Positions 1 through 55,025 of a stretch of DNA of 55,025 nt are shown one piece after another. The stretch covers positions 1 through 55,025 of the forward strand of contig JADBJK010000037.1 in NCBI GenBank assembly GCA_014874485.1, read 5' to 3'. The position numbers were made by a program, and so were the translations under genes. Numbering within the stretch: the stretch's first letter is position 1; each line of letters begins with the position of its first letter. Under the pieces are notes generated by a model, which searched no databases, was not told where the DNA came from, and saw only the letters and a program-made list of their open reading frames with translations. This DNA is from Chloroflexota bacterium (GTDB taxonomy: Bacteria > Chloroflexota > Anaerolineae > DTLA01).

Positions 1-577
1 GCCGTAGTATGTCGGGCATTGATATTTCCTGCATAGCGCCTCCCATGCGACAGTCTCACAACGAGGGCGCATTTTAGCAGGCCCACCAATATAAATGCAA
101 TTGCCCTGCGGCTCTCATTTGAGTATAACGCACAGCACGCCACGCAGGTGCGGATGTACCACCGGCGGGATGGCGGCCGGGCGTTTGGATCGCGGCATGT
201 CAGCCCGCAGGCCGCGCGGGGCTGAACCCCCGCGCTGAAGGGGCGAAGCCCCGATGGGGCTGGGGTAGCCCGCAGGGCTTTGCCCATGTAGCCCGACGGG
301 GTTAGCGTCGGGCGGTGGGCCGCGCGGGGCTGAACCCCCGCGCTGAAGGGGCGAAGCCCCGATGGGGCTGGGGTAGCCCGCAGGGGTTTGCCCGTGCAGC
401 CCGATGGGGCTAGCCACGGGCGGGGGCCGCGCGGGGCTGAACCCCCGCGCTGAAGGGGCGAAGCCCCGATGGGGCTGGGCAGGGCGCGGCGGGGCGTGCA
501 TTCCGTCACCCGCTGGGAGAGGGCCAGGGTGAGGGGTGGGCCGAGTCGGAGAGGGTTGGGGTGGGGGCGGCACTCAT
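1..577. other. Non-coding stretch at window start
   Basis: I see no convincing gene here. The first 200 bases are unremarkable. The rest is dominated by the GC-rich tandem repeats listed separately, and at about 505-556 there is a half copy of the dispersed palindrome family that recurs at 10189-10272 and 53838-53991. Long open frames across it on both strands are by-products of the GC-rich repeats. Confidence 0.7.
211..479. repeat. Three tandem ~107-bp GC-rich repeats
   Basis: Copies begin near 211, 319 and 426, so the period is 107-108 bp; the third copy is cut short. Each contains several GGGGC...GCCCC inverted repeats such as GGGGCGAAGCCCC, so the transcript or single strand would fold into a string of short hairpins. 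No coding function is supported. Confidence 0.8.
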
Positions 578-606
578 TTGCCTTGCACCGCCCGTCAGGG
601 TATGAT
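578..606 (+). promoter_or_regulatory. Candidate sigma70-type promoter for the 631 hydrolase
   Basis: TTGCCT (578-583) and TATGAT (601-606) are separated by 17 bp. This matches the housekeeping consensus at 4 and 5 of 6 positions and lies about 25 bp upstream of the chosen start codon. The trmD promoter has the same -10 hexamer in the same short context. Confidence 0.45.
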
Positions 607-630
607 TGCCCAAGCACGACCAAAGGCCGA

Positions 631-1773
631 ATGCCGATGACTTCTCCCTTCCGTTCGCAATCTCTGCGCCGCTTCTTGGGGAAACGCGGCTTCTGGGCGC
701 GCGTCCTAGCGGTGGCGCTGGCGGTCCTGGCGTGGCGGGGCGTGGACCGCCCTCCTGCGCCCCTGGTGGTGCCCGGCCCGCCGCAGGCCGTCGTTACCCG
801 CAACCCCAAACTGGGCCTGCACACGCGCCTCACCGACGAGGTGGAGCCGTGGAAAATCAAGCGTTCGCTCCAGATGGTGCGGGAGATGGGCGCGCCGTGG
901 ATCGTGGAGTACTTCCCCTGGGCCTACTACGAGCCCGACAAGGGCCGCTTTGACTGGACTCACGCCGACCTGGTGGTGGATCATGCGGTGGCCCAGGGGC
1001 TGACGGTCATCGCGCGGCTGGGGTTCGTGCCGGTGTGGGCGCGGCCCGAGGAGACTACGTTCACCTACCTGGACGAGGATGGCTACGACGACTTCGCCGA
1101 GTACGCAGCCGCCTTCGTGGAGCATTTTCGCGGGCGGGTCTCCCACGTGATCATCTGGAACGAGCCGAACCTGGCGTCCGAGTGGGGCAACCGCCCGCCC
1201 GACCCGCGGTCGTACACGGCGTTGCTCAAGGCAGCCTACGCGCGCATCAAGGCAGTCGCGCCCGAGGTCACGGTACTGGCCCCCGCCCTCGCGCCGACGC
1301 TGGCCCCGCCGGGCAACCCCTGGGCGATGGAAGACCTGGCGTTCCTGCAGGCGATGTACGACGCCGGGGCCGCGCCCTACTTTGACGCGCTGGCCGCCCA
1401 CACCTACGGCTGGGGGTTCCCTGCCGACGACCCGCCCGCGCCCGACAAGGTCAACTTCCGCCGCGTGGAACTGGTGCGCGCGCTGATGGAGGCCAACGGC
1501 GACGGCGGCAAGGCCGTGTTCATCACCGAGACGGGCTGGAACGACCATCCGCGCTGGACGAAGGCGGTCAAGCCGGCGCAGCGGATTGCGTACTCGGTGG
1601 AGGCGGCGCGCATGGCGTTGGAGGACTGGCCCTGGTGCCGGGCGCTGGTGTTCTGGGTGCTGCGCTTCCCGCGCCCGCAGTTGACCTACCAGGATGCCTT
1701 CACGTTCGTAACGTCCGACTTCGCGCCGAAGCCGGTGTATCTGGCGATGCAGGAAGCGTATGCGGGCCGTTAG
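631..1773 (+). CDS. Membrane-anchored glycoside hydrolase, TIM-barrel (clan GH-A type)
   Basis: This 380-aa protein probably cleaves a polysaccharide outside the cell. Residues about 17-37 form one hydrophobic segment after an Arg-rich start, so it is likely a signal anchor; the rest reads as a (beta/alpha)8 barrel. IIWNEPN places the acid/base Glu at residue 178 and ITETGWN the nucleophile Glu at residue 300, the spacing expected of clan GH-A enzymes (GH5/GH39-like). ATG at 631 is used because it follows the promoter and begins the natural N-terminus; ATG at 637 is an alternative. It stands alone before a repeat array. The exact GH family and substrate cannot be told from the motifs. Confidence 0.8.
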   Translation: MPMTSPFRSQSLRRFLGKRGFWARVLAVALAVLAWRGVDRPPAPLVVPGPPQAVVTRNPKLGLHTRLTDEVEPWKIKRSLQMVREMGAPWIVEYFPWAYYEPDKGRFDWTHADLVVDHAVAQGLTVIARLGFVPVWARPEETTFTYLDEDGYDDFAEYAAAFVEHFRGRVSHVIIWNEPNLASEWGNRPPDPRSYTALLKAAYARIKAVAPEVTVLAPALAPTLAPPGNPWAMEDLAFLQAMYDAGAAPYFDALAAHTYGWGFPADDPPAPDKVNFRRVELVRALMEANGDGGKAVFITETGWNDHPRWTKAVKPAQRIAYSVEAARMALEDWPWCRALVFWVLRFPRPQLTYQDAFTFVTSDFAPKPVYLAMQEAYAGR

Positions 1774-1848
1774 CCGTTGGCTGTGGGCCATTGGCCGTTG
1801 GCCTTTAGCCTTTGGCCCAGTGGCTGTCCATAGAGGAAACTGTCCATT

Positions 1849-2452
1849 GTCATTGCGAGCGAAGCGAAGCATCTCGGTCGGCGAGATTCTTCGGCGCTCC
1901 GCGCCTCAGAATGACAGTCTACCGGGGATTGCTTCGGGCGCTGCGCGCCCTCGCAATGACAATCTCCGCCTGTCATGCTGGGCGAAGCGAAGCATCTCGG
2001 TCGGCGAGATTCTTCGGCGCTCCGCGCCTCAGAATGACAGTCTACCGGGGATTGCTTCGGGCGCTGCGCGCCCTCGCAATGACAATCTCCGCCTGTCATG
2101 CTGGGCGAAGCGAAGCATCTCGGCTGACGAGATTCTTCGGCGCTCCGCGCCTCAGAATGACAGCCTATCGGGGATTGCTTCGGGCGCTGCGCGCCCTCGC
2201 AATGACAATCTCCGCCTGTCATGCTGAGCGAAGCGAAGCATCTCGGCTGACGAGATTCTTCGGCGCTCCGCGCCTCAGAATGACAGCCTATCGGGGATTG
2301 CTTCGGGCGCTGCGCGCCCTCGCAATGACAATCTCCGCCTGTCATGCTGAGCGAAGCGAAGCATCTCGGCTGACGAGATTCTTCGGCGCTCCGCGCCTCA
2401 GAATGACAGCCTATCGGGGATTGCTTCGGGCGCTGCGCGCCCTCGCAATGAC
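1849..2452. repeat. Five tandem 123-bp repeats of a dispersed inverted-repeat element
   Basis: Units start at 1849, 1971, 2094, 2217 and 2340. Each begins with TGTCAT..GC and ends with CTCGCAATGACA, so the unit termini are inverted repeats, and an internal CAGAATGACA marks a second half. Because the period is 41 codons, long repetitive open frames appear on both strands; these are not genes. The same element occurs at 48743-48816 and 48871-48978. The flanks, 1774-1848 and 2453-2504, hold nothing recognisable. Confidence 0.85.
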
Positions 2453-2504
2453 ACACCATCCAAAGGCGAAGGGCTGTCTGGGAGCGGCGCACGCAGGAGG
2501 GACC

Positions 2505-3311
2505 ATGACTCGCAAACGGTGGCTTATCATGGGGGGCATCGCCGTCGCGGTGGCGGCGATTGTGCTGCTGCGCCTGTTGGGCGGCGGCGAGAGCGACAAG
2601 GTCTGGGCGCGCATCCGGCGCGAGGGTGTCCTGCGCGTCGGGATGGACGCCAGTTACCCTCCCTTTGAGTTCGTGAACGGCGAGGGGAAGTTCCACGGGC
2701 TGGACGTGGACCTGGCCCAGGCGCTGGCCGACCGGTGGGGTGTGCGGTTGGAAATCGCCAACGTGGGGTTTGACGGGCTGTACGACGCGCTGCGGGACAA
2801 GAAGTTTGACCTCATCGTGTCGGCGCTCCCCTACGACCCGTTCCTGCGCAAGGATTTTGCTTTCTCGTACGCGTACTTCAACGCGGGCCTGCGCTGGGTG
2901 GCCCGGCCCGATGTCCTGGCGACGCTCGGCGACCCTTCGGGCAGGCGCGTGGCGGTGCAGACCGGCTCGGCTGCCGACGTGCAGGCGCGGACGCTCCAGC
3001 GGCGCTTCCCGCAGATGGCGCTGGTCATGCGGGACGAGGTGGCGCAGGTGGGCGAGGCGCTGGCCATCGGGGATGCCGACGCGGCCATCCTGGACGGCGT
3101 GAGCGCGCTCCAGTTCGTGGCCGCGCACACGGAGTTTGCCGTCGGCGACACGCTCCTCACCGACGAGCCGTATGTCATCGCCATGCCGCTGGACGCGCCC
3201 ACGCTGAAGCGCGAGGTCAACGCGGCGCTGGTGGATTTCCGCGAGTCGGGGCGGATGGACGCCTGGGTCGCGGCGTGGGTGGGCGCGCCGACTACGGGGC
3301 CAGGACGTTGA
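2505..3311 (+). CDS. Extracellular solute-binding protein, family 3 (polar amino acid type)
   Basis: This 268-aa protein has the SBP_bac_3 fold that captures amino acids or similar small ligands for an ABC importer. A hydrophobic N-terminal segment (about residues 6-25) without a lipobox Cys suggests a membrane anchor. The family signature follows: LRVGMDASYPPFEF, then FHGLDVDLAQALADRWG and FDGLYDALRDKKFDLIVSAL. The start is fixed by AGGAGGG ending 4 bases before ATG 2505. No permease or ATPase gene is adjacent, so its partners lie elsewhere or it has a sensing role. The 3' end overlaps the convergent lipoprotein gene by 20 bp. Confidence 0.85.
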   Translation: MTRKRWLIMGGIAVAVAAIVLLRLLGGGESDKVWARIRREGVLRVGMDASYPPFEFVNGEGKFHGLDVDLAQALADRWGVRLEIANVGFDGLYDALRDKKFDLIVSALPYDPFLRKDFAFSYAYFNAGLRWVARPDVLATLGDPSGRRVAVQTGSAADVQARTLQRRFPQMALVMRDEVAQVGEALAIGDADAAILDGVSALQFVAAHTEFAVGDTLLTDEPYVIAMPLDAPTLKREVNAALVDFRESGRMDAWVAAWVGAPTTGPGR

Positions 3312-3702
3312 AGTCGGCGGTGAGCGACTGCCCGGCCCGGATGGTCAGCATCCGCTTGGCGAGGATGGTGTTCTCGCCGTGGACGATTTCCAGCAGGTAT
3401 TGGCCGTAGGCGAGTTGCACGCTGTACTTGCCGTCGGCGTCGGGGGTGAGTTCAAACAGCGGCTCGCCCTGGATGAAGACGGGCTGGCCGCCGGAGTGTT
3501 TCGGCTGCTCCAGCAGGCTGATGCGCACCCTCACGTCGGTGGCGGGCTGGCCGATGTTGGACTTGTCGGTCAGGGGCTTGTCGGCCGACCGCGCGTAGGT
3601 TACTTTCCCCGATACGGTTCCGTAGATGGTGTTGGGCTGGCTCTTGCAGGCCACGGCAAAAGCGGCGCACAGGACGAGCAGCAACACCGCTGTCTTCTTC
3701 AT
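3292..3702 (-). CDS. Small secreted lipoprotein with carboxypeptidase-regulatory-like beta sandwich
   Basis: A 136-aa protein beginning MKKTAVLLL with a hydrophobic leader and a probable lipobox FAVAC (Cys19), so it is likely lipid-anchored outside the membrane. The mature part (GTVSGKVTYARS..., then DADGKYSVQLAYGQYLLEI) resembles the carboxypeptidase regulatory-like or Cna-B-type sandwich that usually serves as a structural or binding module. GGAGG lies just upstream of ATG 3702. The function is unknown. The gene is monocistronic and divergent from trmD. Confidence 0.7.
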   Translation of the reverse strand: MKKTAVLLLVLCAAFAVACKSQPNTIYGTVSGKVTYARSADKPLTDKSNIGQPATDVRVRISLLEQPKHSGGQPVFIQGEPLFELTPDADGKYSVQLAYGQYLLEIVHGENTILAKRMLTIRAGQSLTADFNVLAP

Positions 3703-3734
3703 GCTGTCGGTTCCTCCGAACGGCGGCGCGGGCC

Positions 3735-3763
3735 TTGCGTTTCCCGCGGCTTCAGGGTATGAT
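3735..3763 (+). promoter_or_regulatory. Candidate promoter for the trmD cluster
   Basis: TTGCGT (3735-3740) and TATGAT (3758-3763) with a 17-bp spacer, about 55 bp before the trmD start. The -35 match is weak; the -10 is good and preceded by GGG. Confidence 0.35.
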
Positions 3764-3816
3764 TGCACCGCGAATTATAGCACAGCGGCGCGGATTGCGG
3801 GAAAATCGGAGGCGGT

Positions 3817-4593
3817 ATGCGGCTGGAGTTTGACATCCTGACCCTGTTCCCCAACATGTTCCAGGGGCCGCTGCAGGAGAGCATCCTCAAGCGGGCGATG
3901 GAGGCGGGCATCGTCGCGGTGCGGGTGCACAACATCCGCGACTACGCGCCGGGCAAGCACCGCCAGACCGACGACACGCCCTACGGTGGTGGGGGCGGGA
4001 TGGTGATGAAGCCCGAACCCATCTGGAACGCGGCGGAGGCGGTGCTGGGCGAGGACATCGCCCGCAGGGGACAGGACGTGGCGGTGGTGCTGATGAGCCC
4101 GCAGGGGCGGCTGTTCTCGCACGCCGTGGCCCGCGAGTTGGCCCGCTATCGGCGCATCGTGCTCATCTGCGGGCGGTACGAGGGGGTGGACGAGCGCATC
4201 CGCGAACTCCTGGCCACCGACGAAATCTCCATCGGCGACTACGTGCTGTCGGGGGGCGAACTGCCCGCGATGGTGGTGGTGGAGGCGGTAACGCGGCTCC
4301 TGCCCGGCGTGCTGGGCGACCCGGGCGCGACGTTTGAGGATTCCCACGCCGAGGGGCTGTTGGAGTATCCGCAGTACACGCGCCCCGCCGAATTTCGCGG
4401 GCTGAAGGTGCCGGAGGAACTGCTGTCGGGCAACCACGCCGAGGTGGTGCGCTGGCGGCGCGAGCAGTCGCTGCGGCGGACGCTGGAGCGGCGGCCCGAT
4501 CTGCTGAAGAAAGCGAACCTCACGGCGGCGGATCGGGAGTTCCTGCGGCGCTTGGGCTGGGGCGAGGGCGAAGACGCAGACGGGCAGGACTGA
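3817..4593 (+). CDS. trmD: tRNA (guanine-37-N1)-methyltransferase
   Basis: At 258 aa it is the usual length for TrmD, the SPOUT-fold enzyme that uses S-adenosylmethionine to methylate G37 next to the anticodon and prevent +1 frameshifting. Diagnostic stretches are the N-terminal [39 protein letters not shown] and [14 protein letters not shown], which form the knotted cofactor site, plus a C-terminal domain with the typical basic helices. CGGAGGCGG precedes the ATG. rplS follows 64 bp downstream, the common trmD-rplS order, although rimM and rpsP are not upstream here. Confidence 0.97.
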
Positions 4594-4594
4594 T

Positions 4595-4623
4595 TTGCGG
4601 AAATTGCGGCACTAGACTATAAT
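4595..4623 (+). promoter_or_regulatory. Possible promoter for rplS
   Basis: TTGCGG (4595-4600), 17 bp, then a perfect TATAAT (4618-4623), 34 bp before the rplS start. The -35 is poor, so rplS may be transcribed both from here and from the trmD promoter. Confidence 0.4.
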
Positions 4624-4657
4624 GCGTCTTTGCCATTATGACCGGAGGTTGCACAGC

Positions 4658-5023
4658 ATGAGCGAACTCTTGAAATCTGTGGAGCGGCTTGAGCCGAATC
4701 CGAATATACCCCCGTTGGCCCCTGGCGACACGGTGCGCGTTCACAGCCGCATCGTGGAGGGCGACCGCGAGCGCATTCAGTTGGTGCAGGGTGTGGTGAT
4801 CCGCATCAAGAAGGGCGGGCCTGCGGCCAGTTTCACGGTGCGCCGAATCGGGGCGCACGGCGTGGGCGTGGAGCGCACGTTCCCCTTCCATTCGCCTCGC
4901 GTGGAGAAGGTGGAAGTCCTTCGCCACGGCAAGGTGCGCCGCGCCAAACTGTACTTCCTGCGTGGACGCGGTGGCAAGTCCGCACGCCTGCGCGAACGCC
5001 GGATTGAGACGCCCGCCGAATAG
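4658..5023 (+). CDS. rplS: 50S ribosomal protein L19
   Basis: This 121-aa protein is L19, which sits at the 30S-50S interface. Landmarks are PGDTVRVHSRIVEGDRERIQ, QGVVIRIKKGG, the strongly conserved FTVRRIGAHGVGVERTFPFH, and KVRRAKLYFLRGRGGKSARL near the basic C-terminus. The start at MSELLKSVE is chosen because GGAGG lies about 9 bases upstream; the frame is open further 5' but has no ribosome binding site there. Confidence 0.97.
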   Translation: MSELLKSVERLEPNPNIPPLAPGDTVRVHSRIVEGDRERIQLVQGVVIRIKKGGPAASFTVRRIGAHGVGVERTFPFHSPRVEKVEVLRHGKVRRAKLYFLRGRGGKSARLRERRIETPAE

Positions 5024-5050
5024 CGGGCCTTTCGCGCTCGTTGCGCGCCT

Positions 5051-5713
5051 ATGACGCCGCACCGTCCGGCTCCCACCCTGGCCGAAGAGCAGGCCCTGCT
5101 GGCGGCAGGGTACCGCATCATCGCGGGCTTGGACGAGGCGGGGCGGGGGACATGGGCCGGGCCGGTGGCTGCCGCAGCGGTGGTGCTTCCCCTTGACAGC
5201 GCTGACAGGCTTGCCGCGCTGGAGGGCGTGTGCGATTCCAAGATGCTCCACCCGCGCAGGCGTGAGGAGTTGGAGGCGCGGATCGCGGAAGCAGCGGTGG
5301 CCGTGGGGTTTGGCCTGGCGTCGGCATCCGAGATTGACGACCTGGGCATCCTGCCCGCGACGCGCCTGGCCATGCGGCGGGCCATCGCCAACCTGGGCAT
5401 TGCGGCAGAGTTCCTGCTGATTGACGCGGTGAAACTGCCGCAGGAGAAGACCTATCAGAAGAGCATCGTCCGAGGCGATGCTCTTTGTTTTTCCGTGGCG
5501 GCGGCGTCCATCGTGGCGAAGGTGCGCCGCGATCGCCTCATGGCCGAACTGGACGCCCTGTACCCGGGCTACGGGTTCGCGCAGCACAAGGGGTACGGGA
5601 CGGCGCAGCACCTGAAGGCTCTGCAGGCGCTGGGGCCGTGCCCGATTCATCGGCGAACGTTTGCGCCGGTGCGCGCCTGCCTGGAGTTGCGGACTCGGAG
5701 CGGGCAGCCATGA
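5051..5713 (+). CDS. rnhB: Ribonuclease HII
   Basis: A 220-aa RNase HII, which cuts the RNA strand of RNA-DNA hybrids and starts removal of single ribonucleotides from DNA. The signature DEAGRG is at residues 28-33 and supplies the first two acidic metal ligands; DSKML, LIDAVKLP and the SIVAKVRRD motif follow in order, giving the remaining catalytic Asp residues. The stop overlaps the yraN start (ATGA), so the two are translationally coupled. Confidence 0.96.
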   Translation: MTPHRPAPTLAEEQALLAAGYRIIAGLDEAGRGTWAGPVAAAAVVLPLDSADRLAALEGVCDSKMLHPRRREELEARIAEAAVAVGFGLASASEIDDLGILPATRLAMRRAIANLGIAAEFLLIDAVKLPQEKTYQKSIVRGDALCFSVAAASIVAKVRRDRLMAELDALYPGYGFAQHKGYGTAQHLKALQALGPCPIHRRTFAPVRACLELRTRSGQP

Positions 5714-6075
5714 GCACGCGGCAGCAGCGGCTGGGCGCGTTCGGCGAGGAGGTGGCCGTCCGCAGACTTCAGGAGTTGGGCTACCGGGTGCTGGAGCGCA
5801 ACTACCGGTGCGCCGTCGGCGAGATTGACATCGTGGCCATGGACGGCGAGGTGCTGGCTTTTGTGGAAGTGCGCACGCGGCGCGGCGACCGCATGGGGAC
5901 GCCGGAGGAGTCGGTCGGCCCGCGCAAGCAGCGCAAGATGATTGAGGTTGCCCAGACCTACGTGGCCGAGCGCGGATACACAGGCGAGTGGCGGCTGGAT
6001 GTGGTGGCCGTGGCGCTGGACGCGCGGGGTCGCGTGGAACGGTGCGAGGTGATCGCCAATGCCGTGGGAGCGTAA
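5710..6075 (+). CDS. yraN: YraN family (UPF0102) endonuclease-like protein
   Basis: A 121-aa protein of the YraN/UPF0102 family, which has a Holliday-junction-resolvase-like fold and is commonly beside rnhB. The motif GEIDIVAMDGEVLAFVEVR contains the expected D-(x)n-E-x-V/K-type nuclease-like core. It starts at the ATG of the ATGA overlap with rnhB and itself overlaps miaA by 17 bp, so the four genes appear to form one tight operon. The biochemical role is not established for the family. Confidence 0.93.
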   Translation: MSTRQQRLGAFGEEVAVRRLQELGYRVLERNYRCAVGEIDIVAMDGEVLAFVEVRTRRGDRMGTPEESVGPRKQRKMIEVAQTYVAERGYTGEWRLDVVAVALDARGRVERCEVIANAVGA

Positions 6076-7012
6076 CGGCCCGCTGATTCTCATCGTGGGG
6101 CCGACGGCGGTGGGCAAGACGGCGCTGTCCATCCGCCTGGCCGAGCGGTTCGGTGGGGAAATCGTGTCCGCCGACTCGCGCCAAATCTACCGCGGCATGG
6201 ATATCGGCACGGCCAAGGCCACGCCCGAAGAGCGCGCCCGGGTGCCCCACCACCTGCTGGACATCGTGTCGCCCGACCAATGGTACACCGTGGCCGAGTT
6301 CCAAGAGGCGGCGACGCAGGCCATCGCCGACATCCACAGGCGCGGACGCTTGCCCTTCCTGGTGGGCGGGAGCGGCCTCTATGTTCGCGCCGTGGCCGAG
6401 GGGCTGGAGATTCCCCGCGTTCCGCCCAACCCCGAACTGCGCGCCGAGTTGGAGGCGCTGGCCGCCACGAACCCCGACGCCTTGCGCGCGCGGCTGGCCG
6501 AACTGGACCCCCAGGCGGCGGCCCGCATTGACCCCCGCAACGTGCGCCGCGTCATCCGCGCGTTGGAGGTGTGCCTGAGCACGGGGAAGCCGATTTCGCA
6601 GTTGCAGACCAAGCGCCCGCCGGACTACCGGATGCTGTGGATTGGGCTGACGCTGCCGCGCGCGGAGTTGTACAGGCGGATTGACGCGCGCGTGGAGCGC
6701 ATGCTAGAATTGGGCCTCGTGGAGGAGGTACGGCGGTTGGCCGCGCAGGGCTACTCGTGGGATGCACCCGCCATGACCGGCGTGGGCTACCGCCAGATCG
6801 GGGCCTATCTTCGGGGCGAGTGCTCGCTGGACGAGGCGGTGCGCGAAATCAAACGGGCAACCCGCCGCTTCGTGCGCCAGCAGGCCAACTGGTTCCGAGC
6901 GGACGATCCCAGGATTCGCTGGCTGCGCAGCGACGAAGACGCGGAGAGACAAGCCGCAGCGTTGATCCAGGGGTTCCTGGAAGGCAAGGAGGACGTATGC
7001 GAAAGTTCCTAG
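6059..7012 (+). CDS. miaA: tRNA dimethylallyltransferase
   Basis: A 317-aa MiaA, which transfers a dimethylallyl group to N6 of A37 in tRNAs that read codons starting with U. The P-loop GPTAVGKT is at residues 14-21, followed by IVSADSRQIYRGMDIGTAK, the FLVGGSGLYVRA motif and FVRQQANWFR near the C-terminus. It therefore modifies the same anticodon-adjacent position 37 as the upstream TrmD. It overlaps yraN at its start and the downstream membrane-protein gene at its end. Confidence 0.97.
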   Translation: MPWERNGPLILIVGPTAVGKTALSIRLAERFGGEIVSADSRQIYRGMDIGTAKATPEERARVPHHLLDIVSPDQWYTVAEFQEAATQAIADIHRRGRLPFLVGGSGLYVRAVAEGLEIPRVPPNPELRAELEALAATNPDALRARLAELDPQAAARIDPRNVRRVIRALEVCLSTGKPISQLQTKRPPDYRMLWIGLTLPRAELYRRIDARVERMLELGLVEEVRRLAAQGYSWDAPAMTGVGYRQIGAYLRGECSLDEAVREIKRATRRFVRQQANWFRADDPRIRWLRSDEDAERQAAALIQGFLEGKEDVCESS

Positions 7013-8040
7013 CCGGTCTGCTGGCTCTGGTGTTCATTTTCGGCTTCGCGCTGGAGGTGATCGGGTGGGCGACAGTGGAGGCGCTGTTCACCCCGGGCAC
7101 GTACACCGCCATTGTCCGCAGGCCCGAATTCGCGAACGCCGCGACGGGCCTGGTGCGCGAGCAGGTGGCGGCGGAGATGCTGAAGCAGGGCAGCGCGCTG
7201 GGGCCGCTGTTCACCGCCGACGACGCCGACTGGGTGGCCGAGCGACTCGTTACCGGCCCGTGGCTCACCGCGCAGATAGAGCGATGGCTGGGGGCGGTGT
7301 TTGACTGGGTCAGGACCGACAGCCCCCAGCCGCAACTGATCCTCTCCCTCACCGAACTGAAGCAGGACGTCCCCGACATCGCAGAAACGCTCCTCGCTCA
7401 GAAACTCCGCCAATTGCCCCCGTGCACGATGGAGCGGGCGGCGGCGGCGCTGGTGGCGCTCATGAGCGGGACCGAGATTCCGCTGTGCCTGCCGCCGAAC
7501 TTTGACGTGGATGGGTTTGTGCGCTCCGACATCCTGAACCTGCGCGGCCATGTGAACGAGGCCATGAGGTCCGTGCCCGATAGCGTGGACATCCTGGCGC
7601 TCGCCGAGGAGAGCGAGGACGGCGCTTCGCTGGCCGAGGGGCTGAACCAGGTTCGCCAGGCGCGGCTGGACGCTCGGCACTATCTCACGCTGCTGGGGGT
7701 GGCGACTCTCGGCGTGTTCCTGCTCATCGGCTTGCTGCGATGGAAGCCCGCGCGCGCCCTGTTCCAGTGGTGGGGCTGGTCGTTGCTCCTGGGCGGCGGG
7801 TTGGCGCTGGCTGCGTTCGGGATGTTCTACGCGGCGCGGGGCGCGTTGTGGCAGTGGGTGGCCACGTCCCCCAACGGTGCGCTGCCGGCGGACGTTGCGC
7901 AGATGGCGCAGGCGGCCTTTGACGGAGTCCTGGCGGCGGTGTGGGGCCGGGTGCTGCTTCTGGGCGGGGTGGGGGCAGCGGCCGGTCTGGCGCTGGCGGT
8001 GCTTTCGTTCGCGCTTCCGCGGGGACAGCGGGGAGCGTGA
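6997..8040 (+). CDS. Multi-pass membrane protein of unknown function
   Basis: A 347-aa protein I do not recognise by name. It has a hydrophobic N-terminal segment (about residues 4-25), a roughly 200-residue extracytoplasmic-looking domain rich in acidic residues, and three further hydrophobic segments near residues 229-249, 260-282 and 310-335, ending in a short basic tail. The start ATG 6997 is supported by AAGGAGGAC and overlaps the end of miaA by 16 bp, so it is the last gene of the trmD-miaA operon. The overall layout resembles uncharacterised Chloroflexota membrane proteins; no catalytic motif is visible. Confidence 0.75.
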   Translation: MRKFLAGLLALVFIFGFALEVIGWATVEALFTPGTYTAIVRRPEFANAATGLVREQVAAEMLKQGSALGPLFTADDADWVAERLVTGPWLTAQIERWLGAVFDWVRTDSPQPQLILSLTELKQDVPDIAETLLAQKLRQLPPCTMERAAAALVALMSGTEIPLCLPPNFDVDGFVRSDILNLRGHVNEAMRSVPDSVDILALAEESEDGASLAEGLNQVRQARLDARHYLTLLGVATLGVFLLIGLLRWKPARALFQWWGWSLLLGGGLALAAFGMFYAARGALWQWVATSPNGALPADVAQMAQAAFDGVLAAVWGRVLLLGGVGAAAGLALAVLSFALPRGQRGA

Positions 8041-8458
8041 GGGGGTTATCCAGGAATCGCACGCATCGCCGCGAATAGGAGGACAGGTCCGACGCACTTC
8101 CGATGGGTGGGCGAAGGGCGAGGGCGGCTGGCGGGGGCTATCCACGAATCGCACGCATCGCCGCGAATAGGAGGGCAGGTGCGACGCACTTCCGATGGGT
8201 GGGCGAAGGGCGAGGGCGGCTGGCGGGGGCTATCCACGAATCGCACGAATCGCCGCGAATAGGAGGACAGGTGCGACGCACTTCCGAAGTGCGTCGCACC
8301 TTGACGGCTGGCGGGGGTTATCCGCGAATCGCGCGAATTGCCGCGAATAGGAGGACAGGTGCGACGCACTTCCGATGGGTGGGCGAAGGGCGAGGGCGGC
8401 TGGCGGGGGTTATCCGCGAATCGCGCGAATTGCCGCGAGTAGGGCAGAGTGTTGCGGG
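8041..8458. repeat. Five tandem ~92-bp repeats
   Basis: Using GCGAATAGGA as an anchor, copies sit at 8071, 8163, 8255, 8343 and (as GCGAGTAGGG) 8435, so the spacing is 92, 92, 88 and 92 bp. The 88-bp unit has its second half replaced by the palindrome at 8269-8301. This fills the gap between two convergent genes; open frames across it are artefacts. Confidence 0.85.
8269..8301. repeat. Perfect palindrome built on GTGCGACGCAC
   Basis: Arms of 16 bp (8269-8284 and 8286-8301) flank a single base. The core GTGCGACGCAC recurs in inverted pairs at 39712-39748 and 48676-48709, always in intergenic DNA near gene ends, so it may serve as a bidirectional terminator or be a small mobile palindrome. Confidence 0.75.
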
Positions 8459-8459
8459 G

Positions 8460-9083
8460 TTACAGCAGGCGCGGTCCCAGGGCCTGGAGGAACAGGGCCG
8501 GCTTGCGGGTGCGGATGCCGTCCGCGCCGCGCTCTATCCACTCCGAGATTCCCTCTCGCGTATCCAGCACGCCCACATACACGCGGATGCGCTTCTCCCA
8601 CGACAGGAGCATCACTTCCTCGTCGGCGACCTGGGGCGTGCAGACAATGGCGTCCACGGCCTGACGCTGGATGAAGTCATTGGCCGTCTCGGGGTCCTCG
8701 GTCTCCAGGGCGATGGCGATGCGGTGCTCCGTGAGGGACGTTACCTGCATTACGCCCACGTGCCGGGCGATGAACGTGAAGCGGGCGCTGGTGTCGGTGT
8801 CCTGGGCGAGGCGAATCAGCGGTATGGCGGCCGCGCTGTCGGGGACGTGGATGTGGATGCCCATGCGTTCGGGGAGCACCTCCAGAAGCCGCGCCATGGG
8901 CACAGGCCCGTGGCGGGTTACCACGGCGAGGTCCTTGGTCGTGGGCTGCACCAGCGTGCACTCCACGGCGTCCACGTGCTCGGCGATGCCGTCGTTCGGT
9001 CCGCCGAGTTCCAGCCAGGGCGCGTAGGCGTGGAGCAGGGCGATGCAGGCGATGTCTGCTGGTGGGCGGCGGTTAGCGTTCAT
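8460..9083 (-). CDS. GDPD-like protein with degenerate active site
   Basis: This 207-aa protein reads like a glycerophosphodiester phosphodiesterase barrel: DAVECTLVQPTTKDLAVVTR matches the family stretch around the second Glu-x-Asp pair, and GADGIRTRKPALFLQAL matches the closing strand and helix. The usual N-terminal His-Arg-Gly and Glu-Asn-Thr catalytic motifs are not present, and the Glu-x-Asp pair is E-C-T, so hydrolysis by the classical mechanism is doubtful. ATG 9083 is used; it overlaps the upstream ROK gene by 11 bp, implying translational coupling and shared regulation. It could be a pseudoenzyme that binds a phosphorylated ligand. Confidence 0.6.
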   Translation of the reverse strand: MNANRRPPADIACIALLHAYAPWLELGGPNDGIAEHVDAVECTLVQPTTKDLAVVTRHGPVPMARLLEVLPERMGIHIHVPDSAAAIPLIRLAQDTDTSARFTFIARHVGVMQVTSLTEHRIAIALETEDPETANDFIQRQAVDAIVCTPQVADEEVMLLSWEKRIRVYVGVLDTREGISEWIERGADGIRTRKPALFLQALGPRLL

Positions 9084-10047
9084 GCGACTCCACCGCCGCG
9101 AACGCCAGCGCAGCCGCCCCCAGAAGTCCGGCGTCGTCCCCAAGGGCCGCGGGGACGATGTCCACGCCCTTGCGGAAGGCGAGGGGCGCGCGGGCGTCCA
9201 CCGTCTGGCGAATGGGGCCGAACAGGAGGTTGCCGGCGAAACTCACGCCCCCGCCGATGACCACACGCCCCGGGTTCAGGATGTGCAGCAGGTTGACGAT
9301 GCCGACGCCGATGTAGAAACCGGCCTGGGCCAGGAGTTCTATGGCCAGCGCGTCGCCAGCCTTAGCCGCGTCGGTTACGATGTGGGCGGTGATGTTGTCC
9401 GGGTTGCGGTCTGGCGTCATGTCCAAGATGCGGGTGGGGCGGCCCGAGGCGATGGCGGCGCGGGCGTTGCGGGCGATGGCCGGACCCGCCGCCAGGGCCT
9501 CCAGGCAGCCGATGTTGCCGCAGTTGCAGCGTGGGCCGTGGGCTTCCAGGGTCATGTGGCCTACTTCTCCGGCGTATCCGCTGTCTCCCCAGTAGATTTC
9601 GTTCTCAATGATGATGCCCCCGCCGATGCCGGTGCTGATGGTGAGATAGACCAGGTTGGCGAAGCCGCGCCCGGCGCCGTAACGGTGCTCGCCCACGGCG
9701 GCGGCGTTGGCGTCGTTCTCCACGACGGTGGGCAGGCCGGTGGCCTCGGTGATGCGGTCGCGGAGGGGGTACATCTCAAACCCTGGGAGGTTGGGGCACT
9801 CAATGATGATGCCCGTGCGGGGCTGGAGCGGGCCGGGCGCGCCGATGCCGATGGCCCGGACGCAGCACGTCGGGTTCTGCTGGATGGCCTCGCGGATGAG
9901 GCCAATCATGCGGCGGACGACGTGCTCCGCGCCCAGATGCGCCTCGGTTTCGGTTTTCGCGCGGAAGAGGATGCGGCCGTCGGCGGTGCAGACGGCGGTC
10001 CGCAGGTGGGTGCCCCCCAGGTCAACGGCAATGACGGCTGATTCCAT
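9073..10047 (-). CDS. ROK family sugar kinase (glucokinase-like)
   Basis: A 324-aa ROK protein that probably phosphorylates glucose or a related hexose with ATP. Evidence: the phosphate-binding VAVDLGGTHLRTAV at the N-terminus, VENDANAAAVGEH with the catalytic Asp, TISTGIGGGIIIE, the zinc motif CNCGNIGCLE preceded by the metal-ligand GHM, and NPGRVVIGGG near the C-terminus. There is no N-terminal DNA-binding domain, so it is a kinase rather than a repressor. GGGGAGAAACGC precedes the ATG and a good promoter lies upstream. It is co-transcribed with the GDPD-like gene. Confidence 0.92.
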   Translation of the reverse strand: MESAVIAVDLGGTHLRTAVCTADGRILFRAKTETEAHLGAEHVVRRMIGLIREAIQQNPTCCVRAIGIGAPGPLQPRTGIIIECPNLPGFEMYPLRDRITEATGLPTVVENDANAAAVGEHRYGAGRGFANLVYLTISTGIGGGIIIENEIYWGDSGYAGEVGHMTLEAHGPRCNCGNIGCLEALAAGPAIARNARAAIASGRPTRILDMTPDRNPDNITAHIVTDAAKAGDALAIELLAQAGFYIGVGIVNLLHILNPGRVVIGGGVSFAGNLLFGPIRQTVDARAPLAFRKGVDIVPAALGDDAGLLGAAALAFAAVESHER

Positions 10048-10081
10048 GCGTTTCTCCCCATGCTTCTTGCTGCTGGCGTGG

Positions 10082-10111
10082 AGTATAGCACAGGCGGGGC
10101 GGGGAGGTCAA
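10082..10111 (-). promoter_or_regulatory. Promoter for the ROK kinase operon
   Basis: Reading the minus strand, TTGACC (10111-10106) and TATACT (10087-10082) are 18 bp apart, each matching 5 of 6 consensus bases. Transcription would begin about 28 bases before the ATG. Confidence 0.6.
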
Positions 10112-10188
10112 CCACCTGGGCGGAGCGGGTGCATTTCAACCCTGGGGCGAGAATGACCGGATATCGTTGGGCTGCCGAGCAGAATCTA

Positions 10189-10272
10189 CCTCACCTATCC
10201 CCACCCCGGCCCTCCCCTTTCCTCTCCGCCCGCGGAGAGGAAAGGGGAGGGTGCGGGAGGGGTTAGGTGAGG
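10189..10272. repeat. 84-bp REP-like palindrome
   Basis: Outer arms CCTCACCTA / TAGGTGAGG-type (with one mismatch) and inner arms CCCTCCCCTTTCCTCTCCGC with its complement make a long near-perfect hairpin. The same outer and inner modules form the element at 53928-53991, and a half copy sits at 505-556. This is a dispersed intergenic palindrome family. Confidence 0.8.
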
Positions 10273-10519
10273 TCAGCAGACCCGTTGCTGTACATCAGGC
10301 GGCGAAAGAGGTGTCAATTGCCGCAGGCTTGCCCCCAAACTCAAATGCACCCGGCGGAGCAATGCCGTCGGGGGTCCCGCTGGTACAGAAATTGCACGTT
10401 GCATGTGGGAGTCGTGCACCTCCCGACGGTGGGGTGTGCCGCCGGGCGCCGCGCCGCAGGAATCTGTCCCCGTGGGGGCGGCGTGAGGCGGGCACTTGGC
10501 GGGCAAGTTGACAAGGTTA
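10273..10519. other. Intergenic stretch without recognisable content
   Basis: Between the palindrome and the giant-gene promoter I see no supported gene. Short open frames have no ribosome binding site. Confidence 0.6.
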
Positions 10520-10549
10520 TTGACAAGTGCTAGAAAACGGTTGTATAAT
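10520..10549 (+). promoter_or_regulatory. Consensus sigma70 promoter of the giant surface-protein operon
   Basis: A perfect TTGACA (10520-10525), 18-bp spacer, and a perfect TATAAT (10544-10549). A second TTGACA at 10508-10513 is offset by 12 bp. Transcription would begin near 10556, leaving a leader of about 258 nt. It is the strongest promoter by sequence in the window together with the one at 35668. Confidence 0.85.
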
Positions 10550-10555
10550 ACATAA

Positions 10556-10813
10556 CGTAAAGAGGAGTCTGATGCTCCGGGGCCTTTTCGCACCATGCGG
10601 CTGGGCCGGATGCCTTTCAGCGCGAGAAGGGCGATTGGCGCATGGGCGAGAAGGGGACACCCCGCCGCTTGTTTCCACGAAACGAATACCGACAACTGAA
10701 GAAAGCGCCGAGGCACGGAGGCGCGAGTTCGTGCATGGGCGGGAAGTCCAGCGGCAAGCGCTGCGGCTTCGTTTTGGCCTATGCGCAGACCAGTGCGTAC
10801 AAGGAGGCCTGTC
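10556..10813 (+). promoter_or_regulatory. Long 5' leader of the giant-gene mRNA, possibly structured
   Basis: About 258 nt separate the predicted transcription start from the ATG. Visible stems include GCACG...CGTGC (about 10713-10733) and CAGCG-GCAAG-CGCTG just before the ribosome binding site AAGGAGG (10801-10807). I compared it by eye with the core motifs of c-di-GMP, cobalamin, guanidine and fluoride riboswitches and see no match, so the class is unknown and regulation is only inferred from the length. Confidence 0.35.
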
Positions 10814-13800
10814 ATGAGGAAGGCAACATGGTTGGGCGTAGTTGTACTCGTAGCGCTTGCGCTGGCGGTCGGGATGGGGTTGGCGATTCGCCCTGCCCAT
10901 GCGGCTCCCGGCGTGCTGCTGACCAAGACCTCCAGTGCCGGGGGTACGGCCGTGCCGGGCCAGGTGATCCAGTACACCATCCGGATCACGAACACGGACC
11001 CGTCGCCGGTAACGCTGGAGGTGCGCGATGACCTCCCGTCGCAGGTGCAATACGTCGCCGGCAGCGCCGTTGCGGCCTCGCCTCTGACGTATGCCGACGA
11101 CTTCAACGTGGTCAGTTGGTCCAATAACACGGGCACTGCCAACTGGGCCGGCCCGTGGGTGGAGACCAACGACACCATTGGCCCTCACATCGGCGACCTC
11201 GTCATTGAGGAGGATGCGGGCAGTTACCGCCTGCGCATGCGCGCGGCCAACAAGTCGGTGGAGCGCCCGGCCGACACCTCCACGATGATCCAGCCGACCC
11301 TGCGATTCATCCGCAAGTTGTGGTCTGTTGAGGCGAACGACTGGTTCTACCTGGACGTGTACGACGGCGGCGTGTGGCACAACGCCGTCCTGTCCTGGAG
11401 CGTCGGCTCCACCCAGGATGTGTACGTCTCCGAAGAACTGAACCTGACCCCCTACAAGGCCTCCAACCTCAAGATCCGGTTCCGCACGGGCTCGGCGGTG
11501 AGCACCGGCGACGTGATGTATGTGGACGACGTGGAAATCTACGACAAGGGCACCACGTTGGCCGCGCCTCCGGTGATGACCACGAACCTGGTGGTGGAGG
11601 CAGGCGCCAGCAAGGTGGTGCGCTTGTCGGCGCTGGTGTTGCAGCCCCTGTCGGGCGGCACGCTGATGACCAACACGGCCACGGTCAAGAGCGGGGCTGT
11701 GCCCCTGGCGACCGCCCAGGTTACGGACGTGCTCCAGGCCCCCATCCTGGCGATCACCAAGCAGGCGGTTCCCGCGGTGGTGGAAGCGGGCGAGCGCATT
11801 ACCTACACCGTGCGGGTTACCAACACCGGCACGACCACCGCCAACAACGTGTCCATCTACGACCCCGTGCCGGCCAACACGTCCTACGTGGGCGGGAGCG
11901 TGATGCTGACGGACTTGCTGCCTGATGGGCAGCCTTCCGCTGGGCCGCGCGCCACGTTGTGGGATGCGGAGCACGCCAGCCTGGTGCGCACGCGGCTGAC
12001 GCCCGACGTGGAGATCGCGGGCGTGGGCGCGCCACCGTGGATTCTGACCGGCCACACCCTGGCCCCCGGCCAGGCGGTAACGGTTACGTTTGAGGTGCAG
12101 TCGCAGGCCCCCTTGACCAACGGCCTGACCATCACCAACACCGCATCGGTTACGTGCACGCAGATCATCACGCCGGTTTCGGCCTCGGCCTACACCACCG
12201 TGCACAGCAGCCCCTCGCTGACGGTCGTCAAGTCCTCGCAGGTCGTGAGCACGCCGCCGTTGAACCCCGATGACACGCTGCGGTACATCATCACGCTGAC
12301 CAACTCGGGCAACGGCAACGCGACGGGCACGGTCGTGAGCGACACGCTGCCCGCGAACACCACGTTCGTCCCCGGCAGCGTCGTGATCTCGCCAGCGTCG
12401 GCGGGCGGCACGCCGGGCACCCCGCCCAACATCGCCACGGGGATTTCCGTCCCCGGCATGGGCGGGTCGGTAACGGTGCGGTATGACGTGAAGGTGAACA
12501 AGCCGCTGCAGAACGGCACGGTCATCACCAACGTGGCCGCCGCGCGCTGCACCGAGGCGATGACGTGGGTCGTTTCCTCGGCGGTTACGGATACCGTCGT
12601 CAGCGCGCCCTACGTCGTCGCCACGAAGTCGGCCCACGACATGACGGGCGGGGCGCCCCTGCGCCCGGGCGACGTGCTGAGTTACACCGTCGTGATGACC
12701 AACGTCGGCACCATGAACTACTACAACCTGGCGCACCACGAGTTCGTGGACATCCTGCCGCTCACCTACGCCTCGTATGTGGCGGGTTCGCACACGGCGT
12801 CCAGCGGCACCATCACCTTCGCGACCGACCGCGTCCGCTGGAATGGCGATTTGCTGGTGGGCCAGCCGGTAACCCTGTCCTTCGCCATCCAGTTGAACAC
12901 GCCGCTGACCAACGGGCTGACCATCACCAACACGGGTGAGGTGCGCTACGACAGCGACGGCGACGGCGACTACGACGCGCTGGACATCCCGGCGCAGACC
13001 AACGCCGTCGTCAGCACGGTTACCGCCTCGCCCAACATCGTGGTTACCAAGACCTCGGCGGACATGACCGGCGGCGCACCGCTTCAGCCGGGCGATCAAT
13101 TGCGGTACGAGATCGTGTTCACCAACACGGGCGACATGAACGCCACCGGCATGGTGCTGACCGACACCATCCCCGCGAACACGACCTTCGCCAGCCCTGG
13201 CACTGTGCCCGGCGGCGGCACGCTGGTGTCCACCAGCCCGGTGCTGCGGATTGAGGGGATTAGTCTGCCCGCGGGGTCTTCGGCGTCATTCGCGTTCCGC
13301 GTGAACCTGAACAGCGTCATCACCGTGGGCACGTCCATCACCAACCGGGCCTACATCTTCTACGACAGCGACGGCGTGGGCGGCAACGACACGCTGGCGC
13401 AGTCCAACCTGGTGTCGGACGCGGTTACCAGTTCGCCGCAGTTCACGCTGACCAAGCAGGCGCACAGCGGGAGCATCGTGCCCGGCCAGCCGGTAACGTA
13501 CACCATCGTGCTGACCAACACGGGCAACGCCCCCGCGACGGGCGTCGTCGTCAGCGACACGCTGCCGGTCTCGCTGACCTTCGTGCCCGGCAGCGTAACC
13601 ATTGCGCCGGCGTCGGTGGGCGGGACGCCCGGGACGCCGCCGCAGATTGCCACGGGCATCAACGCGCCCGTCGGCCAGCCCATCACGGTTACGTTCCGGG
13701 CCACGCTGGCGCGGCCACTGGACAACGGGACGGTCATCACCAACACGGCCAGCGTCTGGTGCGCCGAGAACCCAACGCCCGTGGCGAGCGCGCCGGCCAC

Positions 13801-16800
13801 GTTCACCGTGAGCAGCGCGCCGGCCGTGGCGGGCGTGAAGACCATGCAGGACCTGAACGGGCCGCCGCTCCGTCCGGGCGACCAAGTGCGCTACACGCTG
13901 GTGGTTACCAATAGCGGCACCATGAACCAGGGCGACTACAGCGGCAACGAAATCCGCGACGATTTGCCCACCTACACGTCGTTTGTGAGCGGCACGCTGT
14001 TCGCCTCTTCGGGCACGGCCACCTACGACAGCGTGAACCGTCGCATCTTGTGGAACGGCCCGCTGCCGGTGGATCAGCCGGTTACCATCGTCTTTGACGT
14101 GGTGCTGGATAACGCCATCCCCAACGGCACGGTCATCCAGAACCGTGGCCGCCTGTACTGGGACGATGACGGCGACAAGGCGAACAACCGCACCACGTAC
14201 ACGCCCTACGTGTCCGGGACGGTGGTGAGCGCGCCGCTCATCGTGGCGCACAAGACGTCGCTGGACCTGGACGGCGGCGTGTTCGAGCCGGGCGATGTCG
14301 TCAGTTACACCGTCGTCATCACTAACATCGGGAACATGGACCAGCCCGACATCCCGTCGCACTTTGAGTTCTACGACCCCATTTTCCCGGGGCTCAGCTA
14401 CCATCCGGGCAGCGCGACCCAGCCCTGGGGCACGTGGGGCATTGACGGGACGTCGGTGAAGTGGACCGGCCCCATCACCGTGGGCGTGCCGCTGACGCTG
14501 ACCTGGGCGATGGACGTGGGCGTGCTCAGCCACGGCACCGTCGTTACGAACGCGGCCCAAATCCGCTACGACAGCGATGCTGATGGCGACTGGGATGCCA
14601 ACGATGTGGTCGTTACGACGAACACGACGCAGGACACGATTTACTACCTGTCCTCGCTGTACGCGACGAAGGTCTCCGAGGACCTGGACGGCGGCGCGCC
14701 GCTACAGCCGAACGACCGCATCCGGTACACGGTGGTCATCACCAACACGGGCAACCGGCCCGTTACGGGCGCGGTGTTCACCGACGTTGTGCCGGCGAAC
14801 ACGACCTTCCTGAACGTGCCGACCATTCCCGGCGGCGCGGTGAACGAGAGCACCTCGTCGCAGGTAAAGATTTCCAACATCTCCATCCCGGCCAACGGCG
14901 GCAGCGTTACCATTCAGTTCCGCGTGCGGGTGAACCTGCCGCTGTGGGATGGCACGGTCATCAGTAACCAGGGCTACGTGCGCTACGACCGCGACGGCCT
15001 GGGCAACTACGAGATGATCCCCACCGATGACCCGCGCACGCCTGCGCTCAACGACCCGACGCAGGACACGGTAACCGCGGCCCCGGCGCTGGCGGTGAGC
15101 AAGATCGCGCAGGACATGAACGGGGGCAATCTGCGCCCAGGCGACGTGCTCAGTTACACGATTGTCATCACCAACACCGGCACCGAGAACGCCATCAACG
15201 TCGCGGTTACCGACACGGTGCCCGCCAACACGACCTACGTGCCCGGCAGCGTAACCCGCGTGCCGGCGTCGGCAGGCGGGACGCTGGGGACGCCGCCCAA
15301 CCTGGTGTCGGGCATGGTCATCACGGCGCAGACGTCGGTAACGCTGACGATGGCGGTGCAACTGAACTCACCGCTGCCCAACGGCACGGTCATCACCAAC
15401 ACGGCCACGGTGAGCGCCGACCGCCTGACGCCGGTTACCGCGACGGTAACGAACACGGTAACCAGCGCGCCCATCGGCAACGTGGCCAAGACGGGCACGG
15501 ACGTGAACGGCGGCAACGTGGTGCCCGGCGACCGCCTGAACTTCCAGGTGGTCCTGTGGAACACGGGCGACATGAACCAGGGGGATGACGCGGGCGACGA
15601 GTTCTGGGATGTCCTGTCGCCGCATGTAACCCTGGTGGCGGGGACCCTGACGGCCACGTCGGGCACGGCGACGTACAACTCGGGCGCGCACCGCATTGAG
15701 TGGAACGGCCCGGTCAACGTGGGCCAGCCGGTTACGATCACGTACAGCGCCGACGTGAACCTGCCGCTGAACAACGGCACGAACGTCCAGAACACGGCGT
15801 ACTTCACCTACGACAGCAACGGCGACAATGTCAACGACACAACGGTAACATCGTCAAAGAACTTCACCGTGGTGAGCGCGCCGTTTGTGGTGGCGCATAA
15901 GTCCTCGCTGGACGTGAACGGCTACCCGCTGCGGCCCGGCGACATTATCAGTTACACGGTCGTCCTGACCAACGTTGGGACGATGGACTACCTGAACCTG
16001 GGCCAGAATGAGTTTGACGATGTTCTGCCGCTGGCCAACGCCACGTTCCTGCCCGCGTCCCTGTGGGCCAGCAGTGGCACGATTGGCCACTCGGGCGGCA
16101 CAATTGTCGTCTGGAACGGCGACCTGCTGGTGGGCCAGCCGGTAACGCTGAAGTTCGCCATTCAGTTGAACACGCCACTGGCCAACGGGACCAACATCGT
16201 GAACCAGGGCGCGTGCTGGTACGACAGCAACGGCGACGGGGCCTACGGTTCCGGCGATACGCCGTCGTACACCAACATCGTAACCGACACGGTAACCAGT
16301 GCGGCGGTCATTGAAATCACCAAATACTCCGAGGACATGACGGGCGGCGCGCCGCTCCAGCCCGGCGACGAACTGCGCTACACCATCAACTTCACCAACA
16401 CGGGCGACATGGACGCCGTGGACATGGTGCTTACGGATACCATACCGGCGCACACGGCCTTCTCGGTGTCCGGCCCGCTGCCGGGCGGCGGGGTGCTGGT
16501 CTCCACGAGCCCGGTGCTCCGCATTGAAGGGATTGACCTGCCCGCGGGCGCATCGGCCCAGTACCGGTTCCGCGTGTTGTTGGACAGCGTGATTCCGGTC
16601 GGCACGTCCATCACCAACCGAGCCTACATCCTGTACGACGCCGACGGCAACGGCTCCATGGAGTCCCTGCGCCAGTCCAACGAGACGAGGGATCCGGTTA
16701 CCAGCGCGCCCGTGCTGGCCATCACCAAGTCGGCGACCGACCTGAACGGAGCGCCGCTGGTGCCTGGCGACACGCTGCGCTACACGCTGGTGGTGAACAA

Positions 16801-19800
16801 CACGGGCAACGCCCCCGCCGAGAACACCGTCATCAGCGACACGCTCCCTGCCAACACGACCTGGGCCGACAACATCACCATCAGCCCGCCGTCGGCTGGC
16901 GGGACGCCTGGCACTCCGCCGAATATCGTAACCGGCCTGACGGTGCCGGTGGGCACGCCGGTAACCGTAACGTTTGACGTAACGGTGAACCGGCCCACGC
17001 CCAACGGGACGGTCATCCGCAACCGCGCCGACGTGAGCGCGGTGGGTGCGCCCACGCCGGTGCTCAGCAACCAGGTCTCGCGGACGGTCTCCGCGCCCGT
17101 GTTTGACATCCGCAAGGTGAGTGAGCCCATGACGGTAACGCCCGGCTCGCTCATGACGTACACACTTTACATCACGAACACGGGCCCGGTGGCGGCCAAC
17201 GACCTGGGCATCGTGGACAACCTGTCGCCGTACGTTACCTACGTGCCTGGGAGCGCGGGCCTGAAGGTGCCCACCGTGTACGCCGACGACTTTGAGTCCA
17301 ATACGTACAGCGGTAACACGGGCAACACGCCGTGGGGCTCCAACTGGCTGGAATGGAATGATGACGGCATTTCCTCAAGCGGGAGCATACGGCTCGTGAG
17401 CGAAACCGGCAGCCGCAGGCTCCGCATGCAAGGTGATGGTGTCAACGAGTTGTACGCGTACAGGCAGGCCGACATCAGCAAGTTTGTCTCGCCGCGCGTA
17501 GAGTTTGACGCCAAGGCGGTGAGCCTGGAAGCCGGGAACCAGTTTGAGTTCCGGGTTTGGGACGGGGCTTGGCACACCGTCTACTCCTGGACGGGCCCGC
17601 TGAGCGAATCGGCCTACGCAACTCGGTCGTTTGATGTGAGCGCCTACAAGGGCAGCGGCTTTTACATCGGGTTCTGGGCCAGCAGCGCCAACGATGCGTC
17701 TGACTACCTGTACGTGGACAACGTGCGGGTGTACGACGCGGGCACGCCGCTGAACCCGCCGCCGAACCTGGCGACGGGCCTGACCCTGGGTGCGGGCGAG
17801 GCCATCACCGTTACGTTCAACGTAACGGCCACGTCGCCGCTGACCAATGGCCTGTCCATCGTCAACGAGGCGGGCGTGTACTGCTACGAACTGCCGACTC
17901 CGCAGTACACGACGGCCACGAGCGTGGTGGACAGCAGCGTGAGCCTGGCCGCCACCAAGACGAGCATTGACCTGAACGGCGGCGACGTTACGCCGGGCGA
18001 CACGCTGCGGTACCAGGTGGTGCTGACGGCCACCGGTTCGGGCATCGCCACGAACACGAGCATCGTGGACCCGCTGCCCGCGAACACGACCTGGCAGAAC
18101 AACGTGGTCGTTACGCCGCCGGGCGGGGTGGCAGGCTCGCCGCCCAACGTGCTCAGCGGCCTGTCGGTGCCGGGCGGCTCCACGGTAACCGTTACCTACG
18201 ACGTGCGGGTGAACGCGCCGCTGGCCGAGGGCACGATCATCACTAACACGGCCACCATCAGCAGCCCGAACATCCCGGCGTCGCTGACCTCTACGGTAAC
18301 GGATACGGTGCGCACCGCCGCGCTGTCCATCAGCAAGGCGGCGGATCCGTCGCCCATCCTGGCGGGCGGGGTGGTAACCTACATCATCACCGTGCGTAAC
18401 ACCGGCACCACCACCGCCACCAACGTGATGGTAACCGACACGCTGCCGCCGGAAGTTACGTACATCCCCGGCTCCACCAACATCGCCAGCGCCTTCGTCT
18501 TCGCCGACGATTTCGGCTCCGGCGACTACAGTGGGAGCACAGGCACGCAGCCGTGGACCGGCGCGTGGACCGAGTTGCCTGCCGATGGCGGTCCGCTGTC
18601 GGGCGACATCACCGTGGTGTCCGAGAGCGGGAGCCTGCGCCTGCACGTGAGCGGGACCAGCAAGACCATCCGCCGCCAGGCCGACATCCGCAGCATGTTC
18701 TACCCCGTGCTGGAGTTTGACCGCAAACTGGTGGGCCTGGAGAGCGGCGACACGTTCACGCTGGAATTGTACAACGGCAGCACGTGGACGACGGTGCGCT
18801 CGTGGAACGGGCCTGCGGACGAGTCGGGCTACACCCACGAGGTGGTGAACCTCGGCGGCTACAAGGCCAGCAATTTCCGCCTGCGGTTCGGCAGCGGGCC
18901 GGCCAATGCCACCGATGACCACCTGTACGTGGACAACGTGATCATCTACGACACCGGCGTGCCGGGCAACGCGCCGCCGGTGCTCACCAATACCCTGTCC
19001 ATCGGGCCGGGAATGGCGATGAACGTGTCCTTCCAGGGCAATGTCGCCAGCCCGCTGGAGAACGGCTCCACCATCACCAACCGCGCGGGCGCCAGCAGCC
19101 AGCAGACGCCGACGCCGGTCCTGGCGCAGTTGGTGTCCACCGTCTCCAGCGCACCGGACGTGTACGTTACCAAGACCTCGTTTGACCCCAGCGGCTACCC
19201 GCTGCGGCCCAATGAGGTGCTCAACTACACCATCGTGCTGAACAACACAGGCACGATGAACCAGCACGACAACTCAGGCCACGAGTTGGTGGACGTCATC
19301 CCGACGAACACGACCTACGTGCCTGGCAGCCTGTTCTACACATCGGGCACGGGCGCGTACAACGCCGGGCTGAACCGCATTGAGTGGAACGGCGCGGTGA
19401 ACGTGGGCCAGCCGGTAACGGTGTCCTTCTCGGTGCGGACGAACCCGCTCCTGGTGAACGGGACGCCCATCTACAACCTGGCTGTGGTGTCCTACGACAC
19501 CGACGGGAACAACACCAACGACGGGACGCGCGCCAGCCCGGTGATTGACATCGTTACCAGCGCGCCGTTCGTGGTGGCGCACAAGACGTCGCTGGACGTG
19601 GATGGCGCGCCGCTGCGTCCGGGCGAGATTGTGTCGTACACGGTGGTGTTCACCAACGCGGGCGACATGGATCAACTGGACAAGCCGGGCGCGGAGTTCC
19701 TGGATGACATTCCGGCGAACACGACCTACGTAACCGGCTCGGCGTGGGCGTCGGCGGGTTCGGTGTCGTACAACGGCACCTACAACCGCATCGCCTGGAA

Positions 19801-22800
19801 CGGCAACCTGCCCGTGGGCGTGCCGGTAACGGTGAAGTTCGCGGTGCAGACGAACAACCCGCTGCCCAACGGCACGGCCATCGTGAACACGGGCCGCGCG
19901 TTCTACGACGCCGACGGCGACGGCACCACCAACGAGGCGGTGGCGCTGGCCGGGCCCATCACCGACACCATCACCAGCGCGCCACGCATTGCGATCACCA
20001 AGGCGGCCGTGGACCCGAACGGCGCGCCGCTGGAGCCGGGCGATGTCCTGGCCTACGACATCACCATCACCAACTCGGGCAACATGAACGCCGTGGGCAT
20101 GGTGTTCACGGACACCATCCCGGCGAACACCAGTTACCTGTCGGTGGAGAACCTGCCCGCCGGCGCGGTGCTGGCCGCCACGTCGCCCGAATTGCGCATC
20201 ACGAACCTCACCGTCAACGCGGGCACGACGGTTACGTTCCGCCTGAACGTAACGCTGGCCCTGCCGCTGCCCAACGGCACCGTCATCAGCAACCAGGGTA
20301 TGCTGGCCTACGACGCCGACGGGAACGGGAGCAACGAGTCGCTCGCGCCGACGGACGACCCGTCCACGCCCGCCATCAACGACCCGACGGTGCGAACGGT
20401 GGTGAGCGGGCCGGTGCTGGTGGTTACCAAGACCTCCAGCGACCTGAACGGCGCGCCGCTGGGGCCGAGCGACGTGTTGCAGTACCAGGTGGTCATCCGC
20501 AACGACGGCAAGGCCAACGCGACCGGCGTCGTGGTGAGCGACACTGTGCCTGCCAACACCACGTGGCAGGACGCGGTAACCATCAACCCGCCGTCGGCCG
20601 GTGGCGTCATCGGCGCTCCGCCGCTGATTGTGTCGGGCATGACCATCACGGCGCAGCAGTCGGTTACCCTCACGTACAACGTGCAGGTGAGCGCGGGCGT
20701 GGCGGACGGGACGCCCATCGTGAACCGTGTGCAGGTGCAGTGCGCCGAAGACCCGACCTGGCGCACCGCCGTGCTCACCGACACGGCCTACGCGCCGGTG
20801 CTGGCGATTTCCAAGGTGGGCGAGCCGAACCCCGTGGAAGCGGGCGCGGTGTTGACCTACACCCTCCTGGTCTCCAACACGGGCGGCTATCCCACCGGCA
20901 ACGTGTCGCTGGCCGATACGCTGCCCGCGCAGGTGGCCTACGTGCCCGGCTCTACGGTGCTGGGCGTTACGACCACCTACGCCGACGACTTTGAGAGCGC
21001 GACCTACAGCGGCAACACCGGCACCCACAACTGGGCCACCAACTGGGTGGAGCCTGCGGGCGATGGCGGCCCGCTGGCGGGCGACGTGGGTATCCTCAGC
21101 GAGTCGCTGAGCCGCAGGCTGCACGTCAGCGGAGCCAGCAAGTACGCCTGGCGCCAGGCCGACCTGACGCCGTTCCTCAAGCCCACCCTGAAGTTTGACC
21201 GCAAGTTGGTGAGCCTGGACGGTGCCAGCGACTACTTCCGCGTGGAAGTGTGGAACGGCGTGGCGTGGACGCCGCTGCAGACCTGGACCGGGCCTGCGGA
21301 CGACGGCGCGTACTACACCGAGACCTTTGACCTGTCGCCGTTCATCGTGAGCGGCGCGCGCATCCGCTTCCGCAGCGGCCCGTCCAACAGCGCCGACGAC
21401 CACCTGTACGTGGACAACGTGATGATCTACGACGCGGGCGTGCCGGGCGGCGCTCCGCCGGTGCTGGCCACGGGCCTGACGCTCCAGCCGCACACGACGC
21501 TGCGGGCCAGGTTCCAGGTGCAGGTGAACAGCCCGCTGCCCAACGGCACGACGCTGGTCAACTCTGCGTCGGTAACCAGCCAGCACTTCCCGACGCCCAT
21601 CGTCGCCACGACGATGAACACGGTGCACGCCGCGCCGGACATCCGGGTGGACAAGACGTCCCTGGATGTGAACGGCGGGCTGCTGTCGCCGTATGACGTG
21701 CTGCGGTACCAGGTGGTCATCCGCAATGCGGGCAACGCCGACGCAACCAACGTGAACCTGACGGACGAGTTGCCGGCGTACACCACATGGGTCGGCAACG
21801 TGAGCATCGCGCCGGTGTCCGCGGGCGGCATCCCCGGCACGCCGCCCAACGTGGCGACGGGGATGACCGTGCGCGGCGGCGAGAGCGTAACGGTAACCTA
21901 CGAGGTGCGGGTGATGCGGCCGATCATGGACGGCACCGACATCGTGAACACGGCCAGCGTCAGCAGCCTGCAAGCGCCCGGCCCGTTCACCGACACCATC
22001 ACCGACACGGTGCACTCGCCCACGCTGCTCATCGGCAAGGGCGGCACGCCGCAGCCGGTGGAGGCGGGCGGGCTGGTTACCTACACCATCGCCATCACCA
22101 ACTCGGGCACGCTGACCGCGACCGGCGTGGTGGTGTCCGACACTCTGCCGCCGCAGATCACCTACGTGCCCGGCTCGTCCACGTGGCGGCTCGGCGCGAC
22201 CTACGCCGACACGTTCTCCATCTACAGTTACGCGGAGAACGACGGCACGGTCAACTGGACGAGCAACTGGAACGAGCAGAACGACGACGGCCTGCCGACC
22301 TCGGGCCATGTGGGCATGGTCTGGGACGCGGGGAGCCTGCGCCTGATGGTGCAGAACGTCAACCGCGCCATCTGGCGGCAAGCGAACATCAACTACTTCT
22401 ACAATCCGAAACTGCGGTTTGACCGCCGCATCGTGGGCCTGGAAGCCGGCAAGGCGTTCTACCTGGATGTGTACAACGGCACCACGTGGCAGGTGGCGCA
22501 GACGTGGTTCGGGCCGCTGGATGAGGCGGGCTACACCCCCATCGTGGTGGACCTGAGCGCGTACAAGTCCACGGCCACGCGCGTCCGCTTCCGCGCCGGC
22601 ACCACGCTGGACGCGGCGGACACCATGTACGTGGACAACGTGGAAATCTACGACGAGGCGCAGGCGGGCGGCTCGCCGGGGAGCCTGGTGAGCGGGGCGA
22701 CGATCCCGCCGGGCGCGAGCCTGGTGGTGCAGTTGACCGGCCGCGTGGCCAGCCCGCTGCCCAACGGCGCGACGCTGCCCAACACCGGCTGGGTGCGCTG

Positions 22801-25800
22801 CACCGAGTGGCCCGATGCCGTGTCGTCCACGTTCAACAGCCAGGTGCACAGCACGACCGTGCTCCAGGTTACCAAGACGTCGCAGGATGTGAACGGCGGC
22901 GACCTGCAGCCGGGCGACGTGCTGCGCTACCGCCTGGCGGTGGAGAATGTGGGCAACCAGAATCAGGCCGACAATCCGGGCAACGAACTGGTGGACCTGA
23001 TCCCTGCGAACACGACCTACGTGCCCGGGTCGGCCACAGCCACCAGCGGCGTCGTCATCTACAACGCGGGCGCGAACCGCGTGGAGTGGAACGGCGCAGT
23101 GAACGTGGGCACGCCGGTGGAGGTTACCTTTGACGTGCAGGTGAACAACGGCCTGGCCAACGGGACGGCCATCGTGAACCGTGCGACGTCGTACTACGAT
23201 GCCAACGGCGACGGCTCCAACGAGGCCACCGTGGACAGCAACACCACCGAAGACATTGTGGCGAGCCACGTTACCATCGTCGCCACCAAGGTGTCGCAAG
23301 ACCTGAACGGCGGCCTGCTGGAGCCCGGCGACACGCTGCGCTACACCATCGGCATCACGAACACGGGCAACATGAACCAGCCCGACTCGCCTGCGCATGA
23401 GTTGCTGGACGAACTGCCCGCGCACACGCACTACGTGCCCGGGTCGCTGTCGGCCACCAGCGGCACGGCGCTGTTCGTGGAGGGTACGACGGTGCAATGG
23501 GACGGCGCGCTGCCCGCGGGCGGCTCGGTAACCATCCAGTTCTCGGTTACTGTGGACGAGGACACGCCGAACAACACCATCATCTCCAACCAGGGCTGGG
23601 TGTTCTACGACAGCAATGGCGACGGCTCGGTGAACGAGGACGACACGCCCAAAGTAACGGACGATCCGCGCGTGCCCGGGCCGGACAACCCGACCGAGGA
23701 CCGCGTAGGCCATGCGCCGCTGTTGCAGGCGACGAAGGTCTCCGTTGACCAGAACGGCGGATTCCTGGAGCCGGGCGACGTGCTGGTGTACACCATCGTG
23801 CTGCACAACATCGGCAACGCGCCGCTGGTGAACAACGTGGATCCGGAGTTCCTGGACAACATCCCGGCCAACACGACCTACATCGTCGGGTCGGCCAGCG
23901 CGACGGTCGGCTCGGTAACGCTGAACCCGACCAACACGCAACTGCGCTGGGACGGCACGCTCAATCCGAGCCAGGCGACGGCCATCACCTTCCAGGTGCG
24001 GCTGAACTCGCCGCTGGCCCACATGACGCAAATCTGCAACCAGGGCACCGTGTACTACGATGGCGACGGCAACGGGACCAACGAGTCCACCGTGCCCACG
24101 GATGACCCGCGCACGTCGGAGAAGGATGACGCGACCTGCGACACCGTCGTGAGCGGGCCGATCCTGAGCGTCAGCAAGGCGTCCGAGGATGTGGACGGCG
24201 GCGACCTGCTGCCGAAGGACATGCTGCGCTACACCGTAACCATCACCAACACGGGCAACGACGCGGCGCACAACGTGGCCATCAGCGACACGATGCCCGC
24301 CGAGGTAACGTGGTTTGACAGCGTTGCCGTGAACCCGCCGTCGGCGGGTGGCACGCCGGGCACGCCGCCGATGGTCATCACCGGCATGACGGTGCCCGCG
24401 GGCCAGACGGTAACGGTGAGTTACCTGGTGCGGGTGAACTCGCCGCTGCCCAACGGCACGGTCATCACCAACACCGCGGCGGTTACGGCGGATCGCATCC
24501 CCGACCCCATCACCGCGACGGTTACGGACGTGGTGTCCAGCGACCACATCCTGGCGCTGTCCAAGACCGGCTCGCCGAAGCCGGTGGCGGCGGGCGACCT
24601 GCTGACCTACGTCATCGGCTACGGGGTCATCGGCGATGAGCCTGCCCCGCTGGCGGTCATCACCGACCGCGTGCCCGCGAACACCGAGTTTGTGGGCGCA
24701 AGCGGCGGCGTTACGCCGGTGGGCGGCGTCCTGGTGTGGAACCTGGGCACGCTGCCCGCGCCGACCACGGGCGAGGTAACCTTCACGGTGCGGGTGAACA
24801 CGCCGCTGCCGCGCGGGACGGCCATCGCCAACACGGCCTACTTCCGCGATCAGGACGGGCGCAGCGCCTCGGCCACCGACACCACGCTGGTAACCAGCGA
24901 CCACACCCTGGCGCTGTCCAAGTTGGACCTGGTGGACCCGGTGCAGGCGGGCGAACTGCTCACCTACACGCTGACGGTGGAGGCCACGGGCAACGAGCCT
25001 GCGACCAACGTCATCGTCTCGGACGGCATCCCGGCGGGCACCACATTCTACTCGGCCAGCGGCGGCACGTCCATAGAATCGCCGCCGGTCGGCCAGCCGG
25101 GCATGGTCCGCTGGACGCTGGCCTCGGTGAATCCGGGCGAGCCGGCGGTGGTAACGCTGACGGTGCGGGTGGACCTGTCGGTGCCCAACGGGACGAGCAT
25201 CCTCAACTGGGCCAGCGCCCTGGATGACCAGGGCAAGGGCGCGACCGCCTCGGCATCCACGCTGGTGGAGAACACCGACGTGAGCATCGCCAAGACGGTT
25301 GAGCCGGCCACGGTGAAGTCGGGCGACGTCATCACGTACACGCTCGGCTACGTGAACGCGGGGCCGGCCGCCGCGCTCAACGTGCGCATCACCGATACCC
25401 TGCCGTCGGGCCTGACGTTCGGCGGCGTGGTGCACGCAGAGCCGGGCGTGGTCGGCCCGTCGCAGGTGGGCCAGGACCTCATCTGGTCGGTGGGCACGCT
25501 GCCCTCGGGTGCCACCGGGACGCTGGTGTTCACGGCGACGGTGAACCCGACCGGGGAGACGGAGCGGACGCTGACCAACGTGGCGGCCATCGGCACGAGC
25601 ACCGCCGAGCGCAACTACGGCAACAACACGTCCAGCGCCAGCAACACCCTGCGCCAGCAGATCAACGTGCGCGTCATCAAGCAGTCGTCTGCGGCGGGGT
25701 TCGTGCAGCCCGGCGCCGAGATTCAGTACTCGGTAACCGTGCAGAACATCGGCGACGGCCCCATCAGCGGCCTGACGATATCCGACACGGTCCCGGCGAA

Positions 25801-27127
25801 CACGACGTTCGTGCCGGGCAGCATCGTGCTGGATCCGCCCGGGGCGGGCACGCCTGGGTTCACGCCGCCCACGCTGGCGAGCAGCGTGTCCATCCCGCTG
25901 GGCGGGAGCGTAACGGCGCGGTACCGGGTGCGTGTGGCGGCTCCGCTGCCCAACAACACGCCCATCGTCAACACGGCCGAGGCCCTGGGCGGCGGCCTGC
26001 CCGTGCCGGTGCAGGCGAGCGTTACCGACCTGGTGCAGAGCAGCCACACGCTGAGCCTGCTGAAGGTGGACACGCCCGATCCGGTGCAGGCGGGCGGGCT
26101 CCTGACCTACACGATCCAGTACCAGGTGATGGGCAACGAGCCTGCCAACGGCGTGGTGCTCACCGACACGCTGCCTGCCAACGTAACGGTGCAGAGCATC
26201 GGCAACGGCGGCATCCAGAGCGGCAACCAGATCGCCTGGAGCCTGGGCAACCTGATGCCGCCGGCTACAGGTAGCGTCAGCGTGGTGGTGCGGGTGAACG
26301 CGCCGCTGCCCAACGGCACGGTGCTGGTGAACCGCGCGACCATCGCCGACGCGCAGGGCGTTACGGCCAGCGCCACGGCGTCCACGACGGTGCAGAGCGC
26401 GCCGGCGTTCCGCGTGTCCAAGTTGGCCCCGGCGACGGTGCGGGCGGGCGACATCCTAACCTACACCATCGTCTTCACCAACACGGGCAACGCCTACGCC
26501 ACGTCGGTGGTCATCACCGACCGCATCCCGGCGAACACCGAATGGCATTCGGGCGGGCACTCGCATACGGCCACCGAAGTGCGCTGGAACGTGGCGAGCA
26601 TGGCTCCGGGCGTTACCGGCTACGCGGTCTTCTCGGTGCGCGTCCTGCCCGACACGCCGGTTGGGACGGTCATCCTGAACAGCCAGTACGGCGTGCGGTC
26701 GGCGGAACTGCCCACGACGACGGGCGGTGCGCCGGTCGGCGTAACCGTTGCGCCGCCGACGGGCATCACGCTGGAGTACTTCCGGCTGCGGCGCATCGGG
26801 CCGTCGGTGGAACTGGAGTGGCGCACGGCCACGGAGATCAACAATCGCGGGTTCAACGTGTACCGCGGCACGACCGACAACTTTGAGGAAGCGGTGCGCC
26901 TGAACAGCGACCTGATTCCGGGTCAGGGGCGCGGCCTGGCCGGTGGCGCCACGTACACCTTCACCGACACCGGCGTGGAGCCTGGCCACACGTACTACTA
27001 CTGGCTGGAAGACATTGACCTGTACGGCAACGTGCAGACGCGCGTGCTCCGCTCCATCGGGGTGTACACGTACATCCCCGACGAGGCGCGCAGGTACTCC
27101 TTGCGCTTGCCGTCGGTGTGGCGGTAG
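10814..27127 (+). CDS. Giant secreted DUF11-repeat surface protein, 5437 aa
   Basis: A signal peptide (hydrophobic core about residues 5-27, cleavage likely after AHA at about 32) leads into 34 consecutive DUF11-type beta-sandwich repeats of about 115-150 residues, typically reading TKTSxDxNGGxLxPGDxLxYxxxxTNTG at the start and DTVPANTTYVPGS in the middle. Five repeats (1, 15, 17, 22, 24) carry an inserted domain of about 150 residues (93-245, 2156-2310, 2563-2715, 3389-3542, 3797-3948) that resembles a jelly-roll carbohydrate-binding or MAM/LamG-like module. Many repeats end in Asp-rich loops such as YDSDGDGDYD, likely calcium sites. Residues 5317-5437 form a different C-terminal domain (fibronectin-like, WRTATEINNRGFNVYRG) ending in LRLPSVWR. 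AAGGAGG, 6 bases upstream, fixes the start. Probably an adhesin, fibre or sheath component; there is no enzyme motif. Confidence 0.93.
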   Translation: MRKATWLGVVVLVALALAVGMGLAIRPAHAAPGVLLTKTSSAGGTAVPGQVIQYTIRITNTDPSPVTLEVRDDLPSQVQYVAGSAVAASPLTYADDFNVVSWSNNTGTANWAGPWVETNDTIGPHIGDLVIEEDAGSYRLRMRAANKSVERPADTSTMIQPTLRFIRKLWSVEANDWFYLDVYDGGVWHNAVLSWSVGSTQDVYVSEELNLTPYKASNLKIRFRTGSAVSTGDVMYVDDVEIYDKGTTLAAPPVMTTNLVVEAGASKVVRLSALVLQPLSGGTLMTNTATVKSGAVPLATAQVTDVLQAPILAITKQAVPAVVEAGERITYTVRVTNTGTTTANNVSIYDPVPANTSYVGGSVMLTDLLPDGQPSAGPRATLWDAEHASLVRTRLTPDVEIAGVGAPPWILTGHTLAPGQAVTVTFEVQSQAPLTNGLTITNTASVTCTQIITPVSASAYTTVHSSPSLTVVKSSQVVSTPPLNPDDTLRYIITLTNSGNGNATGTVVSDTLPANTTFVPGSVVISPASAGGTPGTPPNIATGISVPGMGGSVTVRYDVKVNKPLQNGTVITNVAAARCTEAMTWVVSSAVTDTVVSAPYVVATKSAHDMTGGAPLRPGDVLSYTVVMTNVGTMNYYNLAHHEFVDILPLTYASYVAGSHTASSGTITFATDRVRWNGDLLVGQPVTLSFAIQLNTPLTNGLTITNTGEVRYDSDGDGDYDALDIPAQTNAVVSTVTASPNIVVTKTSADMTGGAPLQPGDQLRYEIVFTNTGDMNATGMVLTDTIPANTTFASPGTVPGGGTLVSTSPVLRIEGISLPAGSSASFAFRVNLNSVITVGTSITNRAYIFYDSDGVGGNDTLAQSNLVSDAVTSSPQFTLTKQAHSGSIVPGQPVTYTIVLTNTGNAPATGVVVSDTLPVSLTFVPGSVTIAPASVGGTPGTPPQIATGINAPVGQPITVTFRATLARPLDNGTVITNTASVWCAENPTPVASAPATFTVSSAPAVAGVKTMQDLNGPPLRPGDQVRYTLVVTNSGTMNQGDYSGNEIRDDLPTYTSFVSGTLFASSGTATYDSVNRRILWNGPLPVDQPVTIVFDVVLDNAIPNGTVIQNRGRLYWDDDGDKANNRTTYTPYVSGTVVSAPLIVAHKTSLDLDGGVFEPGDVVSYTVVITNIGNMDQPDIPSHFEFYDPIFPGLSYHPGSATQPWGTWGIDGTSVKWTGPITVGVPLTLTWAMDVGVLSHGTVVTNAAQIRYDSDADGDWDANDVVVTTNTTQDTIYYLSSLYATKVSEDLDGGAPLQPNDRIRYTVVITNTGNRPVTGAVFTDVVPANTTFLNVPTIPGGAVNESTSSQVKISNISIPANGGSVTIQFRVRVNLPLWDGTVISNQGYVRYDRDGLGNYEMIPTDDPRTPALNDPTQDTVTAAPALAVSKIAQDMNGGNLRPGDVLSYTIVITNTGTENAINVAVTDTVPANTTYVPGSVTRVPASAGGTLGTPPNLVSGMVITAQTSVTLTMAVQLNSPLPNGTVITNTATVSADRLTPVTATVTNTVTSAPIGNVAKTGTDVNGGNVVPGDRLNFQVVLWNTGDMNQGDDAGDEFWDVLSPHVTLVAGTLTATSGTATYNSGAHRIEWNGPVNVGQPVTITYSADVNLPLNNGTNVQNTAYFTYDSNGDNVNDTTVTSSKNFTVVSAPFVVAHKSSLDVNGYPLRPGDIISYTVVLTNVGTMDYLNLGQNEFDDVLPLANATFLPASLWASSGTIGHSGGTIVVWNGDLLVGQPVTLKFAIQLNTPLANGTNIVNQGACWYDSNGDGAYGSGDTPSYTNIVTDTVTSAAVIEITKYSEDMTGGAPLQPGDELRYTINFTNTGDMDAVDMVLTDTIPAHTAFSVSGPLPGGGVLVSTSPVLRIEGIDLPAGASAQYRFRVLLDSVIPVGTSITNRAYILYDADGNGSMESLRQSNETRDPVTSAPVLAITKSATDLNGAPLVPGDTLRYTLVVNNTGNAPAENTVISDTLPANTTWADNITISPPSAGGTPGTPPNIVTGLTVPVGTPVTVTFDVTVNRPTPNGTVIRNRADVSAVGAPTPVLSNQVSRTVSAPVFDIRKVSEPMTVTPGSLMTYTLYITNTGPVAANDLGIVDNLSPYVTYVPGSAGLKVPTVYADDFESNTYSGNTGNTPWGSNWLEWNDDGISSSGSIRLVSETGSRRLRMQGDGVNELYAYRQADISKFVSPRVEFDAKAVSLEAGNQFEFRVWDGAWHTVYSWTGPLSESAYATRSFDVSAYKGSGFYIGFWASSANDASDYLYVDNVRVYDAGTPLNPPPNLATGLTLGAGEAITVTFNVTATSPLTNGLSIVNEAGVYCYELPTPQYTTATSVVDSSVSLAATKTSIDLNGGDVTPGDTLRYQVVLTATGSGIATNTSIVDPLPANTTWQNNVVVTPPGGVAGSPPNVLSGLSVPGGSTVTVTYDVRVNAPLAEGTIITNTATISSPNIPASLTSTVTDTVRTAALSISKAADPSPILAGGVVTYIITVRNTGTTTATNVMVTDTLPPEVTYIPGSTNIASAFVFADDFGSGDYSGSTGTQPWTGAWTELPADGGPLSGDITVVSESGSLRLHVSGTSKTIRRQADIRSMFYPVLEFDRKLVGLESGDTFTLELYNGSTWTTVRSWNGPADESGYTHEVVNLGGYKASNFRLRFGSGPANATDDHLYVDNVIIYDTGVPGNAPPVLTNTLSIGPGMAMNVSFQGNVASPLENGSTITNRAGASSQQTPTPVLAQLVSTVSSAPDVYVTKTSFDPSGYPLRPNEVLNYTIVLNNTGTMNQHDNSGHELVDVIPTNTTYVPGSLFYTSGTGAYNAGLNRIEWNGAVNVGQPVTVSFSVRTNPLLVNGTPIYNLAVVSYDTDGNNTNDGTRASPVIDIVTSAPFVVAHKTSLDVDGAPLRPGEIVSYTVVFTNAGDMDQLDKPGAEFLDDIPANTTYVTGSAWASAGSVSYNGTYNRIAWNGNLPVGVPVTVKFAVQTNNPLPNGTAIVNTGRAFYDADGDGTTNEAVALAGPITDTITSAPRIAITKAAVDPNGAPLEPGDVLAYDITITNSGNMNAVGMVFTDTIPANTSYLSVENLPAGAVLAATSPELRITNLTVNAGTTVTFRLNVTLALPLPNGTVISNQGMLAYDADGNGSNESLAPTDDPSTPAINDPTVRTVVSGPVLVVTKTSSDLNGAPLGPSDVLQYQVVIRNDGKANATGVVVSDTVPANTTWQDAVTINPPSAGGVIGAPPLIVSGMTITAQQSVTLTYNVQVSAGVADGTPIVNRVQVQCAEDPTWRTAVLTDTAYAPVLAISKVGEPNPVEAGAVLTYTLLVSNTGGYPTGNVSLADTLPAQVAYVPGSTVLGVTTTYADDFESATYSGNTGTHNWATNWVEPAGDGGPLAGDVGILSESLSRRLHVSGASKYAWRQADLTPFLKPTLKFDRKLVSLDGASDYFRVEVWNGVAWTPLQTWTGPADDGAYYTETFDLSPFIVSGARIRFRSGPSNSADDHLYVDNVMIYDAGVPGGAPPVLATGLTLQPHTTLRARFQVQVNSPLPNGTTLVNSASVTSQHFPTPIVATTMNTVHAAPDIRVDKTSLDVNGGLLSPYDVLRYQVVIRNAGNADATNVNLTDELPAYTTWVGNVSIAPVSAGGIPGTPPNVATGMTVRGGESVTVTYEVRVMRPIMDGTDIVNTASVSSLQAPGPFTDTITDTVHSPTLLIGKGGTPQPVEAGGLVTYTIAITNSGTLTATGVVVSDTLPPQITYVPGSSTWRLGATYADTFSIYSYAENDGTVNWTSNWNEQNDDGLPTSGHVGMVWDAGSLRLMVQNVNRAIWRQANINYFYNPKLRFDRRIVGLEAGKAFYLDVYNGTTWQVAQTWFGPLDEAGYTPIVVDLSAYKSTATRVRFRAGTTLDAADTMYVDNVEIYDEAQAGGSPGSLVSGATIPPGASLVVQLTGRVASPLPNGATLPNTGWVRCTEWPDAVSSTFNSQVHSTTVLQVTKTSQDVNGGDLQPGDVLRYRLAVENVGNQNQADNPGNELVDLIPANTTYVPGSATATSGVVIYNAGANRVEWNGAVNVGTPVEVTFDVQVNNGLANGTAIVNRATSYYDANGDGSNEATVDSNTTEDIVASHVTIVATKVSQDLNGGLLEPGDTLRYTIGITNTGNMNQPDSPAHELLDELPAHTHYVPGSLSATSGTALFVEGTTVQWDGALPAGGSVTIQFSVTVDEDTPNNTIISNQGWVFYDSNGDGSVNEDDTPKVTDDPRVPGPDNPTEDRVGHAPLLQATKVSVDQNGGFLEPGDVLVYTIVLHNIGNAPLVNNVDPEFLDNIPANTTYIVGSASATVGSVTLNPTNTQLRWDGTLNPSQATAITFQVRLNSPLAHMTQICNQGTVYYDGDGNGTNESTVPTDDPRTSEKDDATCDTVVSGPILSVSKASEDVDGGDLLPKDMLRYTVTITNTGNDAAHNVAISDTMPAEVTWFDSVAVNPPSAGGTPGTPPMVITGMTVPAGQTVTVSYLVRVNSPLPNGTVITNTAAVTADRIPDPITATVTDVVSSDHILALSKTGSPKPVAAGDLLTYVIGYGVIGDEPAPLAVITDRVPANTEFVGASGGVTPVGGVLVWNLGTLPAPTTGEVTFTVRVNTPLPRGTAIANTAYFRDQDGRSASATDTTLVTSDHTLALSKLDLVDPVQAGELLTYTLTVEATGNEPATNVIVSDGIPAGTTFYSASGGTSIESPPVGQPGMVRWTLASVNPGEPAVVTLTVRVDLSVPNGTSILNWASALDDQGKGATASASTLVENTDVSIAKTVEPATVKSGDVITYTLGYVNAGPAAALNVRITDTLPSGLTFGGVVHAEPGVVGPSQVGQDLIWSVGTLPSGATGTLVFTATVNPTGETERTLTNVAAIGTSTAERNYGNNTSSASNTLRQQINVRVIKQSSAAGFVQPGAEIQYSVTVQNIGDGPISGLTISDTVPANTTFVPGSIVLDPPGAGTPGFTPPTLASSVSIPLGGSVTARYRVRVAAPLPNNTPIVNTAEALGGGLPVPVQASVTDLVQSSHTLSLLKVDTPDPVQAGGLLTYTIQYQVMGNEPANGVVLTDTLPANVTVQSIGNGGIQSGNQIAWSLGNLMPPATGSVSVVVRVNAPLPNGTVLVNRATIADAQGVTASATASTTVQSAPAFRVSKLAPATVRAGDILTYTIVFTNTGNAYATSVVITDRIPANTEWHSGGHSHTATEVRWNVASMAPGVTGYAVFSVRVLPDTPVGTVILNSQYGVRSAELPTTTGGAPVGVTVAPPTGITLEYFRLRRIGPSVELEWRTATEINNRGFNVYRGTTDNFEEAVRLNSDLIPGQGRGLAGGATYTFTDTGVEPGHTYYYWLEDIDLYGNVQTRVLRSIGVYTYIPDEARRYSLRLPSVWR
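17099..20797 (+). repeat. Super-repeat 1 inside the giant gene (seven domains)
   Basis: DUF11 repeats 15-21 in the order insertion-bearing, plain, insertion-bearing, then two 'WNG' type, one 'no WNG, YDADGNG' type and one 'GGxxGxPP' type. The same order follows in 20798-24547. About 3.7 kb. Confidence 0.6.
20798..24547 (+). repeat. Super-repeat 2 inside the giant gene (seven domains)
   Basis: DUF11 repeats 22-28 repeat the domain order of 15-21, with the sixth position taken by a 'W(D/N)G' type module instead. About 3.75 kb. It has diverged considerably from copy 1, so the duplication is not recent. Confidence 0.6.
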
Positions 27128-27144
27128 CGCGCGACGGAAGATAA

Positions 27145-27186
27145 CCGCAGGGGGCGGCGGTGCGATGGCCCTGTCCGCCCCCGCGG
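27145..27186 (+). terminator. GC-rich hairpin between the giant gene and the C25 gene
   Basis: Arms 27145-27157 and 27175-27186 (CCGCAGGGGGCGG against CCGCCCCCGCGG, one bulge) form a strong stem with no following T-run. It may stabilise the upstream message or attenuate read-through rather than end transcription. Confidence 0.45.
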
Positions 27187-27232
27187 CTCATCTGAATCGG
27201 GAAACATCGCGGCTCCTGGCAGGGAGAGGCTC

Positions 27233-30200
27233 ATGAATCGGAGATGGATACTGGGATGCACGGTTGCGGTGCTGCTCATGAGCGCCGTTGCAGTGCAGGC
27301 CGCACAGCCTGAGTCATCCTGGGGGAACGAACTGAAGCCCGAAGTGCGCGTGGTTTCGGGCAGCGCCGAGGCCATCGTGCTGGACATCCTCACGCCGCGC
27401 CCGTCGGTGCAGGTGGTGGACGTCCAGGGCGAGACCTGGCACCAGGTGCGGGTGGCGGGGCTTGCCACGGCGTCGGAGCCGGGCGCGCCGGAACTGCCGG
27501 TGCAGGGCGTCCTGCTGGGCATCCCGCCCCAGGCCACGTGGCAGGTGCAGTTGGAGAGCACCGACCGCATCCTGCTGGAGGGGCCGTATCGCCTGATGCC
27601 TGGGCCGACGGCTTCTGCCGAACGCGAGGGCGATGGCGCGGTGCGGTACGACGAGGCGCGAACGCCCGACGCGCGCATCTACGGCGCAGCGGCGTTCTAC
27701 CCGGCCGAGGTGGTGGAGGTGTCCGGCAGCGGCTACCTGCGCGACCAGCGATTCCTGGCGCTGCGGGTGCATCCGGTGCGGTACAATCCGGCAACCGGCC
27801 AGATGGAGTGGTACCGGCGCATGCGGGTCCGGGTGATCCTGTCGGGCGCAGATTTGACGGCGTGCGACGGCGAGCGGGACGGCTACTTTGAGCCGGTGCT
27901 CCGCGCGACCATCGTCAACTACGAGCAGGCGAAGGCGTGGCGCTCCCGCGAGCCGTCCACGGTAGCAGCGCAGGCCGGCCCTATCTGCGGCATCGGCCCG
28001 CAGTACAAGGTCCTCGTGAGCGCCGAGGGCCTGCACGAAATCACCTATGCCGACCTGGTGGGGGCGGGGTTCCCCGTCGCGTCGGTGGACCCGGCGCGGC
28101 TGACCATGTGCTACATGGGGCAGGAGGTCGCCATCCAGGTTGAGGGCCAGGACGACCACGTTTTCAACGCCACCGACCGAATCCTGTTCTACGCGACGGT
28201 GCCCTACAGCCGCTACACAAACACGAGCACTTATTGGTTGAGTTTTGGCGCGGCGGACGGCAAGCGGATGGAGACGAGGAGCGGCGCGGTGAATCCGACG
28301 ACGTCCTACGTGCCCGCCCACTCCGTTACCGCCGTGGCCGAGCAATCGCTGCGCTACGATTCCCTCTATGCGTCGCCCAAGGGCGATCACTGGTTCTGGG
28401 ATGATTTGAGTTGGCTGGACGTTGCGCCGTACACGCCGCGCTCGTACACGCTCCAGTTGACCGAGCCGCCCGCGGGCGTGGCCAACGCCGTGCTGCGCGT
28501 GGGGCTTCAGGGCTACGACGCGAACCTGCACGAACTGAACTTCGCGTTCAACGGCCTGTCGCTGGGAAGCCGCACGTGGGCCGGGCAGGAGTACCGGACG
28601 CTGTCCTTCCTTGTCCCGACGACGGCGCTGCGGTTGGGGGCCAACACGCTGACGCTGTCCAGCAAGGACCGGGGCGCAACTCCCGACGGCGTGTGGCTGG
28701 ACTTCTTCAGCGTGGAGTACAGCGCGCGCAACGTGGCCGCCGACGGAAAGTCGCTCACGTTTACGGGCCAAGCCGGGACGGCGCGGTACTGGATTACCGG
28801 CTTCTCGCAGGGCGACGTGTCCGTGTACGATGTTTCGGACGCGCGCAACCCGGTGCAGATTACGCACATCCCGGCGGAACCGGTCGCCTACGTGCGGCTG
28901 CCGTCGGTGTGGAAACGGAGCGGCGCGGCTGCTCTCGTGGAAGCCGCATCTCCATCCGCTGCGGGCCGTCAAGACGTGGCGGCCCAGGCGGTGCCGGGCA
29001 CCTACGGCGTGGCGTTCCAGGACAGTCCGGCGGCGGCGCGCAAGTACTGGGTCGGGACGTCGGGAGCGGTCAAGCGGCCCGTGTCCGTCGTAGCAGACCC
29101 CGTTACGAACTGGCGCTCGCCGACCCTGGGGGCGGACTACCTCATCATCACCGACCCGTCGCTGGCGGCGCAGGCCAACCGCCTGGTGGCCTATCACCAA
29201 GACCAAGGGCTTCAGCCGCTGGTGGTGTACGTTCAGGACATCTACGACGAATTCAACTACGGCCAGGCGGACCCTGCCGCCATCCGCGCCTTCTTGCAGT
29301 ACGCCTACGACCAGTGGAACATGAGGCCGTCCTATGTGCTGCTGCTGGGCGACGGCAGTTACGACTTCCTGGACTACAAGGGGTATGGCGGGCGGCAGAT
29401 GGTGCCGCCGTTCCTCGCGCCGGTGGACAAGACCATGGGCGAGACGGCGACCGACAACCGATACGTGGCGGTGCACGGGGATGACGTCCTGCCCGACATG
29501 TACATCGGGCGGCTCCCGGCGGCCAACGCCGACCAGGCGAAGACGATGGTGGACAAGGTGCTGTCCTATCCCACCGCCCCAGGCGCGGGGACCTGGGACA
29601 GGGAGATTATCCTGGTGTCGGACAAGCCCGACGCGCCCAATTACAACAACTTCATCCAGGCGTCGGATTCCATGTACGAATGGCTGGGGACCGCGGCCCC
29701 GGCGTACACCCGTACCCGCGTGTACTACGACCCAGGGTCCGGCAGCGCGCCGTGGATTTACACGAGCATCGGCGCGGCGAGAACGGCGCTGTTCGCCGAG
29801 TTCAACCAGGGGGCGCTGTTCTGGAACTTCATGGGGCACGCGTCGGAGCACCAGTGGGTGGCCGACCGCCTGCTCCACGTGGACGATGTGCCGAGCCTGA
29901 CCAACGGGACGCGCCTGCCGGTGCTGCTGGAGATGACGTGCCAGACGGGGCAGTTCCATCTGCCGCAGGCGTCGCCCACGCAGGAGTGCCTGGCCGAGCA
30001 GTTGATTCGCCGCGTCGGCGGGGGCACGGTGGCCAGTTGGTCGTCCACAGGCTGGGGCATGGCGACGGGCCACGATGTCATGCAGCAGGGGTTCTACGAG
30101 ACGGTCTTCACGGCCGGCGTGCGCCAGTTGGGGCCTGCCGTGGCGGTTGGCACGGTTCGTGCATACAACGCAGGGTACAGCGACCTGGTGGATACGTTCA

Positions 30201-30235
30201 TCTTGTTCGGCGACCCTGCCCTGTTTGTGCGGTAG
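27233..30235 (+). CDS. Secreted C25 (gingipain-type) cysteine peptidase
   Basis: A 1000-aa secreted protease. The signal peptide MNRRWILGCTVAVLLMSAVA is followed by a long beta-rich N-terminal region (about 30-560) and a peptidase C25 domain from about residue 640. Within it GADYLIITDP and YVLLLGDGSYDF are typical strands, FWNFMGHAS gives the catalytic His869, and LLEMTCQTG the catalytic Cys903. AGGGAGAGG precedes ATG 27233. It follows the giant surface protein by 105 bp, so they are probably co-transcribed, and it may process that protein or others at the surface. An internal RLPSVWK (residues 555-561) copies the C-terminal motif of the giant protein. C25 relatives include PorU, a sortase-like processing enzyme, but no type IX secretion genes are visible here. 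Confidence 0.9.
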   Translation: MNRRWILGCTVAVLLMSAVAVQAAQPESSWGNELKPEVRVVSGSAEAIVLDILTPRPSVQVVDVQGETWHQVRVAGLATASEPGAPELPVQGVLLGIPPQATWQVQLESTDRILLEGPYRLMPGPTASAEREGDGAVRYDEARTPDARIYGAAAFYPAEVVEVSGSGYLRDQRFLALRVHPVRYNPATGQMEWYRRMRVRVILSGADLTACDGERDGYFEPVLRATIVNYEQAKAWRSREPSTVAAQAGPICGIGPQYKVLVSAEGLHEITYADLVGAGFPVASVDPARLTMCYMGQEVAIQVEGQDDHVFNATDRILFYATVPYSRYTNTSTYWLSFGAADGKRMETRSGAVNPTTSYVPAHSVTAVAEQSLRYDSLYASPKGDHWFWDDLSWLDVAPYTPRSYTLQLTEPPAGVANAVLRVGLQGYDANLHELNFAFNGLSLGSRTWAGQEYRTLSFLVPTTALRLGANTLTLSSKDRGATPDGVWLDFFSVEYSARNVAADGKSLTFTGQAGTARYWITGFSQGDVSVYDVSDARNPVQITHIPAEPVAYVRLPSVWKRSGAAALVEAASPSAAGRQDVAAQAVPGTYGVAFQDSPAAARKYWVGTSGAVKRPVSVVADPVTNWRSPTLGADYLIITDPSLAAQANRLVAYHQDQGLQPLVVYVQDIYDEFNYGQADPAAIRAFLQYAYDQWNMRPSYVLLLGDGSYDFLDYKGYGGRQMVPPFLAPVDKTMGETATDNRYVAVHGDDVLPDMYIGRLPAANADQAKTMVDKVLSYPTAPGAGTWDREIILVSDKPDAPNYNNFIQASDSMYEWLGTAAPAYTRTRVYYDPGSGSAPWIYTSIGAARTALFAEFNQGALFWNFMGHASEHQWVADRLLHVDDVPSLTNGTRLPVLLEMTCQTGQFHLPQASPTQECLAEQLIRRVGGGTVASWSSTGWGMATGHDVMQQGFYETVFTAGVRQLGPAVAVGTVRAYNAGYSDLVDTFILFGDPALFVR

Positions 30236-30316
30236 ATGCCGCCGGGGCGGGGGCGCGAAACCCGCCCTGGTCGGTGTAGGATCGGTTCCAGGGTAGTGCC
30301 TTTAGGGAGGAAGGAG

Positions 30317-30763
30317 ATGTTGACGATGAACTGGAAGAGACTGGCCCTGGCGGGGCTGCTGGTGGTCGCATGGCTTGTCGTGGCGGGCCTTGCGGCGGAC
30401 GAGTCGCCCGCGGGGTCGGCGCTGGCGCTGGGGTTCACGTCCACGCCGACGTTCACGCCCGAGGCCCCGACCGCGACGCCCGTGCCGCCGACGGCCACCG
30501 CGACGCCCGTGCCGCCGACGGCGACTGCGACGCCCGTGCCGCCGACAGCCACCGCGACGCCCGTGCCCACCGTCGCGCCGCAGCCGACGCAGCCCCCGCC
30601 GCAGCCGACGCAGCCGCCCGCGCCGCAGCCCACCGCTACGCCGGTCGCCGCGCCGGCCACGTCCGTGCCGAAGACCGGTGCGGGTCTGCTAGGGGTGGCC
30701 CTGGCCGGGGTGCTCGTGGTGTTGCTGTTCGGGGCCAGGCGCGTTCGCACGTCGTCGCGGTAA
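30317..30763 (+). CDS. Pro/Thr-rich stalk protein with sortase-type anchor (VPKTG)
   Basis: A 148-aa surface protein. After an N-terminal signal (about residues 7-27) comes a Pro/Thr/Ala stalk including three 27-bp units encoding TATATPVPP, then PQPTQPP repeats. The C-terminus is a classical cell-wall sorting signal: VPKTG at residues 117-121, a hydrophobic stretch, and an Arg-rich tail ending RRVRTSSR. Sortases cut between Thr and Gly of such motifs and link the protein to the wall. ATG 30317 follows GGGAGG by 6 bases; ATG 30326 is equally possible (AAGGAG 9 bases upstream). It is the last gene before the terminator and likely belongs to the giant-protein unit. No sortase gene is in the window. 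Confidence 0.8.
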   Translation: MLTMNWKRLALAGLLVVAWLVVAGLAADESPAGSALALGFTSTPTFTPEAPTATPVPPTATATPVPPTATATPVPPTATATPVPTVAPQPTQPPPQPTQPPAPQPTATPVAAPATSVPKTGAGLLGVALAGVLVVLLFGARRVRTSSR

Positions 30764-30839
30764 TCCAGGGCGGGGCCTGTAGGTCAGGCTCGCCTGCATC
30801 TCAATAGAGGACTCCGCGCCCTTTCTGGCAGGCGCAACT

Positions 30840-30878
30840 GCCGCCGTTGCCCATGTGTGGCATCGGCGGCTTTTGTTT
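30840..30878 (+). terminator. Rho-independent terminator of the surface-protein operon
   Basis: A 12-bp stem (30840-30851 with 30859-30870, one mismatch), 7-base loop, followed by TTTTGTTT. It closes the unit that begins at 10520. Confidence 0.85.
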
Positions 30879-30917
30879 GGGCCGTCGGGGTTGCGGGTGG
30901 GCGGGCCTCATCCGCGC

Positions 30918-31721
30918 TCATGTGCCCGTGCCGAGGCCCAGCAGCGCAGGCAGGTCGGCCACCGAGTCCAAAACCCAGTCGGGGCGCGCGTCGCCTTCCG
31001 TGCGTCCCAAGGCGTACTCCCCCGTCTTCACCAACACCGACCGCATCCCGAAGTCGTTGGCCCCGCGGATGTCGGATGCGAGCCGGTCGCCCACCACGAT
31101 GACCTCATCCTTCGGCAGGCCCATGGTCTCCAGCGTCATGGCGAACACATACGGGCTGGGCTTGCCCACGTACACAGCCTGGACGCCCGACGCCCGCTCC
31201 AGCATCATGGCCCACGCGCCCACGTTCAACTCAACGTCGCCCAGGCTGGCGTCCACCAGTTCGGGCGACATGGCCACCAGTTTGGCGCCGCGCAGCAGGA
31301 GGCGCAGGGCCTTGTTGAGCGTGTCAAAATTGAATCGGCTGCGGTTGTCGCCGACGACAATGTATTCGGGGTTCTCCTCGTCGTGGACGAAGTCCTGGAA
31401 CTCCTCGCGCCCCGCACCATCCAGCATCACCCAGACCGAGCGCGGTCGGAGGGTGCGAAGGTACGCGGCGGTGGCAGAGGACGCGGTGATGACCTCGTCG
31501 GGCGAGATGGCGAAGCCCATTTGTTGCAGGCGCTCGGCGCGGCTGCGGCGGCTGTGGAGCGTGCTGTTGGACAGGAAGCGGAGGGTCAGGCCCGCGTCGC
31601 GCAAGGCGCGCACTGCGTCCGCCGCTCCTGGGTATGCCTTACCCTGGAACTGGAGCACGCCGTCAATGTCCAGGATCACGCCCCGAACGTCCCGCGGCGC
31701 GCGGTCTCTAGTGGATTCCAT
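30918..31721 (-). CDS. HAD superfamily phosphatase, class IIA (NagD-like)
   Basis: A 267-aa hydrolase of the haloacid dehalogenase superfamily. Motif I GVILDIDGVLQF supplies the nucleophile and acid/base Asp residues, motif II LSNST the Thr/Ser, and VGKPSPYVF with VVGDRLASDI motifs III and IV. The long cap between motifs II and III identifies the class IIA group that dephosphorylates nucleotides or sugar phosphates. ATG 31721 lies next to GGAGGAG; an upstream ATG at 31739 has no clear ribosome binding site. It overlaps the end of the DUF6512 gene by 14 bp, so they are coupled. Confidence 0.9.
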   Translation of the reverse strand: MESTRDRAPRDVRGVILDIDGVLQFQGKAYPGAADAVRALRDAGLTLRFLSNSTLHSRRSRAERLQQMGFAISPDEVITASSATAAYLRTLRPRSVWVMLDGAGREEFQDFVHDEENPEYIVVGDNRSRFNFDTLNKALRLLLRGAKLVAMSPELVDASLGDVELNVGAWAMMLERASGVQAVYVGKPSPYVFAMTLETMGLPKDEVIVVGDRLASDIRGANDFGMRSVLVKTGEYALGRTEGDARPDWVLDSVADLPALLGLGTGT

Positions 31722-32250
31722 ACTCCTCCAGGATGCCATAGGTGCCTGTGGGCGAGTCGCGGAACAGGCCGACGCGGGGCGTGTGGTACGAGAAGAGCAC
31801 GAACGCCAGCGCCAACAGGATGGGCAGAACCGCAGCCACGCGCGCCACAGGGCGGGGCGAGAACAGCAGGCGATAGCCCGCCCACTGGCCGAGGGCCACA
31901 GCCGTGATGAAGATGAGAATGTCCAGAGGGAGGAAACTGTCGCCCAGTACCGCCGTGTAGGCGTAGAACAGGCCGACGATGACCGCGGGCATCAGCGCGA
32001 TGCCCACCCCCTTGGCCGCCCAGAACCTCGGCAGTCGGGAACCGAAGGCGACGTACTCGGCCAGGGCGAACGCCACCGCGGGCCAGAACGCCAGTTTCAG
32101 GTGCTCCCAGAGGCTCTCGTTGACGGCGGCGAGCCAGGCGATGGGCCGCCAGTAGCCCGACCACGCAAAGGCGAAGTGCAGCGCCGAGCCGCACAGGAGG
32201 ATGAACACAACGCCCAGGGTTTCCCACCTTCGCACGTTGGCCTGGGTCAT
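31708..32250 (-). CDS. DUF6512-type integral membrane protein
   Basis: A 180-aa protein with about five hydrophobic segments and the stretch NESLWEHLKLAFWPAVAF, which I associate with the uncharacterised DUF6512 family. No catalytic motif is evident. It starts 9 bp after the stop of the ferritin-VIT1 gene and overlaps the HAD gene, so the three genes form a minus-strand operon. The function is unknown. Confidence 0.7.
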   Translation of the reverse strand: MTQANVRRWETLGVVFILLCGSALHFAFAWSGYWRPIAWLAAVNESLWEHLKLAFWPAVAFALAEYVAFGSRLPRFWAAKGVGIALMPAVIVGLFYAYTAVLGDSFLPLDILIFITAVALGQWAGYRLLFSPRPVARVAAVLPILLALAFVLFSYHTPRVGLFRDSPTGTYGILEEYGIH

Positions 32251-32259
32251 GCCGCGCCC

Positions 32260-33132
32260 CTAAATCTCCACGCCCAGGAACGTGCGCATGAGCAGGCCGA
32301 CCAGGAAACTGAACGCCGCGACGCCCAGGCTGAGCCCTGCCATCTCCACGAAGCGCCTGCGAAACGGCTCGTCCTTGGCGACGGAAATGTAGTAATTGAA
32401 CCCTGCGATGATGAGCACGGCCAGGGTGAGGGAGCACGCCAGGCAGATGTAGTAATTCGTCAGCAGCAGGTAGGGCAGAATCAGCAGGAGCACGGTCAGC
32501 AGGTAGGCCACACCTGTGTAGAGGGACGCACGGGCGGGGCTCTTGCCCGCCTTCTCCGCCTTTGTGGACAGGTATTCGGAGGCCGCCATGGACAGGGCGG
32601 CGGCGATGCCTGTGATGGAGCCGGTCATGGCGATGAGTTTGGTGTTCTGGAGCGCCAGGGTCAGGCCCGCCAGCGCGCCGGTCAATTCCACTAGCGCGTC
32701 GCTCAGCCCTAGCACCATGGAGCCGGTGTAGCGGAGGCGTTCCTCGTCCAGCATCTGGAGGAGGGCCTGCTCGTGCTGTTCCTCCTCGTCGGCGATGACC
32801 GCTGCTTCTGGAATCACGTCCTGCAGCCGCCCGTAGTTCTGGTGGGCATTCTCTTCGCCGCGCTCCATCAGTTTGACGGCGAAGGTGAAGCCGAAAATGC
32901 GGCCGATCCAGTAGTATCTCCACACGCGCAGGCGGTTGGGCTGCACGTCGCGTTGGGTGTACGTGCGCCACTCGCGGTAGTGCCGCAACTCGTCGGCGGC
33001 GATGCGCTCCAGAATGTGCCGATTCTCCGGATCGCGCAGCGTTCCGGCGAGTTTGTTGTAGATTTGGTGCTCGGTGATCTCATTCCGCTGGTAGCCCAGC
33101 AGCGTTTGGACAGTGGACTCCGTCAGGGGCAT
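32260..33132 (-). CDS. Ferritin-like/VIT1 fusion, Fe2+ or Mn2+ transporter
   Basis: A 290-aa fusion. Residues 1-130 form a rubrerythrin/ferritin-like bundle with the metal-binding Glu and Glu-x-x-His elements (NEITEHQIYNKLA, AADELRHY, MERGEENAHQNY, ADEEEQHEQALL). Residues about 135-290 form a VIT1/CCC1 transporter with several membrane spans and the GSMVLGLSDALVELTGALAG signature. Such ER-VIT1 (MbfA-like) proteins export iron and protect against peroxide by coupling metal sensing to transport. GGAGG is upstream of ATG 33132. It is the first gene of the operon with DUF6512 and HAD. Confidence 0.9.
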   Translation of the reverse strand: MPLTESTVQTLLGYQRNEITEHQIYNKLAGTLRDPENRHILERIAADELRHYREWRTYTQRDVQPNRLRVWRYYWIGRIFGFTFAVKLMERGEENAHQNYGRLQDVIPEAAVIADEEEQHEQALLQMLDEERLRYTGSMVLGLSDALVELTGALAGLTLALQNTKLIAMTGSITGIAAALSMAASEYLSTKAEKAGKSPARASLYTGVAYLLTVLLLILPYLLLTNYYICLACSLTLAVLIIAGFNYYISVAKDEPFRRRFVEMAGLSLGVAAFSFLVGLLMRTFLGVEI

Positions 33133-33288
33133 GACGAACCTCCGTATGGTTGCGCGGTGCGGCACGGACACGACCGAGCCGCCGCGCTCCTGAAGCGAGC
33201 GACGCGCAGACAGGGCGCGCGGCAAGTCGTCCTGCGGGAGACCTGCACGGCGTCCGCGCCGACGAGTCGGTGTGCCTGGCAGCGACCG

Positions 33289-33720
33289 CTAGGCGCCGGG
33301 CCGGGTGTAGGTGGGGCGGGCCGGGGCCACCTTCGCGCCGATGATCTCGCCTTCGCCTGGGGGCGGGAAGTACGCCAGTTCATCCGTGCCCATGTCCAGC
33401 AGCGCCTTTTCCACGCGGTCCCGCGTCCATTCCCGCAGCCGCACCAGGACGACAACATCGCCCGGCTTGAACTGGCCGGGGCCCTGGGCCGCCTCCTTCT
33501 TCTCTTCGCGCTTGGGCTTGCGAAAGCCCAGGATTTCCAGCAGAGGCCGCGCGTACTTGCGCTGCTCCGGCGGCGTGATGGGGATCACCTGCAGGTCGCG
33601 CGGGGACACGCCCATGGCCAGCAGACCCTCGGCGGCGGCCTGGGCCTTCTGCGCGTCGTGGAACAGCCCGCGCACCACGCCCGGGATGTTGCCGTAGATT
33701 TCGCGGAATTCCTGTGCCAT
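33289..33720 (-). CDS. Small general-stress-protein-like (YflT/17M-type) protein
   Basis: A 143-aa soluble protein I recognise only loosely. VRGLFHDAQKAQAAAEGLLA then GVSPRDLQVIPI has the form of the general stress protein 17M/YflT alpha-beta repeat, and a C-terminal stretch (VVVLVRLREWTRDRVEKALL) looks like the second half of a ferredoxin-like fold. A Lys/Glu-rich linker lies between. The start follows AGGAGCGAGGAAC and a good promoter lies about 100 bp upstream. The function is unknown. Confidence 0.6.
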   Translation of the reverse strand: MAQEFREIYGNIPGVVRGLFHDAQKAQAAAEGLLAMGVSPRDLQVIPITPPEQRKYARPLLEILGFRKPKREEKKEAAQGPGQFKPGDVVVLVRLREWTRDRVEKALLDMGTDELAYFPPPGEGEIIGAKVAPARPTYTRPGA

Positions 33721-33816
33721 GTTCCTCGCTCCTTCCGGGGGCGGTAAGGTTGACGTCCACGGTGGTGTCGGAACTGGAACAGGCCGGGACGATGCGACAG
33801 CCCCCGGTTCTGTTGT

Positions 33817-33846
33817 ATTGTAGCATGAAGGGGCGCTGCTCGTCAA
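33817..33846 (-). promoter_or_regulatory. Promoter for the stress-type gene
   Basis: On the minus strand TTGACG (33846-33841) and TACAAT (33822-33817) with an 18-bp spacer. It is back-to-back with the tRNA promoter 16 bp away. Confidence 0.6.
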
Positions 33847-33862
33847 GGCCTGCGCGCTGGAT

Positions 33863-33891
33863 TTGACACTCCTCCCGTTTCCGAATAATAT
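33863..33891 (+). promoter_or_regulatory. Promoter for tRNA-Lys
   Basis: Perfect TTGACA (33863-33868), 17 bp, then TAATAT (33886-33891), 10 bp before the mature tRNA 5' end. The -10 matches 4 of 6. Confidence 0.6.
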
Positions 33892-33900
33892 CCACTCGCT

Positions 33901-33974
<74 letters not shown>

Positions 33975-34003
33975 CCAGAGCAAGAGGGAATAGGGTCCGT
34001 TGA

Positions 34004-34036
34004 CCCCCTGCATGCAGCCGCGTGCAGGGGGTTTTG
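34004..34036 (+). terminator. Rho-independent terminator after tRNA-Lys
   Basis: Perfect 9-bp stem CCCCCTGCA/TGCAGGGGG (34004-34012 and 34023-34031) followed by TTTTG. Confidence 0.85.
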
Positions 34037-34155
34037 CTTCCCTGGCGACCGGCCGATGCCGCGTCCTTCGGTGTGGCTCTGGTGGGCTGGCGGTCCCAGA
34101 AGCGACCGCTTTGCCCAAAGCGCCCTTCTGTGATAGGATGGCGCGGGAGGATTTC

Positions 34156-35418
34156 ATGCGGCGCGCAGTTTGGGGTATCCTGGCGTTGGGTCTGTTGTGC
34201 CTCGCGGCGATGGGGGTCGCGCTGGGGCTGTCGGTGTGGTGGCCCCATGCGGGCCGCGCACCGATGCCAGCCCTGCCGGCCGCCACCGCGACCACGGAGG
34301 CCACACCGCAAGCCTACCGCCTCACGCTGCCGAACGTATCGGTCCCTGCCGTTACGTCCACCCCCACCATCGCTTTGGCGCAGGTCGTTCTCCCGACGGC
34401 GGCCCCTGCTGCCCCGACGGTTGTGGCCACGGCGGTGCCCAGCCCCGTCCCGACCGCGGGACAGGCCTTCGGCGCGGCATCGCGCCGGTGCACGGGCATC
34501 GTTACGCGCACGGGCGCACAACTCACCCTGGACGGGGAACCCTTCCGCTTCCTGGGCACCAACTCGGCCTACTTCATGGAATCCTACTTCCCCGAAGCGG
34601 AGATCGCGCCTGCGCTTCAGTTCATCGGCGCGACGTTCCCCAACGCGGTGCTGCGGCTCTGGGTGCTGCCCGGCTGGGACCTGGACCGCCTGGGGCGCGT
34701 GTTGGACGCGGGGGCCAAGTACGGCGTGCGCTTCCTCATCACGCTGGACGACTACCACCGCGGCAAGAGCGAGCATTGGTTCCAGAGCACGTTCCGCATG
34801 GAGTACCTGCCCCATGTGAAGCAGGTGGTGGCGCGGTTCCGAGACCACCCGGCGGTGGCGGCGTGGGAACTGATGAACGAGCCGACATGCGGCCCGGAGG
34901 GGTTCTCGCAGGCGTGCCTGGACGCCGAGTACGGCTGGGTTAGGGAGACGTCGGAGGCCATCAAGGCGCTGGACCCGTGCCGCCCGGTCTCGGTGGGGAC
35001 GACGGGCTACCTGTGGGGGTCGGAGCCGGACAGGGACAACTTCCGCCGCATGCACGCGCTGCCTTCCGTGGACATTGTCAGCATCCACAAGCAGGTAGGG
35101 TCGGCGGAGGCGGACATCGTGCAGGTGGCGCGGGACTTGGGCAAGCCCTGGTTCTTCGGCGAGGTGTACTACCGAGTGTACGACGACGCGTGCCGCCCCA
35201 TTCGCACGGAGATGCTGGGCGAGCGGGCCGATGCGGTGGCGGCTGACATCCGCAGGAGCCTGGATGAGGGGGCGAGCGGCTACCTGCTCTGGCAGTACGC
35301 GGCCGGACCGGTGGACATGGGCGAGCGCATTCAGTGGTTCTGCGGGTGGTACGAGTACTTCCGCGACGACCCCACCCATGACCGCATCCGCGCCACGGAT
35401 TGGGGGCTGGGGCGGTAG
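34156..35418 (+). CDS. Surface glycoside hydrolase, GH5-like (mannanase/cellulase type)
   Basis: A 420-aa enzyme with a signal anchor (residues 5-29), a Pro/Thr/Ala-rich linker to about residue 105, and a TIM-barrel catalytic domain. FRFLGTNSAYFMESYF is typical of GH5 beta-mannanase-like barrels, WELMNEPT carries the acid/base Glu, and WFFGEVYY the nucleophile Glu. GGGAGG, 5 bases upstream, fixes ATG 34156; an upstream ATG at 34138 lacks a site. A looser copy of the surface-protein motif, YRLTLPNVSVP, lies in the linker. It probably acts on plant or microbial polysaccharide at the cell surface; the substrate is not determinable. Confidence 0.85.
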   Translation: MRRAVWGILALGLLCLAAMGVALGLSVWWPHAGRAPMPALPAATATTEATPQAYRLTLPNVSVPAVTSTPTIALAQVVLPTAAPAAPTVVATAVPSPVPTAGQAFGAASRRCTGIVTRTGAQLTLDGEPFRFLGTNSAYFMESYFPEAEIAPALQFIGATFPNAVLRLWVLPGWDLDRLGRVLDAGAKYGVRFLITLDDYHRGKSEHWFQSTFRMEYLPHVKQVVARFRDHPAVAAWELMNEPTCGPEGFSQACLDAEYGWVRETSEAIKALDPCRPVSVGTTGYLWGSEPDRDNFRRMHALPSVDIVSIHKQVGSAEADIVQVARDLGKPWFFGEVYYRVYDDACRPIRTEMLGERADAVAADIRRSLDEGASGYLLWQYAAGPVDMGERIQWFCGWYEYFRDDPTHDRIRATDWGLGR

Positions 35419-35667
35419 GCGTTCGGTCCCCGCGGCGTGCGAGCGCAACTCCACCTGTCGCCTTCCGCGGTGTCAGACTCACGGCGCGGGCGTGCTTCCT
35501 CTACGGGCCCCAACATTCCCATCCATCCCCGCGGCGAAGGCATTCGCCTCTCCCCTGCTGTCGCTCCCGTTGCTAGCATTGTCGGGCAGGGACCGCTGCG
35601 CGCGGCGAGTTCCCTGCTCCGACTGTGCCATAGAAATATTGTCGCATATAATAAGTTACAACAAAAA
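35419..35667. other. Intergenic stretch without recognisable content
   Basis: No supported gene, hairpin with T-run or repeat was found. The last 40 bases become AT-rich ahead of the promoter. Confidence 0.6.
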
Positions 35668-35696
35668 TTGACACGTGCATCGGGCGGTGGTATAAT
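35668..35696 (+). promoter_or_regulatory. Perfect consensus promoter for the PocR-domain regulator
   Basis: TTGACA (35668-35673), 17-bp spacer, TATAAT (35691-35696). Transcription would start about 12 bases before the ATG, leaving a very short leader with GAGGTG as the ribosome binding site. Confidence 0.85.
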
Positions 35697-35714
35697 GAGG
35701 CAGAGAGGTGGGCG

Positions 35715-36485
35715 ATGGATGCGCTTTTGACCACGCGCCAGTTGCAGCAACTGCTCCAGGTGGACCGCATCACCATCTACCGCATGCTGGCCGACGGTCG
35801 GCTGAAGGGCATCAAGGTCGGCGGGCAGTGGCGGTTCCCGCGCCAGGAGATTGAGCGATGGCTTCAGGAGCAACGCGCGGCGACCGACGCAAGCCGCCCC
35901 GCGCCCGATGCCGAAGTCGCAGCCCCATCCCCGCAACCGCTGCCCTTGTCCTGTGTCCGCGCCATCCAAGACATCTTCGCCGAAGCGCTGGGCGTGGCGT
36001 CCGTTACCACCGCCGCGGATGGGTCGCCCCTCACTCCCGTGAGCAACTGTTGCGCCTTCTGCCGCCTCGTTCTGGACACCGAAGAGGGGCGGCGGCGATG
36101 CGAATCGTCGTGGCGAGAGGCTGGCCTGCGCAGCGGGTCTCCGCGCCTGCTCACGTGCCACGCGGGGCTCCGCTACCTGTCGGGGCGCATAGAGGTACAC
36201 GGGCAATTCGTGGCGGCTGTCCACGTGGGCCAGTTTGTTGGCCCCGCCGAGAACCTGCGCGAAGGGTGGGCGGACCGATTGCGGGAACTCGCCGCGGCGA
36301 CGGGCGTGCCCGCGAAGGACCTTGAGGCGGCGCTGCCCAGCGTGCACGTCCTGACCGAGGAGCGCCAGAAGCAGATGCCTCGCCTGCTCGGTCGCGTGGC
36401 CGCTACCTTCTCGGAAATCGGCGAGGAGCGGCTGAACCTGCTGGGGCGCCTCCAGCGCATCGCCGAAATGACGGCGTATCCGTGA
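35715..36485 (+). CDS. Helix-turn-helix regulator with PocR sensory domain
   Basis: A 256-aa predicted transcription factor. Residues 1-55 are an excisionase/MerR-type winged helix (LLTTRQLQQLLQVDRITIYR then KVGGQWRFPRQEIERWL). Residues about 75-220 are a PocR domain with the conserved Cys/His set: NCCAFCRL, RRRCESSW and LLTCHAGL. PocR domains sense small hydrocarbon-derived ligands in propanediol regulators and relatives. Here it is coupled to a BldC-like DNA-binding domain rather than the usual AraC domain. The gene sits directly before the FAD/Fe-S oxidase, its most likely target. Confidence 0.85.
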   Translation: MDALLTTRQLQQLLQVDRITIYRMLADGRLKGIKVGGQWRFPRQEIERWLQEQRAATDASRPAPDAEVAAPSPQPLPLSCVRAIQDIFAEALGVASVTTAADGSPLTPVSNCCAFCRLVLDTEEGRRRCESSWREAGLRSGSPRLLTCHAGLRYLSGRIEVHGQFVAAVHVGQFVGPAENLREGWADRLRELAAATGVPAKDLEAALPSVHVLTEERQKQMPRLLGRVAATFSEIGEERLNLLGRLQRIAEMTAYP

Positions 36486-36552
36486 GCGACGGGCCTGCGC
36501 CTTGCAGGTGCAGGTTTCGGCGCGGTTGAGAATTCATGCAAGGAGATGGCAT

Positions 36553-39500
36553 ATGAGAACCCTACCCGTGTCGCTGCAACAGGAACTGCGGCAGATGTTC
36601 GGCCCCCGCGTCAATTTTGACACGATGGAGCGCAAGATTTACAGCCACGATGTCGGCGTCATGCCCAGGCTCATCAAGCCCATCATCGGCAACACCGTGT
36701 CCGCGGCCGTGGTCCAGCCCAAGAGCGAGGACGAACTCGTCGCCCTCGTGCGCTGGGCCAATCAGCACAAGGTCCCCCTGGTGCCCCGCGCCAAGGCCAC
36801 TTCGGGCTACGGCGGCGTCCTGCCCGTGAAGGGCGGCGTAACGGTGGACATGCACCGCCTTCGCAGGATTCTAGAGATAGACGCTCAGGCGATGACGGTG
36901 CGGGTGAGGCCGTCGGTGGTGTGGGGCGACCTGGAGAAGGAACTGAACAAGCAGGGCTTGGCCTTGCGCACGTACCCGTCCAGCGCGCCCTCGTCCACGG
37001 TGGGCGGGTGGCTGGCCCAGGGCGGCGTCGGCTATGGGGCCTACGAGTACGGCGCGTTTCGCCAGAACGTGGTCTCGGCGCGGGTGGTGCTGCCCAACGG
37101 CGAGGTGCGCGTCTTTGAGGGCGACGACCTGGGCCTCATCAGCGACGCCGAAGGCGGCACAGGCTTCATCACCGAGGTTACGCTGCGGGTTCGGAAGGCC
37201 GAGCCCGAGCAGGTGTGGGGCGTGCGGTTTGAGTCGGCGGCGAACCTGGCCGCGGCGCTGAAGGAGTTGCGGGAAGCGGGCGTGCCCCTCTGGTCGGTCA
37301 GTTTCATCAACCCGACGATGGCCCGCCTGAAGAACCGCCTGCCCGCCAAGTTGGAGCACGGCCATCCCGTTCACGAGCACCGTCCCACGATGCCCGAAGC
37401 CTATGTGGCCATTCTCGTTGGCCCCGCGGCCCGATGGCAGGACGCCGAGGCGCGCATTGGCCGCATCGTGGAGGCTCACGGCGGGGCGTTGCTGGACCGC
37501 GAAACCGCCGAGCACGAATGGGCGGAGCGGTTCAACCTGATGCACGTGAAGCGGCTGGGGCCTAGCCTGCTGCCGTCCGAAGTGGTCGTGCCGCTGGACA
37601 ACCTGGGCCAGGCGCTGAGCGAGATTGAGAAGTCGGTGCACCTGCCGCTGGTCATGGAGGGCCTGGTCAACGGCAACGGCGAAGTTACGCTGCTGGGGTT
37701 CATCCCCCACGACGAGCGCACCTTTGGGTACAACGTGGCCTTCGGCCTGGCGCTGACCGTCATCAAGATTGCCAAAAAGTACGGCGGGCGGCCCTATTCC
37801 ACGGGCTACTACTTCGCCAACGAGGCCGAGGCCGTCCTCGGTGCCGACCGCGTGCGACAACTGCGGGAATTCAAGAAAGCGGTGGACCCCAACGGAATCA
37901 TGAACCCAGGCAAGGTGCTGGGCAATGGCGTCATGGGCACGTTCATGGGCCTGGCCCAGACCTTTGAGCCCGTCATTCGGGTCATGGGCAACCAGTTCCG
38001 CCGCACGCCCGAGGAGCGCATCGCTGGCCAGGGCAAGCGCGGCATCCCCGACGACGTGGCCTGGTACGCCTATGCCTGCGCCCAGTGCGGCTACTGCGTG
38101 GACGAGTGCGACCAGTACTACGGGCGCGGGTGGGAGTCCGAGTCGCCCAGGGGGAAGTGGTACTTCCTGCGCGAGTACATGGAGGGCCGCGCGCAGATGA
38201 CCCAGGACTGGGTGGACAACTTCCTGGCCTGCACCACGTGCGAGGTCTGCAATGTCAAGTGCCCGCTGGAGTTGCCCATTGAGCCAGCGTGGCTCCAGAT
38301 GCGCGGCGAGTTGATCTACAAGGAGAACCGCCTGACCTTCCCGCCGTTTGAGATCATGCGCCAGTCGCTGCGCAAGGAGCGCAACATCTGGGCCAGTTAC
38401 AGCAAGGACCGGTCGGCGTGGGTGCCCGAGGAGTTGCAGGACAAGATTCGCTGGCGGGCCGACATCGGCTACTTCCCCGGATGCACGGCGTCGTATGTGG
38501 AGACGGACGTGGCCCAGGGGACGGCGCGGCTGCTCAATGCGGCCGGAATTGAGTTCACCTACATGGGCGACGGTGAGGCGTGCTGCGGCCTGCCGATGCT
38601 GGTCTCGGGCCAGTGGGATACCTGGGGCGAGATCATGCGGCACAATATCGCCGGCATGAAGGCCCGCGGCGTGAAGACGGTGGTTACGTCCTGCCCGGCG
38701 TGCTGGCTCTCGTGGAAGCAGTATTACCCGGAGTGGGCCAAGAAACTGGGCATAGAATACAACTTTGAAGTGCGCCACTACTCCGAATTGCTGGCCGAAA
38801 GGATCGCCAGCGGCCAGATGAAGTTCACGCACGAGGTTCCGCTGAAGGTTACGTGGCATGACTCGTGCCACATGGGCCGCGCCGGAGGCATCTACGAGCC
38901 GCCGCGCGAGGTGCTGAAGGCCATCCCGGGCGTGGAGTTCGTGGAGATGGAGCACAACCGCGACAACGCCCACTGCTGCGGCGGCGTGCTGAGCCTGCTG
39001 GAGGACCCCGAAGCCGCCAAAACCATCGGCAGCATGCGCCTGCAAGAGGCCGTGGGCACGGGCGCGCAGGCGCTGGTCGCCTCGTGCCCCTGCTGCGAGG
39101 TGCAGTTCCGCGTAACGGCGCGCAAGACCGGCGAGCAGATGCCCATCGTGGATCTGGCGCACCTGGCCGCCGAGGGCCTGGGGATTCAGATTCAGGATCC
39201 CACCGACTACGCCATGGACCTGTGGGGGACGTTTGAGGCGATGATTCGCCTGCTGAAGCCCGAGGCGATGGCCGACTTCATGGTGGGCCTGTTGCCGCAG
39301 ATGATTGACGCCATGCCTGGGCCATTCCCGGCGGTCATGAAGTGGCTGAAGCGGACATCGCCCGGCGTGAGGAACGCCATGCTGGCGGTCATGCGGCCCA
39401 TCATGCCCAAGATGTTCCCCATCCTGATGCCGGGGATGATGCCGAAGGTGATGCCCGACATGCTGGCGGCGGTGGAGAAAGTTGTGCCCATGCCGCCGCA

Positions 39501-39627
39501 CATGAAGGAGCAGATGCCCGAACTGATGCCCGCGGCCATGGAGAACCTGATGCCCAAGATGCTGCCGCTCATCATCCCGCATTTCATGCCGAAGATGGAG
39601 GCGTATCTCAAGGGCGAGTTGGCGTAG
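36553..39627 (+). CDS. FAD-linked oxidase fused to Fe-S (GlpC/HdrD-type) subunit, with Met-Pro tail
   Basis: A 1024-aa membrane-associated dehydrogenase for a 2-hydroxy acid (lactate, glycolate or similar). Residues 45-470 are FAD-binding type 4 plus C-terminal oxidase domains (PLVPRAKATSGYGG, SSAPSSTVGGWLAQGGVGYG, PNGIMNPGKVLG). Two [4Fe-4S] motifs follow at C509/C512/C515/C519 and C560/C563/C566/C570. Two CCG domains (FPGCTAS...EACCGLP and DSCHMGR...HCCGGV) resemble HdrD/GlpC electron-transfer modules. The last ~80 residues hold 17 methionines in repeated MP pairs, an unusual tail. AGGAG precedes ATG 36553. Electrons probably go to a quinone or ferredoxin-type partner. Regulation by the upstream PocR protein is likely. 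Confidence 0.88.
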   Translation: MRTLPVSLQQELRQMFGPRVNFDTMERKIYSHDVGVMPRLIKPIIGNTVSAAVVQPKSEDELVALVRWANQHKVPLVPRAKATSGYGGVLPVKGGVTVDMHRLRRILEIDAQAMTVRVRPSVVWGDLEKELNKQGLALRTYPSSAPSSTVGGWLAQGGVGYGAYEYGAFRQNVVSARVVLPNGEVRVFEGDDLGLISDAEGGTGFITEVTLRVRKAEPEQVWGVRFESAANLAAALKELREAGVPLWSVSFINPTMARLKNRLPAKLEHGHPVHEHRPTMPEAYVAILVGPAARWQDAEARIGRIVEAHGGALLDRETAEHEWAERFNLMHVKRLGPSLLPSEVVVPLDNLGQALSEIEKSVHLPLVMEGLVNGNGEVTLLGFIPHDERTFGYNVAFGLALTVIKIAKKYGGRPYSTGYYFANEAEAVLGADRVRQLREFKKAVDPNGIMNPGKVLGNGVMGTFMGLAQTFEPVIRVMGNQFRRTPEERIAGQGKRGIPDDVAWYAYACAQCGYCVDECDQYYGRGWESESPRGKWYFLREYMEGRAQMTQDWVDNFLACTTCEVCNVKCPLELPIEPAWLQMRGELIYKENRLTFPPFEIMRQSLRKERNIWASYSKDRSAWVPEELQDKIRWRADIGYFPGCTASYVETDVAQGTARLLNAAGIEFTYMGDGEACCGLPMLVSGQWDTWGEIMRHNIAGMKARGVKTVVTSCPACWLSWKQYYPEWAKKLGIEYNFEVRHYSELLAERIASGQMKFTHEVPLKVTWHDSCHMGRAGGIYEPPREVLKAIPGVEFVEMEHNRDNAHCCGGVLSLLEDPEAAKTIGSMRLQEAVGTGAQALVASCPCCEVQFRVTARKTGEQMPIVDLAHLAAEGLGIQIQDPTDYAMDLWGTFEAMIRLLKPEAMADFMVGLLPQMIDAMPGPFPAVMKWLKRTSPGVRNAMLAVMRPIMPKMFPILMPGMMPKVMPDMLAAVEKVVPMPPHMKEQMPELMPAAMENLMPKMLPLIIPHFMPKMEAYLKGELA

Positions 39628-39656
39628 CCCTGGACACCGTGGGCTTATCACCGCGG

Positions 39657-39692
39657 AGACCGCAGAGAGTTCCTGACGAATCTCTGCGGTCT
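39657..39692. terminator. Bidirectional hairpin between convergent genes
   Basis: Perfect 12-bp arms AGACCGCAGAGA (39657-39668) and its complement (39681-39692) with a 12-base loop, lying between the FAD oxidase and enolase stops. There is no T-run on either side, so terminator function is only likely. Confidence 0.5.
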
Positions 39693-39711
39693 CGGTGTGC
39701 TCTGCGGCGAA

Positions 39712-39748
39712 CCAAGTGCGGCGCACCTGCGAGGCGCGTCGCACTTGG
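39712..39748. repeat. GTGCG-CGCAC palindrome, copy 2
   Basis: Arms 39712-39726 and 39734-39748 match with two mismatches and share the core of 8269-8301 and 48676-48709. It begins 2 bp after the enolase stop codon on the minus-strand side. Confidence 0.65.
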
Positions 39749-39750
39749 CG

Positions 39751-41040
<1,290 letters not shown>

Positions 41041-41051
41041 TCAAGTAAGAG

Positions 41052-41124
41052 TGAACCGCGAACCTGCGCGGGCGAACGCGGCGGGCTGACCAGTCCGCGG
41101 CGGCACGCGCCAGTTCGCGGTTCA
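41052..41124. repeat. Long-range inverted repeat between enolase and the DRTGG gene
   Basis: Perfect 12-bp arms TGAACCGCGAAC (41052-41063) and its complement (41113-41124), 49 bases apart. It lies in the enolase 5' region on the minus strand and could be a hairpin in the leader or a binding site. Confidence 0.45.
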
Positions 41125-41146
41125 TGGGAATGGCGACGCAACGTTC

Positions 41147-42220
41147 CTACTTGGTCAGGCCCAGCGCGCGGTACAGTTCGTCAAAGTCAAACCGCTCCTC
41201 CAGCATCTGCACGAACCGCTGGAGTTTCTTCGGTTGATGGAATCGGGTCTTGCCGAAGAACCGCTCAATGATCTCCACAGTGCTCAGCGTGTCGTAGTTC
41301 ACCAGGATGACCGGCACGCCCACCTCCTCGGCGCGGCCTAGGATGATGGGGCTGGGCTGGATGTTGCCGGTGAGGACCAGGCACTTGGTGGACGTTTCCA
41401 GCGCCGCCAGTTGGATGTCGGGGCGGTCGCCGCCGGTGATGACGGCCTTGTTGGGCTTGCGGCGGAAGTAGGTGAGGGCGCTGTCCACGCTCATCGCGCC
41501 GACCATCAGGTGCTCCACCAGTTCGCTCAACTTGTCGGGGCAGCAGAGCACTTGCCCGTTGAGCGCCTCGCTGATTTCGGCGACGCTGATGGACATGAGC
41601 AGGCGGTCCTGTGGGATCACGGCGAAGGTGCGGATGCCCCTGTCGGCGAGCGCCTTGGTGATGACTTCCTGCACGAACTCCATGTGAATCTTGGGGACGG
41701 CGTTGATGATCACGCCGAGCATGGAGTCGCCCAGGCGCTTCAACGCCGTGAGCGCGTCGTCTATCACCTGCACGTTGCTGGTGTACTTCAGGATGACGAG
41801 TTCGGGGGCCTTGAGCAGGTGCGACACGTCGGGCGTGCCCAGGTCCACGATGTACCCTTCGCGCAGCGAACCGCCGCCCTCCAGGATGACGATGTCGCGT
41901 CCCTTGGCGACTTTCTCGTAGGCCTTGCGGAGCACCTCTTCGCCGTTGATCTGCAACTTGCCGGTCAGAATCTCGTCCACGAATTCCGGCGTCAGGGGGA
42001 CGGCGACCAATTCTTCGGGGCGCTCCTCCAGCCCCAGCGCCTCGCGCACAAAGGCGGCATCTTCGTCAACGATCTTGCCCTGGATGCGGTGGGCGGTGCT
42101 GCTCACGGGCTTGAGGTAGCCCACGGTGTACCCATCGCGCTGCAGCCGCTGGGCGATCCCAAGGCAAAGGGCCGTCTTGCCGGAAACCGGCTCAATAGAG
42201 GTGATGTACAAGTTCGCCAT
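41147..42220 (-). CDS. Pta-N-like protein: dethiobiotin-synthase-type ATPase plus DRTGG domain
   Basis: A 357-aa protein matching the N-terminal regulatory half of long phosphotransacetylases but lacking the catalytic PTA domain. Residues 1-210 are the AAA_26/BioD-like fold with a P-loop-like SIEPVSGKTALCLG and DIVILEGGGSLREG; residues about 215-340 are a DRTGG domain (MVGAMSVDSALTYFR, VITGGDRPDIQLAALE). It lies 43 bp after the ADP-forming acetate-CoA ligase and 2-carbon metabolism is the shared context, so it may regulate that enzyme or sense acetyl-CoA or nucleotides. The activity is unproven. Confidence 0.82.
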   Translation of the reverse strand: MANLYITSIEPVSGKTALCLGIAQRLQRDGYTVGYLKPVSSTAHRIQGKIVDEDAAFVREALGLEERPEELVAVPLTPEFVDEILTGKLQINGEEVLRKAYEKVAKGRDIVILEGGGSLREGYIVDLGTPDVSHLLKAPELVILKYTSNVQVIDDALTALKRLGDSMLGVIINAVPKIHMEFVQEVITKALADRGIRTFAVIPQDRLLMSISVAEISEALNGQVLCCPDKLSELVEHLMVGAMSVDSALTYFRRKPNKAVITGGDRPDIQLAALETSTKCLVLTGNIQPSPIILGRAEEVGVPVILVNYDTLSTVEIIERFFGKTRFHQPKKLQRFVQMLEERFDFDELYRALGLTK

Positions 42221-42263
42221 TCTATCTTCTCCTTTGGTTACGTTGATAACCCGTAGCCGTACA

Positions 42264-44354
42264 CTAACTGATTACGAGACGCATGTCCACGGCATAGGCC
42301 CCCTGGCCGCTGTCCAGCACCATCAGGGGGTTGATGTCCATTTCCACGACTTCGGGGAAGTCGGTAACGAGTTGCGAGACTCGCAGGAGCGTATCCACCA
42401 TGGCTTCCATGTCGGCGGGCTTCTGGCCGCGCACGCCCTTGAGCAGGGCGTAGGAGCGAATCTCGCCGATCATCTCTTCGGCTTCCTTGCGCGAGATGGG
42501 CGCGATGCGGAAGGCCACGTCCTTGAGGACCTCCACGTAGATGCCGCCCAGGCCGAACATGAGTAGGGGGCCGAACTGCGGGTCGCGGTTCATGCCGATG
42601 ATGACCTCGCGGCCCCCCATGACCATCTGCTGGACGAGGCAGCCCCAGATGCGCGCCTCGGGCATGAAGCGGGTAGCGCGGTACACCAGCAGGTCAAAGG
42701 CGTCGCGCACGTCCGAGGCGCTGCGCAGCCCCACCTTCACGCCGCCGATGTCGGTCTTGTGCAGGATGTCGGGCGAGGCGATCTTCATCACGACGGGGAA
42801 GCCGATTTCCTGGGCGTAGGCTACGGCCTCGTCGGCGGTGGCGGCGAGTTTGGACTCGGGGATGCGGATGCCGTAGGCTTGTAGGATGTCGCGGGCTTCC
42901 GAGTCGCCGATGGTGAGGCGGCCGTCGGCCCGCGCCTGGGCGAAGGCGTTCCGCACCACGTCCTTGTTCACGTCAAAGGTCTCAAACTGGGGCATGGGGC
43001 GTTCCATCCAGGCCACCTGGCGGTACATGGCGCGCAGGGCAGCGACGGCCCGCTCGGGCACCACGTAGTTGGGCACCAGGTACTCGTTGAGAATCTTCAC
43101 GCCGGCGCTGGTGGTCGCCTCACCCATGAAACTGGCCAGGATGGGCTTGTTGAACTTCTTGGACGCCTGGCCGATGGCGTGGGCTGTCTCCTCTATCTCC
43201 GTCATGACCTGGGGCGTGAGGATGACGATGAGCGCGCCCACATCGGGATCCTTGAGCACCGTCTCAATGGCCATGGCGTAGCGGTCGGCGCGGGCGTCCC
43301 CCAGCACGTCCACGGGGTTGAGGACACTGGCCGCCGCGGGGAGGTTGGCGCGGAGGATGTCCATCGTCTCGCGCGAGAGGGATGCCTGGCGCAGGCCGGC
43401 GCGCTCCAGGGCGTCGGTGGCCATGATGCCCGGTCCGCCCGCGTTGGTAACGATGACCACGCCGCCCTTGCCGGGCAGGGGCTGGCGGGCAAAGGCGATG
43501 GAGTAATCAAACAAATCCTGCACCGAGCCGGCGCGGATGACGCCCGCCTGGCTGAACGCGGCGTCGTAGGCGCGCTCGGAGCCGGCCAGCGTGCCCGTGT
43601 GGGACGAGACGGCCCGCGAGCCTGCGCTGGTGGTGCCCGACTTGACGGCGATCATCGGCTTGCGCTTGGTAACCCGCCGCGCGATGTCCATGAACCGCGC
43701 GCCGTTGGCGATGCCTTCCAGGTAGGCCATGATGACCTTGGACTCGGGGTCGTCGCCCCACGCTTCCATGAAGTCAATCTCGTTCAGGTCGGCCTTGTTG
43801 CCCAGCGATACGAATCGCGAGAACCCCACGTTTTGGGCCAGCGCCATGTCCAGGATGGAGGTGCACAGCGCGCCCGACTGGGACATGAAGGCGATCTTGC
43901 CGCGCTTGGGCATGCCCGCGGCAAACGATGCGTTCATCTTGCCAACGGTGTCTATGACGCCCAGGACGTTGGGGCCGACCATGCGGATGTTGTACTTGCG
44001 GGCGATTTCTATGAGGGCGCGCTCCATCTTCGCACCCTCGCTGCCGGTCTCGCGGAAGCCCGCCGAGATGATGATGACGCCTTTGACGCCTTTCTGCCCG
44101 CACTCTTCCAGGGCCGCCGCCACGTACTTGGCCGGAATCACGATGACGGCCAGTTCTATGGGGTCGGGCACGGCGAGCACGCTGGGGTAACATTTGAGGC
44201 CGAGGATTTCGTCGGCTTTGGGGTTGATGGGGTAAACCTTGCCCGGATAGCCGTACTGGACGATGTTGTGAAGGACCGAATAGCCCAGTTTGTCGGTCTC
44301 ACGGGAGGCACCGATGACAGCGATAGATTTCGGCGTAGAGAAGGTTTCTATCAT
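42264..44354 (-). CDS. ADP-forming acetate-CoA ligase, fused alpha-beta subunits
   Basis: A 696-aa single-chain enzyme that converts acetyl-CoA, ADP and phosphate to acetate, CoA and ATP. The N-terminal CoA-binding domain (KSIAVIGASRETDKLGYSV) and succinyl-CoA-ligase-like domain carry the phospho-His252 in SSHTGTLAG; an ATP-grasp beta domain (IPESKLAATADEAVAYAQEI, FPVVMKIASPDILHKTDIGG, PLLMFGLGGIYVEVLKDVAF) completes it. ATG 44354 matches the usual family N-terminus; a GTG at 44369 next to AGGAAG is an alternative start. It heads an operon with the DRTGG gene. This enzyme is typical of anaerobes that gain ATP by acetate formation. Confidence 0.93.
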   Translation of the reverse strand: MIETFSTPKSIAVIGASRETDKLGYSVLHNIVQYGYPGKVYPINPKADEILGLKCYPSVLAVPDPIELAVIVIPAKYVAAALEECGQKGVKGVIIISAGFRETGSEGAKMERALIEIARKYNIRMVGPNVLGVIDTVGKMNASFAAGMPKRGKIAFMSQSGALCTSILDMALAQNVGFSRFVSLGNKADLNEIDFMEAWGDDPESKVIMAYLEGIANGARFMDIARRVTKRKPMIAVKSGTTSAGSRAVSSHTGTLAGSERAYDAAFSQAGVIRAGSVQDLFDYSIAFARQPLPGKGGVVIVTNAGGPGIMATDALERAGLRQASLSRETMDILRANLPAAASVLNPVDVLGDARADRYAMAIETVLKDPDVGALIVILTPQVMTEIEETAHAIGQASKKFNKPILASFMGEATTSAGVKILNEYLVPNYVVPERAVAALRAMYRQVAWMERPMPQFETFDVNKDVVRNAFAQARADGRLTIGDSEARDILQAYGIRIPESKLAATADEAVAYAQEIGFPVVMKIASPDILHKTDIGGVKVGLRSASDVRDAFDLLVYRATRFMPEARIWGCLVQQMVMGGREVIIGMNRDPQFGPLLMFGLGGIYVEVLKDVAFRIAPISRKEAEEMIGEIRSYALLKGVRGQKPADMEAMVDTLLRVSQLVTDFPEVVEMDINPLMVLDSGQGAYAVDMRLVIS

Positions 44355-44526
44355 GGTATCGTCACCCACTTCCTAGAGATTCGGGCGAGGTGGGCACCGG
44401 CCGATTCCGCCCCGCCATGCGCACAACGGCGGCGATTATACTCCGACGGGGCGCGGAATGCAAATCCGATTGTGATAGAATTCGCAATTCGCATCGGCAA
44501 CGCTGCCGGGCGCCGGGGCCTCTGGT

Positions 44527-45216
44527 TCACTCGCGCTCCACTTCTTCGGCGATGAGCACCAGGTCGTGGGGCCGCAGGAGCGTGATGCGCCCTCGCCGCG
44601 AGCGGATGATGCCGCGCTTCGTGAAGCGGCTCATGACGCGGATGGCGGTCTCCACGGTGGTGCCGGTCATGTCGGCGATGTCCTGGCGGGTTACGGGTGC
44701 GTTGATGATGATGCCTTCGCCTATGCGCTGGCCTGTGGCCGCCGCCAGTTTCAGCAGGACGCGGGCGATGCGCCGCTCCACCCGCTCCACCGCCAGGCTG
44801 AGCATGGTCTGGTACGCATCCTGAAGCCGCTTGCCCAGACTGCGCGCCGTCTGGAGCGCCAGTTCCGGATGGCGATCCAGCGCCCGCAGGAAATCCGTGC
44901 GGCGGATGCCCCACACCTGCGACGGCTCCATCGCCTGGGCCGACACGGGGTACGCCCCGCCGTTCAGGACGCCGATGTCGCCGACGGTGTCGCCCGCCGC
45001 CACGATTTCCAGGAGCATCTCCTTGCCGGTGTCGGAATGCTTCAGCACCTTGATGCGCCCGCTGCCCACCAGGTAGAGCATGTCTGCCGGGTCGCCCTCA
45101 AAGAACAGGTACTCGTCCTTGTCCACGGCGCGTGGATGCAGGAGCGACAGCAGGCTGTCTCTCGCCTCTCCAGAAAGCGCGGTCAGAGGCGGCACCGGCG
45201 CGAACTGCGAATTCAT
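44527..45216 (-). CDS. Crp/Fnr family transcriptional regulator
   Basis: A 229-aa regulator. Residues about 15-130 form the cyclic-nucleotide-type beta-barrel sensor (DEYLFFEGDPADMLYLVGSG, EMLLEIVAAGDTVGDIGVL), followed by the dimer helix and a winged helix-turn-helix with the recognition stretch TRQDIADMTGTTVETAIRVM. There are no N-terminal Cys residues, so it does not hold an Fnr Fe-S cluster. ATG 45216 is preferred because GAGGG lies 8 bases upstream; ATG 45231 is possible. It is divergent from the MFS transporter and upstream of the acetate-CoA ligase, both plausible targets. Confidence 0.92.
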   Translation of the reverse strand: MNSQFAPVPPLTALSGEARDSLLSLLHPRAVDKDEYLFFEGDPADMLYLVGSGRIKVLKHSDTGKEMLLEIVAAGDTVGDIGVLNGGAYPVSAQAMEPSQVWGIRRTDFLRALDRHPELALQTARSLGKRLQDAYQTMLSLAVERVERRIARVLLKLAAATGQRIGEGIIINAPVTRQDIADMTGTTVETAIRVMSRFTKRGIIRSRRGRITLLRPHDLVLIAEEVERE

Positions 45217-45247
45217 GGCGTTGGCCCTCATGTGCTTTGCTGGGTGC

Positions 45248-45277
45248 ATTATAGCATCAAACCGCGCGATGTGGCAA
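45248..45277 (-). promoter_or_regulatory. Promoter for the Crp/Fnr gene
   Basis: Minus strand TTGCCA (45277-45272), 18-bp spacer, perfect TATAAT (45253-45248); leader about 25 nt. Confidence 0.65.
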
Positions 45278-45305
45278 TCGTGGTCGGAGAGGACACGGTT
45301 CTGAA

Positions 45306-45335
45306 TTCGCCCAAACCGGCGTGGCGGCGTATAAT
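45306..45335 (+). promoter_or_regulatory. Weak candidate promoter for the MFS gene
   Basis: TTCGCC (45306-45311), 18 bp, perfect TATAAT (45330-45335). The start would lie only about 8 bases before ATG 45350. Confidence 0.35.
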
Positions 45336-45349
45336 CGGGCCGAGAGGCC

Positions 45350-46699
45350 ATGCAAACGGATACAACGCCGAAGTGGAAAGCCAACCTGGCCGCCGCAGCG
45401 GTGGCCCAGTTTCTGTGCATCGTGGGATGGAATGCCTCCATCCCGTTCCTGCCCTTCTACGTCCGCGAACTGGGCGTAACGAACCTGCACGAGGTGGAAC
45501 TCTGGTCGGGGCTGTTGGCCGCGGCCGGGTCGGCGGCTTCGTTCCTGGTGTTCCCGTTCTGGGGCGCGCTGTCGGATCGGATGGGGCACAAGTGGAACAC
45601 CGCCCGCGCGGCGCTGGGCATCGCCGTAACATTCGGGGCGATGGCGCTGGTGGGCAGCGTGCAGCAGTTGTTCGTGGCGCGCGCCTTTCAGGGCGCATTG
45701 GCGGGCATCACCCCTGCATTCTTCGCCCTGGCCTCGGCGTTCGTCCCGTTGGAGAACGTGGGGTTTGCCCTGGGCGTGATTCAGATGGCCAGCAGCGCGG
45801 GGGGAGCGGTGGGGCCTCTGGTCGGCGGGGCCGTGGCCGACCTGGTGGGGTACCGATGGGCCTTTGCGGTCAGCGGCGTGCTGAGCGCGCTGGGCGCGGC
45901 GGTGGTGCTGGTGCTGGTGCGCGACCGGTTTCGTCGGCCGCCGCGCACGACCCACTCCAACGGTGTGGCCGACGGCGCTCGCCTGGTGGCGCACTCGCTG
46001 CCCGTGCTTGGCGCGATTCTGGTCATGGCGGGGGCGAATCTGGCCGATTCGGTGGCCCGCGTCATTCTGCCGCTGTTTGTGGACTTCCTGCGGCGGGAAC
46101 CGGCGGGCGTGAACGCGGCCACGGGTGTGGTGCTGGCGGGCGCGGCGATTGCAGGCGCGGTCTCTGCCCTGCTGATGGGGCGGCTGGCCGACCGGTTCGG
46201 CTATCAGCGCGTCATCCTGGCCTGTGCAGCGGGGGCGGCTCTGTCGTACGCCGTGCAAGCGGTGGCGCCGAGTTTCGGCGTGTTCCTGGCGGCGAGCCTG
46301 GGGATGGGGCTGTTCGTGGGCGGCATCATCCCTGCGGCCAACGCCATCCTGGCCCGCACGGTGCGTCGCGAGCAGCAGGGCGCTGTGTATGGCCTCAGTG
46401 CGTCGGCCAACTCGGCGGGCAACACGCTGGGGCCGCTGCTGGGGGCGGCGCTGGCCAGCGCGTGGGGGCTGCGCGTGCCGTTCGCCACGGCGGCCGTGCT
46501 GGCGGTGGGCATCGGCGTGTTGGCGGCGACGCTGGTGCAGCCGCTGCCATATCGGCGCACGGCGCGGTTGCATCACCTGGGCCTGCATCTGCCCGACGCC
46601 TTCCTGCGCCGCCTGCACCTGCCGCATCGCGCCGCGCAGTCCCGCTTTGACGAAGTTCGTGAAAGGGAGTACAATTCGAACGACGAGGACCCGGGATAA
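45350..46699 (+). CDS. MFS transporter (DHA1-type efflux)
   Basis: A 449-aa permease with about 12 hydrophobic segments in two six-helix halves. The MFS loop motif between helices 2 and 3 is FPFWGALSDRMGHKW, with the corresponding GRLADRFGYQR in the second half, and a motif-C-like GGAVGPLVGG in helix 5 suggests a proton-driven exporter. GAGAGG is only 2 bases before the ATG, so initiation may be weak or leaderless. The C-terminal 50 residues are hydrophilic and His/Arg-rich. The substrate is unknown. PEPCK follows 61 bp downstream. Confidence 0.9.
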   Translation: MQTDTTPKWKANLAAAAVAQFLCIVGWNASIPFLPFYVRELGVTNLHEVELWSGLLAAAGSAASFLVFPFWGALSDRMGHKWNTARAALGIAVTFGAMALVGSVQQLFVARAFQGALAGITPAFFALASAFVPLENVGFALGVIQMASSAGGAVGPLVGGAVADLVGYRWAFAVSGVLSALGAAVVLVLVRDRFRRPPRTTHSNGVADGARLVAHSLPVLGAILVMAGANLADSVARVILPLFVDFLRREPAGVNAATGVVLAGAAIAGAVSALLMGRLADRFGYQRVILACAAGAALSYAVQAVAPSFGVFLAASLGMGLFVGGIIPAANAILARTVRREQQGAVYGLSASANSAGNTLGPLLGAALASAWGLRVPFATAAVLAVGIGVLAATLVQPLPYRRTARLHHLGLHLPDAFLRRLHLPHRAAQSRFDEVREREYNSNDEDPG

Positions 46700-46760
46700 C
46701 CTCCTTGCGCTCTCGCTTCAATATAGAACTGGACATAACAATCAAGGGGGACTTACAATC

Positions 46761-48656
46761 ATGGCAGACAGCAAACCTTTGGATCGCATCAAGTCGCGGT
46801 TGAGTCCTGAAGCGTATCAGCGGCTCGCCGCCATCCAGAACCCGGAACTCCACGCCTTCGTCGCGAAGTACGTGGAAATCTGCAACCCGGCGCGGATTTT
46901 CGTCTGCACCGACTCGGAAGAGGACAAGGCGTTCATCCGCGAGGAGGCCATCCGCAGCGGCGAGGAACGGCCGCTGAAGATGCCCGGCCACACGCTCCAC
47001 TACGAGCACTACGACGACCAGGGCCGCGACAAGGAGCACACCAAGTTCCTGTTGCCGCCCGGCGTGGATCTCGGCCCCGACATTGGCGCGATGGACAAGG
47101 AGGAGGGCCTGGCCGAGATTCACGGCATCCTCAAGGACATCATGAAGGACCACACCATGTACATCCTGTTCTTCACGCTGGGGCCGACGAACTCCGAGTT
47201 CTCCATCCCCGCCGTGCAGATCACCGACTCGCCCTACGTGGCCCACAGCGAGCACCTGCTGTACCGTTCGGGCTACGAGGACTGGCGACGGCTGGGGGAG
47301 AAGGCTCGCTTCTTCCGGTTCGTGCACTCCGAGGGCGAACTGGACGAGCGGAAGAACTCCAAGAACCTGCACCTGCGGCGCATGTACATTGATAACGAGA
47401 ACTCCACCGTGTACTCCACCAACACGCAGTACGGCGGCAACACCATCGGCCTGAAGAAACTGGCCATGCGCCTCGCCATCTTCCGCGCCGAGAAGGAGGG
47501 CTGGCTCACCGAGCACATGCTGCTCATGGGCGTGCACGGCCCCGCCGGCCGCGTAACGTACTTCACCGGCGCGTTCCCGTCCATGTGCGGCAAGACGTCC
47601 ACGGCCATGATTCCGGGCGAGACCATCCTGGGCGACGACATCGCCTACCTGTTCAAGAAGAACGGCCGCGTGCGCGCCGTGAACGTGGAAAAGGGCATGT
47701 TCGGCATCATTGAGGGCATCAACTCGGTGGACGACGTCATCGTGTGGAAGGCGCTGCACAGCCCGGGCGAGATCATCTTCTCCAACGTCCTGCTGTGCGA
47801 GGACGGGACGGTGTACTGGAACGGCAAGGATGGGCCCGTTCCGGAGCGCGGCTACAATCACTCGGGCGAGTGGTGGAAGGGCAAGAAGGACGCCAAGGGC
47901 AAGGAGATTCCGCCATCGCACAAGAACGCCCGCTTCACGCTGGACCTCAGCCTGCTGGAAAACGTCAGCCCGCGCCTGCACGACCCCGAAGGGGTGGAGC
48001 CGGCCGGGTTCATCTACGGCGGGCGCGACTCGGACACGTGGATGCCCGTGCGCCAGGCATTTGACTGGGACCACGGCATCATCACGATGGGCGCGTTCCT
48101 GGAATCCGAGACCACCGCGGCCACCTTGGGCAAGGAAGGCGTGCGCGAGTTCAACCCCATGTCCAACCTGGACTTCCTGTCGGTGCCCATCGGCCGGTAC
48201 GTGGGCATGAACCTGGACTTCGGGAAGGGGCTGACCCACCCGCCGGCGATTTTCGGCGTGAACTATTTCCTGCGCGACCTGGAGACCGGCAAGTGGCTCA
48301 ACGACAAGACCGACAAGGCCATCTGGCTGAAGTGGATGGAGTTGCGGGCGCATGGCGACGTGGGGGCTATCCAGACGCCGGTCGGGTACATCCCGAAGTA
48401 CGAGGACCTGCGGCGGCTGTTCAAGGAAGTGCACGGCAAGGAGTACACGAAAGAGGACTACGTGAAGCAGTTCTCGCTGCGCGTGCCCCAGTTCCTGGCG
48501 AAGACGCGCCGCGTCATGGAGATTTACCGAACCACTGTGGCCAACACGCCGCCGGTGCTGTTCCAGGTGGCCGAGGCCGAGATCGCGCGGCTGGAGAAGG
48601 CCCGCGCGGAGCACGGCGACATCATCCCGCCCGACAAGTTCCCGGTGGTGGCGTAA
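46761..48656 (+). CDS. pckG: Phosphoenolpyruvate carboxykinase (GTP)
   Basis: A 631-aa GTP-type PEPCK that interconverts oxaloacetate and phosphoenolpyruvate. The reactive Cys276 lies in the P-loop FPSMCGKTS, the hallmark of the GTP-dependent class. YGGNTIGLKKLAMRLA, the kinase-2-like ETILGDDIAYLF and GGRDSDTWMPVRQAFDWDHG are also present. AAGGGGG precedes ATG 46761. Compared with well-known bacterial GTP enzymes (about 600-620 aa) it is slightly longer. Together with enolase it supports gluconeogenesis or PEP carboxylation in fermentation. The terminator-like palindrome follows 20 bp after the stop. Confidence 0.96.
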   Translation: MADSKPLDRIKSRLSPEAYQRLAAIQNPELHAFVAKYVEICNPARIFVCTDSEEDKAFIREEAIRSGEERPLKMPGHTLHYEHYDDQGRDKEHTKFLLPPGVDLGPDIGAMDKEEGLAEIHGILKDIMKDHTMYILFFTLGPTNSEFSIPAVQITDSPYVAHSEHLLYRSGYEDWRRLGEKARFFRFVHSEGELDERKNSKNLHLRRMYIDNENSTVYSTNTQYGGNTIGLKKLAMRLAIFRAEKEGWLTEHMLLMGVHGPAGRVTYFTGAFPSMCGKTSTAMIPGETILGDDIAYLFKKNGRVRAVNVEKGMFGIIEGINSVDDVIVWKALHSPGEIIFSNVLLCEDGTVYWNGKDGPVPERGYNHSGEWWKGKKDAKGKEIPPSHKNARFTLDLSLLENVSPRLHDPEGVEPAGFIYGGRDSDTWMPVRQAFDWDHGIITMGAFLESETTAATLGKEGVREFNPMSNLDFLSVPIGRYVGMNLDFGKGLTHPPAIFGVNYFLRDLETGKWLNDKTDKAIWLKWMELRAHGDVGAIQTPVGYIPKYEDLRRLFKEVHGKEYTKEDYVKQFSLRVPQFLAKTRRVMEIYRTTVANTPPVLFQVAEAEIARLEKARAEHGDIIPPDKFPVVA

Positions 48657-48675
48657 CCTCGGCGGTGGGCTGACC

Positions 48676-48714
48676 ACGTGCGACGCGCCTCGTGGGGTGC
48701 GTCGCACGTTTTCC
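48676..48714 (+). terminator. Terminator-like palindrome after pckG (GTGCGACGC family, copy 3)
   Basis: Arms 48676-48689 and 48696-48709 with one mismatch, followed by TTTTCC. It shares the core with the palindromes at 8269 and 39712. Confidence 0.65.
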
Positions 48715-49005
48715 TGTGGTAGCGCACCATAGGGATATAGTTTGTCATTGCGAGGGCGCGCAGCGGCCGAAGCAATCCCTGGAGCGTGAGATTGCTTCGC
48801 TTCGCTCGCAATGACACACAGAGCGTGCGTCGCACGTTTTGCTGTGGTAGCGCACCATAGGGATATAGTTTGTCATTGCGAGGGCGCGCAGCGGCCGTAG
48901 GGACAATTCATGAATTGTCCCTACTGAAGCGCCGAAGAATCTCGTCAGCCGAGATGCTTCGCTTCGCTCGCAATGACAACGGGTAGTTTTCCCTGTGGTA
49001 GCGCA
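48697..49005. repeat. Composite repeat: duplicated 128-bp segment with nested elements
   Basis: The segment from GTGCGTCGCAC through CGCAGCGGCCG occurs at about 48697-48768 and again 128 bp later. Each copy carries a TGTCATTG...CAATGACA element (48743-48816 and 48871-48978), the same family as 1849-2452. The second copy is interrupted by a perfect 28-bp palindrome (48897-48924). A third CCTGTGGTAGCGCAC sits at 48990-49004. Confidence 0.8.
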
Positions 49006-49791
49006 CTAGCGGCGCGGGGCCGTTGCTGCGTAGCCCAGCCGCGCCGAAATGGTTTCCCCGGCCTCCACGAGCGCAGCGCCGATTTCGGACATTCGCTCCG
49101 GGGTCATGCGCTCCACGGGGCCGGGCATGCCCAGGGCGGCGACCACGTGGCCCGCCCGGTCCCGTATGGGAGCGGCAACCGCGCGAACCCCCGGATTCAG
49201 TTCCTCGTCGTCCACGGCGTAGCCCCGAACGCGCACCTCCTCCAGTTCCTCCAGCAGCCGCTCGGGGGATGTGATGGTTTTGGCGGTGTAGGGCCGCAGG
49301 GGGCGGCTGAGAATCTGCGCCAGGCGCTCGGGCGGAAGGTGCGCCAGGAAGACCTTGCCACTGGCGGTGCAGTGGGCAGGCGAGCGGATGCCGGGGCTGC
49401 CCGCGAGCCGAAGCGCGTGCCGACTGGGGACGATTTCCAGGTACAGGACCTCGTCGGCGCTGAAGATGCCCAGGTCGCACGTCTCCTCAAACCGTTCCTC
49501 CAGGGCGACCATGACGGGGCGGGCCAGCCTCCGCACCTCCAGGCGGTCCACGACCCGGATTCCAAGCGTGATGAGGTGCGGGCCCAGGCGGTATCGTCCG
49601 CCATCGGCGGTGCGTTCCACGAAGCCGCCGCTGGCCAGCGTGGAGAGCAGGCGGAGCGTGGTGGGCCGGGGGAGGCCGACCGCCGAGGCGATTTCGGCGA
49701 TGGTTCTCTCCGGCGTTTCGTCGTCAAAACACGACAGAATGTCTATGGACCGCTCAATGGCCCGCACGTTGTAGATGCTGCGATCCTTCAT
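49006..49791 (-). CDS. IclR family transcriptional regulator
   Basis: A 261-aa regulator with an N-terminal winged helix-turn-helix (TIAEIASAVGLPRPTTLRLL) and a C-terminal IclR effector domain (SPAHCTASGKVFLAHLP, YAVDDEELNPGVRAVAAPI). IclR proteins sense small carbon compounds. ATG 49791 is chosen because the family N-terminus matches there and the frame above it lacks a site. It is divergent from the sugar-binding operon, so it likely represses that operon and itself; operator-like repeats lie between them. Confidence 0.92.
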   Translation of the reverse strand: MKDRSIYNVRAIERSIDILSCFDDETPERTIAEIASAVGLPRPTTLRLLSTLASGGFVERTADGGRYRLGPHLITLGIRVVDRLEVRRLARPVMVALEERFEETCDLGIFSADEVLYLEIVPSRHALRLAGSPGIRSPAHCTASGKVFLAHLPPERLAQILSRPLRPYTAKTITSPERLLEELEEVRVRGYAVDDEELNPGVRAVAAPIRDRAGHVVAALGMPGPVERMTPERMSEIGAALVEAGETISARLGYAATAPRR

Positions 49792-49826
49792 CGCGTCGCC
49801 TGTCCGAATGGGATTGGTGCCGCAAC

Positions 49827-49870
49827 CGTGTGCTCGGGCGCATTGTAGCACACGTTTGCGCGGCGGCCAA
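49827..49870 (-). promoter_or_regulatory. IclR promoter with operator-like inverted repeat
   Basis: Minus strand TTGGCC (49870-49865), 17 bp, TACAAT (49847-49842). The arms CGTGTGCT (49827-49834) and AGCACACG (49847-49854) flank the -10. A direct repeat GCACACGTTTGCG (49848-49860) and GCACACGTTGGCG (49886-49898) is offset by 38 bp and may be a second site. Confidence 0.45.
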
Positions 49871-49915
49871 CATTGGGCGGTCTCGGCACACGTTGGCGAA
49901 AGTCACCGAAACATC

Positions 49916-49944
49916 TTGACAAACAGGGTAAGGTGTGGTAGAAT
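49916..49944 (+). promoter_or_regulatory. Promoter for the sugar-binding operon
   Basis: Perfect TTGACA (49916-49921), 17-bp spacer, TAGAAT (49939-49944). The leader to the ATG is about 211 nt. Confidence 0.75.
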
Positions 49945-49950
49945 ATTGTA

Positions 49951-50161
49951 TCGTGGATAGCGATTTCATAATACGAGACAATGTCCGCCAGTCTCCCCAT
50001 TGCAGACTTTGGACTCACCGCGGCTGCGGCACGACCCTGTCCAATGGGGGAGTAGCCGGTGCCCTATGAAAGGGGGTGATAGAAAGCAAACACCGTGATC
50101 GCCACACTCTTCGTTTGACAGCATCCGGAACCCAAACTTTCGCAACTCAAGGAGGAAAATC
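49951..50161 (+). promoter_or_regulatory. Leader RNA of the sugar-binding operon
   Basis: A stem formed by CTCCCCATTG (49993-50002) and CAATGGGGGAG (50042-50052, one extra G) encloses a 39-base loop rich in GC. No T-run follows. AAGGAGG lies just before the ATG. The class is not recognised. Confidence 0.35.
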
Positions 50162-51040
50162 ATGAACAAGAGGCTGTTCACCGTTCTCACCCTCGTGCTT
50201 GTATTGGCGACCGTGCTGTCGGCCTGCGGGGCCAAGGCGACGCCGACGCCCACCGCGAAGCCGGCCGCGCCGACCGCTGCGCCGACGACGGCACCCACCA
50301 CACCACCTGCCAAACAACTGCGCATCGGCTACTGCATTCCCGATGCCGCGAACTCCTTCCTGTCGGCCCTGACGACCCGCGTGAAGGAACTCTTCGCGGC
50401 CGATGGAATTGAGGTCCTGGTGGCCAGCGCGGATGGCGACGCGGCCAAGCAGTACAACCAGATTGAGAACTTCATCTCCATGGGCGTAGATGCGCTCATC
50501 GTCATGTCGGTGGACCCCGTGGGCGTGATCAGCGCCGTGGAGCAGGCGAAGAAGGCGGGCATCAAGGTCCTGGGCGTCCCCGTGGACGAGCAGGGACCCT
50601 ACGACGCCTACATGCACACCGACCAGTACGAGATCGGCACGCTGGCGGCCGGCATGGCGTGCGACTTCATCAACAAGACCTACCCCAACGCGCCCGACAA
50701 GAGCATAGAGGTCGCCATCATGAGCACCGAGGGCGCGCCGGAGATGAAGAAGCGCACCAACGGCTTCCGCACCATTGAGAGTTGCCCCAAGGCCAAACTG
50801 GTAACGTTCGTGGACGTGCCCAACGCCACGATCACGGCAGGTGTTACAACTGCCGAGAACATTTTGACCGCTTACCCCAACGTGAAGGTGTTCCTCGTCA
50901 TCGGCGACTCGGGCGCGATGGGCGTCTCGCAGGCCATTCGCGCGTTTGCGCCGAACGACCTGGACAAGACTTGCGGGACTGCCCGACTTCTATCAGAATG
51001 TCGTGAAGGGCACGGTGCTCCTGGTGGCCGTGGGTTTTGA
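50162..51040 (+). pseudogene. Truncated sugar ABC substrate-binding protein fused out of frame to permease tail
   Basis: The reading frame starts as a periplasmic-type sugar-binding lipoprotein: lipobox LSAC (Cys21 region), Pro/Thr linker, then RIGYCIPDAANSFLSALTTR and DALIVMSVDPVGVISAVEQA. After FAPNDLDKT (about 50970) the family sequence stops and the frame reads 22 unrelated residues. About the last third of the ligand-binding lobe is missing, and in another frame the DNA continues as the C-terminus of an RbsC-type permease. Thus an internal deletion joined the start of the first gene to the end of the last gene of the transporter operon. A mis-assembly is the alternative. Confidence 0.75.
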
Positions 51041-51101
51041 CATGTACCAGAAGCGGAGACGGGCCAAGGAGACCATCGCAAGGGTATCCACGCACGGGTA
51101 A
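50976..51101 (+). pseudogene. C-terminal remnant of an RbsC-like ABC permease
   Basis: Forty-one codons reading GLPDFYQNVVKGTVLLVAVG then FDMYQKRRR and a stop at 51099-51101. This matches the final helix and basic tail of ribose-type permeases, where a short loop with aromatic and Gln residues precedes VVKG and a hydrophobic segment. No start codon or ribosome binding site precedes it, so it is a fragment left by the deletion described above. Confidence 0.7.
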
Positions 51102-51139
51102 GCCTGCTCCAAGCGACTCACTACAAAGAGGTGGCAAAC

Positions 51140-52066
51140 ATGAGAGAGCACGGTATTCCCAAGGGGCCCATGCCCCATCCTGCGGTGCAGAACCCCCATC
51201 CGCCTGCAAAGACGGATCACATCAAGCGCAAGTACCTGGACGTTCCCTATGCGTCCCTGTCGCCCGCGCAAAAACTGGACATCTACCTGCCGGACGAGGG
51301 CAATGGGCCGTTCCCGGTGATCATGTCCATTCACGGCGGGGCGTTCCTGGGCTGCGACAAGGCGGACGCGCAGGTGGAGCCGATGCTGCGGGGCCTGAAG
51401 CGGGGGTATGCGGTGGTCGCGGTGAACTACCGGTTGAGTTGGGAGGCGAAGTTCCCCGCCCTCGTCCACGACGTGAAGGCCGCCGTGCGCTGGATTCGCG
51501 CCAACGCCGCCCGCTACGGGTTTGACCCCAACCGCATCGCGGCGTGGGGCGGGTCGGCCGGCGCGTATCTGGCGGCCATGCTGGGCACGAGCGCCGGCGT
51601 CCCCGAACTGGAGGACATGAGCCTGGGCAACCCGGACCAGCCAAGCCATGTGCAGGCGGTTGCGGCCTGGTTCCCGCCCACCGATTTCTTGGCGATGGAC
51701 GAGCAGTTGGCGGAATCGGGGCTTGGGCCGACGCCCGGCATGGAGCACAGCGGGCCCGAATCGCCCGAGTCGCTGCTGCTGGGCGAGCAGATCACGAAGA
51801 TTCCCGAGCGGGTGAGGGCGGCAAACCCGGCCACGTACATCACACCTGCCGCGCCGCCGTTTTTCCTGCAGCACGGCACCGCGGACACGGTGGTTCCCGT
51901 GCAGTCGTCCATCACACTGGCCGCCGCGTTGGAGAAGGCTATCGGCAAGGACAACGTCCGGCTGGAGTTGTTGGAGGGCGCCGGCCATGCCGACCCGCGG
52001 TTTGAAGCGCCCGAGAACGTGGAGAAGGTCTTCGCCTGGCTGGATGAGCGGCTGAAGGGGGCTTGA
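51140..52066 (+). CDS. Alpha/beta hydrolase (BD-FAE/esterase type)
   Basis: A 308-aa soluble hydrolase of the esterase/lipase (Aes-like) group. It has the oxyanion motif SIHGGAFLG, the nucleophile Ser139 in GGSAGAYLA, the Asp in HGTADTVVPV and the His in EGAGHADP, giving a complete triad. It begins about 39 bp after the permease remnant, with AAGAGG 7 bases upstream of ATG 51140; a GTG at 51131 is less likely. As the last part of the former sugar-transport operon it may deacetylate imported sugars; that is inferred. Confidence 0.87.
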   Translation: MREHGIPKGPMPHPAVQNPHPPAKTDHIKRKYLDVPYASLSPAQKLDIYLPDEGNGPFPVIMSIHGGAFLGCDKADAQVEPMLRGLKRGYAVVAVNYRLSWEAKFPALVHDVKAAVRWIRANAARYGFDPNRIAAWGGSAGAYLAAMLGTSAGVPELEDMSLGNPDQPSHVQAVAAWFPPTDFLAMDEQLAESGLGPTPGMEHSGPESPESLLLGEQITKIPERVRAANPATYITPAAPPFFLQHGTADTVVPVQSSITLAAALEKAIGKDNVRLELLEGAGHADPRFEAPENVEKVFAWLDERLKGA

Positions 52067-52186
52067 CCCTCGGCCCTGCAGCGAGTCGCGCGAGCGGGCG
52101 GCCGGCCCCGTCCGCGATGGGACTGCTCCCGCCTTGCCGGCATGGGACAACCGCGGTATGATGGGGTAACCATTGCCGAAGGGAGC

Positions 52187-52945
52187 ATGCCTGTGCAAAT
52201 CCTCCACGACTTGTTGGTCGAAGTCCAAGAAGGGCGCATCCTGGACGTGCGCGTGGGGCTCTTCTGGACGGCGGTGGTCGCCGAGGTGGGCGGCGCTGTG
52301 CGCTGCGGCCTCGCGTCCACGCTCTACGGCGGGCACACCGACGCCGAGCCACCCATACCGCAGGCCGGCCATCTGCTTGAACTGCCTGCGCGGGAACTGG
52401 CGTCTATGGCCCTCGTTGGCCGCCCGCCCCAGACGAGCATCGGGTTGGCGGCCATCAACGCGCTGTTGCCGCCGTATTCGGAGGGAGCGGTTGAACTGAA
52501 TGCCGAAGCGCTCCTTTCAGACCTGGGCCGCAACCGCAAAGTGGCCCTGGTGGGCCACTTCCCGTTCGTAGACCGCCTGCGCGAGCGCGTGGGGGAACTG
52601 TGGGTGCTGGAACTGGCCCCTCGCGAGGGGGATCTGCCGGCGTCTGCCGCCGCGCGGGTGGTCCCCCAGGCCGATGTGCTGGCCCTTACGGGGACGACGC
52701 TTCTGAACGGAACGTTTGAGGGCCTGATGCGGCTCCGACGGCCCGAAGCGCAGGTTCTAGTCCTGGGGCCTACGACGCCCATTTCGCCGATCCTGTTCCA
52801 GCATGGCGTCCACTATATCTCCGGGTCGGTGGTGGAGGATGTGGATGCCGTGGTGAAGGGCGTGTCACAGGCCGCGGGTTTCCGTCAGATTCATCGGCTG
52901 GGCGTGAGCCTGGTTACCCTGGCGAGGCCGGGCGCAGGACTGTGA
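52187..52945 (+). CDS. DUF364/DUF4213 protein (putative metal-chelation domain)
   Basis: A 252-aa protein. Residues 1-100 fit the DUF4213 N-terminal domain (ILDVRVGLFWTAV, RCGLASTL) and residues about 115-240 the DUF364 domain (KVALVGHFPFVDRLRE, PQADVLALTGTTLLNGTFEG, VLVLGPTTPISPILFQHGV). The family is described as a putative heavy-metal chelation domain, a label based on structure rather than biochemistry. ATG 52187 follows GAAGGGA. It is 120 bp after the hydrolase and may have its own promoter. Confidence 0.85.
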   Translation: MPVQILHDLLVEVQEGRILDVRVGLFWTAVVAEVGGAVRCGLASTLYGGHTDAEPPIPQAGHLLELPARELASMALVGRPPQTSIGLAAINALLPPYSEGAVELNAEALLSDLGRNRKVALVGHFPFVDRLRERVGELWVLELAPREGDLPASAAARVVPQADVLALTGTTLLNGTFEGLMRLRRPEAQVLVLGPTTPISPILFQHGVHYISGSVVEDVDAVVKGVSQAAGFRQIHRLGVSLVTLARPGAGL

Positions 52946-52982
52946 TCTGCGCCCTTGCAGCCGGCCTGGGCGTCGGTGGCGG

Positions 52983-53771
52983 TTACCGCGCCTGCGTGGC
53001 CATGTCCACCCCGGCGGCGCGCACCCATCCGCCCGAGTGGTCCGGCCCGCGCACCTGGAGCCACGCGCCTTCGGCGCTGCGGTCGTACACGGCCAGCGCG
53101 TCGCCGCACAGGAACGCGCCCCGGACCGGCTCGGCATCGCCCGGCCCGGCATGCACCGCCAGCGCGTTCACCACGACCATGGCGTAGGGGAAGGCGTCCG
53201 CGCCGTCGGCCCAGAACCCGCGCCGCGCGGCCCACGCTTCCCGCGCTGCGGCTTCCAGGCGCAGGTGGTGGCGCGTGTCGGGACCGTACTGCACCGGCAG
53301 CGCCACGCCCATCCGCACCAACTCCTCGTTGACCATGCGCCCGTCGGCCAGCCACACGTAGCGCAGCAGGCGTTCGCCGTCGTCCTCGCGGCAGTCGCGC
53401 TCCAGGTACACCGTCTGGCCGGCGACCAGGCGGGCGTTGGCATCTTTCGCGGCCTCATACCCTGGCTGATTGCGTTCGGGCGTGTCCATGCCGATGTAGC
53501 GCACCTTACGGATTTCGCTGCCGATGCGGACTTGAATGGTGTCGCCGTCGGTGATGCCGACCACCGTGGCCTGGGTCCACCGGTCGCGGGGCGCGGGCGT
53601 GCAGGCGGAACCTGGTCCCGCGGGCGGGGTGGGGAGGACGCACGGGAGCGCGCGGGCGGCCGTGGGCGAAGGGGGCGCGGGCGTGGGGATGGGCGTGGGC
53701 TCGCACGCGGCCAGGGCCGCGGCGATGAGCAGGAACGTGATGACGAGCAGCAGGCGACGGGCGGGCTTCAC
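52983..53771 (-). CDS. Secreted thermonuclease-like lipoprotein with SH3-type C-terminus
   Basis: A 262-aa protein starting at GTG 53771, chosen because GAGGAG lies 6 bases upstream while the ATG at 53828 has none. A lipobox LAAC (about residue 22) predicts lipid anchoring, followed by a Pro-rich linker. Residues about 68-195 are a staphylococcal-nuclease domain with VVGITDGDTIQVRIG, VRYIGMDTPER carrying the catalytic Asp and Arg, GQTVYLERD, and RYVWLADGRMVNEELVR. The final ~60 residues resemble a bacterial SH3 domain, perhaps wall-binding. It probably degrades extracellular nucleic acid for nutrient or phosphate use. Confidence 0.88.
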   Translation of the reverse strand: MKPARRLLLVITFLLIAAALAACEPTPIPTPAPPSPTAARALPCVLPTPPAGPGSACTPAPRDRWTQATVVGITDGDTIQVRIGSEIRKVRYIGMDTPERNQPGYEAAKDANARLVAGQTVYLERDCREDDGERLLRYVWLADGRMVNEELVRMGVALPVQYGPDTRHHLRLEAAAREAWAARRGFWADGADAFPYAMVVVNALAVHAGPGDAEPVRGAFLCGDALAVYDRSAEGAWLQVRGPDHSGGWVRAAGVDMATQAR

Positions 53772-53837
53772 GGATTTCTCCTCGGCGAAAGTTTGGGGCC
53801 ATTGTACTCCGCGGGGGCGGGGCGTCAACTGCGTTCA

Positions 53838-53991
53838 CCCCTCACCCTAGCCCTTTCCCCGCGGGCGGGGCGAGGGGACGGCCCTCACCCTGGCCCTCTC
53901 CCCGCGAGCGGGGCGAGGGGACGCGGACCTCACCCCCGGCCTTCGGCCTCCCCCTCTCCGCCCGGCGGAGAGGGGGAATGAGGGGGTGAGG
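53838..53991. repeat. REP-like palindrome cluster
   Basis: Two direct copies of a CTCACCCT...GGGGCGAGGGGACG module (about 53838-53884 and 53884-53923) are followed by a long palindrome (53928-53991) with CCTCACCCCC and GGGGGTGAGG ends and a CTCTCCGCC-CGGCGGAGAG core. Same family as 10189-10272. Confidence 0.75.
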
Positions 53992-54019
53992 TGCCCTTCG
54001 CGATCCAACCGCCCGCCCC

Positions 54020-55025
54020 TCACTCCCCCTGGCAAAACTGCAGACAGCGGGCCAGGTTCCGCGCCACAATGGGATACACCTCTGGGAACAGGTCCTCTCG
54101 GAATACCTGGAGGGCTTGCTGGAAGGCGTGGATGGCGCGGGAGCAGTTGAGGGCCTTGTCCTGGACCTCGGCCAGGGTGCTGTAGGCAATCCCCAGGTTA
54201 TTTTGGGTCATGGCGTAGTCCATGGGGAAGCGTTCCAGGGTTCTGACCTGGAGGGCTTGTTCATAGGCGTGGATGGCGCGGGAGCAGTTGAGGGCCTTGT
54301 CCTGGACCTCGGCCAGGCGGGTATAAGCCCCGCCCAGGTTATTTTGGGTGGTTGCGTACTGGATGGGGAAGCGTTCCAGGGTTCTGACCTGGAGGGCTTG
54401 CTGGAAGGCGTGGATGGCGCGGGAGCAGTTGAGGGCCTTGTCCTGGACCTCGGCCAGGGTGAGGTAGGCATTCCCCAGGTTATTTTGGGTCATGGCGTAG
54501 TCCATGGGGAAGCGTTCCAGGGTATACACCTGGAGGGCTTGCTGGAAGGCGTGGATGGCGCGGGAGCAGTTGAGGGCCTTGTCCTGGACCTCGGCCAGGG
54601 TGCTGTAGGCAGTCCCCAGGTTATTTTGGGTCATGGCGTAGTCCATGGGGAAGCGTTCCAGGGTATACACCTGGAGGGCTTGTTCGTAGGCGTGGATGGC
54701 GCGGGAGCAGTTGAGGGCCTTGTCCTGGACCTCGGCCAGGGTGGTGTAGGCATTCCCCAGGTTATTTTGGGTCATGGCGTAGTCCATGGGGAAGCGTTCC
54801 AGGGTATACACCTGGAGGGCTTGTTCGTAGGCGTGGATGGCGCGGGAGCAGTTGAGGGCCTTGTCCTGGACCTCGGCCAGGGTGGTGTAGGCAGTCCCCA
54901 GGTTATTTTGGGTCATGGCGTAGTCCATGGGGAAGCGTTCCCGGGTATACACCTGGAGGGCTTGTTCGTAGGCGTGGATGGCGCGGGAGCAGTTGAGGGC
55001 CTTGTCCTGGACCTCGGCCAGGGTG
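54020..55025 (-). CDS. TPR-repeat protein, partial (5' end outside window)
   Basis: At least 335 codons remain open at the window edge, so the N-terminus is missing. The protein is a run of seven 47-residue units (141 bp, with the anchor GAGCAG at 54141, 54282, 54423, 54564, 54705, 54846 and 54987) reading CSRAIHAYEQALQV then ERFPMDYAMTQNNLGNAY and TLAEVQDKALN. This is the kinesin-light-chain-like TPR type often fused to CHAT or signalling domains; here the C-terminus ends shortly after the repeats with QFCQGE. It is probably a protein-interaction scaffold. Confidence 0.85.
   Translation of the reverse strand, partial: TLAEVQDKALNCSRAIHAYEQALQVYTRERFPMDYAMTQNNLGTAYTTLAEVQDKALNCSRAIHAYEQALQVYTLERFPMDYAMTQNNLGNAYTTLAEVQDKALNCSRAIHAYEQALQVYTLERFPMDYAMTQNNLGTAYSTLAEVQDKALNCSRAIHAFQQALQVYTLERFPMDYAMTQNNLGNAYLTLAEVQDKALNCSRAIHAFQQALQVRTLERFPIQYATTQNNLGGAYTRLAEVQDKALNCSRAIHAYEQALQVRTLERFPMDYAMTQNNLGIAYSTLAEVQDKALNCSRAIHAFQQALQVFREDLFPEVYPIVARNLARCLQFCQGE

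Follow-up and report, generated by a model that had tools for sequence, protein, structure and literature searches.

Our analysis reveals that a seemingly low-complexity tail, rich in methionine and proline, on a flavin/iron-sulfur oxidoreductase constitutes a conserved domain that is characteristic of one subfamily of these enzymes and predicts a cysteine at an iron-sulfur site. The enzyme is encoded in the window, the whole 55,025-nucleotide stretch of Chloroflexota DNA that was analyzed, and the tail domain spans residues 884 to 1024 of its product (39202..39624, + strand; alignments A2 and A3). Judged by sequence, the tail is a so far unnamed, conserved stretch that is under purifying selection. 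Slightly short of an even chance, in our estimate, is the reading that we tentatively favor, in which the tail would be a conserved domain that docks a cytoplasmic flavin/iron-sulfur dehydrogenase, by its electron-exit side, onto a hydrophobic target.

The enzyme and its nearest known relatives

The gene (36553..39627, +) lies in a frame that is open from a TTG at 36502. Because several homologues begin at the position of the ATG at 36553, the TTG is probably too early as a start; from the ATG the protein is 1024 aa long, the length given by an earlier, sequence-only reading, and it was modelled as a whole at a pLDDT of 91.0 and a pTM of 0.89. An antisense open reading frame of 957 aa (36871-39744) covers the gene and was rejected, since the protein of the + strand is conserved in other phyla. 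Upstream lies a regulator gene (35715..36485, +) with HTH_17 and PocR sensory domains (Pfam PF12728, 2e-15; PF10114, 1e-31). It is preceded by a sigma-70-type promoter-like site (TTGACA-17-TATAAT, 12/12; 35668..35696, +) from a consensus scan that gave two sites against a shuffle mean of 0.6, which alone is no evidence of function.

The enzyme class proposed earlier, an FAD/Fe-S oxidoreductase with two CCG domains, was borne out by Pfam matches. FAD oxidase, ferredoxin, and double CCG portions are fused in one chain, with the tail as an extra C-terminal domain. Specifically, an FAD_binding_4 domain (36703..37113, +; PF01565, 7e-42) and an FAD-oxidase_C domain (37204..37917, +; PF02913, 7e-14) are followed by a 4Fe-4S dicluster domain (38074..38274, +; PF13534, 3e-10), a first CCG domain with approximate limits (38458..38787, +; PF02754 in two stretches; Cys644, 677, 678, 714, and 717), and a second (38848..39111, +; best stretch of PF02754; Cys772, 808, 809, 845, and 848). 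These ten cluster cysteines, five per CCG domain, are kept in all 48 aligned rows. The last two are the outer cysteines of a CPCC motif (residues 845-848; 39085..39096, +) that includes an extra cysteine, Cys847, found in 38 of 38 tailed enzymes and replaced by glycine in 10 of 10 tailless ones.

The flavin part has the fold of LDHD and GlcD (mLDHD, 8jdp: Z 33.0, rmsd 2.5, 428 residues). Unlike those enzymes, however, the window protein lacks GDGN, including in its FAD-oxidase_C domain, and GEHG, the metal-site motifs of LDHD/GlcD 2-hydroxyacid dehydrogenases; GDGN occurs in none of the 48 rows and GEHG in one (L048). YdiJ-type FAD-4Fe-4S-CCG fusions (D-2-hydroxyglutarate dehydrogenase) carry a like set of domains in one chain, yet the window enzyme scored 65.8 bits against the YdiJ family (NF049975), for which the curated cut-off is 1350.

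With its two CCG domains of five cluster cysteines each, the protein also resembles EtfD, HdrD, and HdrB. Over the CCG part, EtfD (9ojn) gave the top sequence match in the PDB, and it aligned to the enzyme with a Z of 31.0 and an rmsd of 2.5 over 373 residues; the corresponding values for HdrB (8rwn_B) were 24.7, 2.5, and 248. The window enzyme differs from these proteins in its fused front flavin domain, the extra Cys847, and the tail, and no transmembrane region was recognized in it, the highest 19-residue hydropathy being 1.19. EtfD is built with five membrane helices and connects to menaquinone (PMC13083937). In contrast with membrane-bound EtfD and HdrDE, the window protein shows no recognizable transmembrane region of its own, and no non-regulator family that could supply a membrane subunit lies beside more than 2 of 38 tailed genes. 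Hydropathy reaches 1.6-1.9 in some other rows, once inside the tail (L012, 1.78), so some family members may have a stretch inserted in the membrane.

Composition, fold, and conservation of the tail

The sequence-only reading had placed the tail at 39352-39627 (+). That interval encodes 91 residues, among them 18 Met and 16 Pro with nine MP dipeptides, and the earlier count of 17 Met in the last 80 residues was reproduced. At the core rates of 2.9% Met and 5.7% Pro, the binomial chance of at least so many is 2e-10 for methionine and 5e-5 for proline. The position after the second CCG domain stood, but the conserved unit is wider and starts at about residue 884 (39202).

Most of the regularity lies in two long arms, which AlphaFold renders as proline-studded helices both in the whole protein and in the tail alone (pLDDT 91.6). 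The first (residues 951-977; 39403..39483, +) has prolines at 952, 956, 960, 964, and 968, and the second (residues 982-1019; 39496..39609, +) at 982, 989, 993, 1001, 1005, 1009, and 1013. Both repeat a unit of proline, polar, hydrophobic, and methionine or other hydrophobic residue with a period of 3.96 residues. Across residues 884-1024, prolines are spaced by four 9 times, compared to 2.9 in shuffles, and only 2 of 5000 shuffles matched this. The DNA itself repeats little: the one repeat reported is 12 bases long and runs to 2.6 copies (39425-39455), and the tail is hardly a tandem array at the DNA level. The arms had been called amphipathic; hydrophobic periodicity is indeed present, but its period is 91 degrees. 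At the 100-degree periodicity of an alpha helix the hydrophobic moment is only 0.14 and 0.08 for the arms, making a plain amphipathic helix a poor description of them.

Searches for relatives of the tail returned little. Foldseek found no match in the PDB, which does not exclude fold relatives; a further fold search covering one chain also gave nothing, a viral structure library gave one meaningless match, and sequence searches of the PDB gave matches at chance level only. Residues 884-1024 matched no NCBIfam family and, for the window member, no Pfam family, while across 38 tails Pfam gave a weak single match in three, each to a different family. Plasmid records held no match at E 1e-40. In the literature searched, where subscription journals were thinly covered, no description of such a tail was recognized.

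The tail is conserved under purifying selection. In the nearest pair of sequences, dN/dS was 0.04 for the tail versus 0.135 for the core, and in two other pairs it was 0.17 and 0.21 versus 0.26 and 0.30. What is conserved in the methionine columns is hydrophobicity: among 24 Met-majority columns, 194 of the 196 non-Met cells are hydrophobic and two are Gly or Pro, the hydrophobic replacements being Leu, Ile, Val, Phe, Ala, and Tyr. One Met is invariant across the 38 tailed rows, compared to four prolines. Methionine makes up 43% of M+L+I+V+F in the tail versus 9% in the core, across GC contents of 0.36 to 0.69.

These replacements bear on the earlier proposal that the tail binds a soft metal such as Cu(I). 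Methionines spaced by three to four residues are common in Cu(I) sites, and the tail has 18 Met in 91 residues. Unlike Cu(I) Met-motif proteins, however, the tail does not show a set of conserved Met ligands: a single Met is invariant, and the other columns change almost exclusively to hydrophobic residues. Cysteine is absent from 35 of 38 tails, histidine numbers zero to three per tail, and ArsR-type genes lie directly upstream in only 4 of 38 tailed loci. We regard metal binding as highly improbable.

Distribution of the tail and linked core residues

Tailed enzymes were found in Chloroflexota, in Bacillota, in one member of Spirochaetaceae, and in one archaeon. A tail profile run against 301 Chloroflexota genomes matched 13 places in 12 genomes: nine on frames longer than 1020 aa (8 genomes), two on frames of just 135 and 108 aa, and two weakly. 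Of 199 genomes from the same phylum as G350, 29 were matched, comprising 24 with a family gene (one split, one an incomplete frame), one with a 69-aa frame, and four that were weak. Three of these four weak matches were inspected; one resembled, by eye, a phage tape-measure protein, and two were simple MPRL or PSIF repeats. The short free-standing tails of three genomes (69, 108, and 135 aa) may be decay remnants. Among 847 heuristically called genes, runs of three or more proline tetrads occurred only in family members and one free-standing tail.

A homologue search at E 1e-90, with up to four candidates scored per genome, returned at least 44 places: 24 tailed (including the back half of a split gene), 16 tailless, three distant at 29-34% identity, and the front half of that split gene, the tailed and tailless counts being lower bounds. 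The tailless relatives, of 895-958 aa, agree with the earlier view that enzymes of this kind do not generally carry such a tail, and at least nine genomes that hold one also hold a tailed enzyme. Alignment A2 holds 38 tailed and 10 tailless rows, leaving out the near-duplicates G702, G785, and G820, the split gene G823, and 6 of the 16 tailless places; some of these omitted sequences served as held-out rows. In a core-only tree of these 48 rows, one change separates tailed from tailless (SH-aLRT 100), and the tailed clade contains no tailless row. The tree was made by a quick method without bootstrap, was rooted by hand on the tailless rows, and includes five rows of odd composition; it gives one split, the direction of which, gain or loss, is undecided.

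At six core positions (599, 612, 645, 681, 846, and 847) the 38 tailed rows are fixed for one residue and the 10 tailless rows for another, and two more positions (341 and 853) come close to this. Of the six, four are no more than three residues away from a CCG cluster cysteine. Cys847 and Thr645 were seen only together with the tail; eight more distant CCG proteins have neither. A held-out archaeal tailed homologue, with a core identity of 39% to the window protein and 45% to its nearest row, has tailed-type residues at all eight positions. Held-out L106 (71% to its nearest row) carries Cys847, and the tailless L104 (52%) has Gly847 but Pro341. The remaining held-out rows, three tailed and two tailless (L075, both genes; L061, L064, and L101), agree, though as 94-99.6% copies of A2 rows they add little; L063, the same gene as A2 row L077, was not counted. 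Some distant tail-free CCG proteins share Pro681, Pro846, and Ile612; part of the covariation is therefore not specific to the tail, and these residues may be ancestral and altered in the tailless branch.

It could be argued that the tail is functionless, low-complexity sequence that arose by drift, given its patchy presence and the genomes that hold both forms. The sequence-only reading had itself taken tailless homologues, where partner genes are unchanged, as a sign of neutral drift. Such homologues exist, but they branch apart as a clade of their own and carry different residues at the iron-sulfur sites. With the low dN/dS, the unmixed tailed clade, and the linked core residues, drift is scarcely credible.

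Candidate roles

Of the roles that had been named for the tail, hydrophobic docking is the likeliest. Electrons would pass from a substrate to FAD, then to the ferredoxin-type clusters, and on to the CCG cluster pair. In the tailed branch, the altered CCG end (Cys847, Thr645) would bear a helical domain with a broad face lined by Met and Leu, setting the electron-exit side against the membrane surface or against a membrane-held or lipophilic acceptor and standing in for the transmembrane part of EtfD. Methionine may be preferred for its flexible side chain, which would give a soft, reversible greasy surface, as is thought for SRP54 and Sgt2. If true, a soluble dehydrogenase would be linked to a hydrophobic acceptor without membrane helices. 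The single split, the linked core residues, the low dN/dS, the hydrophobic exchanges in the Met columns, a tail predicted to fold alone, the low hydropathy of the window protein, the lack of a widely shared non-regulator neighbor, and the likeness to EtfD are all consistent with docking. The electron path, the contact, the nature of the acceptor, and the parts played by Cys847 and the methionines are what we infer from these observations. Other features sit less easily with docking: net charge ranges from -8 to +6 across tails, so that a cationic membrane surface is not indicated, the period is 3.96, the covariation is partly not tail-specific, hydropathy is occasionally higher, and in two near-identical loci a membrane protein is encoded directly downstream.

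Alternatively, the tail could serve oligomerization or act as an internal lid, its Met/Leu faces packed within a hairpin or across a subunit interface so that water or oxygen is kept out of the CCG cavity. The confident helical prediction for a single chain is compatible with this, and covariation with CCG-adjacent residues is as compatible with a lid as with a dock. In the EtfD report, the cluster cavity is described as shielded, which its authors think may be an adaptation to aerobic conditions (PMC13083937). Yet a gene of the COX1 family, a set that may take in NO reductases but not cytochrome bd, was found in 20 of 41 carrier genomes, and oxygen protection is no obvious common need. The same count weakens the proposal that the methionines scavenge oxidants. 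We consider a lid possible but on the unlikely side.

A third possibility is that the tail acts as a Met-rich helical hand, gripping either a lipophilic substrate or the hydrophobic helix of a membrane partner encoded elsewhere. PMC8010706 describes the SRP54 M and Sgt2 C (STI1) domains as Met-rich amphipathic helices with helix-breaking prolines, features that the tail shares, and short free-standing tails would suit a binding module. The tail departs from those domains, however, in its two long arms with proline at about every fourth residue and in having no convincing sequence or fold match to them. The isolated Sgt2 domain is, in the same paper, reported to be largely random coil, whereas the tail is confidently modelled as helical. 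The scattered Pfam matches, the empty PDB fold search, the lack of a widely shared partner gene nearby, and the chance that free-standing tails are remnants also speak against a hand, which we think improbable.

Returning to docking, a more specific and rather doubtful version would make the tail an undescribed structural module in which two helices, each with a proline every four residues, pair as a hairpin. Each turn would take up about four residues, and a single stripe lacking backbone hydrogen bonds would run beside a hydrophobic Met/Leu stripe. The module would have evolved jointly with the extra CCG cysteine as a new electron-exit unit and would let a soluble flavoenzyme feed a membrane-held acceptor without a transmembrane subunit. 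This raises the structural question of whether an alpha helix can tolerate a proline every four residues for several turns in a row.

Regarding possible acceptors, monotopic quinone-linked dehydrogenases combine an amphipathic helix lying at the membrane with quinone reduction. Matches to MqnA-family or MenA genes above the cut-off were found in 25 of the 41 carrier genomes, sub-cut-off MenA matches only in 9, and neither in 7. Strong COX1 matches in two of those seven indicate that the quinone-gene test misses cases.

Gene neighborhoods were taken from open reading frames called by a custom script, with one member per regulator cluster scanned by Pfam. A relative of the HTH_17/PocR regulator gene immediately precedes the tailed gene in 6 of 38 cases, each of them a Chloroflexota locus, and no non-regulator family lies directly beside tailed genes in more than 2 of the 38. 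Two near-identical loci, L081 and L083, have a Na+/H+ exchanger, a membrane protein, directly downstream.

A conserved methionine-proline domain

The enzyme is encoded by an open reading frame at 36502-39627 on the forward strand, which carries FAD_binding_4, FAD-oxidase_C, a 4Fe-4S dicluster domain and two CCG domains. We numbered residues from the ATG at 36553, a start position shared by several homologues that gives 1024 residues; residues 884-1024, the tail, are additional to this domain set. The sequence-only reading had counted 17 methionines in the last 80 residues and described a Met-rich tail. The count is exact, with 15 prolines in the same 80 residues, and the description is borne out. 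The tail proves to be a genuine domain, with a link to the enzyme's iron-sulfur end.

Conservation marks the tail as a domain. In an alignment (A2) of 38 homologues with the tail and 10 without it, the proline and methionine columns of the tail hold fixed positions, and Pro922, Pro956, Pro989, Pro993 and Met947 are invariant in all 38 tailed rows. Among the 24 columns with a methionine majority, 194 of the 196 non-Met cells contain L, I, V, A, F or Y, and two contain G or P. Methionine makes up 43% of M, L, I, V and F in the tail versus 9% in the core that precedes it, and its fraction in the tail (0.15-0.24) hardly tracks the GC content of the locus (0.36-0.69; r = -0.28). When the window gene was paired with its nearest relative, dN/dS was 0.04 for the tail and 0.135 for the core; for two more distant pairs, the tail gave 0.17 and 0.21 versus 0.26 and 0.30. 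Mean pairwise identity of the tail (46%) falls among the values for the core domains (42-62%) rather than above them.

Both arms of the tail repeat a four-residue unit: proline, polar, hydrophobic, then methionine or hydrophobic. Specifically, the hydrophobicity of aligned columns peaks in both arms at 91 degrees per residue, or 3.96 residues per turn, and the height of this peak was reached by 3 and 0 of 2000 column shuffles for the two arms; at the helical 100 degrees, the value was just 0.14 and 0.08. AlphaFold modelled the whole protein with a pLDDT of 91.0 and pTM of 0.89, and the tail alone with 91.6 and 0.82. Both models predict short helices followed by two long helices, at 951-977 and 982-1019, that run through the prolines of the repeat. 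AlphaFold may favour helices for sequences like this repeat, so the tail helices count as prediction. Foldseek found no match to the tail in the PDB, and SRP54 and Sgt2 can be compared with it only by analogy, in composition and helices.

Residues at the iron-sulfur and flavin sites

A tree built from the core alone parts the tailed rows (38) from the tailless ones (10) at a single change, which has full SH-aLRT support; the root was set by hand on the tailless rows, so the tree does not distinguish gain of the tail from loss. At six positions the two groups are fixed for different residues (tailed/tailless): F/L599, I/F612, T/W645, P/Y681, P/A846 and C/G847. Positions 341 and 853 are nearly so. 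Position 645 directly follows the ligand Cys644, 681 is three past Cys678, and Cys845 and Cys848 flank 846 and 847.

Homologues held out of the alignment were compared at these positions. An archaeal tailed homologue, which came to light later, carries the tailed-type residue at all eight; its core is 39% identical to that of the window protein (337/859) and 45% to the nearest aligned row. Likewise, L106 (71% to the nearest row) has Cys847 and the tailless L104 (52%) has Gly847. Both genes of L075, together with L061, L064 and L101, agree, but these are near-copies of aligned rows. Two observations speak against a simple reading of this co-variation: L104 has Pro341, and Pro681, Pro846 and Ile612 are present in some of eight more distant, tail-free CCG proteins, so that these three are probably ancestral. 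At 847 those eight have Q, N, S, K, G or T, and none has Thr645; Cys847 and Thr645 alone are exclusive to tailed sequences among those compared. In mycobacterial EtfD, according to PMC13083937, His583 sits in the CxxC of the first CCG domain at the place matching 847 and completes the coordination of noncubane cluster D2, whose cysteines come from the second CCG domain. Given the pseudo-symmetry of the two CCG domains, Cys847 would, by comparison with His583, reach the cluster of the first.

The flavin domain matches the LDHD fold (Z 33.0). Within FAD-oxidase_C residues 364-425, the GDGN motif that lactate and glycolate dehydrogenases carry was found in none of the 48 rows, tailed or tailless, and GEHG in one; we therefore name no substrate. 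Because GDGN is missing throughout, the group as a whole may use a substrate other than that of those dehydrogenases.

Gene neighbourhood and the docking reading

An HTH-PocR regulator gene (35715-36485) lies directly upstream of the enzyme gene, preceded at 35668-35696 by a TTGACA-17-TATAAT promoter-like site (12/12) in this GC-rich genome, and the two genes look like a unit. Of the 38 tailed genes, 12 have a regulator-cluster gene immediately upstream (HTH-PocR 6, ArsR 4, XRE 2), as do all 12 tailless genes (XRE 5, TetR 4, LuxR-type cluster 3). No non-regulator family was found adjoining the tailed gene at more than two of the 38 loci; a Na+/H+ exchanger gene follows the tailed gene in L081 and L083, which are near-identical loci. 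This lack of a widely shared partner gene is one reason to assign docking to the tail itself, that is, laying the electron-exit side of the enzyme against a membrane surface or a lipophilic or membrane acceptor. Docking is the best-supported reading of the tail, at a likelihood somewhat short of even.

Menaquinone would be the natural acceptor. Quinone genes scored over the cut-off in 25 of 41 genomes carrying a tailed gene (MqnA-family 18, MenA 9); nine more had a MenA match below it, and seven had neither MqnA-family nor MenA. Strong COX1 matches in two of these seven make it probable that the gene test overlooks genuine quinone users. The counts speak neither for nor against a menaquinone acceptor.

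Some neighbouring frames were also recorded. A 957-residue antisense frame (36871-39744, reverse strand) covers most of the enzyme gene, is His-rich opposite the Met-rich part, and is probably a shadow in GC-rich DNA. At L096 (4683-9478), a pyridine-nucleotide-disulfide oxidoreductase with a rhodanese domain overlaps the tailed enzyme frame, and at L012 (13370-14455) a protein with two rhodanese stretches lies downstream of the tailed enzyme gene there.

Distribution and free-standing tails

The full protein was found in 9 of 60 genomes searched as relatives, its own genome counted. Searches with the tail profile gave matches in 12 of 301 Chloroflexota genomes, eight with a long frame, and in 29 of 199 in the phylum of genome G350, 24 with a family gene. 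With up to four candidates scored per genome, the latter phylum held a relative at E 1e-90 in at least 32 of 199 genomes; tailed and tailless genes occur together in at least nine of its genomes, 9-10 kb apart in three. The full protein was found only in the starting genome itself in the order of Bacillus marasmi (1/199) and in the phylum of a Spirochaetaceae genome (1/149). Among 148 genomes in the phylum of a Thorarchaeota genome, one has a family gene that the tail profile matched.

Tail sequence also occurs on its own. Short frames at L054 (G073:C115, 5479-5877, reverse strand) and L055 (G169:C57, about 8343-8558) cover the tail mostly or in part, and no enzyme core was found on either contig stretch; they may be a small protein, a decay remnant or an assembly error. 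At L115 (G870:C7, about 2653-2860, reverse strand), a 69-residue frame is a free-standing second tail arm, with no enzyme core found on the surrounding 6-kb stretch. Over 55 residues this arm shows up to 76% identity to a tailed homologue; it is preceded by a 12/12 promoter-like site and is divergent from ferredoxin and aldehyde ferredoxin oxidoreductase genes.
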